NCBI GenBank assembly: GCA_021324855.1
Contig: JAJPIG010000015.1
Coordinates: 62,001 to 126,000 of the forward strand
Direction: 5' to 3'
Length of the DNA stretch: 64,000 bases
Origin: Pseudomonadota bacterium
Lineage (GTDB): Bacteria; Desulfobacterota; Binatia; Binatales; Binataceae
Shown: in pieces, positions 1 through 64,000 of the stretch
Layout of the letters: each line of letters begins with the position of its first letter
Numbering within the stretch: the first letter of the stretch is position 1
Notes under the pieces: model-generated
Databases searched by the model: none
Told to the model about the DNA's origin: nothing
The model's input: the letters and a program-made list of their open reading frames with translations, nothing else
Translations under genes and position numbers: made by a program

Positions 1-1226
1 GCCGCTGGCGCGAAGCGATCGAGCGCCTGCACTCGACCAACAATTTTCCGGAATTCACCGGACGCATCTGTCCGGCGCCGTGCGAAGAGGCGTGTGTCCT
101 CAACATCAATGACGACCCGGTCACGATCAAGCTGATCGAGAAGAGCATCATCGATCATGCTTTCGCCGAAGGCTGGGTCGCGCCGCAGCCGCCGGCGCGC
201 CGGACGGGCAAGCGCGTCGCGGTCGTGGGCTCGGGGCCGGCGGGCCTTGCCTGCGCGCAGCAGCTCGCGCGCGCGGGTCATTCGGTCACCCTGTACGAGC
301 GTTCAGATCGCGTCGGCGGCTTGCTGACTTACGGCATCCCGGATTTCAAGCTCGAAAAATGGATCGTCCAACGGCGCGTCGAGCAGATGCGTGCGGAAGG
401 CGTCGAGATCGTCACCAACTGCCATGTGGGGCGCGATCTGCATGCCGACGAACTGCGCGCGCGCCATGACGCGATCTGTCTCACGGTGGGATCGACGCGG
501 CCGCGCGACCTGAACGTCCCGGGCCGCGAGCTCGACGGCGTACATTTCGCAATGGAGTTTCTGCCGCAGCAGAACCGGCGCAATTTCGGCGATCGGCTTG
601 ATCCGAAAAGTGAGATCACCGCGCACGGCAAGCGCGTCGTCATCCTGGGCGGCGGCGACACCGGCTCGGATTGCCTCGGCACGTCGAACCGACAGGGCGC
701 GATCGAAGTTTTCCAGTTCGAGCTGCTGCCGATGCCGCCGGCTCGGCGCACGCCGGAGATGCCATGGCCGGAATGGCCGATGATCCTGCGCACCTCGACC
801 TCACACGAAGAAGGTGTGCGCCGCGACTGGAGCATCAACACCAAGGCATTCAAAGGCGAAAACGGCCGCGTCAGCCGGTTGCTCGGCGCACGGCTCCATT
901 GGAAACACGACAACGGCCGGATGGTGATGGAAGAGATACCGGGCAGCGAGTTCGAGCTCGAATGCGATCTGGTGCTGCTGGCGCTCGGCTTCCTCGGTCC
1001 GGAAACCGACACGATCGTCGCTGAGCTCGGGCTGAAGCTCGACCAGCGCGGCAACATTGCGTCTGAAAATTATGCCACCAGCGTGCCCGGCGTGTTCGCC
1101 GCCGGCGATGCGCGCCGCGGTCAATCGCTGGTGGTGTGGGCGATATGGGAGGGGCGCGAGGCCGCCCGCGCCGTCGATACATACCTGATGGGCGAGAGTT
1201 TTCTTCCGGCCAGCCCCGAGCTCTGA
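1..1226 (+). CDS. gltD: Glutamate synthase small subunit (NADPH), 5' end cut by window edge
   Basis: The reading frame is open from base 3 to the stop at 1226, about 407 codons, so the first ~70 residues lie outside the window. GltD passes electrons from NADPH through FAD and Fe-S clusters to GltB, which makes glutamate from glutamine and 2-oxoglutarate. Visible landmarks are the N-terminal cysteine cluster CPAPCEEAC (bases ~72-98), the FAD-binding VVGSGPAG (~216-245), the NADPH-binding VILGGGDTG (~639-665), and the C-terminal [18 protein letters not shown] typical of this flavoprotein family. A partner gltB would be expected upstream, outside the window. Related Fe-S/FAD oxidoreductases share this fold, but the residue pattern favours GltD. 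Confidence 0.93.
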
Positions 1227-1319
1227 GCGCGCGCGCCGGGCGGGTAGCTGACCGTTTGTCCACGCTCGGATAAATAGGATCGCAGGGAAGCGACTTCGAG
1301 TCGCCTCCGGAGGGGGACG

Positions 1320-2903
1320 ATGAAGCGGTCCGGATGGCTCGCGGTGATCGCCCTGATTACCGCGCTGGGATTGGCGATAGTGCTCGGCACGACGCTCCCG
1401 ATCCGCGCCGCAACTCCGCTGCTGGAGATCTTCTTCACGCCCGACATTACCGCGACTCTCGGCAATCAAACTGTCGCGCCGAATCAGGTGGCGAGCGACA
1501 ATTTCTCCACCGTCAGCCGCCTTTCCTTTCCGTCCGTGCCGGTCAACGTTCACGTCACCGGCTACTACCAGACGCCGGATAATCATCAGCTCCTGACCTT
1601 CGACAATCCGGTTACGCTGCCGTCGGGGAGCGGCACGATCACAATCACGCCGCGTGACGTTGCGAGCTTCGACGGCAAGAACTATGCACTCTATTTCAGC
1701 GGCGGCGCGAACGGCGTGCCGTCGGGCGCGGCGATCGATGCGATCACGATGATCGCGGGGACCGACCTTGCACTCTCTTTCGATATTCCCGCCGAGCTCC
1801 CCGGCCCGGGCGGTCCGGCGATCACCGCCTATCCCTGCGATCTCGTGCGGCTGACTGGTACCAGTTCGCCTTTCACGATCTTTTTCGATGGACGCAAGGC
1901 AGGCGTCCCGGCCGGAATCAACCTGGTCGGCGCGGATTACCTTGCGAGCAACGGTCATCTGCTGCTGGTCTTCGACGGCACCGGCACGGTCGGCGGAGAG
2001 AACTTCACAGCGCAGGAAGTGCTCGAATTCGATCCTTCAGCCGGCGCCTGGTCGCTCGCCTACGATGCTGAGAGCGCGCATCCCGGTTTCGCCCCGGCGC
2101 ATCTGCAAGGCGTCTTTGCGCTCGAGCCGACGCCCGCGCCGACCTCGACAGTGACCGCGAGCGCCACCGCGACCGTGACGACAACGCCGACTGTCACCTC
2201 AACGCCGACAGCGACCGCAACCGCGACTCTCACCCCGACCCCCACCTCGACTCCCACGACCGTGCCAATCGCACTCAGCTACTCGCCAGCGCGGCTTGCG
2301 TTTCCGAGGGCGACCGTAGGCATCAGTCCGAGCAGCCGTTGTGTGCGAAAGCTTGCGTTGCGCACTCCGAACAACCCGCGAAAGGATCCCATCATACTTG
2401 GTACGCCCGAGAGTACCAGCGATGAATTCACGATCGCATCCAGCGACTGCACTGATAGCCTGCTGCCCGGAAAGAGCTGCGAAATCGACGTATGCTTTAC
2501 GCCGACCGGGATTGGTTTCCGGACCGGCACGCTAAAGATCCTTGACAATGCACGTAACGCTCCCCAACGCGTCAGGCTCAGCGGATTCGGCGTGCGCCCG
2601 AGAATCAAATTCCATCCGAAGGCGCTCACCTTCTCGACGGCGTCGCTGAATCAACAGAGCGCGCCACAAACCGTCGAGGTGATCAATCTTAGCGAAGCGC
2701 CGGTTCAGATCGACAAGGTTTCGATCCTGGGGAGCGCCGCTTTCGGCGTTACGTCAGGATGCCCGCAAACGCTCGGACCGCTGGCGCAATGTCCCCTCAC
2801 TGTGACCTATGCGCCGGTCAAGCGGGGGCTCCATTTCGCGCGACTTAAAATCGAGGATTCCGCGCGCGGCAGCCCGCAGCACGTGCCCTTGTCAGGAAAG
2901 TGA
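1320..2903 (+). CDS. Secreted protein with Thr/Pro linker and C-terminal ASH/Hydin-like domains
   Basis: This 527-residue protein starts at ATG 1320 behind a strong GGAGGGGG ribosome site. It has a signal peptide (residues ~1-30) with a hydrophobic AVIALITALGLAIVLG core. Residues ~30-265 form a beta-rich domain I do not recognise, containing FDGKNYALYFSGG-like segments. A low-complexity Thr/Pro/Ala/Ser linker follows (bases ~2126-2265). Residues ~320-527 hold two repeats with the pattern L-F-x(4)-VG-x(n)-V-x-L-x-N and GTL-x-I-x-D-x-A, typical of ASPM-SPD-2-Hydin (choice-of-anchor D) immunoglobulin-like domains. Likely exported, perhaps cell-surface. It stands alone between gltD and the convergent M16 gene. 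Function unknown. Confidence 0.75.
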   Translation: MKRSGWLAVIALITALGLAIVLGTTLPIRAATPLLEIFFTPDITATLGNQTVAPNQVASDNFSTVSRLSFPSVPVNVHVTGYYQTPDNHQLLTFDNPVTLPSGSGTITITPRDVASFDGKNYALYFSGGANGVPSGAAIDAITMIAGTDLALSFDIPAELPGPGGPAITAYPCDLVRLTGTSSPFTIFFDGRKAGVPAGINLVGADYLASNGHLLLVFDGTGTVGGENFTAQEVLEFDPSAGAWSLAYDAESAHPGFAPAHLQGVFALEPTPAPTSTVTASATATVTTTPTVTSTPTATATATLTPTPTSTPTTVPIALSYSPARLAFPRATVGISPSSRCVRKLALRTPNNPRKDPIILGTPESTSDEFTIASSDCTDSLLPGKSCEIDVCFTPTGIGFRTGTLKILDNARNAPQRVRLSGFGVRPRIKFHPKALTFSTASLNQQSAPQTVEVINLSEAPVQIDKVSILGSAAFGVTSGCPQTLGPLAQCPLTVTYAPVKRGLHFARLKIEDSARGSPQHVPLSGK

Positions 2904-2925
2904 AGCTGAAACCGGCGACAATCGC

Positions 2926-4188
2926 TCAACTCATCGCCGACCAGAGATCCGCGCCCAGCTTGCGCCCCTTCAGATCGCCCAGCACGACCATCGCCATCCG
3001 ATCGGACTTGAAGCAACGGCTGGCAAGCTCGACGATTTGCGCGTTGGTGACCCGGTCGATCGCGTCGGCCAGCTCTTGAATCGTAATCTCGCGCCGAAAA
3101 TAGATCTCGTTGCGCGCGAGCCGATTCATCCGGCTGTCGGTCGATTCCATGCCGAGCAACATGTTGCCCTTGAGCTGGCTCTTGGCGCGCGCGAGCTCGG
3201 CCGGCGTGAGCCCGTCGCGCGCGATCCTGCCGATCTCGCGGAGGGTCACCTCGATCACCTCATCGAGCCACTCACGGTTGGTTCCGGCGTAAATCGCCAT
3301 GTAGCCGCAATCAATAAACGAGGAGTTGAACGAATAGATGCTGTAGACGCGGCCACGGCGCTCGCGGACCTCCTGGAACAGCCGTGACGACATCCCGCCG
3401 CCCAGCGCCGTGTTGAGCACGTAGCTCGCGTAACGCAGCGGATCGGTCTGACTAAGGCCGGGACCGCCGATACAGAGATGGACCTGTTCGAGTTCCTTTT
3501 CGTACTGCTGCACGATCGGACGCTCGGTGGGCGGCGTGATCGGATGCGGCCGGCCGTTGCCGGGAATCGCGCCGAACAGCCGCGCGCACTCGGCGACGAG
3601 CCGCTGGTGATCGACCATCCCGGCTGCGCCGACCAGGATTTTCTCGGCGCGATAGCGGTCGGCCATGAACGAAGTCAGCAACTCGCGGTTCATCGCGTTG
3701 ACCGTCCGCTCCGAGCCGAAGATCGGCAGCGACAACGGATGCCCTTCCCAGAAGCGCAGATTGAAAAGATCGTGGATGTAATCGTCGGGGGTGTCCTCGG
3801 CCTGCGAGATCTCCTGGATCACAACCTGGCGCTCGCGATCGATCTCAGCGGGATCAAACACCGAATCGAGAAAAATGTCGGCCAGAACGTCGATCGCCAG
3901 CGGCAGATCGTTGCCCAGCACCTTGGCGTAGTAGCAGGTGTACTCCTTGCCGGTGAAGGCGTTGAGCACGCCACCCACCGCATCGATCTCCTCGGCGATC
4001 TGCGCCGCTGTGCGCCGCCGAGTGCCCTTGAACAGCAGATGCTCGATGAAATGCGAGACGCCATTCTCCTCCGGGGCTTCGTAACGCGAGCCGTTCTCGA
4101 CCCAGATTCCGATCGAGCACGACACCACCTGGGGCATCGCCTCAGTGATTACCCGGACACCGTTGGGCAGGACGGTCTTGGAAATCAT
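2926..4188 (-). CDS. M16 family zinc peptidase (processing-peptidase-like)
   Basis: The protein has 420 residues, the usual length for single-chain bacterial M16B peptidases related to the mitochondrial processing peptidase. The inverted zinc motif HFIEH is at residues 46-50, with the glutamate-rich helix ERQVVIQEI further on that normally supplies the third ligand. The C-terminal half carries the R/Y-containing GGGMSSRLFQEVRERRG segment conserved in active M16B subunits, so it is probably catalytic. It follows pnp by 26 bp on the same strand, a very common neighbourhood for this family (pnp-ymxG order). The physiological substrate is not known. Confidence 0.9.
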   Translation of the reverse strand: MISKTVLPNGVRVITEAMPQVVSCSIGIWVENGSRYEAPEENGVSHFIEHLLFKGTRRRTAAQIAEEIDAVGGVLNAFTGKEYTCYYAKVLGNDLPLAIDVLADIFLDSVFDPAEIDRERQVVIQEISQAEDTPDDYIHDLFNLRFWEGHPLSLPIFGSERTVNAMNRELLTSFMADRYRAEKILVGAAGMVDHQRLVAECARLFGAIPGNGRPHPITPPTERPIVQQYEKELEQVHLCIGGPGLSQTDPLRYASYVLNTALGGGMSSRLFQEVRERRGRVYSIYSFNSSFIDCGYMAIYAGTNREWLDEVIEVTLREIGRIARDGLTPAELARAKSQLKGNMLLGMESTDSRMNRLARNEIYFRREITIQELADAIDRVTNAQIVELASRCFKSDRMAMVVLGDLKGRKLGADLWSAMS

Positions 4189-4214
4189 GTCAGGATGCTC
4201 GCCAAGTCGGGGAA

Positions 4215-6311
4215 CTACTTGCCGCGTTGCTCGGATTCTTCCTGCGCCTCGCGCATCGACAGCCGGATTTTGCCGGAGCGATCGACGTCAAGCACCTTGA
4301 CATTGATCTCGTCGCCTTCGTGCAGCACGTCCTCGACGCGCCGAATCCGCTCGGTTGAGATTTGAGAGATGTGCAGGAGGCCGTCAGTGCCGGGCAGGAT
4401 TTCGACGAATGCGCCGAAGTCGACGATTTTGCGGACCTTGCCGTGGTAGATGCGCCCGACCTCAGGCTCGGCGGTGATCGCCTGGATCGCGTCAATCGCG
4501 CGCTGCAACGCCGTGCTGTCGCTGGAGGCGATTCGCACCGTTCCGTCGTCCTCGATGTCGATCTTGCAGCCGGTCTCCTCGGTTAGTGCGCGGATCACCT
4601 TGCCGCCCGGACCGATCACGTCGCGAATCTTGTCCGGCTTGATGCGCATCGTGTGGATTCGCGGAGCGAGCGCCGAGACTTCCTCGCGCGGCGACTGAAT
4701 CGCCTTCTCCATCACGCCGAGCACGAAGAGCCGCGCATCGCGCGCCTGGTGCAGCGCCTGACGCATCACCTCGCGGGTCACGCCGCCGACCTTGTTGTCC
4801 ATCTGGATCGCCGTGACGCCCTGCGCCGTGCCGGCCACCTTGAAGTCCATGTCACCCAGATGGTCCTCGTCGCCGAGAATATCGGTCAGTACGCGAACCT
4901 GCTCGCCCTCCTTCACGAGGCCCATCGCGATGCCGGCGACGGCCGACTTGACCGGCACGCCCGCGTCCATCAGAGCCAGACTCCCGCCGCATACGGTGGC
5001 CATCGAGGAACTGCCGTTCGATTCGAGCACCTCCGAAACCACGCGAATCGTGTAAGGGAATTCCTCTTCGCTCGGCAGGACCGCGGCGAGCGCCCGCTCA
5101 GCGAGCGCGCCATGACCGATCTCACGGCGTCCGGGGCCGCGCAGGAACTTGACCTCACCAGTCGAAAAGGGCGGGAAATTGTAGTGCAGAAGAAATTTCT
5201 TGTAGCGCTCGCCCAGGAGAGCATCGATTTTTTGCTCGTCAGAAGAAGTGCCGAGGGTAACCGTCGCCAACACTTGGGTCTCGCCACGCGTGAAGATCGC
5301 CGAGCCGTGGGTGCGCGGCAACACCTGCACCTGCGCGCTCAGCGGGCGGATTTCGGTCGAGCTGCGATCGTCGATACGCTTGTCGTCCTCGAGGATCACG
5401 CGGCGCACCCGCTCGCGCACGATCGCGTCGTACGCCTCGGCGACCTTGGCCTTCATCTCAGGGTCTTCGCCGCCGATCTCCGCGGCCACCTTGTCCGACA
5501 ACCCGTAAACTGCCGCCGAACGATCTTTCTTGCTCTTAATCGCGAGCGCCGCCTCAAGTTCACTTCCGACGCGCGCGCGGACCCGCTCCTTGAGCGCCGG
5601 ATCGATCTGCTTCGGCGTGAATTCGCGCTTGGGCTTGCCGGCGAGCCGGCGGAGCTCCTGCTGGATTTCGAAGATCGGATGCATCGCTTCGTGCGCCGAG
5701 AAGAGCGCCTCGAGGATCGCTTCCTCGTCTACGATCTTGGCGCCGCCTTCGAGCATCACGATTGAGTCCGGCTTCGCCGCCACGACCATCGAGACGTCGC
5801 TCTGTTCAAGTTGATCGAGCAGTGGATTGACCACGAGCTGGCCCTTGATGCGACCCATCCGCACCGCGGCTACTGGACCGAGATGCGGGATGTCGGAGAC
5901 TTCGAGCGCGGTCGACGCGGCAATCAGCGCCAGCACATCGGGATCATTGTCGCGGTCGGCCGAAAGCACCGAAACGATAATCTGCGTCTCGCGATCGTAG
6001 CCCTTGGGAAACAGTGGACGCATCGCGCGATCGATCAGACGTGAGGTCAGGATCTCCTTCTCGGACGGACGCCCCTCGCGCTTGAAGAAGCCGCCCGGAA
6101 TCTTGCCGGCGGCGAAAGTTTTTTCCTGATAATCGACGGTGAGCGGGATGAAGTCGGTCTTGGTTCGCGCCTCGTAGGCGGAAACCACGGTCGCAAGCAC
6201 TACAGTCTCGCCGTACTGGGCGAGTACCGCGCCGTGTGCCTGGCGCGCCAGGCGTCCGGTCTCGAGCGAGAGCGGACGCCCTGAAAATTCTATCTCTAGT
6301 TTTCGATACAT
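4215..6311 (-). CDS. pnp: Polyribonucleotide nucleotidyltransferase (PNPase)
   Basis: The 698-residue protein is full length. PNPase degrades RNA 3' to 5' by phosphorolysis and is part of the RNA degradosome. Two RNase PH-like domains are visible; the first includes FFKREGRPSEKEILTSRLIDR and the second contains LLHYNFPPFSTGE and GRREIGHGALAERAL, the catalytic core. A KH domain (IRDVIGPGGKVIRAL) and an S1 domain (GRIYHGKVRKIVDFGAFVE) follow. The start ATG at 6311 has AAGGAA just upstream. rpsO lies 130 bp upstream, the classic rpsO-pnp arrangement, where the intergenic RNA is often a site of processing and autoregulation. Confidence 0.98.
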   Translation of the reverse strand: MYRKLEIEFSGRPLSLETGRLARQAHGAVLAQYGETVVLATVVSAYEARTKTDFIPLTVDYQEKTFAAGKIPGGFFKREGRPSEKEILTSRLIDRAMRPLFPKGYDRETQIIVSVLSADRDNDPDVLALIAASTALEVSDIPHLGPVAAVRMGRIKGQLVVNPLLDQLEQSDVSMVVAAKPDSIVMLEGGAKIVDEEAILEALFSAHEAMHPIFEIQQELRRLAGKPKREFTPKQIDPALKERVRARVGSELEAALAIKSKKDRSAAVYGLSDKVAAEIGGEDPEMKAKVAEAYDAIVRERVRRVILEDDKRIDDRSSTEIRPLSAQVQVLPRTHGSAIFTRGETQVLATVTLGTSSDEQKIDALLGERYKKFLLHYNFPPFSTGEVKFLRGPGRREIGHGALAERALAAVLPSEEEFPYTIRVVSEVLESNGSSSMATVCGGSLALMDAGVPVKSAVAGIAMGLVKEGEQVRVLTDILGDEDHLGDMDFKVAGTAQGVTAIQMDNKVGGVTREVMRQALHQARDARLFVLGVMEKAIQSPREEVSALAPRIHTMRIKPDKIRDVIGPGGKVIRALTEETGCKIDIEDDGTVRIASSDSTALQRAIDAIQAITAEPEVGRIYHGKVRKIVDFGAFVEILPGTDGLLHISQISTERIRRVEDVLHEGDEINVKVLDVDRSGKIRLSMREAQEESEQRGK

Positions 6312-6440
6312 TTCCTTACCTTGTCAGGAAGGCAGGATGCAGGCTCGATGCAGCGAACCGGCGGAGCGATGACTCCAACGATGTCGGCATCGACGTGGCT
6401 GAGCGGTCGACACGGCTTGCACCGGCGACCCCCTCCGGGC

Positions 6441-6710
6441 CTACCTCCGGATGCCCAGTTTTTCAATCAGCTCTCGATAACGGGAGACATCGCGCGAATG
6501 CAGATAGTCCAGCAGCCGGCGGCGTTTGCTCACGAGTTTGAGCAAACCGCGGCGCGAATGATGGTCTTTCGCGTGGGTCCGGAGATGCTCACTTAACTGC
6601 TCGATTCGGGCAGAAAAGAGCGCCACCTGGACCTCGGAAGAACCGCTGTCCTTGGGACTTCGTGCGTGCGATTGGACTATTTCCCGCTTACGAGCGGACG
6701 CGAGGGGCAT
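6441..6710 (-). CDS. rpsO: 30S ribosomal protein S15
   Basis: The 89-residue protein is the normal length for S15. It shows the core S15 signature: [21 protein letters not shown], the [12 protein letters not shown] helix junction that contacts 16S rRNA, and the C-terminal [28 protein letters not shown]15 binds the central domain of 16S rRNA early in 30S assembly. It sits between the VWA gene upstream and pnp downstream, all on the minus strand. The stretch 6312-6440 between rpsO and pnp has no ORF. The N-terminal [11 protein letters not shown] is slightly unusual in sequence but in a normal position. Confidence 0.98.
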
Positions 6711-6848
6711 CAGGAGTCTTGCTTATTCCTTTGATTTTTTCTTGGGAAAAGAGGCTAACAGAGGCCGGCGATGGTGTAAAGGCGACCGGCCGAAAGGGCG
6801 ATTTTGCCGCGATCAGGCCAAAATTTTCGCGATTAATCCGCAGACTCG

Positions 6849-8441
6849 TCAGATCTTCTTGCGCTTGTGCGATAAATAATCAACCAGCAGGTACTCGCCC
6901 AGATGGTCGGGGCGGGTGAAGAGCGCGCGGCCCCGGTTGATGAGCGTCATCTTCTCGACGAACGCGCGCAGGCTCGGCGAATCATCCAGCATAAAGGTAT
7001 TGATCCGAATTCCTTTGCGCGTCACCCGTTCCACTTCCTTGAGCGTCTCCTGGGCGGCGCGCATGCTGATGCCGCCGAAGGACAACGGCCATTCGCAAAA
7101 GACGCGGCCATTCTGGAAGTAGGCGGTGGGCTGACCGTCGGTGATCACGATGATCTGCTGGTTGCGCGACGGATGACGCCCGAGGAGCTCGGCCGCGAGC
7201 CGCAGTCCGTCCTGCAGGTTCGTGAACGGGTCGCCCATGTTCCACGAGGCTTCGGGCAGGTCTTTCAGCTTCAGTTGGACGGCGCGGGTAAAGAAGCCGA
7301 CGATCGCGAAAAAGTCGCGCGGGTACTTGGAGCGAATCAGCGTCTCCATCGCCATCGCGACCTTCTTGGCCGCCGCGAACCGCCCCTCCCAGCTCATCGA
7401 CCACGACATGTCGAGGCACAACACCGTCGACGAAGTGGTGGCGTAGTCGCTCTCGAACACCTCGAAATCGTCGGGGCCGAGCGTCAACGGGACGCCGGGC
7501 TTGCGCGTCAGCGCATGCTTGAGCGTCTCGACCAGGTTGAGATTCAGCGGATCGCCGTAAACGTACGGCTTGGTCACCTCGGGCCGGATCTCGGTTGCGC
7601 CGCGATGATCCATCGCATGGCCGCCGCTGCGATCGCGGAGCAGCCCCTGGAAGATATCGCGCAGCGCGAGCTGTCCGATCCGCCGCACGCCCTTGGGCGA
7701 GAGCGCCAGATGCTCGCCGCGGGTGAGGAGATAGCCGGATTCATCCAGCAGCAGCATCGCCTGCTTCAGGTTTTCGAAATCTTCAGAGGCCTGTCCGCCG
7801 AGCATCGCATTCAGCTCGTCGCCCGAGACCTCGTTCAAATCGCCCGCCATCAGCGCCTGCTCGAGATTCCGCATCCGTTCCATCTCGCGCATCATGTCGA
7901 CCGCTTCGCGATAGCCGAGGCTCTTGGGCCCGCGAAACGCCTGGCCGTGTCGATCGCGAAAGTTTTCGAGGTCGCGGATGTTCTCGTATTCCTTGAGCAA
8001 TTCGTCGAAGTCGGCCTTCGCCTCGCCGTCCTCGAAGTCGTAGTTCTCGAGCCGCCTCAGCGCCTCGGAGAGCTTGCGCGGCAGATGCGCAAGCTCGCGT
8101 TCCTTATCTTCGATCCCCGGCTTGCGATCGCGAAGCGTGCCCAGCGTATGCCGCTCGCGCTCGAGGATGCTTTCGAGTTTGCGTTCGATCTCGGAGAGCG
8201 CGTGCTTGAGATTGAACTCGCGGTAGCGCTTGCGCATCTCCTGGCGCAACTGCTCGATCAGCTCCTCTAGACCCATCATCTTCACGCCATCGAGGTCGAT
8301 GCCCTGGCGCATGATCCAGTCCATCGCCTGACGCACATCGTCGGTGTACGAGAGATATTCGGCGAGCTTCTCGAAGAGCTGATCGGCGGTGAGCCGGACG
8401 CGCTGGCTTCCGTCCCACAGCGTATAGCGATGGATGTTCAT
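6849..8441 (-). CDS. VWA domain protein, partner of the adjacent AAA+ ATPase
   Basis: This 530-residue protein has a C-terminal von Willebrand factor A domain. Its MIDAS metal site is visible as DMSWSMSW (DxSxS), followed by a TDGQPTAYF strand that carries the second metal-side aspartate. The N-terminal ~300 residues are helical and rich in E, R and L, with probable coiled coil around REMRKRYREFNLKHALSEIERKLE. The ATG at 8441 is 12 bp after the stop of the MoxR/ChlI-type ATPase gene, so the two are almost certainly co-translated. Such pairs (BchI/BchD, RavA/ViaA, MoxR/CoxE types) work as ATP-driven chelatase or chaperone complexes. The client here is unknown. Confidence 0.85.
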   Translation of the reverse strand: MNIHRYTLWDGSQRVRLTADQLFEKLAEYLSYTDDVRQAMDWIMRQGIDLDGVKMMGLEELIEQLRQEMRKRYREFNLKHALSEIERKLESILERERHTLGTLRDRKPGIEDKERELAHLPRKLSEALRRLENYDFEDGEAKADFDELLKEYENIRDLENFRDRHGQAFRGPKSLGYREAVDMMREMERMRNLEQALMAGDLNEVSGDELNAMLGGQASEDFENLKQAMLLLDESGYLLTRGEHLALSPKGVRRIGQLALRDIFQGLLRDRSGGHAMDHRGATEIRPEVTKPYVYGDPLNLNLVETLKHALTRKPGVPLTLGPDDFEVFESDYATTSSTVLCLDMSWSMSWEGRFAAAKKVAMAMETLIRSKYPRDFFAIVGFFTRAVQLKLKDLPEASWNMGDPFTNLQDGLRLAAELLGRHPSRNQQIIVITDGQPTAYFQNGRVFCEWPLSFGGISMRAAQETLKEVERVTRKGIRINTFMLDDSPSLRAFVEKMTLINRGRALFTRPDHLGEYLLVDYLSHKRKKI

Positions 8442-8452
8442 CGGCGCGAGGT

Positions 8453-9865
8453 TCAGGCGTGATAGCTCATCCGCCCGCCACCCTGGCGCTCCTTGTTGAG
8501 TTTCTGATGGAGATGGAGGCCCTCAAAGATGAGTTCGCTCGCGACCGCCATCAGGCCCGGGGTCTCGAACGGTCCGAGCCGTTCGACCGCCTCGCGCAGT
8601 CCCGGCACCTCGCGCAGCGGCTCCAGATACTCAGCGGAGGGAGCGCGGTCCGAGACCTCGACGCCCCAGCCCTGGCCGAAGTAGGCGACGATCGATTTGA
8701 GATCGTCGATTTTCAGGTAGCGATCGAAGACCTTGAGCACCGCGTGATTGATCAGGCGCTCAACCAGGTCTTCTTCCTTCTTGTCCTCACCCACGTACTC
8801 CAGCTCGATTTTGCCGGCGGTCGAGGCGAACAACGACGGCAGATCAGTAATCCGCGGGACAATCTCGTTCTCGCCCACGATCACCGCGCGCCGCTCGGCG
8901 TTGGAAATCACCGACTCAAAGTTGTTGATCGTCACCCGCACCGAAACGCCCGAGGCCTGGTTGATCTCGTTCGAGGCGCGCGCCTCGAACGTGATGTTCG
9001 CCAGGATCTCGCGCATGAAGGGAGCCACCCGCAGCGGCAAATCGGAGCGCAGCGGATAGCTGCACTCCTGCTCCATGATCGCGATCTCGTCCTCGATGGT
9101 TTTCGGGTAATGCGTGCGAATCTGGACGTCGAAGCGATCCTTGAGCGGCGTGATGATCCGGCCGCGCGAGGTGTAGTCTTCCGGGTTCGCGCTCGCCACG
9201 AACAACACGTCGACCGGCAGGCGAATCTTGTAGCCCTTGATCTGGACGTCCTTTTCCTCCATCAGGTTGAACAGGCCGACCTGCACCTTCTCGGTCAGGT
9301 CGGGGAGTTCATTGATCGCAAAGATGCCGCGATTGGTCCGCGGGATCAGTCCGTAATGGATCGTCTCCTCGTCGGCGAGGTAGCGTCCTTCGGCGACCTT
9401 GATTGGATCGATCTCGCCGATCAGGTCGGCGACCGAGACGTCGGGCGTGGCAAGCTTCTCGGCATAGCGCTGCTCGCGCGTGAGCCATGCGATCTCGAGC
9501 GCGTCGCCCCGCTCGGCAAGCTGGCGGCGGCAGAACTTGCAGATCGGCGCGAACGGATCATCATTGATCTCGCAGCCCTTCACGGCCGGCACGAATTCAT
9601 CGAGCAGGCTGGCGAGCGAGCGGATGATCCGCGATTTCGCCTGGCCGCGTTCGCCGAGCAGAATCATATGATGGCCCGCGAGGATTGCGTTCTCGATTTC
9701 TGGCACCACCGTCTGATCGTAACCAACGATTCCCGGCAGCGTGCGCTCGCCGGTCTTGAGACGCGCGAGCAGGTTGTTGCGGAGTTCGATTCGCACCGGC
9801 GCGGTTCGGTAGCCCGCGCTCTTGAGCGCGCCCAGCGTGGTAATCGCGAGCAGGTCCTGGTTCAT
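8453..9865 (-). CDS. MoxR/magnesium-chelatase-I-type AAA+ ATPase
   Basis: The start is placed at ATG 9865, because the 57 codons upstream overlap the HIT gene and look unlike the family; this gives 470 residues. Walker A is GERGQAKS (residues ~65-72), Walker B is FAINELPDL, and the ChlI-like SRGRIITPLKDRFDVQIRTH follows, with sensor and arginine-finger regions typical of the helix-2-insert clade. A cysteine-bearing insert, ICKFCRRQ, lies between Walker A and B and may bind metal. The VWA gene begins 12 bp downstream. The pair lies inside a translation and housekeeping operon, so a role in a basic assembly process is possible, but that is inference. Confidence 0.87.
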   Translation of the reverse strand: MNQDLLAITTLGALKSAGYRTAPVRIELRNNLLARLKTGERTLPGIVGYDQTVVPEIENAILAGHHMILLGERGQAKSRIIRSLASLLDEFVPAVKGCEINDDPFAPICKFCRRQLAERGDALEIAWLTREQRYAEKLATPDVSVADLIGEIDPIKVAEGRYLADEETIHYGLIPRTNRGIFAINELPDLTEKVQVGLFNLMEEKDVQIKGYKIRLPVDVLFVASANPEDYTSRGRIITPLKDRFDVQIRTHYPKTIEDEIAIMEQECSYPLRSDLPLRVAPFMREILANITFEARASNEINQASGVSVRVTINNFESVISNAERRAVIVGENEIVPRITDLPSLFASTAGKIELEYVGEDKKEEDLVERLINHAVLKVFDRYLKIDDLKSIVAYFGQGWGVEVSDRAPSAEYLEPLREVPGLREAVERLGPFETPGLMAVASELIFEGLHLHQKLNKERQGGGRMSYHA

Positions 9866-9894
9866 TATCGATCCTAACGAGAAAGTCTTGAGTT

Positions 9895-10452
9895 CTAGGA
9901 TACGGGTTGTCGGCCAGTCTTGAAAAGCGGGGCGAGCCGCGCATACGTCTCGTCGAGCAGCTCGGAAATCACGCGCGTGCCGGCCGCAACCGGCATGAAG
10001 TTGGTATCGCCGTCCCATCGCGGCACCAGATGCCAATGCATGTGCGCCGCAATGCCTGCGCCGGCGGCGCGGCCGAGATTCGCGCCGATGTTCAAGCCGT
10101 CAGGATGATAGGCGCGGCGAAGCCGCGCGACCGCGGCCGCGATCATCGCGGCTAGCGCGGCGCCCTCGCGCGCGGTCAGCAGCTCAGGCGAGGCGACATG
10201 GCGGCGCGGCGCGATCATCAGATGGCCGTTGTTGTACGGATAGCGGTTGAGCATCACCAGCACCAGACGATCGGCGCTGAGCACCAGGCGATCGCGGCGC
10301 TCGGCAGCATCGATGCGGCCGAAACAAAAGATGCATCCGGAAGGGCGAGGGACGGCGCCTTGGACGTAGGCTCGCCGCCACGGCGCCCACAGCCGATGCG
10401 GTTCGGAAGCCGCCTCAGCCCGATTGCGAGGACCGGTCCCGCGCCTTGCCAT
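9895..10452 (-). CDS. HIT family nucleotide hydrolase/phosphorylase
   Basis: The 185-residue protein carries the histidine triad HMHWHLVPRW near residues 138-147, the catalytic HxHxH signature. It also has the N-terminal CIFCF pair and the RLVLVMLNRYPYNNGHLMIAPRRHV core typical of Ap4A phosphorylase-like HIT proteins, which cleave dinucleoside polyphosphates or nucleoside phosphoramidates. The ATG at 10452 overlaps the 3' end of the IHF-like gene by 38 bp in another frame. No other ATG or GTG occurs before the conserved LWAPWRRAY, so this start is well supported despite the overlap. Confidence 0.9.
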   Translation of the reverse strand: MARRGTGPRNRAEAASEPHRLWAPWRRAYVQGAVPRPSGCIFCFGRIDAAERRDRLVLSADRLVLVMLNRYPYNNGHLMIAPRRHVASPELLTAREGAALAAMIAAAVARLRRAYHPDGLNIGANLGRAAGAGIAAHMHWHLVPRWDGDTNFMPVAAGTRVISELLDETYARLAPLFKTGRQPVS

Positions 10453-10723
10453 TGAGCTCGATTCGCAGCTCCTTGCCGGCGCGGAAGAACGGAACCCGCT
10501 TGGCCTCGACCGCGACCGTTGCGCCGGTCTTCGGATTTCGCCCCTGGCGGGCGCGCCGCTGCTTCACGCCGAAACTGCCGAAGCCGCGCAACTCGATCCG
10601 ATCGCCGCGCGCCAGCACCGTGGCCATTGCCTCGAACAGCGCGTTGACGGTGGTCTCCGAGTCGTGACGCGAGATCTGCGCGCGGCGGGCGAGCAGCTCC
10701 TCGATCAGCTCGCGCTTGGTCAT
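10415..10723 (-). CDS. ihfB: Integration host factor/HU-type DNA-binding protein
   Basis: At 102 residues this is a standard bacterial histone-like protein: MTKRELIEELLAR dimerisation helices, then RIELRGFGSFGVKQRRARQGRNPKTG, which is the beta-arm region with the intercalating proline (RNPKTG). Position directly downstream of rpsA, as in many Proteobacteria, favours the IHF beta subunit. The C-terminal tail after ELNGKARDRSS is slightly longer than usual and overlaps the HIT gene. It bends DNA in nucleoid structure and promoter architecture, and would be needed by any sigma-54 promoter that uses IHF. Confidence 0.92.
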   Translation of the reverse strand: MTKRELIEELLARRAQISRHDSETTVNALFEAMATVLARGDRIELRGFGSFGVKQRRARQGRNPKTGATVAVEAKRVPFFRAGKELRIELNGKARDRSSQSG

Positions 10724-10747
10724 TCCTGTCCCCGTCGCGGCCGGCGA

Positions 10748-12493
10748 TCAGCGGTCGCGTCCGCGTCCGCGGGCGGCCCGGCCCTCCGCATCTTCGCGAT
10801 CGAGCCGCAGCTCTTCGTTCAGAATGTCTTCGAGCGAGAAACGCGCCGCCTCGTGATCGCGCTTGAGGTAGGCCTGCATTTCTTCGCGCTCTTCGTGCTG
10901 CTTGAGCGCCTTGATCGAGAGTCCGATCCGCCGTTCCTTGGTGTCGACTTGCACCACCAGCGCCTCGAGTTCGTCACCGACCTTGAACAGGCTCTGCGGC
11001 TTGTCGACGCGTTCCGAGCTGAGCTGCGAAATATGGATCAGGCCCTCGATACCTTCCTCGAGTTCGACGAACACGCCGAAGTCGGCGACCGAGCTGACCT
11101 TGCCCTTCACGCGTGTGTTGAGCGGATAGCGCTCGGCGACGGTCTGCCACGGATCGCCGACCGTCTGCTTCATCCCGAGACTCACGCGTTCGTGCTCGAC
11201 CTCGATGCCCAGCACGACCGCATCCACTTCGTCGCCCTTCTTGACCAGTTCCGAGGGATGACGCACTTTGCGCGTCCACGAAAGGTCGGAGATGTGCACC
11301 AGACCGTCGATCCCGGGCTCAATCTCGACGAATACTCCGAAGTCGGTAATCGACTTGACCTTGCCATGCACCTTGCTGCCGACCGGATGACGCCGCGCCA
11401 GTTCCTGCCAGGGATTCGGCTCGGTCTGCTTGAGGCCGAGCGAGATGCGCCGATTGGCTTCATCGACCCCCAGCACCTGCACTTCGACCAGGTCGCCGAC
11501 GTTGACCACTTTCGACGGATGCACCGCGCGCTTGCTCCAACTCATTTCGGAAACGTGCACCAGCCCCTCGATGCCCTTTTCGAGCTCGACGAACGCGCCG
11601 TAATCAGTGACGCTGACGACCTTGCCCTTGGTCCGCATCCCCGGCGGGTAGTTCTCAGCCGCCTTGGTCCACGGGTCGGGCATAATCTGTTTCATCCCGA
11701 GCGAGACGCGCTCGCGTTCGGGATCGTACTTGAGCACCACGACTTTGACTTTGTCGCCGACGCTGAGCACTTCCGAAGGATGCTGCAGCCGGCCCCATGA
11801 CATGTCGGTGATATGCAGCAGGCCGTCGAGTCCGCCGAGATCGATAAACGCGCCGTAGTCGGTGATGTTCTTGACGGTGCCTTCGAGGATCACGCCCTCT
11901 TCGAGCACCTTAAGCGTCTGTTCCTTGAGCGAGGCGCGTTCGCGCTCGAGCACGGTACGGCGCGAGACCACGACGTTGGCGCGCGCGCGGTTGAACTTCA
12001 GGATCTGGAAACGGCCGCGCTGACCGACATAGCGATCCAGATTGCGCGCGGGCCGGATATCGACATGCGATCCGGGCAGAAACGCGGCCACTCCAATATC
12101 GACTTTGAGTCCGCCCTTGACCTTGCCGAGGATCGCACCCTCGACCGGGGTTTCGTTCTGGAAAGCGCGTTCAAGCTCGCGCCAGACCTTGAACTTCTCG
12201 GCCTTGGCGTGTGAGAGCATCACGGTGCCGTTCTCGGTCTCGGTGCCCTCAAAGTAGACGTCGACCTCGTCGCCTTCCTTGACCGTGGGGTTGCCCTCAG
12301 AGTCAAGGAACTCGGCGAGGGGCGCCTGCCCTTCGCACTTGTAGTTGATGTCGATGATGACGCTGTCGCGCGTCACCAGCAGTACGGTTCCGGTCAGCAC
12401 GTCGCCGGTGCGGGGAGCGCGCAGACTCTGTTCCATCAACGACTCAAAATCATTTGCTCCTCCGTTTATCTTGTCAGGCAAAGCTTTCTCCAT
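10748..12493 (-). CDS. rpsA: 30S ribosomal protein S1
   Basis: The protein has 581 residues and six S1 (OB-fold) repeats, the arrangement in Gram-negative S1. Repeats 3-6 are most obvious, each with a variant of G-x-V-x-S-x-TDYGAFVE-x-E-x-GIEGLVHxS followed by VEVQVLGVDEANRRISLGLKQ. S1 brings mRNA to the 30S subunit, especially messages with weak Shine-Dalgarno sites. The C-terminal tail is basic (GRAARGRGRDR). It lies 88 bp downstream of cmk, the widely conserved cmk-rpsA order, and 24 bp upstream of ihfB. Confidence 0.98.
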   Translation of the reverse strand: MEKALPDKINGGANDFESLMEQSLRAPRTGDVLTGTVLLVTRDSVIIDINYKCEGQAPLAEFLDSEGNPTVKEGDEVDVYFEGTETENGTVMLSHAKAEKFKVWRELERAFQNETPVEGAILGKVKGGLKVDIGVAAFLPGSHVDIRPARNLDRYVGQRGRFQILKFNRARANVVVSRRTVLERERASLKEQTLKVLEEGVILEGTVKNITDYGAFIDLGGLDGLLHITDMSWGRLQHPSEVLSVGDKVKVVVLKYDPERERVSLGMKQIMPDPWTKAAENYPPGMRTKGKVVSVTDYGAFVELEKGIEGLVHVSEMSWSKRAVHPSKVVNVGDLVEVQVLGVDEANRRISLGLKQTEPNPWQELARRHPVGSKVHGKVKSITDFGVFVEIEPGIDGLVHISDLSWTRKVRHPSELVKKGDEVDAVVLGIEVEHERVSLGMKQTVGDPWQTVAERYPLNTRVKGKVSSVADFGVFVELEEGIEGLIHISQLSSERVDKPQSLFKVGDELEALVVQVDTKERRIGLSIKALKQHEEREEMQAYLKRDHEAARFSLEDILNEELRLDREDAEGRAARGRGRDR

Positions 12494-12580
12494 TTAGTGG
12501 GACCTTCCGCGAGAAACTTCAAGGCTATGACGAATGCTTACAACCAGTCCAGTTGGGTTGCAAGGCCCGATTGTGCGCGC

Positions 12581-13258
12581 TCATCGCGCAATTCGATCCT
12601 GCATCAGCTTGACAACCTGATCGATCGTGAGATGGCTCGAATCGACCAGCACCGCGTCGGGCGCCTGCTTAAGCGGCGCGAGTTCGCGTCCCCGATCGCG
12701 CCGATCGCGCTCGCGAAGCTGCGCGAGCACCTCATCATACCCGATCGCGGCGCCCTTCGCCGCCAGCTCCTCGTAGCGCCGGCGCGCGCGCACGGCGACG
12801 TCGGCATCGAGGAAAAACTTGAACTCGGCATCGGGAAAAATCGCCGTGCCGATATCCCGCCCTTCCATCACCACGCCGCCGGCCGCACCGGCCTTGCGCT
12901 GCAACTCGCGCATCGCGGCGCGCACCACGGCAAGGGTCGAAAGCCGCGAGGCCAGATCGCCAATCGCGGGCGCGCCGAGCTCGCCGGTCACATCGCGCCC
13001 ATCGAGCAGAACGCGATCGCCGGCAAACGAGATTACGATTGACGCGAGCAGCCGCGCGAGTTTCGCTTCGAGCCCTGGATCATCAGGCGTGATTCCCGCG
13101 TTGCGCGCCGCGATCGCCACCGCGCGATACATCGCGCCGGTATTGATGTAAGCGAAGCCGAGCGCCTGCGCGAGTCTGCGCGCTACGGTCGATTTGCCGG
13201 CGCCGACCGGTCCGTCGATCGCGACTATCGGCCGGCTGCGTCCCGATGCCGCCGTCAT
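12581..13258 (-). CDS. cmk: Cytidylate kinase
   Basis: The 225-residue protein phosphorylates CMP and dCMP with ATP in pyrimidine salvage and nucleotide supply. The P-loop is GPVGAGKST (residues ~17-25), followed by FAYINTGAMYRAVA, the CMP-binding segment, then VVMEGRDIGTAIFPDAEFKFFLDA and the lid RYEELAAKG. Its ATG shares a 4-bp ATGA overlap with the stop of tyrA, showing translational coupling. Downstream is rpsA. Confidence 0.97.
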   Translation of the reverse strand: MTAASGRSRPIVAIDGPVGAGKSTVARRLAQALGFAYINTGAMYRAVAIAARNAGITPDDPGLEAKLARLLASIVISFAGDRVLLDGRDVTGELGAPAIGDLASRLSTLAVVRAAMRELQRKAGAAGGVVMEGRDIGTAIFPDAEFKFFLDADVAVRARRRYEELAAKGAAIGYDEVLAQLRERDRRDRGRELAPLKQAPDAVLVDSSHLTIDQVVKLMQDRIAR

Positions 13259-14118
13259 TTGAGCCCCCGGCGCATCGCGCGTCCACGCTCAAAAATGTTT
13301 TTGAGCGCTGCGGCGTCGCTCTGTTCGAGCGCGCCGGCGAATTCTTCGACCAGCGTCCGAAATCCGGCGAGCGCCTCGATAATCGCGGCGCGATTCGTGA
13401 GGCAGATATCGATCCACATCTCGGGGGACGAAGCCGCGATCCTGGTTGTGTCGCGCAATCCGCCGGCTCCGAATTCGGTCGGGCGCACTCCTTCAATTTG
13501 CGCATCGTGCAGAGCCGCCGCAAGTGCGCTCGCCACGATCTGCGGCAGATGACTCGCGCGCGCCATGATCCGATCGTGCGCCGCAGAAGACATTTGTGAC
13601 ACTCGCGCGCCGGTGGCTTTCCAGAGCGTTTCGATTTTCTCGATTGCCTCAGGCGTGCTGCGTGCCGAGGGCGTGATGAGCACGCGATGGTCCTGAAACA
13701 GCGACGGATCGGCGGCGCCCGCGCCGGTAGTCTCCTTGCCGGCGATCGGATGCGCCGCGACCAGCGCCATCGCCGGGCCAAGTTCCGGCTCGAGGTTTTC
13801 AATCACCCACTGCTTCACGCTTCCGACGTCGGTCACGATCGCGTCGGGTGGCAGCGCGGGGCGCATCGCGCGCAGCGTCGCGGGCATCGCGCGGATCGGC
13901 GTCGCCATCACGACCAAATCCGCATCGTGCGCTGCCGCGGCCGGATCGTAGGTGGCGAAATCGATTATCCCCCGCTCAACGGCAGTCCTGAGGTTCGCTT
14001 CGCTCCGCCCGAGGCCAACGATCGCGTCGACCAGCCGCGCGCGCCGCGCGGCCATCGCGAGCGATCCTCCGATCAGTCCGACGCCGCAGATGGCCATCCG
14101 TGTGAACAGCGGCGGCAT
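13255..14118 (-). CDS. tyrA: Prephenate dehydrogenase
   Basis: The 287-residue protein has the N-terminal dinucleotide-binding GVGLIGGSLAMAARR (residues ~12-26) and the conserved VTDVGSVKQWV and VAAHPIAGKETTGAGAA, which contain the catalytic histidine and substrate-binding residues of TyrA. It oxidatively decarboxylates prephenate to 4-hydroxyphenylpyruvate for tyrosine. Genes for the competing phenylalanine branch (pheA) and an aromatic-capable aminotransferase (hisC) lie directly upstream on the same strand. The usual aroA between tyrA and cmk is absent here: tyrA overlaps cmk directly. Confidence 0.95.
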   Translation of the reverse strand: MPPLFTRMAICGVGLIGGSLAMAARRARLVDAIVGLGRSEANLRTAVERGIIDFATYDPAAAAHDADLVVMATPIRAMPATLRAMRPALPPDAIVTDVGSVKQWVIENLEPELGPAMALVAAHPIAGKETTGAGAADPSLFQDHRVLITPSARSTPEAIEKIETLWKATGARVSQMSSAAHDRIMARASHLPQIVASALAAALHDAQIEGVRPTEFGAGGLRDTTRIAASSPEMWIDICLTNRAAIIEALAGFRTLVEEFAGALEQSDAAALKNIFERGRAMRRGLK

Positions 14119-14162
14119 CGTCAGGCTGGTGCGGGAGGCGCGGGCGGTTGACGGTTAGTCAT

Positions 14163-15257
14163 CTAGATCAGTTTTTCGAGCGCCTCGATCAGCCGCCGGT
14201 TCTCGCTCTCGGTGCCGACGCTGATCCGCACATGGCGCGGGAAATTGTACCCGCCCATCGGCCGCACGACCACCCCGGCGCGCATCAGCTTCTCGAACAT
14301 CGCCTGCCCATCGCCGACGTCGACCAGGATGAAATTCGCGTGCGTGGGGACGAAGGCGAGTCCCAGGCGGCGGAACTCGGCCTCCAGATAATCGATTCCG
14401 CGCGCGTTGACCTCGAGCGTGCGGCGCACATGCTCGGCGTCGTCCATCCCGGCGATCGCAGCGATCTGTCCGAGCGAGGTGACGTTGAACGGCTGGCGCA
14501 CCTTGTTGAGCAGCGTAACAATCGCGGCGCTCGAGATTGCGTAGCCCACCCGTAACCCGGCCAGGCCGAAGATTTTCGAGAAGGTGCGCATCGTGACGAT
14601 CAGCCGCCGCCCGTCGTGATAGCGGAGCGAGTCCGGGTAATCGGGGTCGCGCACGAACTCGAAGTAGGCTTCGTCGGCGACCACCACCACGTGCTCTGGC
14701 ACGCGCGCCAGAAAACGCTCCCATTCGGCGCGCCGGAAGATCGTGCCGGTCGGATTGTTCGGATTATCGAGAAAGACGATGCGCGTGTTGGCGTCGATCG
14801 CCTCGGCGACGCGGTCGAGATCGAAGTAGAAGCCGTCGCGCACCGCAACCGCGCGTCCCTCGCCGCCCGCCGCCGCCGTCGCCAGCGGATAGATCGCGAA
14901 GCAATGCTCCGGAAAGACCGCATTCAAGCCGGGGCGCAAAAAAAGGAACGCGAGCAGGTTCAGAACCTCGACCGAACCGGATGCGACGAAGACCTGGTCG
15001 GGACCTACCCGATGATGCGCGGCGATCTTGTGGCGCAACGCCCACGCGCCGCCGTCCGGATAACGATTCAACTCCGGCAACGCCCGCGTGACAGCTTCGA
15101 GAGCCTTGGGCGACGGACCGAGCGGATTCTCATTCGAGGCGAGCTTGACCGCCGCGTGGATTCCAAGCTCGCGCTCGACCTCTTCGATCGGCTTGCCGGG
15201 CTCGTAAGGATGAAGCGCGGCGACGCCGGGCAGGACAAGATCTTCGACTTTGACCAA
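14163..15257 (-). CDS. hisC: Histidinol-phosphate aminotransferase (HisC family)
   Basis: This 364-residue PLP enzyme of fold type I matches HisC throughout: KLASNENPLGPSPKA near the N terminus, RYPDGGAWALRHKIA, FLDNPNNPTGTIF, and the Schiff-base lysine in MRTFSKIFGLAGLRVGYA. No ATG precedes the conserved LVLPGVAALHPYEPGK segment; the start at 15257 is TTG. Its place between pheA and tyrA suggests that it also, or mainly, transaminates phenylpyruvate and 4-hydroxyphenylpyruvate. That dual use is known in the family, but the histidine-pathway role cannot be excluded. Confidence 0.93.
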   Translation of the reverse strand: MVKVEDLVLPGVAALHPYEPGKPIEEVERELGIHAAVKLASNENPLGPSPKALEAVTRALPELNRYPDGGAWALRHKIAAHHRVGPDQVFVASGSVEVLNLLAFLFLRPGLNAVFPEHCFAIYPLATAAAGGEGRAVAVRDGFYFDLDRVAEAIDANTRIVFLDNPNNPTGTIFRRAEWERFLARVPEHVVVVADEAYFEFVRDPDYPDSLRYHDGRRLIVTMRTFSKIFGLAGLRVGYAISSAAIVTLLNKVRQPFNVTSLGQIAAIAGMDDAEHVRRTLEVNARGIDYLEAEFRRLGLAFVPTHANFILVDVGDGQAMFEKLMRAGVVVRPMGGYNFPRHVRISVGTESENRRLIEALEKLI

Positions 15258-15274
15258 GATAAGTTTTAAGCGGC

Positions 15275-16387
15275 CTAGCCGCCGCCGAGCCTGCCTTCAG
15301 GATACGATCCCAGCACCTTGGAAAAAAGGGCGACCTCGGCCAGGGCCTTGAGCGCGCGGCGCACGCGCGGCTCTTCGCGATGGCCGCCGAGGTCGATGAA
15401 AAACAAATACTCCCAGGGCCGCGAGCGCATCGGGCGCGACTCGATTTTCGTGATGTTGATGCGGGCGCGCGCAAACAGGCTCAGGACTTCGTGCAGCGCA
15501 CCGACCTTGTCGCGCACCGCAAAGAGCACGGTGGTTTTATCGGCGCCGGTCGGCGCGGCCGCCTGCTTGCCCATCACGAGAAACCGCGTGGTGTTGTGCG
15601 GCTGATCCTGGATGTTCTCGGCGATCAGTTTGAGCCCGTAGGCCTCGCCCGCGGCCCGCGATGCGATCGCGGCCAGCTCCGGCTCGTCGGCGGCGCGCCG
15701 CGCGGCAGCGGCATTGGAGACCATCGCCTCGAGCTCGCAATTCGGAAAGTTTGCCGCGAGATAACTGCGGCATTGCCCGAGCGACTGCTGATGAGCGACG
15801 ATTTTGCGGATCGCCGCGCGCTCGCCCGTGCGCGACATCAGGGCGTGTCGGATGGGAATCAGGATTTCGCCGATAATCACCGCCGGCGTGTCGATCAGCA
15901 GATCGAGCGTAAGCGTGACCGAACCGTCGGTCGAATTTTCGACCGGCACCACGCCGAAGTCGGCGCGCCCGCTTTCGAGCGCATTGAACACCGCCGCGAT
16001 CGAAGGTTCCGGCTCGAACTCGATACTCGAGCCGAAATGCTCGCGCGCCGCCTCGTGCGAATAGGTATGCTCGGGGCCGAGGAAGGCAACGCGAATCGGA
16101 TGCTCCAGGGCGCGGCAGGCCGAAATAATCTCGACAAAGATGCGCCGGAGTTGATCGGCGCTAAGCGGACCCGGATTGAGCGCCGTCACTTCGTCGAGCA
16201 CCTGGCGCTCGCGCGCCGGCTGGTAGATTGCGCCGGGGGCCGGCGGTTTGAGCCGTCCGATCGCGCGCGCCACCTCGGCCCGCTCGGAGATCAGACGCAC
16301 CAACTCGCGGTTGATTCGATCAATCTCCGCGCGCAGATCTTCAATCGTCGCCGGCGCGGCGTTCTTTTTTACATCCGCAGTGCGCAT
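15275..16387 (-). CDS. pheA: Bifunctional chorismate mutase/prephenate dehydratase (P-protein)
   Basis: An N-terminal AroQ chorismate mutase helix (LRAEIDRINRELVRLISER, then RAEVARAIGRLK) is followed by a prephenate dehydratase domain with the FLGPEHTYSHEAA, PVENSTDGSV and GQCRSYL signatures. A C-terminal ACT domain (TVLFAVRDKVGALHEVLSLFARARINITKIESRP) carries the ESRP phenylalanine-feedback motif. The product is phenylpyruvate. I chose ATG 16387 (MRTADV, 370 residues); an upstream ATG at 16429 would overlap accA by 26 bp. Feedback inhibition by phenylalanine is expected from the ACT motif. Confidence 0.95.
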   Translation of the reverse strand: MRTADVKKNAAPATIEDLRAEIDRINRELVRLISERAEVARAIGRLKPPAPGAIYQPARERQVLDEVTALNPGPLSADQLRRIFVEIISACRALEHPIRVAFLGPEHTYSHEAAREHFGSSIEFEPEPSIAAVFNALESGRADFGVVPVENSTDGSVTLTLDLLIDTPAVIIGEILIPIRHALMSRTGERAAIRKIVAHQQSLGQCRSYLAANFPNCELEAMVSNAAAARRAADEPELAAIASRAAGEAYGLKLIAENIQDQPHNTTRFLVMGKQAAAPTGADKTTVLFAVRDKVGALHEVLSLFARARINITKIESRPMRSRPWEYLFFIDLGGHREEPRVRRALKALAEVALFSKVLGSYPEGRLGGG

Positions 16388-16403
16388 CAGGAGCCCATTC
16401 GGT

Positions 16404-17375
16404 CTATTCGATATCGGCGCGGGAGGCAATCGAGCGCCGCTCGATGAAAGCCGCGCCGATGGCGGCGAACTTGCGCTCGCGATGCCAGCGAAGCTCTGCG
16501 GGGCCGAGCTTCGACAAGCGCGCCAGATGAGTCTTGATCGCCGCGCCGAGATTTTTCGCCGCGGCGGCGGGATCGCGATGCGCTCCGCCGGGCGGCTCCG
16601 CCACGATCTGATCGATAATCCCCGCCGCCATCAGGTCGGGCGCCGAGAGCTTGAGCGCCGCCGCCGCGACCGCGACCTTCTCCGGCCCGTCGGCACGCCA
16701 CAGGATTGCGGCACATCCTTCGGGCGTGATGACCGAGTAGGACGCATATTCCTGCATCACGATGATGTTTGCGACGCCAAGCGCGAGCGCGCCACCCGAG
16801 CCGCCTTCCCCGATCACGCAACTGATCACCGGCACGGTCAGGCGGCCCATCAACTCAAGATTCCGCGCAATCGCCTCCGCCTGCCCGCGCTCCTCGGCCC
16901 CGACTCCCGGATCGGCGCCCTGCGTGTCGACGAAAGTGACAAGCGGGAGGGCGAAGCGCTCGGCGAGCTCGTAGACGCGCGCTGCCTTGCGATAGCCCTC
17001 GGGGCGGGGTTTGCCGAAGTTGCGCTCCAAACGCTCGCGCGTGGAGCGGCCGCGTTGATGGCCGACGATCGCGACCGGGCGGCGATTGAAATAGCCGAGC
17101 CCCGCGACAATCGCGCCATCGTCGGCGAAGCGACGGTCGCCATGAATCTCGATAAAGCCCTTGAACAGCGCCGCGATGTAGTCGAGCGTCTGCGGCCGAG
17201 CCGGATTGCGCGCCATCCGGACGCGCTCGATCGCACTCAGGCTCGCGGCCCATTTACGCTCCAGCCTTCGGCGCTCAGCGCGCAGCGCCGATTTCTCGCG
17301 CGCCGAACGCGCGTGCGTCATCCGGTCGTCGAGTGCTTCGAGCTGCGCTTCGATATCAGGCTGTGGAAATTCCAT
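16404..17375 (-). CDS. accA: Acetyl-CoA carboxylase carboxyltransferase subunit alpha
   Basis: AccA, with AccD, moves the carboxyl group from biotin to acetyl-CoA to form malonyl-CoA for fatty acid synthesis. Family landmarks are DYIAALFKGFIEIHGDRRFADD, FGKPRPEGYRKAARVYELAERF, TFVDTQGADPGVGAEERGQAEAIARNLE and VIGEGGSGGALALGVAN. I place the start at ATG 17375 (MEFPQPDIEAQLEALDDRM), behind CGGAG at good spacing, giving 323 residues. A start at 17405 would add 10 residues and a 4-bp overlap with miaA. accD is not in the window, as in many bacteria where the two are unlinked. Confidence 0.96.
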   Translation of the reverse strand: MEFPQPDIEAQLEALDDRMTHARSAREKSALRAERRRLERKWAASLSAIERVRMARNPARPQTLDYIAALFKGFIEIHGDRRFADDGAIVAGLGYFNRRPVAIVGHQRGRSTRERLERNFGKPRPEGYRKAARVYELAERFALPLVTFVDTQGADPGVGAEERGQAEAIARNLELMGRLTVPVISCVIGEGGSGGALALGVANIIVMQEYASYSVITPEGCAAILWRADGPEKVAVAAAALKLSAPDLMAAGIIDQIVAEPPGGAHRDPAAAAKNLGAAIKTHLARLSKLGPAELRWHRERKFAAIGAAFIERRSIASRADIE

Positions 17376-17401
17376 ATGCGCTCCGAAATCGTGCTCCGGC
17401 A

Positions 17402-18370
17402 TCATGCCGTGATGCCCGCGGCGCCGTTCGGCGCGTCGAAGAACCTGGTGAAAATCTCAAGCGCCCGCGCACCGTCGCTGGAATCGTCGAGCCAGATGAT
17501 CTCGGGATCGCGGCGAAACCAGGTGAGCTGTCGCTTGGCCAGACGGCGGGTTTCGCGCCGCGCGCGCTCCGCCGCTTCATCGAGCGTCAAATCGCCGCGG
17601 AGATAAGCCGCGATCTCACGATAACCGATCGTGCTGAGCGGCGGACGGTCGGGGGCGTAGCCGGTGGCGAGCAGCGCGCGCACCTCGTCGATCAAACCCG
17701 CGGCGAGCATCGCGCCGAACCGCTCGTCGATTCGCGCATAAAGTTCCGCACGCTCCGGACAGAGACCGAGCGTGATCGAATTGTAGCGGCACCCGGCAAA
17801 CCGATGACGCTGCTGCCGGGCGCTGAGCGGCTCGCCGGTCAGCGCGAACACTTCAAGCGCCCGCACGATTCGTGGCAGATCGCGCGTTCCGATCCGCCGG
17901 GCCGCTTCGGGATCGATCTCCGCCAGCTTGCGATGCAGCTCGGGGACCCCATGCTCCGCGGCGAGCCGATGAAGCCGCGCCCGCGTCTCGTGCGACGCGC
18001 CCGGCCCGGCGCAGAGTCCATGCTGAAGCGCGCGGAGGTAGAGTCCGCTCCCGCCGACTACGATCGGAGGCCGTCCGCGCCGCACGATTTCATCGATCGC
18101 CTCGCTCGCGAGCGCGGCGAAGCGGGCGGCATCGAGGGTTTCGTCGGGGGCGCAGATATCTATCAGATGATGCCTCACGCGAGCGCGTTCGAGCCGGCTC
18201 GGCTTGGCGGTGCCGATATCGAGGCCCCGATAGAAAAGCCGCGAGTCGGCATTGACAATCTCGGCGCCGAGCCGCTCCGCAATTTCGATCGCGAGCGCCG
18301 ACTTGCCGGCCCCGGTCGGCCCGACGATAAAGCCGACCCGCGCGCGATGGTCCTGGCGTACTGCGGTCAT
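17402..18370 (-). CDS. miaA: tRNA dimethylallyltransferase
   Basis: The 322-residue protein transfers a dimethylallyl group to adenosine 37 of tRNAs that read UNN codons. The P-loop is VGPTGAGKSALAIE (residues ~15-28), followed by EIVNADSRLFYRGLDIGTAKPS and VVGGSGLYLRALQHG, all diagnostic. The C-terminal half includes IGYREIAAYLRGDLTLDEA and TRRLAKRQLTWFRRD. It begins 4 bp after mutL, reproducing the common mutL-miaA pair. The stop nearly abuts accA. Confidence 0.97.
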   Translation of the reverse strand: MTAVRQDHRARVGFIVGPTGAGKSALAIEIAERLGAEIVNADSRLFYRGLDIGTAKPSRLERARVRHHLIDICAPDETLDAARFAALASEAIDEIVRRGRPPIVVGGSGLYLRALQHGLCAGPGASHETRARLHRLAAEHGVPELHRKLAEIDPEAARRIGTRDLPRIVRALEVFALTGEPLSARQQRHRFAGCRYNSITLGLCPERAELYARIDERFGAMLAAGLIDEVRALLATGYAPDRPPLSTIGYREIAAYLRGDLTLDEAAERARRETRRLAKRQLTWFRRDPEIIWLDDSSDGARALEIFTRFFDAPNGAAGITA

Positions 18371-18374
18371 CGGG

Positions 18375-20228
18375 TTAGCGGCGGAACATCCGCTCGACCT
18401 GTCCGCGGCCGAATTGGATATGGACCGGCCGGCCGTGCGGGCAGTTGGTCTTGAACTCAGTGCGATCGAGTTCGACGAGCAGCGCGTTCATCTCGGTGAA
18501 ATCCAGATGACGCCCGACGCGAATCGAGCCGTGGCAGGCGAGCTGCTTAAGCCAATCCTCGAAGGCCGTATCGCCGCGCGTGCGAAGCTCCGGTTCGCCC
18601 AGACTGTCGACCATGTCGGCGAGGAGCTTGAGCCCGCTCTCGGCGCCGAACACCGCGGGCGCGCCTTTCAAAAGCAGCGTCGCCGGCCCGAAAGTTTCGA
18701 GATCGAAACCGAGTGCGCCGAGTTCGGCGAGCGACGCCTCGACCAGCGCCGCCCGCGCCGGACTGACTTCGAGCGTTGCCGGTGCGAGCATCGCCTGCAC
18801 CTTCACGCCGCCCGCGCTGAGCTCCGAGCGCAGGCGCTCGAAGGTGACGCGCTCATGTGCGGCATGCTGATCGACCAGAATCAGACCGTCGGGGCCTTCG
18901 AGCACGATATAGCCGGCGAACAACTGCCCCACGATCTTGAGCTTCGAATAGTCCAGGATTCCCCCGGTGCGCTCAGCAGGACTGACGTGAGCCGGCACGA
19001 AGCCGAGACCGAGCGGCTTCTGCTGCGGACGCGGCGTTTGGCGGGAGTCCGGGACCAGACGGAGCATCGGCGGCTCGCGATGTCCGTTCGCCTCAGTCAT
19101 CGGCGCAACCGTCGTTGCATCCGATTGCGCGATCGACAGCGCCGGGGCCGGTCGGAGATCGGGTTGCGCGCCGACCGCGGAAATACTCACGCTTGAGTGC
19201 GCGGCGGAGCCATCGCCGGCGGTATCGGTACGCTGATCGGCAAGCCGCCGGCGGAGTGTCGCGTAGCAGAGCTCGAAGACCGCCCCGGAGTTGCGAAACC
19301 GCACTTCGGTCTTCATCGGATGGACATTGACGTCGACCATCTCGGCCCGGAGCTCGACGAACAGCGCGACCGCCGGATAGCGTCCGCGCGGAACGAGCGT
19401 CTGGTAGGCCTGCCCGATCGCACGCAGCAGCATCCGATCGCGCACCACGCGCTGGTTGACGAAGCAGAGCATCATGCGGGCGGTCGGGAACGATTGCTGG
19501 CTGAGCGCCGCCAGGCCGTGGACCCGCGCCCCTTCGCGGATGCCCTCGAAGGGGATCATCGCGGAGGCCATGCGTTCGCCGAACAACTGGCGGAAACGCT
19601 CGAGGAGCGAGCCGGCGCGCGGCAGGTCGTACACGATACGACCGTCGGCGGCGAGTCGGAATGCGACCGAATGATTGGCGAGCGCGAGGCGCTGGATGGT
19701 CTCCGCGATCGCCGCCTGCTCGGTGGCGACGGTCTTGAGAAACTTGAGGCGCGCCGGCGTGTTGAAAAACAGCTCTCGCACCTCGATCTGCGTGCCGGGC
19801 GCGAGCGCGCATTCGCGCGCCGTCTCGATCCCGCCGCCTTCGGCGGCGATCTCGATGCCGTGCGGATGAGCGGCAGGGCGGGTGCGGAGCATCAGATGCG
19901 ACACGCTCGCGATCGAAGCGAGCGCCTCGCCGCGAAAGCCGAGCGTGCGGATCGCGCTCAGGTCGGCGGCGTCGCGGATCTTCGAGGTCGCGTGTCTGCG
20001 GAGCGACAGGACGGCGTCCTCGCGGCTCATCCCGACGCCGTCGTCCGTAACCGCGATTAACGCGCGGCCGCCCGCTTCGACCTCGACGCTTATCGCTCGC
20101 GCCCCGGCATCGAGCGAGTTTTCGACGAGCTCCTTGACGGCGGAGGCAGGCCGCTCGACGACCTCGCCGGCCGCGATTTGGCTGGCGACCTGCTCGGGCA
20201 GGATATGGATCAGCCGCTCAGAGGCCAT
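18375..20228 (-). CDS. mutL: DNA mismatch repair protein MutL
   Basis: The start is set at ATG 20228 (MASERLIHILPEQVASQIAAGEV), where family homology begins; the product has 617 residues. The GHKL ATPase motifs are VVERPASAVKELVENSLDAGA, TDDGVGM and TLGFRGEALASI, followed by the NTPARLKFLK motif. The C-terminal dimerisation domain has LILVDQHAAHERVTFERL and the terminal CHGSIRVG...CPHGRPVHIQFGRGQVERMF. The last cysteine-containing motif resembles those of MutL proteins with a metal-dependent endonuclease site, which fits an organism without MutH. Confidence 0.96.
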   Translation of the reverse strand: MASERLIHILPEQVASQIAAGEVVERPASAVKELVENSLDAGARAISVEVEAGGRALIAVTDDGVGMSREDAVLSLRRHATSKIRDAADLSAIRTLGFRGEALASIASVSHLMLRTRPAAHPHGIEIAAEGGGIETARECALAPGTQIEVRELFFNTPARLKFLKTVATEQAAIAETIQRLALANHSVAFRLAADGRIVYDLPRAGSLLERFRQLFGERMASAMIPFEGIREGARVHGLAALSQQSFPTARMMLCFVNQRVVRDRMLLRAIGQAYQTLVPRGRYPAVALFVELRAEMVDVNVHPMKTEVRFRNSGAVFELCYATLRRRLADQRTDTAGDGSAAHSSVSISAVGAQPDLRPAPALSIAQSDATTVAPMTEANGHREPPMLRLVPDSRQTPRPQQKPLGLGFVPAHVSPAERTGGILDYSKLKIVGQLFAGYIVLEGPDGLILVDQHAAHERVTFERLRSELSAGGVKVQAMLAPATLEVSPARAALVEASLAELGALGFDLETFGPATLLLKGAPAVFGAESGLKLLADMVDSLGEPELRTRGDTAFEDWLKQLACHGSIRVGRHLDFTEMNALLVELDRTEFKTNCPHGRPVHIQFGRGQVERMFRR

Positions 20229-20379
20229 CGTTATCGTTACCACAATGGAGCTTTCGGGCGAGCTACTCAAGCGCTGGGTTGGCGGTTGACCCACAGAATT
20301 TCTATGCGCCGGCGGCTCTTTGATCGTACGACGGATAACGCTATTCTGGCTGCTCAGCCTTGGAAGGCCGGTTTCATCG

Positions 20380-20568
20380 ATGAGACATTGCGCGATCTGC
20401 CAGAAGCGGCCGTCGGTCGGCCATAACGTGAGTCACGCTAACAACAAGACCAAGCGGCGCTGGAATCCGAATTTGCAGGAGGTCCGCGCCGCGATCGGCG
20501 GGGGCGTGCGGCGGATCCTGGTCTGCACGCGATGCATCCGGAGCGGGCGGGTCATCAAGAGCGCCTGA
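20380..20568 (+). CDS. rpmB: 50S ribosomal protein L28
   Basis: The 62-residue protein starts at ATG 20380 ([19 protein letters not shown]). The upstream in-frame start would add 20 unrelated hydrophobic residues. It keeps two CxxC pairs, CAIC near the N terminus and CTRC near the C terminus, so it is the zinc-binding form of L28. The central [15 protein letters not shown] segment is a clear L28 signature. It is transcribed divergently from mutL and stands alone. No L33 gene is adjacent. Confidence 0.96.
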
Positions 20569-20614
20569 CGCCTCGAAGTCGGGATCGGATCTCGGGATCG
20601 AGCTCGGAAAATTC

Positions 20615-21052
20615 TCACGGGACGCGAAAGCGCGCCTTTATCTCTTCAGGGATGGGCGTCGCCTTGAGCCGGCGTTCGTCGGCCGGATCGCGCATCGCCC
20701 AGACGCGGGTTTCGTAGCCGTCGGCGGCGAGCTGGCCGTCCTTGTACAGCCGATGGCGCACAGTGAAGCTTTTTACCCCCCATCGCTCCACGAAGCTCTC
20801 CATCTCAAGCTCATCGCCGTAAGTTGCCGGAATCATAAAGCTCGCGCGCGCGTCGACAATCGGCGTCCCCACGCCGGCCGCTTCGACCACCATACGGCGC
20901 CACATTCCGGCCTTTTCGAACAGCGCCGCAGTCGCCTCGTCAAACCAGATGAAATAGTTCGGATAGAAGACGATGCGCGCCGAATCGCATTCCCCCCACT
21001 GCACGCGGATGGTCCTGCGGTTGACCAGCGGCTTCGCGGCCGTCTCGCTCAC
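20615..21052 (-). CDS. 4HBT-type acyl-CoA thioesterase
   Basis: This 145-residue hot-dog-fold protein carries RVQWGECDSARIVFYPNYFIWFDEA, the 4-hydroxybenzoyl-CoA thioesterase motif, in which the glutamate or aspartate of the ECD segment is catalytic. The GTG start at 21052 overlaps the TGA stop of the gentisate dioxygenase gene (GTGA), so the two are co-translated. The pairing suggests release of an aromatic acid from its CoA thioester during aromatic breakdown. The exact substrate cannot be read from the sequence. Confidence 0.88.
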   Translation of the reverse strand: MSETAAKPLVNRRTIRVQWGECDSARIVFYPNYFIWFDEATAALFEKAGMWRRMVVEAAGVGTPIVDARASFMIPATYGDELEMESFVERWGVKSFTVRHRLYKDGQLAADGYETRVWAMRDPADERRLKATPIPEEIKARFRVP

Positions 21053-22107
21053 GCCCGCTTCCCGCGCTGCTCGCGATAGAGTCCGAGTTTCTCCTGCACC
21101 GGGCGATCGGAGTAGTTGAACATGACCGCCTCGCTGCCGTTGGTCTCATGGTAATGCCAGCACCAGCTCGGAACCACGAAGATGTCGCGCGGGCCCCATT
21201 CGAAGCTGGTGCCGTTGACGACTGTGCGTCCCTTGCCCTCGACCACCACGTAGACCGTGCCCTCAGTGGAGCGGAACGGCGTGCCCGAAAAGCCCTTTGG
21301 CAGAAGGCGCATCGAGGTGCCGATCGTGGGCATCGCCCAGTCGCCCGTCACCGGGTTGATGTAGTTCATCTTGAGCCCGTGGCAATCGTCGTAATCGCCG
21401 CGCGCGGCCATCCGATCGAGCGCTTCGCGCGTGCGCGCATAGCTGTAGTTCAGGATTGGGCTCGTGGGCGCGCGATGGCGATGGCCGTCGGGGACCATGC
21501 CGGTTCCCCAGCGCGCCACGGAGTCGCCCTCGGGGCGATCGATCGGGAACTGGTCCTCGGGATAAGGCTCGAAGAAGCTGCAGTTCAAGACATCGACGAT
21601 CGGAATATCGAGTCCGTCCAGCCAAACCATTGGTTGATCGGTTTCGTTCCCATGGTCGTGCCAGGTCCAACTCGGTGTGATGACGAAGTCGCCCGGTCGC
21701 ATCGTGGTCTTCTCGCCATCGACGGCCGTGTACGCCCCCTCGCCCTCGATGATGAAGCGCAGCGCGCTCTGCGTATGCCGATGACTCGGGGCGACCTCGC
21801 CCGGCATGATCATCTGGAGGCCGGCGAAAAGCGAGTGTGTGATACAGGGGAAGAAATAATCGCGAAGGCCCGGGTTCTCCAGGATCAGCACGCGCCGGTC
21901 GGCCTCGCGCGCCGAGATCACGCCGCCGGATTCGAGCAGCGCCGGCTTTACATCGCGATCGTACTTCCAGAGCGTCGGCACCTCGTGCGGCTTGGGCTCA
22001 TCGGTCTGGATGCCCTTTAAGACCTCCCAGAGCGGGGCAAGGTTCTTTTCCTTGATGCGGGCATAGTAGGCCTCGCGTTCGGGTGTGCGCCTGGGCTGCT
22101 CTCGCAT
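21049..22107 (-). CDS. Gentisate 1,2-dioxygenase-like bicupin
   Basis: The start is ATG 22107 with an AGGGAG ribosome site 7 nt upstream, giving 352 residues; earlier in-frame codons look like translated intergenic DNA. The first cupin has the iron ligands in PSHRHTQSALRFIIEGEG and WTWHDHGNE. The second cupin (GTVYVVVEGKGRTVVNGT, WCWHYHE) is less complete at the metal site, as in known gentisate and salicylate dioxygenases. The reaction would be ring opening of gentisate or a related hydroxylated benzoate to maleylpyruvate. A thioesterase gene follows in the same operon. A second bicupin is encoded at 29060..30172. Confidence 0.88.
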   Translation of the reverse strand: MREQPRRTPEREAYYARIKEKNLAPLWEVLKGIQTDEPKPHEVPTLWKYDRDVKPALLESGGVISAREADRRVLILENPGLRDYFFPCITHSLFAGLQMIMPGEVAPSHRHTQSALRFIIEGEGAYTAVDGEKTTMRPGDFVITPSWTWHDHGNETDQPMVWLDGLDIPIVDVLNCSFFEPYPEDQFPIDRPEGDSVARWGTGMVPDGHRHRAPTSPILNYSYARTREALDRMAARGDYDDCHGLKMNYINPVTGDWAMPTIGTSMRLLPKGFSGTPFRSTEGTVYVVVEGKGRTVVNGTSFEWGPRDIFVVPSWCWHYHETNGSEAVMFNYSDRPVQEKLGLYREQRGKRA

Positions 22108-22257
22108 GGTCGTTCTCCCTGGATTGATCGTAGAGGGACGCCGTCCTTGTCCGATGTTATCAGAGTCAAACCGCGATGGGGATGTCAAACCATACGATTG
22201 GGCGTACTGGTCTGGCGCGCGGCGCATCGGTAGTTTTGAGGTTGGGGGACGCTCACG

Positions 22258-22818
22258 ATGCGACGGTTCAGTGTATTCATGCTCGCAGCGGGGTTGATAC
22301 TTGCGCTCGGCGACTCGCCGCAAGCGCGGGCCGGCCAATATTCTGCGAGCTTCACAGGTACGGTGGTCGATCTCGAAACCGCCGGTTTCTGCAACACGTC
22401 GGATTTCAGCAGCCAATGCCCTCTCAGCGGCGTGTGCGACTGTATCACGCTCCAGGGGCGCGCAACCGGCAACGTTATCGGCCGCACCAGCAAGAGCAAC
22501 CCGGTCGCGATTAACATCACGTACGATGCGGGGGCTCAGGGCCAACAGGTCGGATGGACCGGGAAGGCGCAATGCGCGCCGATCTACGGGAGCGCCCATA
22601 TTCACGGAAATCGCGATATCGAGGAGCTCGACTTCACCGGCTCTATGTGCATGCTCCTCGACCCGAGCGTCAAGCCGCAGCGCGCGCCGCTCGCCGGCAC
22701 CTGGGGGCTCACCGATCTGAGCGGCATCCACGCGGGCTTCGGCAAGGTCACCGGCTCGCTAAACCTGTCCAATTTCAACGCCACGCAGACTCTTACTTTC
22801 ACCGGAACTGATCAGTAA
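22258..22818 (+). CDS. Secreted cysteine-containing protein, paralogue of 36548..37108
   Basis: The 186-residue protein has a signal peptide ending near ARAG (residues 1-25). The mature part is predicted mainly beta, with an N-terminal SFTGTVVDLETAGFCN segment, a cysteine cluster CPLSGVCDC, a mid-region QCAPIYGSAHIHG and the C-terminal LAGTWGLTDLSG. The same order of motifs and the same total length of 186 residues occur in the protein at 36548..37108, so both belong to one uncharacterised family. Four to six cysteines suggest disulfides in the periplasm or outside. No functional domain recognised. Confidence 0.72.
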   Translation: MRRFSVFMLAAGLILALGDSPQARAGQYSASFTGTVVDLETAGFCNTSDFSSQCPLSGVCDCITLQGRATGNVIGRTSKSNPVAINITYDAGAQGQQVGWTGKAQCAPIYGSAHIHGNRDIEELDFTGSMCMLLDPSVKPQRAPLAGTWGLTDLSGIHAGFGKVTGSLNLSNFNATQTLTFTGTDQ

Positions 22819-23029
22819 CAGCGCCTGTCCTCCTACCGATCTCGCTGGCGCATGGAGCCCTAATAGTCGCCACGCCGAGCACATTTTAAAGGGGTGTTTC
22901 TGCACCGCGTCAGGATGTAATTTCGCGCACCTTGGCGAGGTTGGGTGGCAAAAAACCTACCGATTTGGCGGCTCTCACAGTTGGCATCGTTGATGCTCAA
23001 CTCTGCCGTAGCGGTCATGGTGCGCGACG

Positions 23030-23227
23030 ATGACCTACCACGAGGCAATCGAGTTTATCGATGAGCATGACCTCCAGGTCCTGATCCTTCCGTCCCATCG
23101 CGGCTTCGCGGTCTATGCCCGGAGTGAGCTTGCAGCGGCGACCGCGATTGCTTACGCGGAGACCTTCGAGTCGGCGGTCGAGATGGCGCGGGCGCGCTTC
23201 GACGCAAAGCACGGTAGAATGCATTAG
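23030..23227 (+). CDS. Small hypothetical protein (65 aa)
   Basis: A short acidic ORF, MTYHEAIEFIDEHDLQVLIL..., with balanced composition and an apparent alpha/beta pattern (helix, strand VLILPSHRGFAVYAR, helix AAATAIAYAETFESAVEMA). It ends with RARFDAKHGRMH. Codon use resembles neighbouring genes, but there is no recognisable domain and the upstream ribosome site is weak. It lies alone between two secreted-protein genes. It may be a real small protein; a chance ORF is possible. Confidence 0.45.
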   Translation: MTYHEAIEFIDEHDLQVLILPSHRGFAVYARSELAAATAIAYAETFESAVEMARARFDAKHGRMH

Positions 23228-23335
23228 CCCGGATCGCAGCCGCATGGTCTGCAAGGAGCAAGCGAAATCTATATTGCACCCGAGCCGCGCTTTTGATTAG
23301 GGTGATCGCGGCGCCGTAATTCCGGCGTCCTGATC

Positions 23336-23671
23336 ATGAAGCGTCCCGCCGCGAGCGATTCCCGATACTCTTCACGCGTGCGCGCAATCGCGCTCGCTGC
23401 ATTGTTGATTGCCGCTCAGGCGCTTGCCGTTTCGCATTTTCATCCGCTGGTTCCGGGCTACAACTTCCAGCAGCAAACGCAGACGGCGGCGATTGGCGAC
23501 GGGCTCTGCGCGCTCTGTTTGTTGCATTTCAATTGTCCGGTCGGCGCCAGTTCGCCCGCGATCATCGCGCCGATGCTGTTGGAAGCTGCACATGCCGCTC
23601 CGGTAGCGAGCCGGCTGCTTGCGTCTCCGCGAAGCAGCCGCTTCGGCCGCGCTCCTCCCGTTCTGTCCTAA
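23336..23671 (+). CDS. Small exported protein with His and Cys motifs, DUF2946-like
   Basis: This 111-residue protein has one N-terminal hydrophobic segment (AIALAALLIAAQALAVSHFHP) and then a periplasmic part with CALCLLHFNC and the HFHP pair just after the membrane segment. Small proteins with this layout (a leader, His and Cys pairs, about 110-130 residues) often precede TonB-dependent receptor genes and are grouped as DUF2946-like. The 3' end overlaps an earlier alternative start of the receptor gene, so they are probably one operon. The metal-binding appearance hints at a metal or metal-complex substrate for the receptor; this is inference. Confidence 0.65.
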   Translation: MKRPAASDSRYSSRVRAIALAALLIAAQALAVSHFHPLVPGYNFQQQTQTAAIGDGLCALCLLHFNCPVGASSPAIIAPMLLEAAHAAPVASRLLASPRSSRFGRAPPVLS

Positions 23672-23765
23672 GCGTTTTCGGCTCATTATCAACCGCGGTG
23701 CGCGATCGGCACGGCCGATGCCGTTGCCGCGATCGCGACGCCGCTTCGGACGGACGGGAACTGTC

Positions 23766-26153
23766 ATGCGAATTATGGTTGTGGGGCTGCTCGGCGCGAT
23801 GACCCTGATCATCAACGCGGGTCGGATCGCAGCCGCGGCCGACGCCGGAGCCGCTGCGAAACCAGTGAGCGGCGCGGTCCAGGATGCTATCGGGCAGCCG
23901 ATTAAGGGCGCCACGGTGACACTTAAGAACGCTGCCGGTAGCATCGTAGCGCGCGCCGTCACCGACGCGCAGGGACGATTCGCGCTCAAAGGCATCGCGC
24001 CCGGCGTCTACGAGCTTGACGTCGACCGCAGCGGCTTCGGGCGCGCGGTATCGATCGTCACGATGGGCCGCAACGGGGCAAAGCCGCTCACGATTGCGCT
24101 TGCCGCCCAGCAAGCTCTCAGCCTTCAGCTTGCGGCCAGGCGGCTGGAGCGTGCGCGCAACGAACTCAGTCCCGAGACCGGTAGCAGCGTCTATCGGTTC
24201 AGCGAAAAGGCGATTCAGGAGTTGCCGCAAGGCTCCAATACCCCGATGAACAGTGTGTTGCTGCAGGCGCCGGGGGTGGTTCAGGATTCCTTCGGCGCCC
24301 TGCATATCCGCGGCGAGCACGCCGAGATCCAGTACCGGATCAACGGTATCGAGCTGCCCGAGGGCGTCACCTCCGGCTTCGCGCAGACCCTGAGCCCGCG
24401 CTTCGCGCAGAGCATCTCGCTGCTCGAAGGCGCGCTGCCGGCCCAATATGGCTACCATACCGCGGGCGTGGTCCAGATTCAGACCAAGAGCGGCGAGAGT
24501 TTGAACGGCGGCGACATCGAGATGTACGGCGGGCAGCGAAGCACGGCGCAGCCGAATTTCGAGCTGGGCGGTGCCAAGGGCAATCTGAGCTACTATGCGA
24601 CCGGCTTCTATCTGCAGAATACGCGCGGCTTGGAGCCGCCGACGCCCGGGCCGGAGGCGGAGCATGACTTCACCGATCAGGGCAACGGCTTCGGTTATCT
24701 GTCATATTTTCTGAATCCGACCACGCGGCTTGCCGCGTTCGGCGGTTTCAACCTGTCGCACTTCCAGATCCCATCGAATCCCGGTCAGACGCCGGCGTTC
24801 ATCCTGCATGGCGTCCCGGCCTTTCCTTCGGTCGATATCCAGGAGGCGCAGTTCGAGCAGAATTACTATGGCGTGATCGCGCTGCAGGGCGTGATCGGGC
24901 GGCATCTCGACTACCAGATCGCCGGTTTCAGCCGCTACTCAACGCTTTCATTCCATCCCGACAATCAGGGCGATCTGATCTACAACGGCATCGCTTCGAA
25001 GATCTTCCGCGGCGACTGGGCGAGCGGCTCGCAAGCGGATTTCGCGTGGCGCGGATGGACTCATCATATCGTGCGCGCCGGCTACTATTTCAGCGGCGAG
25101 CGCGCCGAGATCGATAACCATGCGCTGGTCTTCCCGGGCGGACCCGGCTTTCAGACCAGCGAGTTTCCGATCCAGGTGGTTGACGACGGCGCCAGGACCG
25201 CGTGGCTCTACGGCGTCTACCTGCAGGACGAATGGCATCCGATACCGAAGCTGACGCTCAACTACGGAGTCCGCTTCGATCTGTATGACGGTCTAACGCG
25301 CTCCGACCAGGCGAGCCCGCGCGTGGCCGCAATCTATCAGCTTTTCGAGAAAACGGCGCTGCACGCCGCTTATGCGCGTTATTTCACGCCGCCGCCGCTC
25401 GAGTCGGTCTCCGGCGAGGACATCGCAAAGTTCCTTCACACCACGAATCAGCCTTCGGTGCTGAGAGATTCAACCATCTCGCCCGAGCGCGCCCACTACT
25501 TTGATGTCGGGGCGACGCAAAATTTTCCATTTGGCATCAAGACTGACCTCGACAGCTATTACAAGAAATCGAGCGATCTCCTTGACGAAGGCCAGTTCGG
25601 CCCGACCGTCATCTTCACGCCGTTCAACTATAATAAGGGCCGGCAGTATGGAGTCGAGTTCGCGACCTCGATGAACCGCGAAAATCTGACCACTTATTTC
25701 AATTTTGCCTACTCAGTCGCACAAGGCATCGATATCGTTTCCGATCAGTTTTTGTTCAGTCCCGCGGAGCTTGCGTATATCAAAACCCACTATGTATTCC
25801 TCGATCACGACCAGACCTTTACCGCTTCGTGGGGCGCCGCTTACAACTTCAAAGGCTTTCTGTTCACGCTCGACGGGATCTACGCGAGCGGATTGCGCAC
25901 CGGTTTTGCGAACACCGGCAACCAGCCGTTCTATGTTCAGTTCGACGCCGGGATCGTGAAGCATCTGACTATCCCACCCGCCGGCCAGTTCGATGCGCGC
26001 GTCGCAGTGGTCAACCTGGGCGACTGGATTTACCAGCTTCGGAGTGGCTCCGGGATCGGCGTTTTCGCCCCGCAATATGGTCCGCGCCGCACGCTGTACG
26101 GCGGCCTCAAATGGTATTTGCCGTGGACCAGCGCGGCATCAGGTCATCAGTAG
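23766..26153 (+). CDS. TonB-dependent outer-membrane receptor with N-terminal regulatory-like domain
   Basis: The start ATG 23766 precedes a clear signal peptide (MRIMVVGLLGAMTLIINAG); 795 residues result. Residues ~35-115 form a carboxypeptidase-regulatory-like Ig domain (SGAVQDAIGQPIKGATVTL). A plug domain follows (NSVLLQAPGVVQDSFGALHIRGEHAEIQYRINGIELPEG) with the EGALPAQYGYHTAGVVQIQTKSG segment, then a long beta-barrel with aromatic-rich strands. The C terminus lacks the classic terminal phenylalanine. It is followed by exbB, exbD and tonB, forming a dedicated uptake locus. The substrate is unknown; no siderophore genes or riboswitch are visible next to it. Confidence 0.9.
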   Translation: MRIMVVGLLGAMTLIINAGRIAAAADAGAAAKPVSGAVQDAIGQPIKGATVTLKNAAGSIVARAVTDAQGRFALKGIAPGVYELDVDRSGFGRAVSIVTMGRNGAKPLTIALAAQQALSLQLAARRLERARNELSPETGSSVYRFSEKAIQELPQGSNTPMNSVLLQAPGVVQDSFGALHIRGEHAEIQYRINGIELPEGVTSGFAQTLSPRFAQSISLLEGALPAQYGYHTAGVVQIQTKSGESLNGGDIEMYGGQRSTAQPNFELGGAKGNLSYYATGFYLQNTRGLEPPTPGPEAEHDFTDQGNGFGYLSYFLNPTTRLAAFGGFNLSHFQIPSNPGQTPAFILHGVPAFPSVDIQEAQFEQNYYGVIALQGVIGRHLDYQIAGFSRYSTLSFHPDNQGDLIYNGIASKIFRGDWASGSQADFAWRGWTHHIVRAGYYFSGERAEIDNHALVFPGGPGFQTSEFPIQVVDDGARTAWLYGVYLQDEWHPIPKLTLNYGVRFDLYDGLTRSDQASPRVAAIYQLFEKTALHAAYARYFTPPPLESVSGEDIAKFLHTTNQPSVLRDSTISPERAHYFDVGATQNFPFGIKTDLDSYYKKSSDLLDEGQFGPTVIFTPFNYNKGRQYGVEFATSMNRENLTTYFNFAYSVAQGIDIVSDQFLFSPAELAYIKTHYVFLDHDQTFTASWGAAYNFKGFLFTLDGIYASGLRTGFANTGNQPFYVQFDAGIVKHLTIPPAGQFDARVAVVNLGDWIYQLRSGSGIGVFAPQYGPRRTLYGGLKWYLPWTSAASGHQ

Positions 26154-26256
26154 ATTGAATGCGAAGTACACAGTCGCCAACCGGTAATCGGAATTAGTAA
26201 TCAGGCAAACCCATGACTGTTACAAAGCAAATGAACTTTCACGGAGAGCGAATCAA

Positions 26257-26940
26257 ATGTCGAGCATAGTCGCCGGATGGCAGGCGCTGAGCTACGGCGG
26301 GCCGCTGGTCTATCCGCTGCTGGTGCTCGGCGTGCTCGCGTTTATCATTATCGTCGATCGCGTCGTCGCCTATCGGCGATGTCTCCGGCTGCCGGCTGAG
26401 ATCGCAGCTTTGGTCGAGACCTACGGCTTTGCGTGGAGCGAGCTCGAGCGGAGGCTCGAGACGCTGCCGGAACACAACGCCTATCGCCGCTTTCTGGGCG
26501 TCATTGCGCAAAACCGCCATCAGCCCGCCTGGTGGGTGGAATCGCGCGCCGGCGACGAGGCGGGGAGCATCGAACGGACGCTCAGCCGCGGGCTCTGGAT
26601 TCTTGAGACGGTCGTAACGGCCGCGCCGCTGCTCGGCCTGCTCGGCACGATCACCGGCATGATGCAGGCCTTCAAGGTGATTGGCGGCTCGGGCCTGGTC
26701 GCGCCGACTGAGGTAACCGCCGGCGTGGCTGAGGCGCTGATCGCGACCGCGCTCGGTCTGCTGATCGCGGTGTTCGCGCTGTTCGGCTTCAACTTCTTCG
26801 CCCGCGTGCAATCGCAAGCGCTCGACCGGATGGAACGGCTCGGCTCGCGTCTGGTCGATCACATCCGGCTCGACCAGGAAGGCGGCGAGCCCGCGCGGAT
26901 CGCGCCGGTCGAGCCGCTGCCGACGCGCGGGAGGGCGTAG
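26257..26940 (+). CDS. exbB: MotA/TolQ/ExbB proton channel protein
   Basis: The 227-residue inner-membrane protein has an N-terminal transmembrane helix (PLLVLGVLAFIIIVDRVV) and two more C-terminal helices (ILETVVTAAPLLGLLGTITGMMQAF and AEALIATALGLLIAVFALFGFNFF). The LLGLLGTITGMMQAF stretch is the family signature lining the proton path. It starts behind the receptor gene and is followed 2 bp later by exbD. With ExbD and TonB it would energise the receptor encoded upstream. ExbB rather than TolQ is chosen from the TonB and receptor context. Confidence 0.92.
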   Translation: MSSIVAGWQALSYGGPLVYPLLVLGVLAFIIIVDRVVAYRRCLRLPAEIAALVETYGFAWSELERRLETLPEHNAYRRFLGVIAQNRHQPAWWVESRAGDEAGSIERTLSRGLWILETVVTAAPLLGLLGTITGMMQAFKVIGGSGLVAPTEVTAGVAEALIATALGLLIAVFALFGFNFFARVQSQALDRMERLGSRLVDHIRLDQEGGEPARIAPVEPLPTRGRA

Positions 26941-26942
26941 AC

Positions 26943-27344
26943 ATGAAACTTCGCAGGGCGCGAACCTATCGCCGCGGACGCATCGAGATCATCCCGATGA
27001 TCGACGTGATGTTCTTCCTGCTCGTCACCTTCATGCTGGCATCGCTCTCGATGCAGAGCCTGAACTCGCTCCGCGTCAACCTGCCCCAGGGCGACGCACC
27101 CAACCTCAATCACAAGGAGCCGGTCACGCTCACGGTCACCCGCGACAGCCATCTGTTTCTCGATAAGACCCCGGTGACGCTTGCCACGATGGCGGCGACG
27201 CTGAAATCGATGCTCAGCGCGCAGGATCCGGGGATCGTCGTGAATGCCGACAGCGGGGCGCCGGAAGGAACGGTGGTGCAAGCGATGCTTGAGGCGCGGC
27301 GCGCCGGCGTCGAACATTTTCTGATTGCGGTAAGGCGTCCATGA
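26943..27344 (+). CDS. exbD: ExbD/TolR biopolymer transport protein
   Basis: The 133-residue protein has one N-terminal membrane helix beginning IIPMIDVMFFLLVTFMLAS. The aspartate of PMIDVMFFLLVTF is the conserved proton-carrying residue. A periplasmic domain follows, with VTRDSHLFLDKTPVTL and the IVVNADSGAPEGTVVQAMLEARRAGVEHFLIAV end typical of ExbD. It overlaps tonB by 4 bp at its 3' end. Confidence 0.93.
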   Translation: MKLRRARTYRRGRIEIIPMIDVMFFLLVTFMLASLSMQSLNSLRVNLPQGDAPNLNHKEPVTLTVTRDSHLFLDKTPVTLATMAATLKSMLSAQDPGIVVNADSGAPEGTVVQAMLEARRAGVEHFLIAVRRP

Positions 27345-28072
27345 ACGCGGGCATCACGCCGGGCGCGCCCTTCGATTTCGACGATCCGAGCCGCCGTTTG
27401 GTCTGGACGGTGCCGCTCGCGATTGCGCTATGGTTCGGCGTGCTGGTGATCTTCTCGCGGCTCCTGGAGCGAACCGCACCACCGCCGCCCGAGCTTGCGC
27501 CCGTGCAGGCGCGAATTGTCGAACTGCCGCCGGCCGGTCTCTCAGGCGGCGCGGCGGCGCCTGCCAAACCGGCGCCGATCGCGAAACCGCATCCGATTGC
27601 TCGGTCCCATCCGCGATCGCATCCGGTCGTACCTCATCATCGCGCGCTTCCGAAGCCAATCGCTCCGCTGGCGCCGCCGGCTCCGAATGGGACCGCGAAG
27701 CAGGAAGAAACGCCGTCCGCCGCGCCTGCCCACGCGAAGAATACCGGACCAGCGGGCGTCAGCGGCGGTACGGGAAACGGATCCGGCGCGGGACTGGGCA
27801 GCGACAGCGCGGGCGCGCGTGCGATCTTCGCGCCTACGCCGGCGATTCCCGACGATTTGCGCGAGCAGCCGTTCGAGGCCGTCGCCGTCGCGCACTTCAA
27901 GGTGGCGCCGGACGGCACGATCGAGGTGGCGCTGATCCAGCCCACCAACAATCCTGAGCTGAACAGCATCCTGATGGATACGCTCAAGCAGTGGCGGTTT
28001 TTCCCCGCGATGCGCAACGGAGTCGCCGTGAGCTCCGAGTTCGACCTGCGCATCCCGATCAGCATTCGCTAG
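27341..28072 (+). CDS. tonB: TonB family energy transducer
   Basis: The 243-residue protein has a short cytoplasmic N terminus, one membrane helix (VWTVPLAIALWFGVLVIFSRLL), a Pro/Ala/His-rich periplasmic spacer (residues ~60-130) with repeated PIA and HPxxH segments, a glycine-rich patch, and a C-terminal TonB domain (FKVAPDGTIEVALIQPTNNPELNSILMDTLKQWRFFPA). It completes the receptor-exbB-exbD-tonB unit. It converges with the arsC-like gene, whose stop lies only 8 bp beyond. Confidence 0.92.
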   Translation: MNAGITPGAPFDFDDPSRRLVWTVPLAIALWFGVLVIFSRLLERTAPPPPELAPVQARIVELPPAGLSGGAAAPAKPAPIAKPHPIARSHPRSHPVVPHHRALPKPIAPLAPPAPNGTAKQEETPSAAPAHAKNTGPAGVSGGTGNGSGAGLGSDSAGARAIFAPTPAIPDDLREQPFEAVAVAHFKVAPDGTIEVALIQPTNNPELNSILMDTLKQWRFFPAMRNGVAVSSEFDLRIPISIR

Positions 28073-28080
28073 CGCCCCAG

Positions 28081-28431
28081 TTATAGGAGTTCCAGCACCT
28101 TCTCGCCCGGCCGCGCGATGATCGCGCGCTTGCCGCGGATCACGATCGGCCGCTGCATCAGCTCCGGATGCTTCAGCAGCAGCGCGATCACCGGCTCGCG
28201 ATCGACATAATCCTCGGCCCTGAGCCCGAGCTCCGAAAAGCGTTTGTCCTTGCGCACCAGTTCGGCCGGCGGCGATTTGAGCATCGCGAGGATTCGCTCC
28301 AGCGTCTCGCGATCGAGAGGATGCTTGAGATACTCGATGGCGTCGAACTCGACGCCGCGCTCGCTCAGAATCTGATGAGCGCCGCGCGACTGCCCTCAGC
28401 CTGGGTTATGGTAAATGATGATGCGCTCCAT
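28081..28431 (-). CDS. arsC: ArsC-type arsenate reductase with in-frame TGA at the catalytic cysteine (candidate selenoprotein)
   Basis: The frame runs from ATG 28431 to TAA at 28081, 117 codons, interrupted only by TGA at 28396..28398 (codon 12). The context is IYHNPG-TGA-GQSRG. In ArsC and its Spx/YfgD relatives this is the HNPxCxxSR motif, and residue 12 is the catalytic cysteine. After the TGA the family sequence continues without fault: LSERGVEFDAIEYLKHPLDRETL, LVRKDKRFSELGL, HPELMQRPIVIRGKRAIIARP. GGAGG lies 5 nt before the ATG. Total length of 116 residues is normal for the family. A conventional call would begin at 28284 and lose the active site. The alternative is a pseudogene with a Cys-to-stop change, but its exact position, the intact rest and a second such gene nearby favour selenocysteine. 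Confidence 0.82.
28356..28386 (-). promoter_or_regulatory. Candidate SECIS hairpin in arsC
   Basis: In the mRNA, nucleotides 10-13 after the UGA pair with 37-40, and nucleotides 15-20 with 29-34, giving a stem of 4 + 6 base pairs with a small internal loop (G14 against A35-G36) and an 8-nt apical loop UCAGAUUC. The loop starts 20 nt after the UGA, within the range known for bacterial SECIS elements. The loop has a G, but at its fourth position rather than the first or second, so the match to the consensus is partial. Confidence 0.5.
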
Positions 28432-28505
28432 GGTTTCCTCCGGACGCGCCGCGGATTAGATTTTGACTCGCCGCTGCGCTAATAAGGTTGGTTCGGAAGC
28501 TTATC

Positions 28506-29063
28506 ATGCCACGTACGCTTGCAATCGCCGCCTTCGGATTGATGCTCGTATTCGGCCGCGGAACGTTGATCGCGAACGCTGCCCAGGTCGGCGGTACGCT
28601 CTCGGGGAACGCCGGCCATCAGCTCCATTTCGAGAACCGCGCCACGCGCGACATCTACATGGCCGTCACCGATCGCAACGGCGCCTTCGCAGTTGACCTG
28701 CCACCCGGAATCTACGATCTGCGGGGACAGCGCGGAACCATCTTCGTTCCGCGGATTCTCGTCGCCGATCAAGCGATCAATCTCGGCGCCGTTAGCAAGC
28801 CCACCGGCTTTAATCCGATGCGGCTCTTTCAATACGAGGGCGTCGCGCCGGTTTTGGTCTATACCCCTGCGCCGGCAACCGCCTATCTGCCGGGCGGCGC
28901 GGAAGGGATTACCGCGATTCTGCCGAGCGCGCCGGTGACCGGCGCATTCTCGCAGAAGGGCGGCGCCGGCGGTACGCCGATCACGCCCTCGGCGGGAAAT
29001 CCCACGCCGCCGCCGGCCAGCTCGCAACTGACGCCGGTTCCGGGCGGGGCTCCGCCGCGCTAA
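28506..29063 (+). CDS. Secreted hypothetical protein with Pro/Gly-rich tail
   Basis: Starting at ATG 28506 (MPRTLAIAAFGLMLVFGRG), the 185-residue protein has a signal peptide, then a short beta domain with AVTDRNGAFAVDLPPGIYDLRGQRG, which resembles a carboxypeptidase-regulatory or transthyretin-like fold. A low-complexity Gly/Pro/Ser tail follows from about residue 140. An in-frame TTG at 28488 is a weaker start. It is divergent from the arsC-like gene and its 3' end overlaps the convergent cupin gene by 4 bp. The DRNGAF-LPPGIYDL pattern is like the N-terminal domain of the TonB receptor nearby. Function unknown. Confidence 0.65.
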   Translation: MPRTLAIAAFGLMLVFGRGTLIANAAQVGGTLSGNAGHQLHFENRATRDIYMAVTDRNGAFAVDLPPGIYDLRGQRGTIFVPRILVADQAINLGAVSKPTGFNPMRLFQYEGVAPVLVYTPAPATAYLPGGAEGITAILPSAPVTGAFSQKGGAGGTPITPSAGNPTPPPASSQLTPVPGGAPPR

Positions 29064-30172
29064 GCGCGCGCCACCAGCCGCGCGAGATTGGTCTGCGCGC
29101 CGGTCTCGCTGCCCAGCTTCACCACCCGATCCTTCATCGTCTCCTGCCAGATGAGCGATTCCATTGCGATGTGCAGCGGATGGTCCTGTACGGTCAGGAT
29201 GCGGCATCCGTCCGGGCCGGCGGCGTGGTTGTGCACTGCCCAGGCCGGCGCAGAAAGCATGATGTCGCCCGCGCGCCATTCGAAACGATAGCCGCCGACG
29301 ACGCTGCGGCCGCTGCCGCCGAAAATGTAGTTGATCGCGGCCGAGCTGTGACGATGCGGTATATCGACGCGGTTCGGCGGGTACTGCGCGAGCGTCGCGA
29401 AGAACGAATGCGTGGTGCCGTTACGCCGCTCGGTCGCTGGATTGTAGAGCAAATACAGATGCCGCCCGCGGTAGGCCTTGCCCGCTGTGCCGCCCAGTCC
29501 TTCGACGCGGCCGAGATACTGCGCAACTTCGCGCCACGGCCACAGCAGTGCGCGCGAGGGGACCACGTCGATGTCGATTAGATGCTCGTAGCCGAGCAGG
29601 CGCGCGCCGTCGCCTCCGATCGCGATATCGTCGGCGAAGTCCTTCGCGCGTTTGCCTGAGCGGTCGACTGCGCCAAGCTCGGCCCGCTCCTCAGGATCCT
29701 CCTCGACGTAGTGCGCTTCGAGTTTCTCGAGGAGCGGCGCGTTGCTGTAGTTGAGAAATACCGCCGGCTCGCGGCCGCGCCCCTCGTAGCGATAGACGTC
29801 CATCGAAGGGACATTCCAGACGTCGAACTGCTCGAAACCGAACGTCCGACCGCCGACCGTAATCGAACCCTCGCCGCGCAGGCACATCGCGACCTGGCTC
29901 GAGTTCTGGCGGCATCGAAGCGTGCTCTCGCCTGGCATCAGCACGTTGATTGAAACCTCGATGCCGGGCGCGAAGCCGAGCCCCGGCTCGGTCGCATTCG
30001 GATGCACGATCAGCGAACGGCGTCGACCGCCGCGCGGAGCCTTCAAGTCCGCAAGCCGCGCGGCTTCGGCGTCGAGTTCCGCTCCGGTCACGAGCAGCGG
30101 CGCCCAGAAGTTCATCGGACGTGGCTCGGCGTTCGACCGATCCACAAAAAATGGCTTGCGGTTTGTCATCAC
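29060..30172 (-). CDS. Bicupin protein related to gentisate dioxygenases
   Basis: The 370-residue protein has two cupin domains. The C-terminal cupin holds a plausible metal site in DIPHRHSSAAINYIFGGSG and PAWAVHNHAAG. In the N-terminal cupin the corresponding segment reads RQNSSQVAMCLRGEGSITVGG, so the usual histidines are replaced there. It lies 3 bp downstream of the metallo-hydrolase gene and probably shares its transcript. A ring-cleavage or related dioxygenase role is likely, but the substrate is not shown by the sequence. Compare the bicupin at 21049..22107, whose first cupin keeps the ligands. Confidence 0.8.
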   Translation of the reverse strand: MMTNRKPFFVDRSNAEPRPMNFWAPLLVTGAELDAEAARLADLKAPRGGRRRSLIVHPNATEPGLGFAPGIEVSINVLMPGESTLRCRQNSSQVAMCLRGEGSITVGGRTFGFEQFDVWNVPSMDVYRYEGRGREPAVFLNYSNAPLLEKLEAHYVEEDPEERAELGAVDRSGKRAKDFADDIAIGGDGARLLGYEHLIDIDVVPSRALLWPWREVAQYLGRVEGLGGTAGKAYRGRHLYLLYNPATERRNGTTHSFFATLAQYPPNRVDIPHRHSSAAINYIFGGSGRSVVGGYRFEWRAGDIMLSAPAWAVHNHAAGPDGCRILTVQDHPLHIAMESLIWQETMKDRVVKLGSETGAQTNLARLVARA

Positions 30173-30175
30173 GAA

Positions 30176-31072
30176 TCAGCTTAGTCCGAAATCGGGGATG
30201 AATCGAAATGCGTCACGATGCGCCACGATGCGGCCCGCCGACGGCGCGGGAAAATGCGTGCCGAAGACCAGCGCGCGATCCTCTGCGCAGCGCCGGATGA
30301 AGTCAAAACGCGTGGCTCGGGCCAGCGCGGGATCTAGATCGAAGCGGCAGTTCCATTCCGGATGCGCGCATTGCAGCGGATGATGAATCAAATCGCCGCT
30401 CGTGATCGCACGCGCGCCGCCCGACTCAATCACGACGCTCACGTGGGCGTGCGTATGGCCCGGAGTGGGCTCGAGGCGGAGATTGGCGTCAATCCGGTGG
30501 CGCGTGTCGACCCATTCGACCATCCCAGCTTCGACCACCGGCCGCACCGAATCTTCGAGCGGAATGCGAAAGTGCGGATCATCGGAGCGCGACCAATACT
30601 CCCATTCCTCGCGCACGATCAGGTAGCGCGCGTTAGGAAAGGTCGGTACCCAGCGCCCGCCTTCGAGCATCGTGTTCCATCCGACGTGATCGCCGTGCAG
30701 ATGCGTCAGCACCACCAGGTCGACGGTTTCACGCGCGAAGCCCGCACGCGCGAGACGTTCTAGGTAGTCGCCGCGCCGTAGATGCCAGCCGAGTTGAGCG
30801 TCCCATAGCGGCGCAGGTCGCGGCTTCAGATTGCCCATACAGGTGTCGATGACGATCTTGTGGCCGTCCGATTCGACCAGCATCGAATGGAAGCTGAGTC
30901 CGATCCGGCCGTCGGCCGTGGCGAAATGCGGCGCCAGCCATTCGAGCTCGCCGATTACGTTGGCGGGCGTGAATTCGGGGACCAGGAAGCCGCCGAACAG
31001 CGTCACCTCATGATCGACGAGCCGCGCGACGCGGACCGCGCCGACGTCCCATCGATGCGTCACATCGTCCAT
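30176..31072 (-). CDS. Metallo-beta-lactamase fold hydrolase
   Basis: The 298-residue protein contains the binuclear metal motif THLHGDHVGW (HxHxDH) near residues 128-137, then PGHTHAHVSVVIESGG, with the next metal histidine, and GDLIHHPLQC with the bridging aspartate. MBL-fold enzymes of this subgroup hydrolyse esters, lactones or thioesters. It forms a two-gene unit with the cupin protein 3 bp downstream, suggesting opening or hydrolysis of a product in the same catabolic route. Lactonase activity is possible but unproven. Confidence 0.88.
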   Translation of the reverse strand: MDDVTHRWDVGAVRVARLVDHEVTLFGGFLVPEFTPANVIGELEWLAPHFATADGRIGLSFHSMLVESDGHKIVIDTCMGNLKPRPAPLWDAQLGWHLRRGDYLERLARAGFARETVDLVVLTHLHGDHVGWNTMLEGGRWVPTFPNARYLIVREEWEYWSRSDDPHFRIPLEDSVRPVVEAGMVEWVDTRHRIDANLRLEPTPGHTHAHVSVVIESGGARAITSGDLIHHPLQCAHPEWNCRFDLDPALARATRFDFIRRCAEDRALVFGTHFPAPSAGRIVAHRDAFRFIPDFGLS

Positions 31073-31192
31073 CGCTCGATTTCAATCCGCAGGCCGATCG
31101 ATTGCAATCATGATCGACGCGGGCGACGGTCGTTACCGACGCGTTAGGCTATACCGGCGCCGCGATCGCGTAGGCATCCGGGATGGGCGGCG

Positions 31193-32230
31193 TCAGATCA
31201 TTTCGGTGATGTTCGGCGAGATGCCGAGATAGGCGCGGCCGTAAAGCTCGAGGCAAGGTCCGATGGTCAGGGCGGCGTGGCGGCTCGCGAGGTTCGCATC
31301 GCGCCAGAAGCGCTGTAACGGGTTCGATTCGGCGAACGCGCCCGAGCTGCCAATCGAGATGAGCTGATCGATCACTTCGCGCACCAGCCGCGCGGCATAG
31401 CCGGCATCACCGCGGATCCGCGCCCGCGTGAGATAATCGATCGGAGCCGCAGCGCGCGCGGCGGCGTCGATCTCGTCCGCCGCGCGCAGGATATGCAGCC
31501 AGGCGCTGTCGAGCTTCAGCGCCGCCTCGCCGATCTGATGATGCACTACAGCGGAGTCGCTCTGGCGGCCATAGATCGTATACGTGATGCCGCGGCGCTT
31601 GGTCCCCTCGGCGATCATCTCGAGCACCGCCTGCGCCATCCCGAGCGGCGGCGCGACGATATTGACCGCGAGTATCGGCATCATCGACATGTAATCCGTC
31701 ATCTCGCCGATATGACGCTGCGCCGGCCGTTCGCCCGCAAGCAGACGCGGAAAAGAAAGCACGCGATGGTCCGGCACGAAAATTTCCTTGCCGACTACGG
31801 TGGCCGAACCCGTGCCCTTCATCCCGGCCACAAACCAGGTGTCATCGATCGTAAGCTCGTGCATCGGGACGACCGCGACGCCGTGATCGACCGGCTTGCC
31901 GTCGGGTCCGTAAATGAGAAACCCGAGCACTGCCCAGCCCGCATGCCAACATCCCGAGGCGTAGTCCCATCGTCCGCTGACCACGTAGCCGCCGTCGACG
32001 CGGCGGGTATCCGGCGTCGGCGCATAGACCGAGCAGGCGCGCGCGTTGGGAGCGTTGGCGAAGACTTCTTCCTGTCCCGAATCGGGCAGAAGCGTTGCGG
32101 TCCAGGTGGCGTTGTTGACGATCGATTGAATCCATCCGGTGGACGGGCAGGCGCGCGCGAGTTCCGCCGCTACCATGATGAGCGTGCGGAACGAGGCCGC
32201 ATGTCCGCCCCATCGCCGCGGAATCATCAA
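31193..32230 (-). CDS. Acyl-CoA dehydrogenase-fold flavin monooxygenase (HsaA/DszC-like), N terminus uncertain
   Basis: The 345 residues from the TTG at 32230 match acyl-CoA-dehydrogenase-like flavin monooxygenases: PRRWGGHAASFRTLI, GGYVVSGRWDYASGCWHAGWAV, TWFVAGMKGTGSATV, then the helical C-terminal half. Family-like sequence continues upstream in the same frame (RALRPLLLKNAAEAERQRRLPDE, NIRALEDAGLFRL) to an in-frame TGA at 32363..32365, with no ATG or GTG in between. The real gene therefore either uses an unusual start, has a small frameshift near 32360, or is 5' truncated. Such enzymes hydroxylate aromatic or heterocyclic substrates with FMNH2. Confidence 0.7.
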   Translation of the reverse strand: MMIPRRWGGHAASFRTLIMVAAELARACPSTGWIQSIVNNATWTATLLPDSGQEEVFANAPNARACSVYAPTPDTRRVDGGYVVSGRWDYASGCWHAGWAVLGFLIYGPDGKPVDHGVAVVPMHELTIDDTWFVAGMKGTGSATVVGKEIFVPDHRVLSFPRLLAGERPAQRHIGEMTDYMSMMPILAVNIVAPPLGMAQAVLEMIAEGTKRRGITYTIYGRQSDSAVVHHQIGEAALKLDSAWLHILRAADEIDAAARAAAPIDYLTRARIRGDAGYAARLVREVIDQLISIGSSGAFAESNPLQRFWRDANLASRHAALTIGPCLELYGRAYLGISPNITEMI

Positions 32231-32448
32231 GCGGAAGAGTCCGGCGTCTTCGAGGGCGCGGATATTTTCGTCGGGCAGACGGCGCTGGCGTTCTGCTTCG
32301 GCTGCGTTTTTGAGCAGCAGCGGCCTGAGCGCGCGCGCCCGGTCGATCCGATACGCTCGGGATCAAAGGATTGCGCAGTTCCGCTGCCATGGATCGGCGC
32401 CCGTCACGGGCTTCCCTCGGATTCTGTAGGCCTGTGCGCGAGATGATG

Positions 32449-33226
32449 TCAACACGGCATCCCTGCGCTCCGGCGACGAAAAAAGATCTCCCGGCGTCGG
32501 TCCGATTCAGTCGAATTCAAGGGAAGCTGCACAAGGAACTCGCTGCCTTGGTTGCGGCCTGTGCTGAAGGCTTTGACCCTGCCGCCATGCATTTCAACGA
32601 TGTCTTTGACCAGCGTCAGTCCAATTCCCAGTCCATCTCTACCGGAGCGCTCGTTCTCATCCTTGGACTGGGAGTAAAGGTCGAAGATGCGAGGCAACTG
32701 TTCGGGAGCGATGCCGATACCGTTATCGCGCACGCGAATCTCGACATATTCTCCGGTCGAGTGCGCCGCCAAAAAAAATCGTGCCGCCGTCAAGAATATA
32801 TTTGGCCGCGTTGTAGAGTAGATTGGCGATCGCTTGAATAAACCTGGTCGAATCTCCTGAGAGCCATATCTCCTCGGGCGGCAGGGAGACGGTTAGCTTA
32901 TGACGCCGCGCGTCGATTTTCGCCTGTACCAGTTCGGTCGCACAGTAAAGAAGCGTCGAAAGTTGCGCCCGTTGCGGACGCTGATCGAACTTTCCCTGGC
33001 AGATGCGTTTATGATCCAACAGATCGTCAGCGAGACGCCTTAAATGTCCAATCTGATGCTCAATGAGCGCTCGTACGTGGCGGATTCTCGGCTCACTGTT
33101 TTCCAATTTTTGAAGAATCGCGTTGGCAGTAACGATCGCGGCGAGCGGATTCCGGAACTTACCGCCTGCATACGCAAGCTGTGCGGCATTCTCAATGCCA
33201 TGCCTCTCCGCAACACGCGATTGCAA
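32449..33226 (-). pseudogene. Frameshifted sensor histidine kinase fragment
   Basis: Two overlapping frames together encode the kinase core. Bases 33226 to ~32770 give the HisKA-like region (FRNPLAAIVTANAILQKLE, LRRLADDLLDHKRICQGKFD) and the ATPase N box (IANLLYNAAKYILDGGTI). Bases ~32790 to 32449 give the G boxes (VRDNGIGIAPEQLPRIFDL, DGLGIGLTLVKDIVEMHGG). They are separated at a run of eight T on the coding strand (plus-strand 32771-32778). Seven T would restore one continuous frame reading GGTIFLAAHSTGEYVEIRV. In addition the phospho-acceptor histidine of the H box is replaced (GGKFRNP instead of AHELRNP) and no sensor domain is seen upstream. Confidence 0.75.
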
Positions 33227-33436
33227 ACTCCGGCTCTCGCTACATCCACCTCTACTATGTACTGTTTATACTTATCCCCTCGCGCGCGTTATCTGAACAC
33301 AATTGCTGCTAGTATTGCGGTCTCTCAAATAAGCGCAGCTTTAAGCCTACGCTCGACAGCCGATTGATTCGCAAATTTTCGCGCCTTTCAGGCAGACTTC
33401 GGCATGCATTTCTATAGATGTTAGCGGGACGGGACA

Positions 33437-34843
33437 CTAGCCTTTTACTACCGCGAGCGGTCGCAAGCGGGCTACCTTCGCAGCAATGCCGGCATCGTGT
33501 ATTACGTTCACCACGTCATCGACATTTTTATATGCAAACGGCGCTTCTTCAGTCAGCCCCTTGTTCGATCCGGCATTGATAACAATACCTTGCCTTCCCA
33601 ATTCTTCCCGAAGCGTTTTTGAGCCCATCTTTTTTCTAGCAGCCGTCCGCGACATGCGGCGTCCGGCCCCGTGGCAGCTCGAACCAAAACTCTCACTCAG
33701 AGCCGCTTCCTGTCCCATGAGGACGTATGACGCAGTGCCCATGCTTCCGGGAATGATGACTGGCTGATTTGGAAAGGCGCGCGTGGCGCCCTTCCGGTGC
33801 ACGACCATCTTCCGTGATGCGCCGTCGATCCGGTATTCTTCAACCTTTGCGATATTGTGAGCAACGTCGTAGATGGTCTTGAGTGTGGGCGCGTCTTTCC
33901 CGAATACTCGAGCGAACGCTTCGCGCACCTCAAATGCGATCATTTGCCGGTTTGCCCATGCGAAGTTCGCCGCCGCCTGCATCGCGGCGAAGTACTGCTG
34001 GCCTTCCGACGACAAGAACGGCGCACAGGCGAGCTCGCGGTCCGGAACGACTAAGCCGTACTTCGGCATCGCACGGTTCATGAGGCGAATATAATCGGTT
34101 GCGACTTGATGTCCCAAGCCTCGCGAGCCGGTATGAATAAGGACGGTAATTTGATTTTCGGAGAGTGCCAGGCGTTTTGCGTAATCTTTATTGAAGACGG
34201 TTTCGACGTACCCCACCTCGACGAAATGGTTGCCGGCGCCCATCGTGCCGAGCTGATCATGTCCACGCGCCTTGGCATGGTCAGAGACGAGCGCAGGATT
34301 TGCATCACGCAGCGTTCCGCCTGACTCGATGCGCGCAAGATCATCTGAATCGGCATAACCCAGCGCTGCCATACGAGCAGCTCCGCCTCGCAACACAGCG
34401 TCAAAATCGTGCGCTTGGAGGACCAGCTTTCCGCTCCGCCCGACGCCGGACGGAACCTGAGCAAAGATCGTCCGGCCCAGATCATGCAGGAAGGGCCGCG
34501 CCTCTTCTATGTCCATATCGGCAGCTAGGAGCCGTACCCCGCAATTGATGTCGTAGCCTATGCCGCCGGGAGAAATAATGCCGCGCTCGTGATCGAATGC
34601 AGCAACTCCGCCGACAGGGAAACCATACCCTTCATGCACATCCGGCATGGCGAGCGCCCACTTTTCAATCCCCGGGAGAGTCGCGACATTGACAAGCTGC
34701 TCAAGCGAGCGATCTTTCGCGATTTCCTCGAGCATCGATTCAGATGCGTACACACGGGCCGGCGCCCGCATATCATCCCGGAACGCTTTCGGAATCTCCC
34801 AAAGCGTTGGACTGATTCTGTCAAGATGTGATTTGTCAAACAT
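33437..34843 (-). CDS. rtcB: RNA-splicing ligase RtcB
   Basis: The 468-residue protein joins 2',3'-cyclic phosphate or 3'-phosphate RNA ends to 5'-OH ends using GTP and Mn2+. The metal-binding GIGYDINCGVRLL, GTMGAGNHFVEV and HTGSRGLGHQV motifs are intact, as are the guanylylation histidine in VHRKGATRAF, the VIIPGSMGTASYVL loop, and the C-terminal DVVNVIHDAGIAAKVARLRPLAVVKG. The archease gene lies 90 bp upstream on the same strand. Base composition is visibly AT-richer than in the genes outside 32.4-37.2 kb, suggesting transfer. Confidence 0.97.
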   Translation of the reverse strand: MFDKSHLDRISPTLWEIPKAFRDDMRAPARVYASESMLEEIAKDRSLEQLVNVATLPGIEKWALAMPDVHEGYGFPVGGVAAFDHERGIISPGGIGYDINCGVRLLAADMDIEEARPFLHDLGRTIFAQVPSGVGRSGKLVLQAHDFDAVLRGGAARMAALGYADSDDLARIESGGTLRDANPALVSDHAKARGHDQLGTMGAGNHFVEVGYVETVFNKDYAKRLALSENQITVLIHTGSRGLGHQVATDYIRLMNRAMPKYGLVVPDRELACAPFLSSEGQQYFAAMQAAANFAWANRQMIAFEVREAFARVFGKDAPTLKTIYDVAHNIAKVEEYRIDGASRKMVVHRKGATRAFPNQPVIIPGSMGTASYVLMGQEAALSESFGSSCHGAGRRMSRTAARKKMGSKTLREELGRQGIVINAGSNKGLTEEAPFAYKNVDDVVNVIHDAGIAAKVARLRPLAVVKG

Positions 34844-34933
34844 AACAGTCGCTCTTCCCGGAGGCGCTAAGCGGACGACTTCGTCCGTAGCTCTAATGTC
34901 AGGAAAGCCGCGTTCACGTGCCTGCTCTGTAAA

Positions 34934-35341
34934 TCAGACATCGAAAATGATCGTGGTTGCCCACGTGCCCTCGACGTTCCTTTTGACCTCGGCTTCGTGA
35001 TACGTCACAGCTTTTATATCTTCGCCAAAGGAGTCGGCGATGTAACCCTCGAGTTCAGCGTCAAGTGCCGACTCAGTCAGCGTTCTGAAGCGGACCGCGA
35101 CGTATGCTTCACGCTTGGTGTGCATCCATACCAGAGCCTCCCCAAGAAAATCGACAAGCAGAGACGTCGCGTCTGGTGCATCGATGGCAATCGATCGTTT
35201 CACTAAATTGAGTTTGCGCGACGACAGCGGCTTCATGGCGCTCACCATTCCCAGAAGTGCATCACGGAAAAGCTCTTCCAGGGATTTCCCAGTAACCCTC
35301 ATCCGGATATCTGAAGTATGTGCTCGAAAACGATATGGCAT
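34934..35341 (-). CDS. Archease, RtcB cofactor protein
   Basis: Archease helps RtcB turn over by promoting its guanylylation. The start at ATG 35341 (MPYRFRAHTSDIRMRV) fits the family; an ATG at 35365 would add 8 residues. The product has 135 residues. HTSDIRMRVTGKSLEELF near the N terminus carries the conserved His and Asp, and DIKAVTYHEAEVK with WATTIIFDV is the typical C-terminal end that ends in the metal-binding aspartate. It precedes rtcB, forming the well known archease-rtcB pair. No RtcR-type sigma-54 regulator is adjacent. Confidence 0.9.
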   Translation of the reverse strand: MPYRFRAHTSDIRMRVTGKSLEELFRDALLGMVSAMKPLSSRKLNLVKRSIAIDAPDATSLLVDFLGEALVWMHTKREAYVAVRFRTLTESALDAELEGYIADSFGEDIKAVTYHEAEVKRNVEGTWATTIIFDV

Positions 35342-35855
35342 TTGACTGAATTCTAAATGAAGCATCCGATTCCTAAAAAGTAAAACTTCGCAGGTAATCG
35401 ATATCGAGTATTTACATACCTGCTGTGACAACAGCAACGGAGCAAGAAGTTCTGCGTATTCGCGTTAGTTGTGCAAGCCAGAAGCCGCACTGTGGGGTGC
35501 CATTCCGCAGGACGTGATGTTCGGATAACATTTTTCTGCTGTAACGCGTTCGGCGGCTGGCCATTCGCAATTGGGAGATTAGGCGCCGTCATCTCCAACA
35601 AAAAATTAGAGACATGCCCGAGTCATTGGTTCGACCAACAAATACAGTGCACGCGAGAAATGAGGACCCGATTGAGGTGATGGCGCAGCCCCATGCAAAA
35701 ATAACGCATTTTCGCGATCACGTTACGAAGAAGTTTGGCGCCTAACCTATAAGATGACTTCGTCCTGCAACAATCCCATACAGTCGAAGACCTTCCGATG
35801 GTCAAGCGAACCGACGCGGGTCCGGCAGAGCAGAGTCGTGAATTCGAAGCGTTGA
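35342..35855. other. Intergenic region upstream of archease, no gene recognised
   Basis: About 510 bp, AT-richer than the window average, with stop codons in all frames and only short chance ORFs. It presumably holds the promoter of the archease-rtcB unit on the minus strand. Its right end may contain badly eroded sequence of the IS256-type element that follows. I see no RNA gene or clear repeat. Confidence 0.5.
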
Positions 35856-36173
35856 TGTAGCGCAGAGAGCCGCGCGGCAGTGCAACAGGCGCGGGTCGCC
35901 TTCGCACACAAGTGGCGGCTACGCTGTCAGGCGGTCGCCAAAAGCTTCGAGGAAGCAATCTCGCAATGGAAGGCGTTGCGCAGCACCAACGCGCTCGAGC
36001 TGATCAACGAGGAGTTTCGCGGGCGGACCAAAACCCAGGCTTCGCTTCCCAATGAGGAGGCGGTTCTGCTCCTGCTGTTCGGACTCCTGCGCAGCGGCCA
36101 GGTGAAGCTGCGCCGGCTGGTCGGCTGGCACGACCTCACCGCCCTCAATCAAGGTTCGGAGGCAGCGCAATAG
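35856..36173 (+). mobile_element. IS256 (Mutator) family transposase remnant, C-terminal part
   Basis: The frame from 35856 to the stop at 36173 encodes the C-terminal end of a Mutator/IS256-type transposase: FAHKWRLRCQAVAKSFEEA, then SQWKALRSTNALELINEEFRGRTKTQASLPNEEAVLLLLFGLLRSGQ and KLRRLVGWHDL. The STNALE-x-INEEFRxRxKTQ block is characteristic. The N-terminal two thirds including the first catalytic aspartates are missing, and roughly 10-15 residues appear deleted between SFEEA and SQWKALR. The sequence CCACCAGTTGACAGACAC near 36228-36246 may be the right terminal inverted repeat. The element is dead. Confidence 0.82.
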
Positions 36174-36383
36174 CAACTTGGTAATTCAACTGCTCAACTC
36201 GCCACAGACCTTCGATGCCAGACTCTTTCCACCAGTTGACAGACACCACCTATTGTCCCGGCAAGTTATATTGTTGCCCTAACTGGTCCTCCCCGGAACC
36301 AGGCGCTTACGACTTTTACGTGACTGAGCTGTAAACGCGGTTAGTCAAAAGCCCAATCGGGTCATTCCAGCTCTCCATCCCAA

Positions 36384-36415
36384 CCTTCCCCCCGCAAAGA
36401 ATTGCGGGAGGAAGG
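36384..36415. repeat. Strong inverted repeat (hairpin)
   Basis: The left arm 36384-36397 and right arm 36402-36415 match at 13 of 14 positions around a 4-nt loop (AGAA). No T-run follows on either strand, so it is not a typical intrinsic terminator. It lies in a ~370-bp gene-free stretch (36174-36547) between the transposase remnant and the 3' end of the convergent secreted-protein gene. A dispersed repeat or remnant of a small mobile element is possible. Confidence 0.6.
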
Positions 36416-36547
36416 GAAAATGGAGGCGCCCGAAGGCTTGGGTCTGTGCGTTCCCCGGCATTCCGTTTGCGGGGTAAGGCGAGCGAGGAAGGGGCTGAAA
36501 CCCGTTGCGCAGCCCTTCTTTAAGAGCCGCAGTGGATATGGGCTTTA

Positions 36548-37108
36548 CTACTCCAGCCAACCCGTGAGTTGGAATTTAACTGTGTTCTTTGAACTCGTTG
36601 AACCAATCAGCGTTCCCCAGCCGCCAGTTAAATTGGTGGGCGCGGGAGAATCCGAGATGCCCCATCCGCCGAGGATTTTGGTTAAATTGTTATTCGGATA
36701 TTGCTGGCAGCCTGTTCCATAGGCATTGACGGTGCCGCTGCCGTGCTTGCCGGTGACTGTCACAACCGCAAAAAACAGGCTGCATTGGCCATCAGTTGAA
36801 GGCGCAGTAGATGGAGTAAAGTGGTTGTCGATCGTAACAAAAAAGTTACTTGCGCTTAGATGGTGACCTTTGCCAAGACCCGTGCCTGATATGGAACTGA
36901 CGTCAATTTGCAGACATTGGCACTTCTGCGAAGGGCACGCTTGGACCCAATCCGCTACGTTGCATTGGCCCTCCGAGCCGACGTCAGCTGGTTGTGCCGC
37001 TGTGCCTGTTCCCGTGATATTGAGAGAAATCGCCGTAGGATTTGCGAAAGCCAGAAATGGAAACAAGACCAGTGCAACAAGACTGCAGATGCCCGTTATT
37101 ACTTTCAT
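36548..37108 (-). CDS. Secreted cysteine-containing protein, paralogue of 22258..22818
   Basis: The ATG at 37108 (MKVITGICSLVALVLFPFLAFA) begins a clear signal peptide; an upstream start at 37171 would bury it. The product has 186 residues, exactly as the 22258..22818 protein. Shared landmarks in the same order are a TGTG-type strand, QCNVADW with CPSQKCQC, a central DGQCSLF strand, a TGKHGSGTV strand, and LGGWGISD near the end. The gene is much AT-richer than its paralogue, in keeping with the surrounding island. No known domain; probably a periplasmic or surface beta protein with disulfides. Confidence 0.72.
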   Translation of the reverse strand: MKVITGICSLVALVLFPFLAFANPTAISLNITGTGTAAQPADVGSEGQCNVADWVQACPSQKCQCLQIDVSSISGTGLGKGHHLSASNFFVTIDNHFTPSTAPSTDGQCSLFFAVVTVTGKHGSGTVNAYGTGCQQYPNNNLTKILGGWGISDSPAPTNLTGGWGTLIGSTSSKNTVKFQLTGWLE

Positions 37109-37486
37109 AAACTTATCATACCTTTCTATGAAAATGAAAATTAATTTTAACGTCTTCCGTGCGCAAGTCAAGCGTTGAAAACAAAGAGCGGAACAAACCT
37201 GCGTGCCATCAAAATCAGAGCAATCATGCGCCTCGCCGTTCCGTAAGTGCAGTAGGGTAATCGCCTAACTCTTCGTAGTTACAGGCGGGGAACTACCACA
37301 AGTTCTTTTCGAGTAACATTAGCTGAAGCGAACACACGACCGGACGGTTGTGGTAATAAGTCTCAGAGGTAGCCCCTGCAAAAATATTGGAAGCCGCGGA
37401 CTTGATCACCGTGTGAGCGCGTTGAACGCTGCGCCGTAAGGCGGTCAGGATCGCGCCAAGCGGCGCATTAAACAGGAAACTCCCAG
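37109..37486. other. Intergenic region between divergent genes
   Basis: About 380 bp separating the minus-strand secreted protein from the plus-strand 2-hydroxyacid dehydrogenase. It is AT-rich on the left and returns to GC-rich at about 37.4 kb, which may mark the edge of the acquired island. It should carry promoters in both directions. I see no RNA gene. Confidence 0.5.
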
Positions 37487-38497
37487 ATGGCGCAACCTTC
37501 TCAGGCGCTCATCATCAATAACCCCGGGTTTAATGAGCCGTGGGACATCGTCGAGGCCGAGCTGAACAAACGCGGCTTCCGCGTCGCCCGATGTCCGAAC
37601 CGTCAGGCGTTCATGGAAGATCGCGCAGCGCTGGCCAATGCCGAGGTTGTGCTTGCGTTCGGCATCTCTTTCGGCCGCGAGGTGATGGCGCTGATGCCGC
37701 GGCTGCGCGCAGTGGTCTCGCCGGTCATCGGCACCGACTGGATCGACGAGAAAGCGGCGACCGAATTGGGGATCATTGTTGCCAACGGGCAGTTTCCCGA
37801 ACATTACCAGAGCCTGGCTGAAGCCAATGTGATGCTGATGCTGGTATGCCTGTGCGATTTGCACGCACGCGAAGCGATTTTGCGGCACAACCTGCCCCGC
37901 CCGCCTCATCCGACCGGTCGGATGATGGCCGGCAAGCTTATCGGCATGATCGGCTTCGGCCATATTGCGCGGGCGATCGAGGAGCGGCTGCGCGGATGGC
38001 AGGTGCGGATTCAGACCTATATTCCGCGCGCGCCCCGGGACCCTCTTCCGCACGGAGTTGAACGGGTGGCTCTGGACGAGTTGATGAAAACCAGCGACAT
38101 CATCGCCGTGCTTTGCCCGCTGAATGAGGAGACGCGCGGCATGATCAACGCCGAGCGGATTGGCCTGATGAAGCCCGACGCTATTCTGATCAATACCGCG
38201 CGCGGCGGAATCGTGGACGAACAGGCGTTGTATGAAGCCGCTCGCAAAGGGCGGATCGGCAAAATCGCGATGGACGTGTTCGCGGTTGAGCCGCTTCCCC
38301 TCGATAGTGCGTTGCGCAAGCTGGATAACGCGATTCTAACCTCGCACATGATCGGCCATTCGCGCGAGGCGCGCGAACGCGTGCCATACGTTGCGGCCGA
38401 GAACATATCGCGGATTCTGACCGGCACTCCGCCGGCCTACGTGCGGAATCCCGAGGTGATTCCACGGTGGCTAAGCCGTTGGGGCAAGAGCTCTTAA
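37487..38497 (+). CDS. D-isomer-specific 2-hydroxyacid dehydrogenase, NAD-dependent
   Basis: This 336-residue protein of the phosphoglycerate/glycerate/phosphite dehydrogenase superfamily has a Rossmann nucleotide site GMIGFGHIARAIEERLRGW, the substrate arginine in LINTARGGIVDEQALYEAA, a catalytic glutamate in FAVEPLPLDSAL, and ILTSHMIGHSREAR in place of the usual HIGGHT segment carrying the catalytic histidine. It has no ACT domain, unlike many SerA proteins. It stands alone, so the substrate (a 2-hydroxy or 2-keto acid) cannot be fixed from context. The PNPOx gene downstream is convergent. Confidence 0.88.
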   Translation: MAQPSQALIINNPGFNEPWDIVEAELNKRGFRVARCPNRQAFMEDRAALANAEVVLAFGISFGREVMALMPRLRAVVSPVIGTDWIDEKAATELGIIVANGQFPEHYQSLAEANVMLMLVCLCDLHAREAILRHNLPRPPHPTGRMMAGKLIGMIGFGHIARAIEERLRGWQVRIQTYIPRAPRDPLPHGVERVALDELMKTSDIIAVLCPLNEETRGMINAERIGLMKPDAILINTARGGIVDEQALYEAARKGRIGKIAMDVFAVEPLPLDSALRKLDNAILTSHMIGHSREARERVPYVAAENISRILTGTPPAYVRNPEVIPRWLSRWGKSS

Positions 38498-38558
38498 CGG
38501 ACGAGGCACGGCGCGCTGGCGTTGAAGCTTTCTCTCGGTCTCTGGACCTGAAAGGCAG

Positions 38559-38996
38559 CTACTGCAAGGTCAGCGGTTTGCCGAGCAAGTCCTCGGCGCG
38601 TTCGATTTTGATTAAGACCGCAAATCCCTTCTTTTCGGGATCGCGGTCCTTCTCGGGCTGGATAAGTCGCCGCCAGACCTCGTCGTAAATTGCGCCCGAC
38701 TTGTAGATCTCGGCTGTGCCGTAAAACCGCGCGATGCCGCCGGCGGGTAGTGTGCCGTCAGCCCGCAGTTGCGGGTTCCGGAAAAAGATCGTGACCTTGC
38801 TGCCCGTGCGCAGATTCTCATTGGTCGAGCCCCGGCCCCGCTCCCACAAGGCAATGTGCTCGTCGTCGAAAACCATCGTGCTGCCGCGCGGCGTCACCTG
38901 CGCGAAGCCGTTGGGCAGCACTGTCGCGACCAGGCAGACGTTTTCCGGAAAAGCCCTATTGATGTGCTCGTGCAGGACCTTGGGGATCCTCGCCAT
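38559..38996 (-). CDS. Pyridoxamine 5'-phosphate oxidase-like split-barrel protein
   Basis: A 145-residue protein with the FMN-binding split-barrel pattern: NVCLVATVLPNGFAQVTPRGSTMVFDDEHIALWERG, then KVTIFFRNPQL and GGIARFYGTAEIYKSGAIYDEVWRRL. Relatives reduce or bind F420 or flavin, or act as general stress proteins. True PdxH would be longer with a conserved C-terminal motif, which is missing here. It is encoded alone, 170 bp from the tRNA-Ser gene. Function is not defined beyond probable flavin or deazaflavin binding. Confidence 0.8.
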   Translation of the reverse strand: MARIPKVLHEHINRAFPENVCLVATVLPNGFAQVTPRGSTMVFDDEHIALWERGRGSTNENLRTGSKVTIFFRNPQLRADGTLPAGGIARFYGTAEIYKSGAIYDEVWRRLIQPEKDRDPEKKGFAVLIKIERAEDLLGKPLTLQ

Positions 38997-39169
38997 CGCC
39001 GTTCCTTCGTCGTTCGATTTTCAGGCCTTTGTTGCTCAGCGTCCCGCGGACCACCTGTTGAACCAACGCGACCTGGCGCCGCACTTTCCAGTGCAGTTCA
39101 AGCCCAAACGCGGCGCCTCTACGCGCGGAATCATTTGTCCAGATTGTAGATAAACACTACAAGCCGTCC

Positions 39170-39261
39170 TGGCGGAGAGGGGGGGATTTGAACCCCCGAG
39201 ACCCTTCCGAGTCTACACGCTCTCCAGGCGTGCGCCTTAAACCGGGCTCGGCCACCTCTCC
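39170..39261 (-). tRNA. tRNA-Ser (anticodon GGA)
   Basis: On the minus strand the acceptor arm starts GGAGAGG (39261-39255) and closes with CCTCTCC plus discriminator G; the 3' CCA is encoded (39172-39170). The D arm contains GGCCGAG, the anticodon loop CTGGAGA gives anticodon GGA (serine, UCC/UCU codons), a long class II variable arm follows, and the T arm is GGGGGTTCAAATCCCCC. Length is 92 nt with CCA, normal for tRNA-Ser. It is not a selenocysteine tRNA, whose anticodon would be UCA. tRNA-Ser genes are common integration sites, and an AT-rich island lies a few kb away. Confidence 0.95.
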
Positions 39262-39494
39262 GCGAACTCTCACTATGCCATCTCGCTACGACGCGCTGCC
39301 AGCCGGGTTTCCGACGTTTTTGACCGTCGGACTGAGTCTGCATCAGGAGCAACAATCCATCCACTCGTTCGAGCGCATCAAGTAGGATGTTGATAAAGCG
39401 ATGCGTATCGGGTGCGGCGACGTCCTTGCAGAGGACATACGCAACGAGCGGGGTTCGAGCGCCGAACGCGCCGGGCTTCCGAACGGCCCTCAGG

Positions 39495-39950
39495 ATGGCG
39501 CTTGCGGCGTGCGGCGTTGCGAGTCTGATAGTTACCGCGCACAGTTGTGCGGCGCGTCAACCCCCGATCCGCGCGCTTGATGTTTCAGGCGTATGGGAGG
39601 GGTTCACGCGAGTTACCTCGTGTTCGCCGGTGACGCTTTATTCATCGCTTCGATGCGCTGCGGTTAATCCTATCCGTCTAACCTTGAACCACCACGATAC
39701 CGTGGTCACCGGCACCTATCGATGTACGACTGGAAACGTGATTTGCCGCAATCTGACTGAGGAAGGCACTCTCGTCGCATCTTCGGTGTCGGGCAACTGG
39801 TTCTCGTTCCGAATCGCGATGCCTGAAGACTTGTCGAGCTGCTTCTTCAACGGCAGATTCAGCGAGATGAGCGGCAACGGAGATTATAGCTGCTACCAGG
39901 GCGGGCGATTGGTTGAAGTCGGTGTCTGGAAATTAACCCGCGTTCCTTGA
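39495..39950 (+). CDS. Putative lipoprotein, small beta-rich
   Basis: Starting at ATG 39495 (MALAACGVASLIVTAHSCAA) the 151-residue product has a lipobox-like end of the leader (TAHS-C), so it may be a lipoprotein. The mature part is beta-rich with GVWEGFTRVTSCSPV, TLNHHDTVVTGTYRCTTGN and SVSGNWFSFRI, and five or six cysteines. The pattern of short strands with a repeated G-x-W or G-x-Y suggests a small calycin-like barrel. An upstream in-frame start at 39387 is less likely because it hides the leader. No known family recognised. Confidence 0.6.
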   Translation: MALAACGVASLIVTAHSCAARQPPIRALDVSGVWEGFTRVTSCSPVTLYSSLRCAAVNPIRLTLNHHDTVVTGTYRCTTGNVICRNLTEEGTLVASSVSGNWFSFRIAMPEDLSSCFFNGRFSEMSGNGDYSCYQGGRLVEVGVWKLTRVP

Positions 39951-40208
39951 AGCAATCGCCCGGAGATCGAACAAAACGTTAAAGAGCGATATCGCTTACT
40001 TATGATGAACGGCGGGCAATGCTCACTCGCCGTTTGCGCACCCAGCCTTATGGACCGGGCGTCAGCATGCTGAGCCGCTCCGCAGATTCCGTCCGGCTCA
40101 CGCGATCTCACTTGCACGGCGTCCTTTGCTCGCGGTGTTCGGGGTCTCGTTTTATCTTCCCTGAACTTTTGGTCGCCGCGGCGAACTTAATCGTGTAAGC
40201 GAACGACG

Positions 40209-41108
40209 TCAGATCAATCCGGCGCGCTTCAGCACGCCGTCGAGCCGCTCCTCGAGCTCGCGCGTTGCTGGCACCATCGGTAATCGATGCTCGTTGGCGC
40301 GGATGAGCCCCAATCGCTTCATCATGTACTTCAGCGGGATTGGGTTGGTATCGAAGAACACCGATTGGTTCAGCTCGAAGAGCGCGAAATGAGCGGCGCG
40401 CGCCTCAGCCATTTTGCCGGCAAAGACCAGCTCGCACAGCTCAGCGATCCGGCGCGGCGCGAGATTGCCGACTGCGTTCATCACGCCGCACGCGCCGATC
40501 GCCATCATCGGGAAACTTAGATCTTCAAGCCCGACGAAGATCCGAAAGTCAGGGCCGAGCGTCGCGATCAACTCGCTTACCAGCTCCAGCTCCTTCACCG
40601 CCTGTTTGATTCCGACCAGATTGGGCGCGCGCTCGGCGATTTTCGCGACCGTTTCGCAGGTCACGCTGACCGAGGCCCGGCCGGGAATGTGATAAATCAT
40701 CACCGGCAGGCTCACGCGGCGCGCAAGATCGACGTAATACTCGACGATTCCGCGCTGAGGGGGCCGGATGAAGTAGGGCGTAAGGATCAGCACCGCTGCG
40801 GCGCCCGCCCGTTCGGCGCGCGTGGTCAGCTCGACCGTATCGGCATGCGATTGCGAGCCGGTGGCCGCTACCACGGGAATGCGCTCGCCGGCAGCCTCGA
40901 GCGCGACTTCCAGCAGCTTGCATCGCTCCTCGACCGAGAGCGTGGTCGGCTCGCCGGTGGTCCCGGCCACGACGATCCCGTGGGAGCCCTGCGCGATCTG
41001 CCGCTCGACAAGCCGGGCGTAGGTATCGTAATCGACCGCGCCGTTTACGAAGGGCGTGACAAGCGGCGTGTAGGAACCGCGCAAAAAGTCGTCTTTCAGG
41101 CTGATCAC
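40209..41108 (-). CDS. dapA: 4-hydroxy-tetrahydrodipicolinate synthase (DapA family)
   Basis: The 299-residue aldolase of class I condenses pyruvate with aspartate semialdehyde in lysine and meso-diaminopimelate synthesis. The Schiff-base lysine is in NLVGIKQAVKE, the catalytic tyrosine in MIYHIPGRASV, and the GTTGEPTTLSVEER loop binds substrate. The family also contains other pyruvate aldolases, and some DapA-like proteins in catabolic regions act on other substrates, but these residues fit DapA best. The gene stands alone, divergent from trxA. Confidence 0.85.
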   Translation of the reverse strand: MISLKDDFLRGSYTPLVTPFVNGAVDYDTYARLVERQIAQGSHGIVVAGTTGEPTTLSVEERCKLLEVALEAAGERIPVVAATGSQSHADTVELTTRAERAGAAAVLILTPYFIRPPQRGIVEYYVDLARRVSLPVMIYHIPGRASVSVTCETVAKIAERAPNLVGIKQAVKELELVSELIATLGPDFRIFVGLEDLSFPMMAIGACGVMNAVGNLAPRRIAELCELVFAGKMAEARAAHFALFELNQSVFFDTNPIPLKYMMKRLGLIRANEHRLPMVPATRELEERLDGVLKRAGLI

Positions 41109-41262
41109 AACTGAACTCCTTTGCTACGGGTTATGTCAGATTAGGATACTGGACGAACCAGGGAAACCGCTTGATTCGTCGGTGCGCTCGACGGGATCCT
41201 GCGCCGCCTTGACTGTCCGCATCGGCGTCCTTAAGTTCATCGTTAGGAGCGCCAAAACCGAA

Positions 41263-41595
41263 ATGGCAAATGCAAACGTTACGCACGTGACCGACGCGAA
41301 TTTCGAGCAGGAAGTGCTGAAGTCCGACAAGCCGGTGCTGGTGGATTTCTGGGCGCCGTGGTGCGGGCCGTGCAAGGCGATCGCGCCGGTGATTGATGAA
41401 CTCGCGAATGATTACGCGGGGCGCCTCAAGGTCGTCAAGATGAACGTCGACGACAACCCGCAGACTCCGCAGCGTTACAATGTCCGCGGCATCCCGAACC
41501 TGCTGATCATCAAAAGCGGCCAGGTGGCGAATCAGATTGTCGGCGCGGTGCCCAAACGCAACCTGGTGCAGGCAGTCGACAGCGCCATCGCCTGA
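41263..41595 (+). CDS. trxA: Thioredoxin
   Basis: The start ATG 41263 (MANANVTHVTDANFEQEVL) has TAGGAG upstream and gives the standard 110 residues; the longer in-frame extension is not family-like. The active site WCGPC is intact with both cysteines encoded as TGC, so this redox gene does not use TGA. The cis-proline is in RGIPNLLII. Thioredoxin would be a natural reductant for the arsenate reductase at 28081..28431. Convergent with cvpA. Confidence 0.97.
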   Translation: MANANVTHVTDANFEQEVLKSDKPVLVDFWAPWCGPCKAIAPVIDELANDYAGRLKVVKMNVDDNPQTPQRYNVRGIPNLLIIKSGQVANQIVGAVPKRNLVQAVDSAIA

Positions 41596-41597
41596 TT

Positions 41598-42197
41598 TCA
41601 GTTCGATTTTCCGGGAGACGGCGTGGGCGCGGGCGAGAGCGCGCGCCCGATTCTTTCCCGGGCCTGCCATAACGCCAGAAATTCATCGCGCCGCTTCTCG
41701 TACTGAGTTTTCAGCTCGGGCGGGATGCAATCGATAAGCGCGTTGTCCCACGCGAGCAGGTCCGGTGCGAGCGTCGAGTCCTTTATGATCTCCGCCCGCG
41801 CCGGCAGCAGCACCATCATCGCCATGATCGCAAACCCGAGGGCGATTCCGGCGATCGCCGCGCCCGCCGCCCCACCGATCAGCCGGTCGATCCAGCCCAT
41901 CCGCACAAGTTGGACGATCCGGATGACCGCGTTTCCGATAATCTCGATTGCCAGAAACACCAGCACGAAGACCGCGACGTAACCCAGGATGCGCGCCGTA
42001 GTGGAGTCGCTGCCGAGCTCGCGGCCTGCGACGCGCGCCGCCGCCTCATGGTAAAGCGACGCCGCGTAAAGTCCCCCCACCAGCGACAGCAGCGAGGTGA
42101 TCATCCTGAGCGCGCCGCGCGACAGGCCGTAGATCGCGCCGAGCCCGATCGCTGTGATGGTCGCGTAATCGAGGCCATTCATCGATGCGGTGTTCAA
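41598..42197 (-). CDS. CvpA family inner-membrane protein
   Basis: The 199-residue protein begins at TTG 42197 with GGAGAG at good distance; an ATG at 42182 (MNGLDYATI) is the alternative. It has the CvpA layout: LDYATITAIGLGAIYGLSRGALRM, a second membrane helix after LLSLVGGLYAASLY, a third ILGYVAVFVLVFLAIEIIG, and a fourth GAAGAAIAGIALGFAIMAMMVLLP. CvpA proteins affect colicin V production and biofilm or envelope traits; their biochemical role is uncertain. The C-terminal ~55 residues are cytoplasmic or periplasmic and end in a Pro/Ser-rich tail. Confidence 0.88.
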   Translation of the reverse strand: MNTASMNGLDYATITAIGLGAIYGLSRGALRMITSLLSLVGGLYAASLYHEAAARVAGRELGSDSTTARILGYVAVFVLVFLAIEIIGNAVIRIVQLVRMGWIDRLIGGAAGAAIAGIALGFAIMAMMVLLPARAEIIKDSTLAPDLLAWDNALIDCIPPELKTQYEKRRDEFLALWQARERIGRALSPAPTPSPGKSN

Positions 42198-42409
42198 GTC
42201 TCACTCTCCGAATGCGAACCGAAACTAGCATGCAGACTGGGCCCGCGCATCTTTATCGACACGTTCCATCCCGCGCGCTGCAGAAGCATCACAGTAATTG
42301 CGGCGGCTCTGATGCTCGGCGCTATAGTCGGACGACCGGCGCTGCCCGCAAAGCAATATCAGCGCGCGAGCGCTCGCGTGCGCGGTCCGATCTGTCTTAA
42401 ATAAGAGCG

Positions 42410-43708
42410 ATGGATGCGGTCTATATCGAAGATCTGAAGCATCACCTTGGTGAACAGGTAACGCTGCGCGGATGGCTCTACAATCGCCGTTCAAGCGGCA
42501 AGGTGCATTTCCTGCTGATCCGCGATGGGACCGGGCTTTGCCAATGCGTCGCATCGAAGGCCGACCTCGGCGACGAAAGCTTCGCCGCCGCTGACCATCT
42601 CGGACAGGAAAGCTCGCTCGAAATCACCGGTATTGCACGTGAGGACAAGCGCGCCCCCGGCGGCATCGAACTCACCCTCAAAAGCTTCCGGATTGTCGCG
42701 CCGGCGAGCGATTATCCGATCACACCGAAGGAGCACGGTGTCGCCTTTCTGCTGGATCTGCGCCATCTGTGGGTCCGCTCGGCGCGCCAGCACGCCGTCC
42801 TGCGCATCCGCAGCGAGATCGAAGCGGCGGCGCGCGATTTTTTCCACGATCGCGGCTTCGTACTTTTCGATGCTCCCATTCTCACGCCCACCTCGTGCGA
42901 GGGGACCACTAATCTGTTCGAAATCGATTACTTTGGCGAGCGCAAAGCCTACCTGACGCAGAGCGGACAGCTCTATGCCGAGGCGGGCGCGTTCGCATTC
43001 GGCAAGGTCTATTGCTTCGGCCCGACCTTTCGCGCCGAAAAGTCGAAGACACGCCGCCATCTGACGGAATTCTGGATGGTCGAGCCGGAGGTCGCCTTCT
43101 TCAATCTCGATGACGACATGAAACTCGCCGAAGAGTTCGTCTCATCGATCGTGGCGCGCGTTCTCGAGCGCCGTCGCGAGGAGTTGAAAGTGCTTGAGCG
43201 CGATCTCGCTCCGCTTGAGAAAGCCGCCGCCGCGCCCTATCCGCGCATCACCTATGACGAGGCGCTCGCGCGGCTCAAAGCGAGGGGCTTCGAGGTGCGA
43301 TGGGGCGACGATCTGGGCGGCGACGAGGAGACCGCCCTTTCATCCGAATTCGATCGCCCAGTGATGGTTCATCGCTATCCCGCGGAGTGCAAGGCGTTCT
43401 ACATGAAGCGCGACCCGGCCCGGTCCGAGGTTGCCCTGTGCGTCGATATGCTCGCGCCCGAAGGCTACGGTGAGATTATCGGCGGCGGCCAGCGCGAAGA
43501 CGATTACGAAACGCTCAAGCGCCGCATCGTGGAACACGGCCTGCCTGTCGAACCATTCAACTGGTATCTCGATCTGCGGCGCTACGGCTCGGTGCCGCAC
43601 GCCGGCTTCGGGATGGGCATCGAAAGGGCAGTCTCATGGATTTGCGGGCTCCATCATGTGCGCGAAGCGATCCCCTTCCCGCGCATGATGGAGCGCATCG
43701 AGCCGTAA
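42410..43708 (+). CDS. asnS: Asparaginyl-tRNA synthetase
   Basis: This 432-residue class II synthetase has an OB-fold anticodon domain ([26 protein letters not shown]) and a catalytic domain with motif 2 [25 protein letters not shown] and motif 3 [18 protein letters not shown]. The conserved [18 protein letters not shown] and TQSGQLYAE favour AsnRS; AspRS of the bacterial type would have a GAD insertion and greater length. The end MMERIEP fits. Charges tRNA-Asn with asparagine, so this organism does not depend only on the transamidation route. Confidence 0.93.
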
Positions 43709-43739
43709 TCATTCGGATACGGGAACGCGGAGGAAGAGG

Positions 43740-44918
43740 ATGAAGCGCAGCGCAGATCGAATTCTGACCACGCACGCCGGCAGCCTGCCGCGGCCCGACG
43801 ATTTAATCGCGCTCAACGTCGCCAGGCTGAGCGGTAATCCGTACGATGAAAAGGCGTATGCCGACCATCTCGCCTCGGCGGTCGGGGACATCTGCCGACG
43901 CCAGGTCGAGCTCGGGATCGACATCATCAACGACGGTGAGTTCGGCAAGGCGACGCGAGGTCCGATCGATTACGGGGCATGGCAGAGCTATGCGTGGATC
44001 AGAATCGGCGGATGGGAATACGGGCCGGTGCGGGATATGCCGCAGACGGTCGGCCGCCGCGACCGCATCAAGTTCGCGAATTTCTATCGCGAGTTGAACC
44101 AGAACAGTCAGACCTCGACCACGCCGATCAGCGGACGTCCGCAGATCGTCACCGCGCCGATCACCTACACCGGACACGCTGCGCTTCGCGCCGACCTGGA
44201 GAATTTCAAAGCAGGTTTCAGCAAAGTCCGTGCGGCAGAGGGCTTCGTCACTTCGGTTGCGCCGGGGAGCCTCGGCCGACGGCAGAATGAATTCTACAAG
44301 TCCGATGAAGAGTACCTGTTTGCGATGGCCGAGGCGCTGCGCGAGGAATACAGGGCGATCGTCGAGGCGGGCTTCGTGCTCCAATTGGATGATCCCGGCC
44401 TGCCTGACACGTGGGACCTCATAAATCCCGAGCCGACGATCGCGGAGTATCGAAAGTTTGCGATGGTGCGCGTCGAGGCGCTCAATCACGCCCTGCGCGG
44501 ACTGCCCGAGGATCGGATTCGTTATCACATCTGCTGGGGAAGCTGGCACGGGCCGCATTCGACCGACCTGCCGCTCAAGGACATCGTCGACGTGATGCTC
44601 AAGGTGCGCGCGCAGGCCTTTTCAGTTGAGGCCGGCAACGTGCGTCATGAGCATGAATGGAAAGTCTGGCGCGAGGTGAATCTCCCCGAGGGCAAGCTTT
44701 TGATTCCGGGCGTCGTCAGCCATGCGACCAATGTTGTCGAGCATCCCGAGGTGGTCGCGGATCGGATCGTGCGCTATGCCGAAGCGGTCGGACGCGAGAA
44801 TGTGATCGCGGGCACCGACTGCGGCTTGGGCGGCCGGATTCATCCCGATCTGGTATGGGCCAAGCTCGAAGCGCTCGCCGCCGGCGCTGAACTCGCGACC
44901 CGTCGGCTTTGGCGGTAA
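43740..44918 (+). CDS. Cobalamin-independent methionine synthase II-like methyltransferase
   Basis: The 392-residue protein matches the C-terminal half of MetE: TTHAGSLPRPDDL at the N terminus, LQLDDPGLPDTWDL, and the zinc site RYHICWGSWHG (His and Cys), FSVEAGNVRHEHEW (Glu) and AGTDCGLGGRIHPDL (Cys). Stand-alone proteins of this kind include methyltransferases with corrinoid or small-thiol acceptors and epoxyalkane:coenzyme M transferases, so methionine synthesis is not certain. It starts 32 bp after asnS. A second member is encoded at 55497..56639. The SD-like GAGGAAGAGG lies just before the ATG. Confidence 0.85.
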   Translation: MKRSADRILTTHAGSLPRPDDLIALNVARLSGNPYDEKAYADHLASAVGDICRRQVELGIDIINDGEFGKATRGPIDYGAWQSYAWIRIGGWEYGPVRDMPQTVGRRDRIKFANFYRELNQNSQTSTTPISGRPQIVTAPITYTGHAALRADLENFKAGFSKVRAAEGFVTSVAPGSLGRRQNEFYKSDEEYLFAMAEALREEYRAIVEAGFVLQLDDPGLPDTWDLINPEPTIAEYRKFAMVRVEALNHALRGLPEDRIRYHICWGSWHGPHSTDLPLKDIVDVMLKVRAQAFSVEAGNVRHEHEWKVWREVNLPEGKLLIPGVVSHATNVVEHPEVVADRIVRYAEAVGRENVIAGTDCGLGGRIHPDLVWAKLEALAAGAELATRRLWR

Positions 44919-45034
44919 TCAACCAGTCATTCCGGTAGCGACAGGATCGCGGATGGAGTTTCTTCAGAGCGCGTTTGACGCCCCATCGATGAGCGGCTAG
45001 CGTCGCCTGATCGGTTCGGTTCGGGAGATCAGCG

Positions 45035-45907
45035 ATGGCGAAAACACGCGACGTAACCTTCTATAGCGGCGGTGTGAAGCTCGCCGCGACACTCTACCTG
45101 CCCGACGATTCCGCGCAGGCGTTGCCGGTCGCTCTGCTCTGTCATGGACTTCGCGCTGACCGCAAGGTTTTCCTTCCGCCGTTTGCCGAGGAGTTCGTAC
45201 GCGCCGGTTACGCCGCCTTCATCCCCGATTATCGAGGCTTCGGTGAAAGCGAGGGACCGCGCCATCGGCTGATCTCGCGCGAGCGCGAGGACGACATCAT
45301 CAATTCGATCACGTTCCTCGGCATGCAGCCCGAGGTCGATGCGAACCGGGTCGGGCTGTTCGGCATCAGCTATGGCGGCGCGACCGCCATTGGCGTGGCG
45401 GCGCGCGATGAGCGCGTGCGATGCGTGGTGAGCGTAGTAACGTTCGGCGACGGCGATCGCTGGATGCGCAACTCGCGGCGGCTATGGGAATATTTTCGCT
45501 TGCGCGAGTTGATCGAGCGCGACCGCCAACGGCGCGTCACGACCGGCGCGAGCGAGTACGTCGATTTCTCGGAAATCCTGCTGGCGACGCCTGCCGAAGA
45601 GGCGCTGTACAAAGGCCAGGATCTCGCAGCGCTCAGAATCACCCTGCCGTTGGAGACCGCGGAGGACATCATCAACTACCATCCCGAACGCGTGGTCGAT
45701 CGGATCGCGCCGCGCCCCCTACTGCTGATTGCCGGCGACAAGGATTATCTGGTCGGGTGGGAGGAGTCGTCGCGGCTCTACGAACTAGCGCGCGAACCCA
45801 AGGAACTGATCATCCTGCCCGGGATGAGTCATTACCAGGTCTATTCAGACGGCTTCCGTCCGACGATCGAGGCAACGCTCAGAACGTTTCGTCGTGGGTT
45901 GATTTGA
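45035..45907 (+). CDS. Alpha/beta hydrolase
   Basis: The 290-residue protein has the nucleophile elbow GLFGISYGGATAIG (G-x-S-x-G with serine 'ISYGG'), an oxyanion-side region VALLCHGLRADRKVF, an aspartate in LLIAGDKDYLVGWEE, and a histidine in LPGMSHYQVYSDG. This completes a catalytic triad of the dienelactone-hydrolase or peptidase S9-like type. It lies between a MetE-like gene and the Tad genes without tight linkage to either. Substrate unknown. Confidence 0.85.
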   Translation: MAKTRDVTFYSGGVKLAATLYLPDDSAQALPVALLCHGLRADRKVFLPPFAEEFVRAGYAAFIPDYRGFGESEGPRHRLISREREDDIINSITFLGMQPEVDANRVGLFGISYGGATAIGVAARDERVRCVVSVVTFGDGDRWMRNSRRLWEYFRLRELIERDRQRRVTTGASEYVDFSEILLATPAEEALYKGQDLAALRITLPLETAEDIINYHPERVVDRIAPRPLLLIAGDKDYLVGWEESSRLYELAREPKELIILPGMSHYQVYSDGFRPTIEATLRTFRRGLI

Positions 45908-46044
45908 CGCTCGATCTTCCGTAACGCACCGGCCGATTTGTGTCGGTGTCGATGACAAAAAGTTGGTTGTTATGCGAGGATGGTTACCTCCATACTCGCG
46001 CCCATGAACTGAAAATAACGCTAAAAAGCTAAATTTACACCGAA

Positions 46045-46060
46045 TGGCACGGATAATGCT
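46045..46060 (+). promoter_or_regulatory. Candidate sigma-54 promoter for the Tad genes
   Basis: The sequence TGGCACGGATAATGCT fits the -24/-12 consensus TGGCAC-N5-TTGC(A/T), with GG and GC exactly 12 nt apart; only one core base (A for the first T) differs. A start point ~12 nt later falls just before the ribosome site AAGGAG and the GTG at 46085. Pilin and Tad operons are often sigma-54 dependent. An IHF-type protein is encoded at 10415..10723. Confidence 0.6.
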
Positions 46061-46084
46061 CTTTTTTGCATTAAGGAGCTAAAG

Positions 46085-47593
46085 GTGCCGATGTCGGGGG
46101 CAAAGCCGGGCCAGTTCGTCGTACTGGTCAGCATCTCGCTGGTCGCCCTTATCGGCCTCGTCGGGCTGGCGGTCGATGCCGGCTACCTCTACACAGTTCG
46201 CCGACACATGCAGACCACCGCCGATGCGGCCGCGATCGCGGCGGCCAACGTGATAGAGAGCGGTCAAAGCGGCGGGTATCAACAGGCGGCGAAGGATGTC
46301 ACCGCGATCAACGGCTTCACGGACGGCATCAATTCGGTCGCGGTGACGGTCTCTTCTCCGCCTGCCGATGGGACTTATGCCGGTCTTGCGAATTACGTCG
46401 AAGTGAAGGTTTCGCAGCCGGTCCCGACCTTCTTTTTCAACATCCTGGGATTTTCTTCAGTGACGGTCGGGGCGCTCGCCGTAGCCGGCAAGGTTAACGG
46501 GCCGGCTTGCGTCTACGCGCTCGATCCCTCGGCTCCCGGCGCCATCTCTCTCAATGGCAATTTCAGTTTGACCGCATCATGCGGCGTGCTGGCCGACTCG
46601 AACAGTTCCTCGGCGCTCAAGGCGACCGGCAACGGCAGCTTGACGGCAACCTCGATCGGCGTGGTCGGGAACTACTCTGCCAATGGCAACGTGTCCCTGA
46701 CTCCCCAGCCGCACATTAATGTCGCGCCGGCGCCGGATCCGCTTTCAGGGCTTCAGCCGCCGAGCTTTTCGGCTTGCTCGCAGCAATCCACCACTAACAG
46801 CGGCAGCTATGTAGTGAGCGGTAACAATCCGGTGGTCACAGTGCCGCCTGCGGTCTATTCCGGCGGGATGAATATCGGCGGTAACAACAGCACGGTTACT
46901 TTCAGCGGCGGGACGTATGGCAACGGAATCGCATTGAATGGTAACAACGGCAGCGTAACGTTCAATCCGGGCCAATATCAGAGCGGCGGCAGCGGCAACG
47001 CAATTTCGATCGCCGGCAATGCGACCACCACCTTCACCGCCGGCGCCTACGCATTTTGCGGTCCGGTATCGATCACCGGTAATAACAACGTGACCTTGAG
47101 TCCCGGAGTTTACTCCGGCGGCATCAGCATCACCGGCAACGCGACCGTGAAATTCAATCCCGGCACCTACATTCTGGCCGGCGGCGGACTTTCGGTCACC
47201 GGCAACTCGATTCTGACCGGGTCCGGGGTGACCTTTTATGACACCACCGGTCCGGGCGGTTACAAAGGGATCGATCTCGCCGGCAACGAGCGGGCGAATC
47301 TGAGTGCGCCGACCTCGGGCGCGATGGAAGGCATCCTGTTCTTCCAGGATCGCTCGATCGGCGCCGGTTCACCCGCCAGCTCGATCGTCGGCAACGCGCA
47401 GTCGACCTTCGACGGCGTGATCTATTTCCCCACCACCGCGATTCGTTACGTCGGAAACTCAAGCGGGAGCGGATACACAATTCTGGTTGCCGACACGATT
47501 TCGGTCGTCGGCAACGCGTCGCTCCAGATCGGCAACGACTACTCGTCGCTTACCGACGGTTCGCCGATCAAATCTACCGCGCTCTACGAGTAG
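46085..47593 (+). CDS. Tad-like (TadG) protein with Asn/Gly-rich beta repeats
   Basis: The start is GTG 46085, 6 nt after AAGGAG; an ATG at 46091 is the alternative. Residues ~8-65 are the TadG-type membrane-anchored segment QFVVLVSISLVALIGLVGLAVDAGYLYTVRRHMQTTADAAAIAAAN. Residues ~150-430 contain many short repeats of the type [IV]-x-GNxx-[VT]-x-F-x-PGxY-x-GG, for example in ALNGNNGSVTFNPGQYQ and SITGNNNVTLSPGVYSGG. They look like a right-handed beta-helix. The rest is exported. No TadA ATPase, prepilin peptidase or RcpA is in the window, so the secretion machinery must be elsewhere. Confidence 0.82.
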   Translation: MPMSGAKPGQFVVLVSISLVALIGLVGLAVDAGYLYTVRRHMQTTADAAAIAAANVIESGQSGGYQQAAKDVTAINGFTDGINSVAVTVSSPPADGTYAGLANYVEVKVSQPVPTFFFNILGFSSVTVGALAVAGKVNGPACVYALDPSAPGAISLNGNFSLTASCGVLADSNSSSALKATGNGSLTATSIGVVGNYSANGNVSLTPQPHINVAPAPDPLSGLQPPSFSACSQQSTTNSGSYVVSGNNPVVTVPPAVYSGGMNIGGNNSTVTFSGGTYGNGIALNGNNGSVTFNPGQYQSGGSGNAISIAGNATTTFTAGAYAFCGPVSITGNNNVTLSPGVYSGGISITGNATVKFNPGTYILAGGGLSVTGNSILTGSGVTFYDTTGPGGYKGIDLAGNERANLSAPTSGAMEGILFFQDRSIGAGSPASSIVGNAQSTFDGVIYFPTTAIRYVGNSSGSGYTILVADTISVVGNASLQIGNDYSSLTDGSPIKSTALYE

Positions 47594-47601
47594 GCTCCGA
47601 A

Positions 47602-48078
47602 ATGCCGCCGTCCATCGATAATCGCGACTCCTTGCGCCGGAACCGCAGATGGTTTCTCGCCCCCGGCCAGGGCGCTGCCGAGCTGGCGCTGACCCTGCCC
47701 GTGCTGATTCTGCTTCTCCTGATCGGCACCGATTTGGCCCGCGTCTTCTACCTGAGTATCGGGGTTAACAGTGCGGCGCGCGCGGGTGCGGAGTATGGAT
47801 CTCAGAGTGTGATCACCGCCGCCGATTCCGACGGTATGATCGCGGCGGCCAGGAATGACGGCGCCAATCTACCGAGCCTTAGTGTCACGGCCATCCAATG
47901 CACGTGTATGAGCCCTTCGTCGGTTCCGGCCTGCCCGCCGAACTATTGTGCCGACAACCCTCAGGGCACTTACGTGACGGTCACAGCGCAGGCCCCGTTT
48001 CACACGGTTGTCACTTATCCCGGCCTGCCTTTTTCTATGACACTTTCGGGCAAGGCAATCATGCCGGTGCAGCGATGA
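47602..48078 (+). CDS. TadE family pilus-like protein
   Basis: This 158-residue protein has the TadE signature QGAAELALTLPVLILLLLIGTDLARVFYLSIGVNSAARAGAEYG near residues 25-65: a charged residue, then a hydrophobic helix with a glutamate at the fifth position. The remainder is a small exported domain with four cysteines (CTCMSPS and CPPNYC). It follows the TadG-like gene by 8 bp and overlaps the next TadE-like gene by 4 bp (ATGA). Confidence 0.87.
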   Translation: MPPSIDNRDSLRRNRRWFLAPGQGAAELALTLPVLILLLLIGTDLARVFYLSIGVNSAARAGAEYGSQSVITAADSDGMIAAARNDGANLPSLSVTAIQCTCMSPSSVPACPPNYCADNPQGTYVTVTAQAPFHTVVTYPGLPFSMTLSGKAIMPVQR

Positions 48079-48494
48079 TCGGACGGGCGAACCTTCGGCG
48101 CACTCGGGCCGGCCAGAGCACGGTCGAATTTGCCGCTGTGATGACGGTTTTCCTGCTGCTCACCTTCGTGACGATGAAGCTCGCGCTGGCCGTCTACAAC
48201 TACAACATCGTATGCTCGGCGGCGCGCGAAGCGGCGCGTTATGCGATGGTTCGCGGGCCGAACAGTCCCAACCCGGCCACCACCGCGCAAATCCAGCAGG
48301 CCGCGATCGATGCGGCGCCGGGACTGAGCCTCGCGACCGGCAATATCAATGTGTCGTGGGTGAACGACCCGAATCTTCCGTCGCGCAAGGATGTGGAAAT
48401 TCAGATCAGCTATCCGTACACGCTGTCGATACCCTTCATGTCCTCGCGCACGCTGACCCTCTCCAGCACCGCGCAGATGCTCGCCGCACAGTAG
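48075..48494 (+). CDS. TadE/TadF-like pseudopilin
   Basis: The ATG at 48075 overlaps the previous stop (ATGA). The 139-residue protein begins with a short basic N terminus, then RAGQSTVEFAAVMTVFLLLTFVTMKLALAVYNYNIVCSAAREAARYAMV, the TadE/TadF helix with glutamate at the expected site. A small C-terminal beta domain follows. Together with the two genes upstream it makes a three-gene minor-pilin set. A longer in-frame extension upstream overlaps the previous gene and is not used. Confidence 0.86.
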   Translation: MIGRANLRRTRAGQSTVEFAAVMTVFLLLTFVTMKLALAVYNYNIVCSAAREAARYAMVRGPNSPNPATTAQIQQAAIDAAPGLSLATGNINVSWVNDPNLPSRKDVEIQISYPYTLSIPFMSSRTLTLSSTAQMLAAQ

Positions 48495-49540
48495 CAGCGC
48501 ATCAGTTTGGGTTCGCGAATTTTTCGCGCGAGTAAGGGAACGCACGGCGGCACAAGCGCTCCTCTCCGTCATCTCGACCGGAGCCGAGCGACACAGGAGC
48601 GAGGCGCAGTGGAGAAAGCAAATTGCTTCGCCCTTCGACTTCGCTCAGGGTAAAACTCCGATCCCTCGACTCCGCTCGTCCAGCAGTCCTTCGCCTGCGG
48701 CTCAGGATGGTCGCAGCGGCTAACTTGCTGCACTCGGGATGATGGTATGGACTTCCGCCCGCTTGTATGCGACCTCGCAATGGGCCGGGAATGTAACGCG
48801 GATTTTCATCAGGCCACGGGCCTTTCATCGCCCGATTCGCAAGGCGGGATATATGACCGCAACCGCATTCCCTTTGCGGGAAATCCACGCGCCATCGCAA
48901 TTGTCAAGCGCCGAGGATGGCGCCCGCAATCCATGACTTGTTGCTCGTACTTGACGCACGGGGTAAAACTTAACCGTTCGCGCCGTTTGGGACGGCTGCT
49001 AACGTCGCACGGCTGACACGGGAGCAAGGGGGCGTGCAGTTGCCTCCGTGACAAGGGTGCGCTTGGACCATCGAGCCGCAAGCGGGGGCGGGGGAAGCGG
49101 TGATGGGCGGATGCCAGACCGGCTGGTGGATTAGGGTGAGAAGAGCCGAGCTACATGCCACAGGCTCGTCCGGGGATTTTGACTTTTCGGGGAGACGGGG
49201 ACCCATTCGGGCTCCCGGGACGCTCCAATAATTTTACCGGTCCCTCACTGATCACGCGGCGAAAGCACGCGTCTTCAGTCAAACATCTTTCGATCTCAGT
49301 CAATTCAACTACTGACGGTGGTCGCGGCGGACGATGCGTTGTGTCCGCTGACGCTCAGGATGCCGGTCTGCGGCCGGTGTCGCGGCAATCGACCGTCAAT
49401 TTCACCCGTTGGGAGAGTCAGCTTTGCGCAGCGGACATCTGGGTTACAGAAAGGCATACGCATCGCGTCCCTCGCTCGATACCAGGCATACGGCCTGGCG
49501 AGGCGTCGTCAGACCGCTGATTCCCGCTCCGCCGCCGGTG
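48495..49540. other. Long non-coding stretch with repeats and hairpins
   Basis: About 1 kb without a convincing gene; ORFs here are short and have no family features. Bases ~48560-48720 contain REP-like phrases (TTCGCTCAGG, CTCCGCTCG and similar). At 49017-49027 and 49040-49050 there is an 11-bp inverted repeat with one mismatch and one G-U pair, followed by a G-rich segment to ~49210. It may contain a structured RNA or only repeat debris. I do not recognise a riboswitch or RNA family. Confidence 0.45.
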
Positions 49541-50113
49541 ATGATGGCGGCGCGGTTGGCTAACGCGAGTGAATTGTCAGCCTGCGGCGAGGCGGGCCAA
49601 TCTATCGCCGACTACCTTCCCCTCAACCTTCGTTCGATCCTGAACCACGGCATGTTTCCTTCGACGCGCACCGACGAGCGCACCATAAATCGGATCGCAC
49701 GGCGCGGCCCGAGCGATGCGACCTTGCGCGAATTTGCCCGTGCGGTGCGGAGTTTTGCCGCGACGCGCGCGCGCGAACATTGGGTCGAATGCGCCGTGTC
49801 GATCCGCGAACTCGAGCTTGCGACCGCGATCGGAGCGCGCGGCGAGAGCTCCTCGTTTATCTGCCTGAAGTGTGCCGTGCTCGCGCCGCCGACGGAACTT
49901 CAACTCCATCGCGAGCCCGCGTGTATCATTGCGCCGCTCGAAGCGTCGTCGGCCCGCTTAAGCGCGCCAGAGCGCGCGCGGCGCGCGGTCGAGAAGTTTC
50001 GCACCGCGCGGGAAGCCGAAGGCCTCCCGCATTACGACCTTGATTGCTACGTCTCGAAGGGCCGGATGGTCTTCACGTGGCGGCCGCCGGCAGGACCGGC
50101 GCTCGATCACTGA
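49541..50113 (+). CDS. Hypothetical protein with a CxxC motif
   Basis: The start at ATG 49541 is a guess; an earlier ATG at 49409 adds 44 residues that look like translated non-coding DNA. The 190-residue product is rich in Arg, Ala and Glu. It has an ICLKC motif near residue 107, a mid-helix RELELATAIGARGE, and a C-terminal helical APERARRAVEKFRTAREAEGL followed by HYDLDCYVSKGRMVFTW. Composition and frame bias resemble real genes of the region, but I cannot assign a family. It is convergent with rpsU. Confidence 0.45.
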   Translation: MMAARLANASELSACGEAGQSIADYLPLNLRSILNHGMFPSTRTDERTINRIARRGPSDATLREFARAVRSFAATRAREHWVECAVSIRELELATAIGARGESSSFICLKCAVLAPPTELQLHREPACIIAPLEASSARLSAPERARRAVEKFRTAREAEGLPHYDLDCYVSKGRMVFTWRPPAGPALDH

Positions 50114-50187
50114 TCGATTGGCCGTACGAGCGCGACGCCGTTCATCGTCGGCGGATCAGTCGGAAACGCGATGGATTGACGGGGCGC

Positions 50188-50385
50188 CTACATTGCGGAG
50201 GCGCGACGGCGGCGTTGTTCCTTGCGGCGGCGGCGCTGAGCCTCCGAACGCTTGCGCTTGCGGCGCACGCTCGGCTTCTCATAGAAGGCCCGCTTCTTCA
50301 TCTCTTTGAAAACGCCCTCTTTGGCCAGCTTGCGCTTGAGCACGCGCATCGCCTGGTCGAGTGAGCCTTCAACCCTTATTTCCAT
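50188..50385 (-). CDS. rpsU: 30S ribosomal protein S21
   Basis: The 65-residue basic protein has the S21 features EGSLDQAMRVLKRKLAKEGVFKEMKKR and AFYEKPSVRRKRKRSEAQRRRRK. S21 joins late in 30S assembly near the anti-Shine-Dalgarno end of 16S rRNA. The start codon is ATG 50385. It stands alone rather than in the usual rpsU-dnaG-rpoD group. Confidence 0.96.
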   Translation of the reverse strand: MEIRVEGSLDQAMRVLKRKLAKEGVFKEMKKRAFYEKPSVRRKRKRSEAQRRRRKEQRRRRASAM

Positions 50386-50484
50386 AAAGCTCCATTGATC
50401 GTAATTAAGCAGCCGAGCTTAAGTCCGGCGCCCAACAGTGTCAACATCGGCATTCAGACTATCGCCATTTGAGGAGCGAGGCCA

Positions 50485-51255
50485 ATGGATTTGGGATTGA
50501 AGGGCAAGGCCGCGATGATAACCGGGGCGAGCCGCGGCATCGGCCGCGCGATCGCAGCCACGCTCGCCGCGGAGGGCGTCCGCCTGAGCATCTGCGCGCG
50601 CGGGAGCGAGGACCTTGAGAAAGCGGCCGCCGAGTTGCGCGCGGCGGGGGCGGACGTTATCGCACATTCCGCCGATCAGACCGACCCGGCGGCCGTCGAG
50701 CGATGGTTCAAAGCGACGGTCGCGCATTTCGGCGGCATCGATATTCTGATTAACAACGCGGGCGCATCGCGGCAGGGCGGAATCTTCAACCTTACCGACG
50801 AGGACTGGCGCGCGATCTTCGAGCTGAACTTTTTTGCCGAGGCGCGGCTTGCGCGCCTCTGCGCCGCCGACATGGAACGGCGCGGCGGCGGCGCGATCAT
50901 CAACGTCGCTTCGATCTGGGGCCGCGAGGCGGGCGGCCAGCCGGCTTATGTCGCATCGAAGGCGGCGCTGATAGCATTCACCAAGATGCTCGCGCGCGAG
51001 CTGGCGCCGAAATCGATCCGAGTCAATTCGATTGCGCCCGGCTCGATTCTCTATCCGGGCGGCGCCTGGGAGCGGCGCTTCAAGGAGAGCCCGGAGTTCG
51101 AGCGCGATTTCGTCAGTCACGAACTGCCGGCGGGCCGGCTCGGCCGTCCCGAGGAGGTCGCGTACGCGGTCGCGATGCTCGCATCGCCGCGTGCGAGTTG
51201 GATTAACGGCGCCAGTCTCGTCGTTGATGGCGCCCAGAGCCGATCGATTCTGTAA
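50485..51255 (+). CDS. Short-chain dehydrogenase/reductase (FabG-like)
   Basis: The 256-residue SDR has the classical layout: nucleotide site TGASRGIGRAIAATLA, NNAGAS, the catalytic serine in NVASIWGREAG, and the YVASK pair (Tyr-x-x-x-Lys). The C-terminal VAYAVAMLASPRASWINGASLVVDGAQ is typical. It has a GAGCGAGG ribosome-site-like sequence before the ATG. The arginine-rich start after the cofactor motif (SICARG) favours NADP. Neighbours (LLM oxidoreductase downstream on the other strand) suggest catabolic use; exact substrate unknown. Confidence 0.9.
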   Translation: MDLGLKGKAAMITGASRGIGRAIAATLAAEGVRLSICARGSEDLEKAAAELRAAGADVIAHSADQTDPAAVERWFKATVAHFGGIDILINNAGASRQGGIFNLTDEDWRAIFELNFFAEARLARLCAADMERRGGGAIINVASIWGREAGGQPAYVASKAALIAFTKMLARELAPKSIRVNSIAPGSILYPGGAWERRFKESPEFERDFVSHELPAGRLGRPEEVAYAVAMLASPRASWINGASLVVDGAQSRSIL

Positions 51256-51275
51256 TCGCGTTAACCTCGAACGGC

Positions 51276-52307
51276 TCAGCGATTTCGGAAGTGCGGCATC
51301 ACTTCCTTTGCGAACAGCTCGATCGCGCTGCGCGTGTGGCGCGGATCCATTCCGGCCGGGCCGACCGATAAAACCACTTCTGTCGGTTCCATCTCCTTGA
51401 TCCGATGGTCAAGGATCTTCGCCACCTCGTCAGGCGAACCGACCATTGCCTGCCCGAAGTAACTGCGGCCGGTTTTGCGCAGCTCGCCGACGGGTGGAAT
51501 GTTGAACTCGATGTCCTTGTGCGTATTCCGCATCCCCTCTTCGCTCAAAAACATCGCGTAATGCCACGACATCGCCCAGTGCAGATGGGCCTCGGCTTCG
51601 TCCCACGCCTGATCGTGGGTCGGTGCGGTATGAAAATTTTCCATCAGGGCGCGCTGAAAATTGCGCGGATCGAATCCGGCGCTGCGCAGGCCCGCTTCGT
51701 ATGTCGCGCGGCGTTCGGGAGTGCCCGGGCCGACCAGGTTGTAGCCGTGAGCGCCAGCCTCGAACAGCGCCTTCTCGCCGACCGCGCCGACAAAGAACGG
51801 AACCGGCCGCTGCACCGGCTTGGTCGTCATCCGCACCTGGTTGAATTCCCAGTACCTCCCTTTCCAGTCGAAGCACTCCTCGGTGAAGCATCGCTTGATG
51901 ATTTCCAGCCCCTCGTACATCCGCGGGCGGCGTTGCTTAATCGGAATGCCGAAGGTTTTAAACTCGCCCGGATGCGAGCCTGGCCCGATGCCCGCGTTGA
52001 GGCGTCCGTTGGAGATGAGATCGAGCGTTGCGAGGTCTTCCGCGGCGCGGATCGGATGATGAAACGGCAGCAGCAGTACCGCCGAGCCGAGCCGGATGCG
52101 CTCGGTGCGGGCGGCGATCGCGGAGAGCACCATGAGCTGCGAGGGACTCCATTGGTCTTCGCTGAAATGATGCTCGCTGGTCCAAACCGTATCGAAACCC
52201 AGCTTCTCGGCGAGCACGCCGATCTCGATCGATTCGCGGTAGATGTCGGCGAGCGGCCGAGCCCATCGCGGCGGATTGCGAATCCACATCATCACGGCGA
52301 ATTTCAT
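51276..52307 (-). CDS. LLM-class flavin-dependent oxidoreductase
   Basis: The 343-residue luciferase-like monooxygenase has a TIM-barrel pattern: LAEKLGFDTVWTSEHHFSEDQWSPS near the N terminus, RIRLGSAVLLLPFHHPIRAAEDLATLDLISNGRLNAGIGPGSHPGEF, and the C-terminal MVGSPDEVAKILDHRI. These enzymes use FMNH2, or F420 in some subgroups, to hydroxylate or cleave diverse organics. It is followed on the minus strand, about 620 bp away, by no related gene; the selenocysteine candidate 52349..52921 lies just upstream. Substrate unknown. Confidence 0.9.
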   Translation of the reverse strand: MKFAVMMWIRNPPRWARPLADIYRESIEIGVLAEKLGFDTVWTSEHHFSEDQWSPSQLMVLSAIAARTERIRLGSAVLLLPFHHPIRAAEDLATLDLISNGRLNAGIGPGSHPGEFKTFGIPIKQRRPRMYEGLEIIKRCFTEECFDWKGRYWEFNQVRMTTKPVQRPVPFFVGAVGEKALFEAGAHGYNLVGPGTPERRATYEAGLRSAGFDPRNFQRALMENFHTAPTHDQAWDEAEAHLHWAMSWHYAMFLSEEGMRNTHKDIEFNIPPVGELRKTGRSYFGQAMVGSPDEVAKILDHRIKEMEPTEVVLSVGPAGMDPRHTRSAIELFAKEVMPHFRNR

Positions 52308-52348
52308 TAGTAACCCTCCAAAGCTAATCGCCTATCCCCCGGAATCGC

Positions 52349-52921
52349 TCAGTGGCGTCCGGCCTTGCGCACCGGATGGTCGGGCGGCAGCGTGCAAAAA
52401 TCATCGCTCCCGACCTCAAACACACGGTTGAAGCGCGCGCGGAAATTTTCGAGCGCGACGGCGGCCGCGAGCTCGACCAACTGCGGAACGTCGAAAAACT
52501 TCTGTAGCTCGGCAAACAACGGATCGGGAATCGTGGCCGGCGTCGCGGTCATCGCTTCGGTCAGGCGCAGCACCGCCTTTTCCTTCGCGTCGAATGCCGG
52601 ACTGCTTTCGAACTCGGCGACGGTTTCGAGCTGATCATCGCGGATGCCCTGGTCTCTGCCAACGGCAGAATGGATATCCACTCAGAACGGGCATCCGGCC
52701 ATCTGCGCCGCGCGGAGCGACGCAAGGGTCTTGAGTCGCGGCTCGACGATTTTCGAGCCGCTGATCACGGCTCCGAGGTTCGTCGTCACCGCGAGCAGGT
52801 CGGGCACGTGCGCGGTCACCGTCGTTGGTGACGGCACGCGGCCGAGGGCTTTTTCGGCGCGCTGATAGATCTCCTGGACGGCCGGCGGAGCCTGCCCGAA
52901 ATCAACGCCTTTGATTCGCAT
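52349..52921 (-). CDS. AhpD/carboxymuconolactone-decarboxylase-fold protein with in-frame TGA at the second active-site cysteine (candidate selenoprotein)
   Basis: The frame runs from ATG 52921, behind GGGAG at 6 nt, to the stop at 52349, 191 codons, interrupted only by TGA at 52682..52684 (codon 80). The first 79 residues end ASLRAAQMAGCPF; directly after the TGA comes VDIHSAVGRDQGIRDDQ. In this fold the active site is C-x-x-C followed by hydrophobic residues and His, so the TGA sits exactly at the second cysteine (CPF-U-VDIH). The rest, with FDAKEKAVLRLTEAMT and FDVPQLVELAAAVALENFRARFN, is intact and family-like. A gene caller would report two abutting genes, 52682..52921 and 52349..52681. 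Family members are peroxidases or disulfide-type reductases; a CxxU pair would make a strong redox centre. Confidence 0.87.
52654..52670 (-). promoter_or_regulatory. Candidate SECIS hairpin in the carboxymuconolactone-decarboxylase-like gene
   Basis: Nucleotides 13-18 after the UGA (UCUGCC) pair perfectly with 22-27 (GGCAGA) around the triloop GUU; a U-G pair extends it by one. The loop begins 18 nt after the UGA and its first base is G. Bacterial SECIS elements are described as having a 3-14 nt loop with G in the first two positions, 16-37 nt from the UGA, so this meets all three criteria. Confidence 0.75.
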
Positions 52922-53018
52922 CGAAGTCTCCCTTCCGATCCGAGCGGCGGACCGCGCCGCGTCGTATCACGTTCGTCCGGACTATAGCGCTAATTCAGGA
53001 TGATCGGGGAGGCGAAAG

Positions 53019-55298
53019 TCATTTGCCGTTCGTCAACCGGCCGGCGAGATGAGCATAGCCGCGGCGGCGGCGACGGCGTTGCAGGCGGCCCTGCTCTGCG
53101 AGATCGATCAGATACTGCTGACAGGATTCCGATCCGCTGCTGCGGATGTAACTGCCGTCGGACTGCATCTGCCATAGCAGCCGGTTCGGCTTCAACTGCG
53201 CATCGAGCACGGTGCGCAACTCCTTGCGCTCGGCAGGGTCGTCGATCGGCAGCATCACCTCGACGCGGCTTTCGAGATTGCGCGTCATGCAGTCGGCCGA
53301 GGCGATGAAATATTCCTCTGCGCCGCCGTTGCGGAAGTAGTAGATACGCGCGTGCTCGAGGAAGCGTCCGATGATACTCACCACGCGCACTCGTTCCGAG
53401 AGCCCGGGTATGCCCGGCCGCAGGCGGCAGGTGTCGCGGACGATCAGATCGATTTTCACACCGGCCCGCGCGGCCTGATAAAGCGCGCGCGTGATGTCAA
53501 CATCCTCGAGCGCGTTCATCTTCATCTGGATGAGTCCTTTGTAGGAGGGATCGCGCGCTTGCAGCCCGACCTCGCGCGCGATGCGATCGAGCAACGCCTG
53601 CTTCAGCAGGACCGGCGCAGGCAGGATTCGGTCGTACCGGCGGCGCGGCCGATAGCCGGTGGTCAAGAAATTGAACAGCTCGGTGAGATCACGGCCGATG
53701 GTGTCATCGGCAGTGAGCAGCCCCAGGTCGGCGTAGAGCCGCGCATTATCCGGGTGATAGTTGCCGGTGCCGATATGCGCGTAGCGCCGCAGTCCGTTGT
53801 AGTCCTGACGGACGACGAGGATGGTCTTGCAATGCGTCTTCAGTCCGATGACGCCGTAGATCACGTGGATGCCAAACTCCTCGAGGCGCGCGGCAAACCG
53901 GATGTTGGCTTCCTCGTCGAAGCGCGCCTTGATCTCGACCACCACCGTAACCTGCTTGCCGTTGCTCGCGGCGTCGCACAGGTAGCCGATGATTCGTCCG
54001 CTCGCCGAGGTGCGATAAAGCGTCATCTTGATCGCCCGCACCTTGGGATCAACGCTCGCCTCGCGAAGAAATCGTTCGACCGACGTCGAGAACGATTCGT
54101 AGGGGTGAGCGAGCAGAATCGAGCCGGCATCGCGGATGATGTGGAAGATGTTGCGCTGTGTGTCGAGCAACCGCGGATGGTCGGTTGGATGGTGGGGCGG
54201 ATCGTGGAGTTCCGGCACGTCGAGGTTCGCGATCTCCATCAGGTCGCGTTTTTGGAACATCCCCTCGGTTTCGAAGACATCGGCGCGTTCGTCGAGCCCG
54301 AGTTCCGCCGCGAGCATCCCGCGCCGCACCGGATCAATATCCGGACCGACTTCGAGGCGCACGATCGGCGCGAACCGGCGATCACGCAGCTCGGTTTCGA
54401 TCATCGCGAGCAGATCGTCCGCTTCTTCTTCGTCGCGTTCGGTGTTGGCGTTGCGTGTGACACGGAACAACTCGCAGGAGGAGACCTCGATGCCCGGGAA
54501 GAGCAGGTCGAGGTTGTGCGCCATCACGTCCTCTAGCGCGACGAAGCGCAGGCTCGAACCGACCCGGATGAAGCGATTTACCCCCGAACCGAGCGGGACC
54601 TTGACGCGCGCCAGCGAGATGTCGCTGTCGCCCGCGCCGCGCACCGTCACCAGCAGATTGAGCGACAGATTCGAGACGTGAGGAAAGGGATGGGCGGGAT
54701 CGATCGCGAGCGGCGTGACGAGCGGAAAGATGTTGGCGAGGTAGTAATCGCGGAGCATCCGCTGCTCGCCGCCGTCGAGTTCGGCGTACGACGCCACCTC
54801 GATGCCATGCTGCTTTAAGGCAACAAACAGTTCCTGCATCACCTCGCGCTGCCGCTGCTCCTGGAGCCGAATCTCGGCATAGCACTCGGCGATCTGCTGG
54901 CGCGGCGTTCGGCCGTCGGGCGTGAGCTGCTGCACGTTGGCGACAGCCTGCTGCTTGAGGCCGCCGATACGCTTCATGAAGAATTCATCGAGATTCGACG
55001 CGGTGATGGCCAGGAACTTGAAACGCTCCAGCAACGGATTACGCTCATCTTCGGCTTCGGCCAGCACCCGCCGGTTGAAAGCAAGCCAGGTCAGCTCGCG
55101 ATTCAGGAAGAGTTCGGGACGGTACAGGTCCGCATCGAAGTGCAGGGGCGGTGCGCCTAAGTTGGCGAGCTCGCCGTTCGACTCGAGCCCAATGGCGCCA
55201 TTATGAAGGCCTTCCGCACCGTTTGCGGGTGCGCTTGCGGTGGCCGGACGCGAAAGTCCCTCGAGCGGGGGATGATCAGGATCGGAGCCGTCAGTCAT
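53019..55298 (-). CDS. ppk1: Polyphosphate kinase 1
   Basis: The start is set at ATG 55298 (MTDGSDPDHPPLEG); 759 residues. Earlier in-frame codons do not resemble the family. PPK1 makes polyphosphate from ATP. Landmarks are RELTWLAFNRRVLAEAEDERNPLLERFKFLAI and NLDEFFMKRIGG at the N terminus, the autophosphorylated histidine in IGLKTHCKTILVVRQ, then YAHIGTGNYHPDNARLYADLGLLTAD and the C-terminal RIYYFRNGGAEEYFIASADCMTRNLESRVEVM. No exopolyphosphatase gene is adjacent. It is divergent from the MetE-like gene at 55497. Confidence 0.96.
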   Translation of the reverse strand: MTDGSDPDHPPLEGLSRPATASAPANGAEGLHNGAIGLESNGELANLGAPPLHFDADLYRPELFLNRELTWLAFNRRVLAEAEDERNPLLERFKFLAITASNLDEFFMKRIGGLKQQAVANVQQLTPDGRTPRQQIAECYAEIRLQEQRQREVMQELFVALKQHGIEVASYAELDGGEQRMLRDYYLANIFPLVTPLAIDPAHPFPHVSNLSLNLLVTVRGAGDSDISLARVKVPLGSGVNRFIRVGSSLRFVALEDVMAHNLDLLFPGIEVSSCELFRVTRNANTERDEEEADDLLAMIETELRDRRFAPIVRLEVGPDIDPVRRGMLAAELGLDERADVFETEGMFQKRDLMEIANLDVPELHDPPHHPTDHPRLLDTQRNIFHIIRDAGSILLAHPYESFSTSVERFLREASVDPKVRAIKMTLYRTSASGRIIGYLCDAASNGKQVTVVVEIKARFDEEANIRFAARLEEFGIHVIYGVIGLKTHCKTILVVRQDYNGLRRYAHIGTGNYHPDNARLYADLGLLTADDTIGRDLTELFNFLTTGYRPRRRYDRILPAPVLLKQALLDRIAREVGLQARDPSYKGLIQMKMNALEDVDITRALYQAARAGVKIDLIVRDTCRLRPGIPGLSERVRVVSIIGRFLEHARIYYFRNGGAEEYFIASADCMTRNLESRVEVMLPIDDPAERKELRTVLDAQLKPNRLLWQMQSDGSYIRSSGSESCQQYLIDLAEQGRLQRRRRRRGYAHLAGRLTNGK

Positions 55299-55496
55299 GG
55301 CGTTGGCTCTAATAGCAGCGATTGCAGCGGCTTCGACCTCGCTTAAGCATCGGTATGATAGCTGCTCGGAGAATCCGCCGCCAGTCGGCCCAGACGACGG
55401 TGTCAAGGTTGCGGCTGGCGCATGAAGTGGCGACTGGGTTACGCTCCGCTCAGGCGCGCCGGCAATCAGGCCAATTCGCGCCATGGAGAGCGAGCG

Positions 55497-56639
55497 ATGG
55501 CAGGGCGCGACCAGCCGCCATTTCACGCGGATCATGTGGGCAGCCTGATGCGTCCCGAGGCGCTCCGTGAAGCGCGCGAGCGAATCCTCGGACCGCACGA
55601 TCTCGATCATAACTTCGGACCGCACAACAACGCCGAGCTTCGGGCGATCGAGGATGACTTCATCCGCGAGGCTGTTGCGATGCAAGAGAGCGCGGGTCTG
55701 CGATCGATTACCGATGGCGAGTTCCGCCGCCGCATCTGGTGGAGCGAGTTCTTGCTGTCATTGGAAGGCGTAACCGGGAACTATCGCGGGCCGACGACCG
55801 ATTTCCGCGATCGGACCGGCCATGCGATGCCGGCGCCGCGCATCGACGTGACCGGCAAAATTCGATGGCATCGAAGCGTCAACGTCGAGCCGTTCAAATT
55901 CATCAAGGCGATTTGCAAGGGTACGCCCAAGGTCACGATCCCGGCCCCGCAATCGCTCTACTTTTCGACCACGCCGGACAGCATCGATCGCGGTGTCTAC
56001 CCCGATCGCGCCGAACTATGGAACGACCTCGCGATCGCATATCGCGCCGAACTTGCCGCGCTGGGCGAGGTTGGATGCACCTATGTGCAGCTCGATGAGG
56101 TCATGACGTCGTGCCTGTGCGATGAGCGCCAGCGCGCTAAATGGCGGGCGCGCGGTGACGATCCGGAGACGCTGCTGCGCACGTACGGCCGAACGATCAA
56201 CCACCTGATCGAAGGACGGCCGCCGGCGATGAAAGTCGCGATGCACACCTGTCGCGGAAACCTCCAGGGCCATTTTCTCGCCGAGGGCGGCTACGATCCG
56301 ATCGCCGAGTACGTCTTCAACGAAATCGGCGTCGATGCGTTCTTTCTCGAGTATGATTCTGAGCGGGCGGGAGGTTTCGAGCCGCTGCGCTTCGTACCGC
56401 GCGGCAAAGTTGTTGTCCTGGGGCTGATTTCAACCAAGACCCCGGCGCTTGAAACGCCGGATCAGATCATCAAGCGGATCGAGGCGGCCTCGAAATTCAT
56501 TCCGATCGATCAGCTCTGCCTGTCACCGCAATGCGGCTTCTCGAGCAACTATCTCGGCAACCCGATCACGATCGACGATCAGAAACGCAAGCTCGAACTG
56601 GTGGTCTCGATCGCCCAGCGGGTCTGGGGCAGCGCCTGA
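55497..56639 (+). CDS. Second cobalamin-independent methionine synthase-like protein
   Basis: Start at ATG 55497 (MAGRDQPPFHADHVGSLMRP), 380 residues. The fold and zinc site of MetE C-terminal proteins are present: HADHVGSLMRPEAL, VQLDEVMTSC, KVAMHTCRGNLQGH (His and Cys), FFLEYDSERAG (Glu) and LSPQCGFSSN (Cys). Together with the neighbours (acyl-CoA dehydrogenase, RidA, MFS transporter) this suggests a catabolic thiol-alkyl transfer, such as epoxyalkane:CoM transferase-like activity, rather than methionine synthesis, but this is inference. Divergent from ppk1, 86 bp upstream of the acyl-CoA dehydrogenase. Confidence 0.85.
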   Translation: MAGRDQPPFHADHVGSLMRPEALREARERILGPHDLDHNFGPHNNAELRAIEDDFIREAVAMQESAGLRSITDGEFRRRIWWSEFLLSLEGVTGNYRGPTTDFRDRTGHAMPAPRIDVTGKIRWHRSVNVEPFKFIKAICKGTPKVTIPAPQSLYFSTTPDSIDRGVYPDRAELWNDLAIAYRAELAALGEVGCTYVQLDEVMTSCLCDERQRAKWRARGDDPETLLRTYGRTINHLIEGRPPAMKVAMHTCRGNLQGHFLAEGGYDPIAEYVFNEIGVDAFFLEYDSERAGGFEPLRFVPRGKVVVLGLISTKTPALETPDQIIKRIEAASKFIPIDQLCLSPQCGFSSNYLGNPITIDDQKRKLELVVSIAQRVWGSA

Positions 56640-56724
56640 CCGGGGCCGCGCGCCCGTCCGAGCCTTTGATATGCCGGGACAAACGGATAGATAAGCAGAT
56701 CACCCGACTCGAGGAGGAGTGTTC

Positions 56725-57957
56725 GTGGAGGCCAAAAAAGGCGCGCGCGCCGATTACAGCAAGGAACAACTGTTGGCCAAGGCCAAGGAGCTCTCGGCGG
56801 AGTTCGCCCGCACGCATTCGATGCACGATCTCCAGCGCACGTTTCCGCATCACGAGATGGCGACGTTGAAAGCGAGCGGGCTCCTCGTCTCGGCAGTGCC
56901 GGCGGCATTCGGAGGCGTCGATTTTTCGTTCAGCGACTTGATCGAGACTGTCCTCACCCTGGCGCAGGGCAATCCTTCGATCGCACACATGTATGCCGAG
57001 CATGCGATCATCACCAAGGACATCGTATCGCGCGTGCCGAAGAAGGAACTTAGAGAATCGCTGTACAAGGAGATCCTGAGTCAGCACGCCTATATTACGG
57101 CTGCAGGTTCGGAGCGCAATTCAAAGGACGTGCTCGCATACGAAACCACGCTGACCCCGGTTGAAAATGGCAGGGCGGTGCTGATCAATGGGCGCAAGTT
57201 TTTTGCGACCGGTGCGATCGCCAGTGATTTTCTGTGGGTGCCCGGCGTGATGGACGGCGGGGCCGCGAGCGCCTTCGTTCCGACGCGGACGCCCGGCCTG
57301 TCGGTGCTCGACGACTGGGATGCGATGGGCATGCAGGCGACGTGGAGCGGCTCAGTGGTCTTCAAAGACGTGCGCGTGCCGATCGAACGCGTCGTGCCGG
57401 CGACCACCGATCCGCGCACGCTGGAGCCCGATCAGCTTTTCGGCCCGATGTTCCAGACAGCTTTCACCGCGATTCCATTAGGCGCGGCGATCTCGGCGTT
57501 CAATCACGCCGTCAACTACGTCAAGACCAAGACCCGGCCCTTCCCGGCTGCGAACGTGAAAGCCGCCACCGAGGATCCATATATACTGCGTGAACTCGGC
57601 CGGATGCGCTCCTATCTCTCCGGATGCGAGTTGCTGGTGCGCGAAGCCGCGCGCTACATCGATCACGTGGTTGAGCTGCGCGACAAGCTGCCGCGCGAAG
57701 AATTGATGAAGATGCGGGTCGAGGCGATGTCCAAAGTCGCGCAGGCGAAGATCGTGACCACTGATACCGCTTTGAGCGTGACCACCGACGTCTTCAAGGT
57801 CTGCGGCGCGCGAGCGGCGCTTCGCGATGAAAACACGGACCGTTTCCTCCGCGATGTCAGAACCATTACGGTGCACGATCCCGTCGATTACAAGGCGAAG
57901 CTGGTCGGCGAATGCGTCGTGCGCGGCGACTACACTTACGTTCCGTTTCTGACCTAG
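56725..57957 (+). CDS. Acyl-CoA dehydrogenase-family flavoprotein
   Basis: Translation likely begins at GTG 56725, 5 nt after GAGGAGGAG; a GTG at 56719 lies inside that ribosome site. The 410-residue protein has the family pattern HHEMATLKASGLLVSAVPAAFGG, YITAAGSERNSKDVLAYETTLTPVENG, INGRKFFATGAIASDFLWV and DDWDAMGMQATWSGSVVFKDVRVP, then the helical C-terminal domain. The usual catalytic glutamate position is not obvious, so it may be a flavin monooxygenase (HsaA/DszC-like) rather than a dehydrogenase. Downstream of the MetE-like gene on the same strand. Confidence 0.86.
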   Translation: MEAKKGARADYSKEQLLAKAKELSAEFARTHSMHDLQRTFPHHEMATLKASGLLVSAVPAAFGGVDFSFSDLIETVLTLAQGNPSIAHMYAEHAIITKDIVSRVPKKELRESLYKEILSQHAYITAAGSERNSKDVLAYETTLTPVENGRAVLINGRKFFATGAIASDFLWVPGVMDGGAASAFVPTRTPGLSVLDDWDAMGMQATWSGSVVFKDVRVPIERVVPATTDPRTLEPDQLFGPMFQTAFTAIPLGAAISAFNHAVNYVKTKTRPFPAANVKAATEDPYILRELGRMRSYLSGCELLVREAARYIDHVVELRDKLPREELMKMRVEAMSKVAQAKIVTTDTALSVTTDVFKVCGARAALRDENTDRFLRDVRTITVHDPVDYKAKLVGECVVRGDYTYVPFLT

Positions 57958-57964
57958 CTCCCGG

Positions 57965-58261
57965 TCAGAATGGCCGGGTCAGCGACAGGAAAAACTGATC
58001 GCAGTTCGTCAGATCGACGCGCTTTGAGACGATCTTGGAGCTGTCGCCGGCCGTGCGCAGCCGATGGGACTCATCGAACCGCTATTCATCGAGCAATTTG
58101 ACCTCATGCTCGGCGAGCGGCTCCAGGACCATCCGCCAGTTGCCGAGCGTCGATGCGCCCGGCCCCGAGCCGTGCAGCATCAGGACCGGGAAGCCTCGTC
58201 CGCCTTCCAGATAGCGGACGCGGGCGCCCTCGAATTCAAATTCACGTTCGGCGACGCCCAT
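57965..58261 (-). pseudogene. Alpha/beta hydrolase fragment joined to a beta-barrel-like tail
   Basis: From ATG 58261 the frame reads EFEFEGARVRYLEGGRGFPVLMLHGSGPGAS and NWRMVLEPLAEH, the N-terminal oxyanion part of an alpha/beta hydrolase, then stops at TAG 58082..58084 after 59 residues, before any nucleophile serine. In the same frame after the TAG there are 38 codons ending TNCDQFFLSLTRPF and TGA at 57965. This ending resembles the last strand of an outer-membrane beta-barrel. The two parts look like debris of two genes brought together by a deletion. Confidence 0.6.
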
Positions 58262-58268
58262 GAAAGCC

Positions 58269-58676
58269 TCACAGCGCCGCGACCGTCTGAACCTCGATCA
58301 AGAACGGCTCGCCGACGAGCCGATCGATCATCAGCAGCGTGTTGGGCGGATAGATGCCATTCGGAAACATCTTCGGGAACTCGCGCAGCCGGAACTTCAT
58401 GAACTTCGGGATGTCCTGCGAATGAACGAGGTAGGTCGTGAACTGGACTACGTTCGCCCATCCGGCGCCCGCGGAGTTGAGCGCGGCCCCAATGTTCGCG
58501 AAGACCTGCACGCATTGCGCGTCGAAGTCCTCCTGACCGATGATGTTGCCCTGCTTGTCGCTCGCAAGCTGCCCCGCTATGAACAAGAACTCCGACGCCT
58601 TAACGCGCGTCATCTGTGAGTACTGGCCGAGAGGCTTTCCGAGCGTCTCCGGATTTATGATCTTGATTTCAGGAAT
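58269..58676 (-). CDS. RidA family protein, probable ATT start codon
   Basis: RidA/YjgF proteins deaminate reactive enamines and imines. The body (LFIAGQLASDKQGNIIG, CVQVFANIGAALNSAGAGWANVVQFTTYLV, PPNTLLMIDRL, FLIEVQTVAAL) is clear, with the catalytic arginine region in DRLVGEP. An ATG at 58613 begins inside conserved sequence and would lose the first strand. Upstream in the same frame lies PEIKIINPETLGKPLGQYSQ, typical of the N terminus. The codon before it is ATT at 58674..58676, 5 nt after a perfect AGGAGG, with no ATG, GTG or TTG in frame. I therefore place the start there (135 residues). Confidence 0.8.
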   Translation of the reverse strand: MPEIKIINPETLGKPLGQYSQMTRVKASEFLFIAGQLASDKQGNIIGQEDFDAQCVQVFANIGAALNSAGAGWANVVQFTTYLVHSQDIPKFMKFRLREFPKMFPNGIYPPNTLLMIDRLVGEPFLIEVQTVAAL

Positions 58677-58833
58677 GGGCGCCTCCTGGCGAAGAATGCC
58701 TCGCAGTTAAGATAACATCCTTATGCGCATCGGCGCGCCCGACTGTCAACTGCGGTTGACCCTCGCACGCAATGCTGCTTGTAATCGTTGATTCCGTTCC
58801 GGCTTCGTCCGTCCGGATCTGATTTCGACAGCG

Positions 58834-60045
58834 ATGCGGCCATTGGAGAAAATAGCGGCGGTCCTCCCGGACACCGAGCCGGCCGACTTCAGATCGATCA
58901 CGCTGCTCGCCGCATCGCACACGGCCGACGACATCAACCAGGCGGTCTTGCCGGCGATGCTGCCGTACTTTATCGCAGAGCATCACCTGAGCTACGCCGC
59001 CGCGGCCGGGCTCGTGCTTGCCCAAACGTTGGCCTCGTCCGTGGCGCAGCCGCTTTTTGGCTTGATAGCCGACCGACGGCCCTCGCCGTGGCTGATTCCC
59101 GTGGGGCTGAGCGTAGCGGGCCTGGGCGTGGCCGCGACCGGCTTCCTGCCGAGCTATGCGTTGATTTTCGCCGCGATCGCGATCAGCGGACTCGGCGTCT
59201 CTGCGTTTCATCCCGAAGCGGCGCGATGGGTTCGTTACCTGGGCGGTGCAAATCAGGGCGCCGCGATGGGTCTGTTCACGGTCGGCGGTAATGTCGGTTT
59301 CGCCATCGGTCCGTTGATGATCACTCCGATCATGATCATGCTCGGGCTCCGCGGCGCGATCCTGCTGACGGTCCCGGTGTTCATGATGTCGGTGATTCTG
59401 CTGTGGCGGCTGCCGCACTTATCGGCCGCGCGCGCGGCACGCCGCGGTGGAGTCGCGGGGCACGTCACAATACAAGCCCGGGAGCAGTGGGGCGCGTTCA
59501 CCAGCCTGGCCGCGGTGGTGATGATCCGATCGGTAGTTTTCTTCGCTTTGAATACGTTCATCCCGCTTTACTGGATTGTGATCCTGCACGGCTCGAAGGC
59601 CACGGGAGGTTACGCGTTGAGCGTCATGCTCGCGGCGGCGGCCGTCGGAACGCTGGTCGGCGGGCGGCTCGCCGATCGTTATGGACGCCGCGTAATCGTA
59701 ATTCTCTCGCTGGGAGCGCTGGTGTTCATCCTTCTCGCGTTCGTCTATGCGAAGAGTCCGGGGGCCTCGATGGCGCTGCTTGCGCCGTTGGGATTCGCGC
59801 TGCAGGCGAGTTCCGGCGTGATGGTGGTTATGGGGCAGGAATATCTGCCGAATCGCGTCGGCCTTGCCGCGGGCGTCACGCTCGGCCTGTCGATGACCGT
59901 GGGCGGGTTGTTCGCTCCCGTGTTCGGGTCGATTGCCGACCATTATGGCCTGTCCGCCGCACTGCGCATACTGTGCATCGTGCCGGTGCTCGGATTCTTC
60001 GTCAGCCTGACGTTGCGCGAGCCGGCCGCCGGAGCTTACGAATAG
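58834..60045 (+). CDS. MFS transporter
   Basis: The 403-residue membrane protein has about 12 predicted helices in two halves, with the loop-2/3 motif SVAQPLFGLIADRRPSPWLIP in the N-terminal half and GTLVGGRLADRYGRRVIVILSLG in the second half, the major-facilitator signature. It lacks the long C-terminal extension of some efflux pumps. Fosmidomycin-resistance type (Fsr) members show the similar SHTADDINQAVLPAMLPYF start. It lies in the catabolic set and is divergent from ridA. The transported compound is unknown. Confidence 0.9.
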   Translation: MRPLEKIAAVLPDTEPADFRSITLLAASHTADDINQAVLPAMLPYFIAEHHLSYAAAAGLVLAQTLASSVAQPLFGLIADRRPSPWLIPVGLSVAGLGVAATGFLPSYALIFAAIAISGLGVSAFHPEAARWVRYLGGANQGAAMGLFTVGGNVGFAIGPLMITPIMIMLGLRGAILLTVPVFMMSVILLWRLPHLSAARAARRGGVAGHVTIQAREQWGAFTSLAAVVMIRSVVFFALNTFIPLYWIVILHGSKATGGYALSVMLAAAAVGTLVGGRLADRYGRRVIVILSLGALVFILLAFVYAKSPGASMALLAPLGFALQASSGVMVVMGQEYLPNRVGLAAGVTLGLSMTVGGLFAPVFGSIADHYGLSAALRILCIVPVLGFFVSLTLREPAAGAYE

Positions 60046-60068
60046 ATTTCAAATGGAGTTATTTGCCG

Positions 60069-60899
60069 ATGACCCCTGCGAGCCGGTTCATCACGATTGA
60101 CGGATTGAAGCTGCATTACCTTGAATTCGGCGATGCCGCGAGCCCGCCGATCGTCTGCATCCATGGGCTCACGCGCAGCGCGCACGATTTCGACGCGCTC
60201 GCGCCGCATCTCGTCCGTCGCTATCGCGTGCTGGCGCTCGATGTGCGCGGGCGCGGCGACAGCGCGTGGGGACCACCCGATCGCTATAACATCGCCACCT
60301 ATGCCGACGATCTGGGCGCGATGCTCGATCAACTCGGAATTCGGCGCGTAAGCCTGATCGGTACGTCGATGGGTGGCCGCATCTCGATCCTTTACGCGGG
60401 ACGTAACCCGGAGCGCGTCGAGCGCCTGGTGCTCAATGACATCGGCCCCGCGCTCAATCCTGAGGCATCGGCACAGATCAACCAATGGGTTGCGAGCGCG
60501 CCGCTCGATTTCGCGAACCTCGAAGAAGTCAAGGCGCACTACCGGGCCGTTCAATTCGGCCCCGGCAGCGACGAGGATTTCGCCGCGATGCTGAAGTGGC
60601 TGATCAAGCCGGCTGCCGGCGGACGCCTGACCTGGAAGATGGATCCCGCGATCCGAAAGCCGCCGCCCGGAACCAGCACCGTCCTGCCGATCGGCTTCTG
60701 GGAGGAATACGAGAAAATCGCCGCTCCAATTCTGATCGTGCGCGGCGCGCTGAGCACCGTTTTGATGCCCGAGACGGCGGCGCGGATGTGCCAGGTGTCT
60801 TCGAAAGCGAAACTGGTCGAAGTGCCCGGCGTTGGCCATGCGCCTTCGCTGGTCGAACCCGAGTCACTCGCCGCCATCCGGGAATTCTTCGGTTGCTAG
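60069..60899 (+). CDS. Alpha/beta hydrolase
   Basis: Start at ATG 60069 (MTPASRFITIDGLKLHYLEFGD), 276 residues. The nucleophile elbow is LIGTSMGGRISILYAG, the oxyanion region VCIHGLTRSAHDF, the acid is in ILIVRGALSTVLMP-like sequence, and the histidine in VPGVGHAPSLVEP, a complete triad apart from an uncertain acid residue. Sequence type is that of MhpC or dihydrolipoyl/ester hydrolases of meta-cleavage pathways. It follows the MFS gene by 23 bp and is convergent with the FAD gene, with 4 bp overlap. Confidence 0.88.
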   Translation: MTPASRFITIDGLKLHYLEFGDAASPPIVCIHGLTRSAHDFDALAPHLVRRYRVLALDVRGRGDSAWGPPDRYNIATYADDLGAMLDQLGIRRVSLIGTSMGGRISILYAGRNPERVERLVLNDIGPALNPEASAQINQWVASAPLDFANLEEVKAHYRAVQFGPGSDEDFAAMLKWLIKPAAGGRLTWKMDPAIRKPPPGTSTVLPIGFWEEYEKIAAPILIVRGALSTVLMPETAARMCQVSSKAKLVEVPGVGHAPSLVEPESLAAIREFFGC

Positions 60900-62554
60900 A
60901 GTGGGCTTGGCCGGATGCTGCTCCGCAGGAAGCGGGCTACGCCGCGCCGCGAGTTGAGGATTTCTTTCGCACACAGGAACCCCGAGAGCGCGTTGTTGCC
61001 CGCACCAGGGTAAGTTCCCGCACCGCACATGTAGAGATTCGCAATCGGCGTGCGATAACGCGACCATCCGGCGATTGGACGAAACAAAAAATTCTGCGCC
61101 AGATGATGGCTGCCGGTGACGCTGTCGCCGCCGACCAGGTTCGGATTTGCGCGCTCCAGATCGGCCGGCGATTCAACCGCGCGCTTGATAATCAGTTCCC
61201 GAATTCCCGGCGCGTATTGCTCGACTTTGTCGATTACGCGGTCGGCATACGCCTCTTTGGCGGAATCCCAATCGCGCGTCGCGATTTTTCCGAGCGCGTC
61301 GCCGCGAATCTTCGCCGGCAGCGTTCGCACTTGGATCCAAAGAATCTCGCCGCGACCGTTGGTGCGCGTCGGATCGACGACCGAGGTCTGTCCGACTACC
61401 AGCAATGGACTCGCCGGCAGAATGCCATCGATCGAATGCGCGTAGGTGAACGCGAGATCCTCGACATACGGCGCAATGTGCACGTAAGCGAAGTCGCCGA
61501 CCTCGGCGCCTGCCCGCCAGGCCGGTCTCGCTTTCAGAGCCAGATGAATCATCATCGTGGCCGGCCCATATCTGAACTTCCCGACTGCCCGTTTGAAATC
61601 GGGTGAGAAAGGATAATCGGCGAGCAACCGGCTGAACAGCGGCCCCACAGAGAGGTTCGCGATCACGGCGCGCCGTGCGCTGATCGTCGCGCCGTCGGCA
61701 AGCTCGACTCCGACCGCGCGATCGCCGCGTGTGACTATCTTCGTGACTTCAGCCTGAGTGCGGACCTCGCCTCCGAGCTCTCGCAACAAGCCCACCATTG
61801 CTAGGACGAGCTTCGACGCGCCGCCGCGAACGATGCTGATGCCGTGCTCGGCGTCGCTGAACGTCTCGAGTACCGGAAAGATCGCGCCGCCGGCGACGTC
61901 TGGGCCGAAATCGAGATGCATCCCCCACGGCGCAAACAGCGCCTTGGTCTCGGGCGTGTCGAAATATTCGTCGACCAGCGCGCGCGTCGATGAAAGCATC
62001 AGGCGCGCGAGCTGCACGCATTCCGCGACGCCCTCTTTGCGCAGCGCGCGCAGGATCGTCCACAGCGCTTGCATCGAGGGCAGTGGCGTTCCATAGATCG
62101 GCAGCAGCGAGCGTGCGAAAGCGGCGAAGTGGCGATGCAGCAACGTCCACCCGTCAGCGTCGGCGCGGCTGTGCTGACGGATAAGCGCAAGCGTTTTGGC
62201 CGGATCGCGATAGATGCCTAGGAATTTTCCATCGGGAAAAACCGAGCAGACCGGTTTGTCGGAAGACGCGAAAGAAAGCCCATGCCGTTCGAGTCCCGCC
62301 TTGAACTCGGCATAGACGGGGGAGCCGACGAACAGGTTCTGGTTCATCGAGTAGAGATCGTGGATAAACCCCGGAACCGTAACCTCGGCACTCGCGGTCG
62401 CGCCTCCCACCTGCGCGTTGCGCTCAAGGACGAAAACTTTCCAGCCAGCGCGCGCGAGATAAAGCGCCGTCGTCAGTCCGTTGTGTCCACCGCCGATGAC
62501 GATCGCGTCATAATCGCCGGCCGGAGAAGCGCCGGTAACCGCCCCCTCGGTCAT
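60896..62554 (-). CDS. FAD-dependent phytoene-desaturase-like oxidoreductase
   Basis: Start at ATG 62554 (MTEGAVTGASPAGDYD); one 42 bp upstream would overlap the GST gene. 552 residues. FAD-binding motif DAIVIGGGHNGLTTALYLARAGWKVFVLERNAQVGG, then the C-terminal FAD signature PIANLYMCGAGTYPGAGNNALSGFLCAKEIL. Such proteins (carotenoid desaturase/isomerase and pyridine-type oxidoreductases) are common in soil bacteria, and no crtB or crtE gene lies nearby, so pigment synthesis is not implied. Same strand as the GST genes. Confidence 0.9.
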   Translation of the reverse strand: MTEGAVTGASPAGDYDAIVIGGGHNGLTTALYLARAGWKVFVLERNAQVGGATASAEVTVPGFIHDLYSMNQNLFVGSPVYAEFKAGLERHGLSFASSDKPVCSVFPDGKFLGIYRDPAKTLALIRQHSRADADGWTLLHRHFAAFARSLLPIYGTPLPSMQALWTILRALRKEGVAECVQLARLMLSSTRALVDEYFDTPETKALFAPWGMHLDFGPDVAGGAIFPVLETFSDAEHGISIVRGGASKLVLAMVGLLRELGGEVRTQAEVTKIVTRGDRAVGVELADGATISARRAVIANLSVGPLFSRLLADYPFSPDFKRAVGKFRYGPATMMIHLALKARPAWRAGAEVGDFAYVHIAPYVEDLAFTYAHSIDGILPASPLLVVGQTSVVDPTRTNGRGEILWIQVRTLPAKIRGDALGKIATRDWDSAKEAYADRVIDKVEQYAPGIRELIIKRAVESPADLERANPNLVGGDSVTGSHHLAQNFLFRPIAGWSRYRTPIANLYMCGAGTYPGAGNNALSGFLCAKEILNSRRGVARFLRSSIRPSPL

Positions 62555-62558
62555 CGCT

Positions 62559-63167
62559 TCAGGCTTTTGCGCTGGGGCGGGAGGCCACCTCGCCATGCCA
62601 TCGCGCGAGATGCTTCTGTTCGGGCTTGATCGCGATTTTAGAGACGCGGCCGAAATCGATCGCGACCATCGCGGTGATGTCCGCGATCGTGAAACGATCG
62701 CCGGCGATGAAGCGGCGCGACGCGAGCTCGCTGTCGAGCCATTGCAGACTCTCCTCGGCGTTGAGCCGTTGCGCTTCGGCGTACTCGGGAACCTGCCGGA
62801 TGCGACCCTTGAAAAAGTCGTGGCGTTGACGGAATGCGTCGGCTATCGGGATCAGCACCGCGAACTCCATTCGCCGGTTCCACATCTCGACTAGCGCACG
62901 ATCCTTCGCATCGATCCCGAACAACCGTGGCTCGGGCTGGATCTCTTCGAAATAACGGCAGATTGCGACGCTTTCCGCGATACATGTGCCGTCATCGAGC
63001 TCGAGCACTGGCACTGCAGCCATCGGATTTTTCCGGCGGAACTCGGCGCTGCGATTCACCGCGTTGACGATATCGACCTCTTCGTACGGCACCTGGATGC
63101 CCTTCTCGGCGAGAAAAATGCGCACACGCCGCGGATTAGGCGCGGTCGAACTGTTGTAGATCTTCAT
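62559..63167 (-). CDS. Glutathione S-transferase family protein
   Basis: The 202-residue protein has the thioredoxin-like N-terminal domain (MKIYNSSTAPNPRRVRIFLAEKGIQVPYEEVDIV) with the substrate-side PNPRR serine/proline region and VPVLELDDGTCIAESVAICRYFE as the glutathione-binding loop. The helical C-terminal domain contains RRFIAGDRFTIADITAMVAIDFG, the GST motif. It lies between the FAD gene and another GST on the same strand, so the three are probably co-transcribed and act on an electrophilic intermediate. Confidence 0.92.
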   Translation of the reverse strand: MKIYNSSTAPNPRRVRIFLAEKGIQVPYEEVDIVNAVNRSAEFRRKNPMAAVPVLELDDGTCIAESVAICRYFEEIQPEPRLFGIDAKDRALVEMWNRRMEFAVLIPIADAFRQRHDFFKGRIRQVPEYAEAQRLNAEESLQWLDSELASRRFIAGDRFTIADITAMVAIDFGRVSKIAIKPEQKHLARWHGEVASRPSAKA

Positions 63168-63188
63168 GGTTAGCTCCGTCAGGTCATC

Positions 63189-63881
63189 TTAACGGCGCTC
63201 GAACTGTTTCTTGCCGAACAGAATTTCCCATTCCTCGCCCTTGGGCGGTTCGCGCCGCACCTGGTCTGACATATGCGCCAGGCCGCGCTGCACCGCAGGC
63301 CGGCCCTCGATAGCCTCGTACCAGCGCTTGAGCTGCGGAAAATCGGCGAGGTTCTGACCCTGCGCGCGATGATGTCGGAGCCAGGGATAGGTCGCGATAT
63401 CAACGATCGAGTAGTCGCCGGCGAGATACGGAACCTCGCTCAGCCGCTTGTCGATCACCCCGTATATCCGGCGCGCTTCGTTGGTGTAGCGATCGATCGC
63501 GTACTGGATCTGTTCCGGAGCGTAGCGGCGGAAATGATGCGCCTGGCCGAGCATCGGCCCGACGCTCGCCATCTGGAACATCAGCCACTCGAGCGCGTTG
63601 TAACGGCGCCGCGCATCGGTCGGCATCAGCTTGCCGCTTTTCTCGGCCAGATAAAGCAAAATGGCGCCCGATTCGAAAATCGAGATCGGCTTGCCGTCTG
63701 GGCCGTCACTGTCGATGATCGCGGGCATCTTGTTATTTGGGCTGATCTTGAGAAATTCGGGCTTGAACTGCTCGCCGTGACTGATGTCGATCGGGACAAC
63801 CCGATACGGCAGCCCCATCTCCTCGAGCGCGATGGTGATCTTGTAACCGTTTGGCGTGGGCCAGAAGTAGACATCGATCAT
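63189..63881 (-). CDS. Glutathione S-transferase family protein (YfcG/Ure2-like)
   Basis: The 230-residue protein begins MIDVYFWPTPNGYKITIALEEMGLPYRVVPIDI, followed by KISPNNKMPAIIDSDGP and ISIFESGAILLYLAEKSGKL, which bind glutathione. The TPNGYKITIALEE start is characteristic of the Ure2/YfcG subgroup with disulfide reductase activity. Its C-terminal domain has the GDYSIVDIATYPWLRHH motif. Start ATG 63881 has GGAGAA upstream. Adjacent to a second GST gene, 21 bp away. Confidence 0.93.
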   Translation of the reverse strand: MIDVYFWPTPNGYKITIALEEMGLPYRVVPIDISHGEQFKPEFLKISPNNKMPAIIDSDGPDGKPISIFESGAILLYLAEKSGKLMPTDARRRYNALEWLMFQMASVGPMLGQAHHFRRYAPEQIQYAIDRYTNEARRIYGVIDKRLSEVPYLAGDYSIVDIATYPWLRHHRAQGQNLADFPQLKRWYEAIEGRPAVQRGLAHMSDQVRREPPKGEEWEILFGKKQFERR

Positions 63882-63916
63882 CGGGTTCTCCTTTTTCTCT
63901 GTGAAGTCAGCGGTAG

Positions 63917-64000
63917 CTAGCTGGCAACCCTCGCGAAGAAGGTCTCGACTCGTTTTGCGAACTCGTCCTGATCAGCGTAACGGCCGGCGTCGAAAATGCA
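63917..64000 (-). CDS. Partial gene at window edge (C terminus only)
   Basis: The last 84 bases encode, on the minus strand, the final 27 residues of a gene that begins outside the window, reading IFDAGRYADQDEFAKRVETF and ending RVAS before TAG. It lies 36 bp upstream of the GST gene and so may belong to the same operon. There is not enough sequence to assign a family. Confidence 0.6.
   Translation of the reverse strand, partial: CIFDAGRYADQDEFAKRVETFFARVAS

Follow-up and report, generated by a model that had tools for sequence, protein, structure and literature searches.

Selenoproteins of the carboxymuconolactone decarboxylase (CMD) or AhpD-like type, in which selenocysteine (Sec) forms part of a CxxU motif, were described in 2005 by Zhang et al. 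(PMC1088965). AhpD-like 1 and AhpD-like 2 proteins, the latter corresponding to pfam02627, were counted in the GOS data in 2008 (PMC2398784), and CMD-like selenoproteins appear in the available parts of reviews from 2022 (PMC9312934) and 2026 (PMC13188914). In AhpD of M. tuberculosis, the proton relay comprises Glu118, Cys130, His132, Cys133, and His137, and the position of the relay glutamate is occupied by Glu36 in PA0269 (PMC3141380, available part).

In the present work, we analyzed a putative gene of this kind; 'the window' means the whole 64,000-nucleotide stretch of DNA that was studied. The host probably belongs to the Binataceae of Binatota, a phylum of largely uncultured bacteria, and a full-text literature search for selenoprotein or selenocysteine together with Binatota returned no relevant paper; in the one paper listed, selenocysteine appears in the reference list alone. 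The predicted protein resembles the CMD/AhpD-like CxxU selenoproteins in having the PF02627 domain, Sec at the second position of CxxC, and a SECIS-type hairpin past the UGA, and differs from them in its host, the comparison being one with their descriptions, as far as these were available, rather than their sequences. It is well supported that the Binatota protein adds to a kind known since that first description, and Binatota can thereby be added to the phyla with a CMD-type selenoprotein.

A gene interrupted by an in-frame TGA

A reading of the DNA made from the sequence alone (the sequence-only reading) had described two open reading frames that abut exactly in one frame, without naming a strand. 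We found them on the minus strand: an ATG frame at 52921-52682 encodes 79 residues ending in AGCPF, followed by TGA, and a GTG frame of 110 residues at 52681-52349 begins right behind this triplet. A Shine-Dalgarno-like GGAAGGGAG, read by eye, precedes the first ATG at 52928-52936 (minus strand). Translation with TGA as U gave a single protein of 190 residues (52349-52921, minus strand), in which the TGA (52682-52684) is codon 80 and takes the place of the second cysteine of CxxC within GCPF-U-VDIH, as had been proposed; by codon count, the codon of the first CxxU residue, Cys77, lies at 52691-52693. A single PF02627 (CMD) match extends across the TGA (residues 41-122, 45.3 bits with a cut-off of 23), and this match, together with the confident AhpD-type model described below, bears out the suggested CMD/AhpD-fold identity. 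Since translation table 11 splits the gene into two separate ORFs, as the sequence-only reading had foreseen for ordinary annotation, the protein is easily missed, and many relatives with TGA at the position of codon 80 are equally easy to miss. The best NCBIfam match was NF053654 (GroundWater_YciW, YciW-related (seleno)protein), which aligned residues 2-174 with positions 3-175 of the 179 in the profile at 108.9 bits, far under its 310-bit cut-off.

We assign a probability of roughly 0.93 to the reading that the gene encodes one 190-residue CMD/AhpD-fold selenoprotein with Sec at residue 80. The other way to read the locus is to take the TGA as a real stop, either in a gene freshly broken by a nonsense mutation or between two separate adjacent genes. 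The two frames given by table 11, the second having its GTG right behind the TGA, agree with a real stop, whereas the single domain bridging the TGA speaks against it. To follow the codon in relatives, we searched 57 genomes, 52 of which gave a match, and aligned 75 CMD sequences taken from these and from named records, the window protein included. The results showed that the best-scoring 22 of the 75 (window included) all carry the same TGA, and that more distant sequences have Cys in its place, neither of which is expected of a real stop. In this column, 44 of the 73 sequences with a residue have TGA, 8 have Cys, and 21 have another residue (two gaps were set aside); the set was chosen by hand, partly for TGA, and these proportions are not rates. 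Seven Cys forms were also read directly at the same column. Thus, the in-frame UGA aligns with Cys in homologues, as in other bacterial selenoproteins. A consistent stop here in homologues, which the sequence-only reading had named as fatal to its proposal, is not what the relatives show.

We also calculated dN/dS on both sides of the TGA. For the 13 pairs of relatives that share over 70% identity, none of which includes the window gene, the ratio was 0.08-0.24 past the TGA and, in the 11 pairs with unsaturated dS, 0.13-0.31 ahead of it. Between the window gene and its nearest relative, L023, it was approximately 0.16 ahead of the TGA and 0.31 past it (our own division). Because purifying selection acts on either side of the TGA in the relatives, the stretch past it is, as judged from these ratios, coding, which again argues against a real stop.

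Selection on the hairpin behind the TGA

The UGA is followed after 12 nt by UCUGCC-GUU-GGCAGA (52655-52669, minus strand), a perfect 6-bp stem whose apical loop begins 18 nt past the UGA with a G, and all these features agree with what the sequence-only reading had reported. A G in the apical loop of bacterial SECIS elements is described in PMC1088965 (available part), and the hairpin has the placement of such an element, directly behind the UGA and with an early G in its small apical loop. At gathering scores, Rfam matched only one tRNA over the window.

To estimate how often such a structure occurs by chance, we scanned both strands of the window for perfect stems of 6 bp or longer that enclose a small loop, have G in one of the first two loop places, and stand at a suitable distance behind a TGA. 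Such a hairpin was found after 41 of 1838 TGA triplets, and for 86 of the 1838 the frame stays open over 60 or more codons both before and after the triplet. Approximately 1.9 coincidences of hairpin and open frame would be expected by our own arithmetic, and one was seen, namely, this gene. We therefore rejected the hairpin as stand-alone evidence; since its coincidence with an open frame is at chance level, its significance rests on the CxxC position, the relatives, the codon choice, and the Sec machinery.

Of 19 close Sec genes, 16 have all six stem pairs and three have five; L023 keeps five of the six. The six Cys homologues examined retain just one or two of the six pairs. In all 12 genes with Ser and Arg at the two stem ends, Ser is invariably encoded by TCT, and Arg by AGA (10 genes) or AGG (2 genes). 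These codons make up 4.3% of the Ser codons (TCT) and 1.7% (AGA) and 1.3% (AGG) of the Arg codons in seven ORFs of the window, which served as the usage reference in place of the relatives' own genomes. The probability of obtaining the six Watson-Crick pairs of the window stem from random synonymous codons was 0.009. The covariation score of the stem was 0.220, compared with 0.090 in shuffled alignments, and none of 500 shuffles scored as high. Two stem pairs show changes on both sides, but 140 of the 500 shuffles reached this number as well, and 44 of 500 equaled the stem in its further pair types; three of the six pairs never vary among the genes compared. A generic hairpin rule found a match in 40 of 44 TGA genes (missing 4), in 1 of 8 Cys genes, and in 1 of 21 others. 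The hairpin is thus under selection at the RNA level, as shown by computation, which is a further point against a real stop. The earlier interpretation as a bacterial SECIS element gains support from these data, as the hairpin covaries and is missing from the Cys forms examined.

Selenocysteine machinery and the exchange of TGA and Cys

The host genome (3.75 Mb, 38 contigs, 96% complete) contains selA (579 bits), selB (369.6 bits), and tRNA-Sec (71.7 bits, anticodon TCA by ARAGORN). The selD gene adjoins selB on the same contig (392.2 bits) and has an in-frame TGA of its own. With selA, selB, selC, and selD all in the genome, a lack of Sec machinery, which the sequence-only reading had considered decisive against a selenoprotein, is excluded. 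From the known bacterial system we infer that SelB, carrying Sec-tRNA, would recognize the hairpin past the UGA and that Sec would be inserted at residue 80.

Across the class, we used data from 148 genomes, of which 69 gave matches with E values no higher than 1e-25. With a tighter limit of approximately 3e-33, set after viewing the match list, 47 genomes have TGA forms only and nine have stop-free forms only, and G076 has both. The stop-free forms of these nine genomes and of G076 have Cys where they were read (at least one form per genome). Within this limit, selA scored over its cut-off in 44 of the 47 TGA-only genomes versus 1 of the 9 Cys-only genomes (Fisher P ~1e-6). The contrast was weaker at 1e-25 (P 0.0009): of 43 genomes with TGA forms only, 40 have selA, compared with 9 of the 17 that have stop-free forms only. 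Some of the weak matches added at this limit carry neither Cys nor Sec in the column; L049, for example, has Glu. G039 has a Cys form alongside selA and selB.

The TGA genomes without selA over the cut-off are G010, G079, and G142. G010 has selB, and G079 and G142 have neither gene over the cut-off. Either translation may truly end at the TGA in the latter two, or their assemblies may be incomplete. The two genomes agree with a real stop in general; nevertheless, on the evidence of conservation, of the hairpin, and of selection, we rejected both the pseudogene and the two-gene versions of that reading, and a real stop at codon 80 is hardly credible for the gene in the window.

Other CMD proteins with in-frame TGA were observed. 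A search of genome contigs with the one protein as query found no match, and an alignment query gave 11 loci. In the host's own genome, 2 of 11 PF02627 matches carry an in-frame TGA. The second of these two, L116 (1381-1920 on contig C15), is a candidate CMD selenoprotein with NCFY-U-TQSH, in which the Glu and His relay residues are present as counted by eye, and the TGA is followed by a 7-bp hairpin, ACGCAGA-GTT-TCTGCGT. In other genomes of the class, L070-L082 except L073 are very divergent CMD proteins with the TGA in the same column and different hairpins, their Sec contexts including DCNLU, ECQLU, and QCLTU. G044 and G050 each have at least four divergent Sec CMD proteins, an apparent expansion. 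Outside Binatota, related Sec CMD proteins were seen in Acidobacteria and Chloroflexi (L057-L061), with an apical loop of five bases as against three.

Fold, active site, and proposed chemistry

A model from the single sequence was poor (pLDDT 66.6), and we used instead a model based on an alignment of the window protein with ten relatives (11 sequences; pLDDT 93, pTM 0.88). In a Foldseek search, the lowest E value was that of the debrominase Bmp8 (6.6e-07), closely followed by AhpD-like peroxidase-related proteins, which had higher TM-scores. When ranked by Z, AhpD-like structures lead (6k40: Z 22.5, rmsd 1.9 over 179 residues), Bmp8 gave Z 20.2 with an rmsd of 3.0 over 179 residues and 22% identity, and M. 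tuberculosis AhpD gave a Z of just 11.7.

The predicted protein shares with the AhpD-like proteins 2prr, 2oyo, 6k40, and PA0269 and with M. tuberculosis AhpD the fold, the position of the CxxC/U pair (C77, U80), and the spacing of His84, four residues past the second member of the pair. It differs from them in having Sec for Cys and, twelve residues ahead of the first Cys, Thr65 in place of the relay Glu, and most close relatives have Asn for the relay His. The equivalents of the M. tuberculosis relay residues are thus Thr65, Cys77, Phe79, Sec80, and His84. Most of the closest relatives have Thr, Ser, or Arg in place of the relay Glu. In our sample, gathered with one query, 6 of the 44 Sec genes keep both relay residues; of the 8 Cys genes, 2 keep both and 5 have neither. 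All seven separately read Cys relatives lack the relay. The idea that Sec replaces the proton relay was not kept, as the Cys relatives mostly have no relay either. Since Cys members of the subfamily also do without it, the loss of the relay is not explained by selenium alone and, as far as the alignment indicates, belongs to the subfamily. A subfamily that keeps the CxxC/U pair and has no AhpD relay raises the question of how its nucleophile gets activated. Cys176 and His182 are invariant in the 13-sequence alignment A1 and variable beyond it.

Cys77 and Sec80, where the active-site helix begins, would act together as a CxxU redox pair. The selenolate of Sec80 would most likely attack and reduce a hydroperoxide or another oxidized substrate, Cys77 would resolve Sec80 to form a selenenylsulfide, and a cellular dithiol would then reduce the selenenylsulfide. 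This peroxide or oxidoreductase chemistry, proposed from the motif and the fold, has in our judgment about an even chance of being correct. Because the relay Glu is absent and the same fold houses Bmp8, the function as a peroxidase or reductase, which the sequence-only reading had derived from the fold, stays at the level of such a derivation; the peroxidase assignment is weakened by Thr at the Glu position in this protein and by Asn at the His position in most close relatives.

Two other proposals differ from the preferred selenoprotein reading in chemistry alone. First, instead of being a peroxidase itself, the protein could chiefly work as a thioredoxin-like adaptor or reductase, in the way that M. 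tuberculosis AhpD serves AhpC as an adaptor (PMC3141380, available part). The CxxC/U pair in an AhpD fold is consistent with such a role. No ahpC-like gene was found among the seven neighboring genes scanned, the gene context is not conserved, and the relay Glu is absent, and we regard the adaptor role as possible but rather unlikely.

Second, the protein could reductively remove a halogen as Bmp8 does, with selenium used as in thyroid deiodinases, which are known to depend on this element. In addition to being the lowest-E structural match, Bmp8 (6ohi, 6ohj) matches by sequence over most of the length (residues 12-168, 4.9e-12) and has a CxxC-type site, and, like the clade studied here, it lacks a relay Glu, as counted by eye on the alignment. 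Against a dehalogenase stand the lead of AhpD and peroxidase-related structures by Z and the fact that Bmp8 has Cys only; moreover, C82, which was mutated to obtain the structure of Bmp8 with substrate, would correspond to Cys77 and not to Sec80, judging from the offset in residue numbers. A halogenated substrate has no support here, no halogen-related gene was recognized among the seven neighbors scanned, and the literature search found no paper on the link to thyroid deiodinases. Thus, dehalogenation by this protein is improbable, and it is more improbable still that the AhpD fold has a relay-less, selenium-using branch, common across Binatota, of reductive dehalogenases that do not act on peroxides. 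If this were true, the branch would be a bacterial counterpart of the thyroid deiodinases in an unrelated fold.

A luciferase-like monooxygenase (LLM) gene lies 41 nt downstream of the selenoprotein gene. The LLM gene is adjacent in none of 12 relatives, and PPK is directly upstream in one of the 12, the same-genus genome L056, in which a distant LLM-like gene lies approximately 3.9 kb downstream. We rejected an operon with LLM or PPK as a clue to function, since this context is not conserved across the 12 relatives. Elsewhere in the window, 56719-57957 (plus strand) encodes a flavoprotein of the acyl-CoA dehydrogenase type that scored 274 bits with SfnB and 238 bits with DszC, both below the cut-offs; its product is perhaps a sulfur-acquisition monooxygenase. 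At 46085-48494 (plus strand), a run of ORFs resembles, by eye, TadE/TadG-type pilus assembly proteins.
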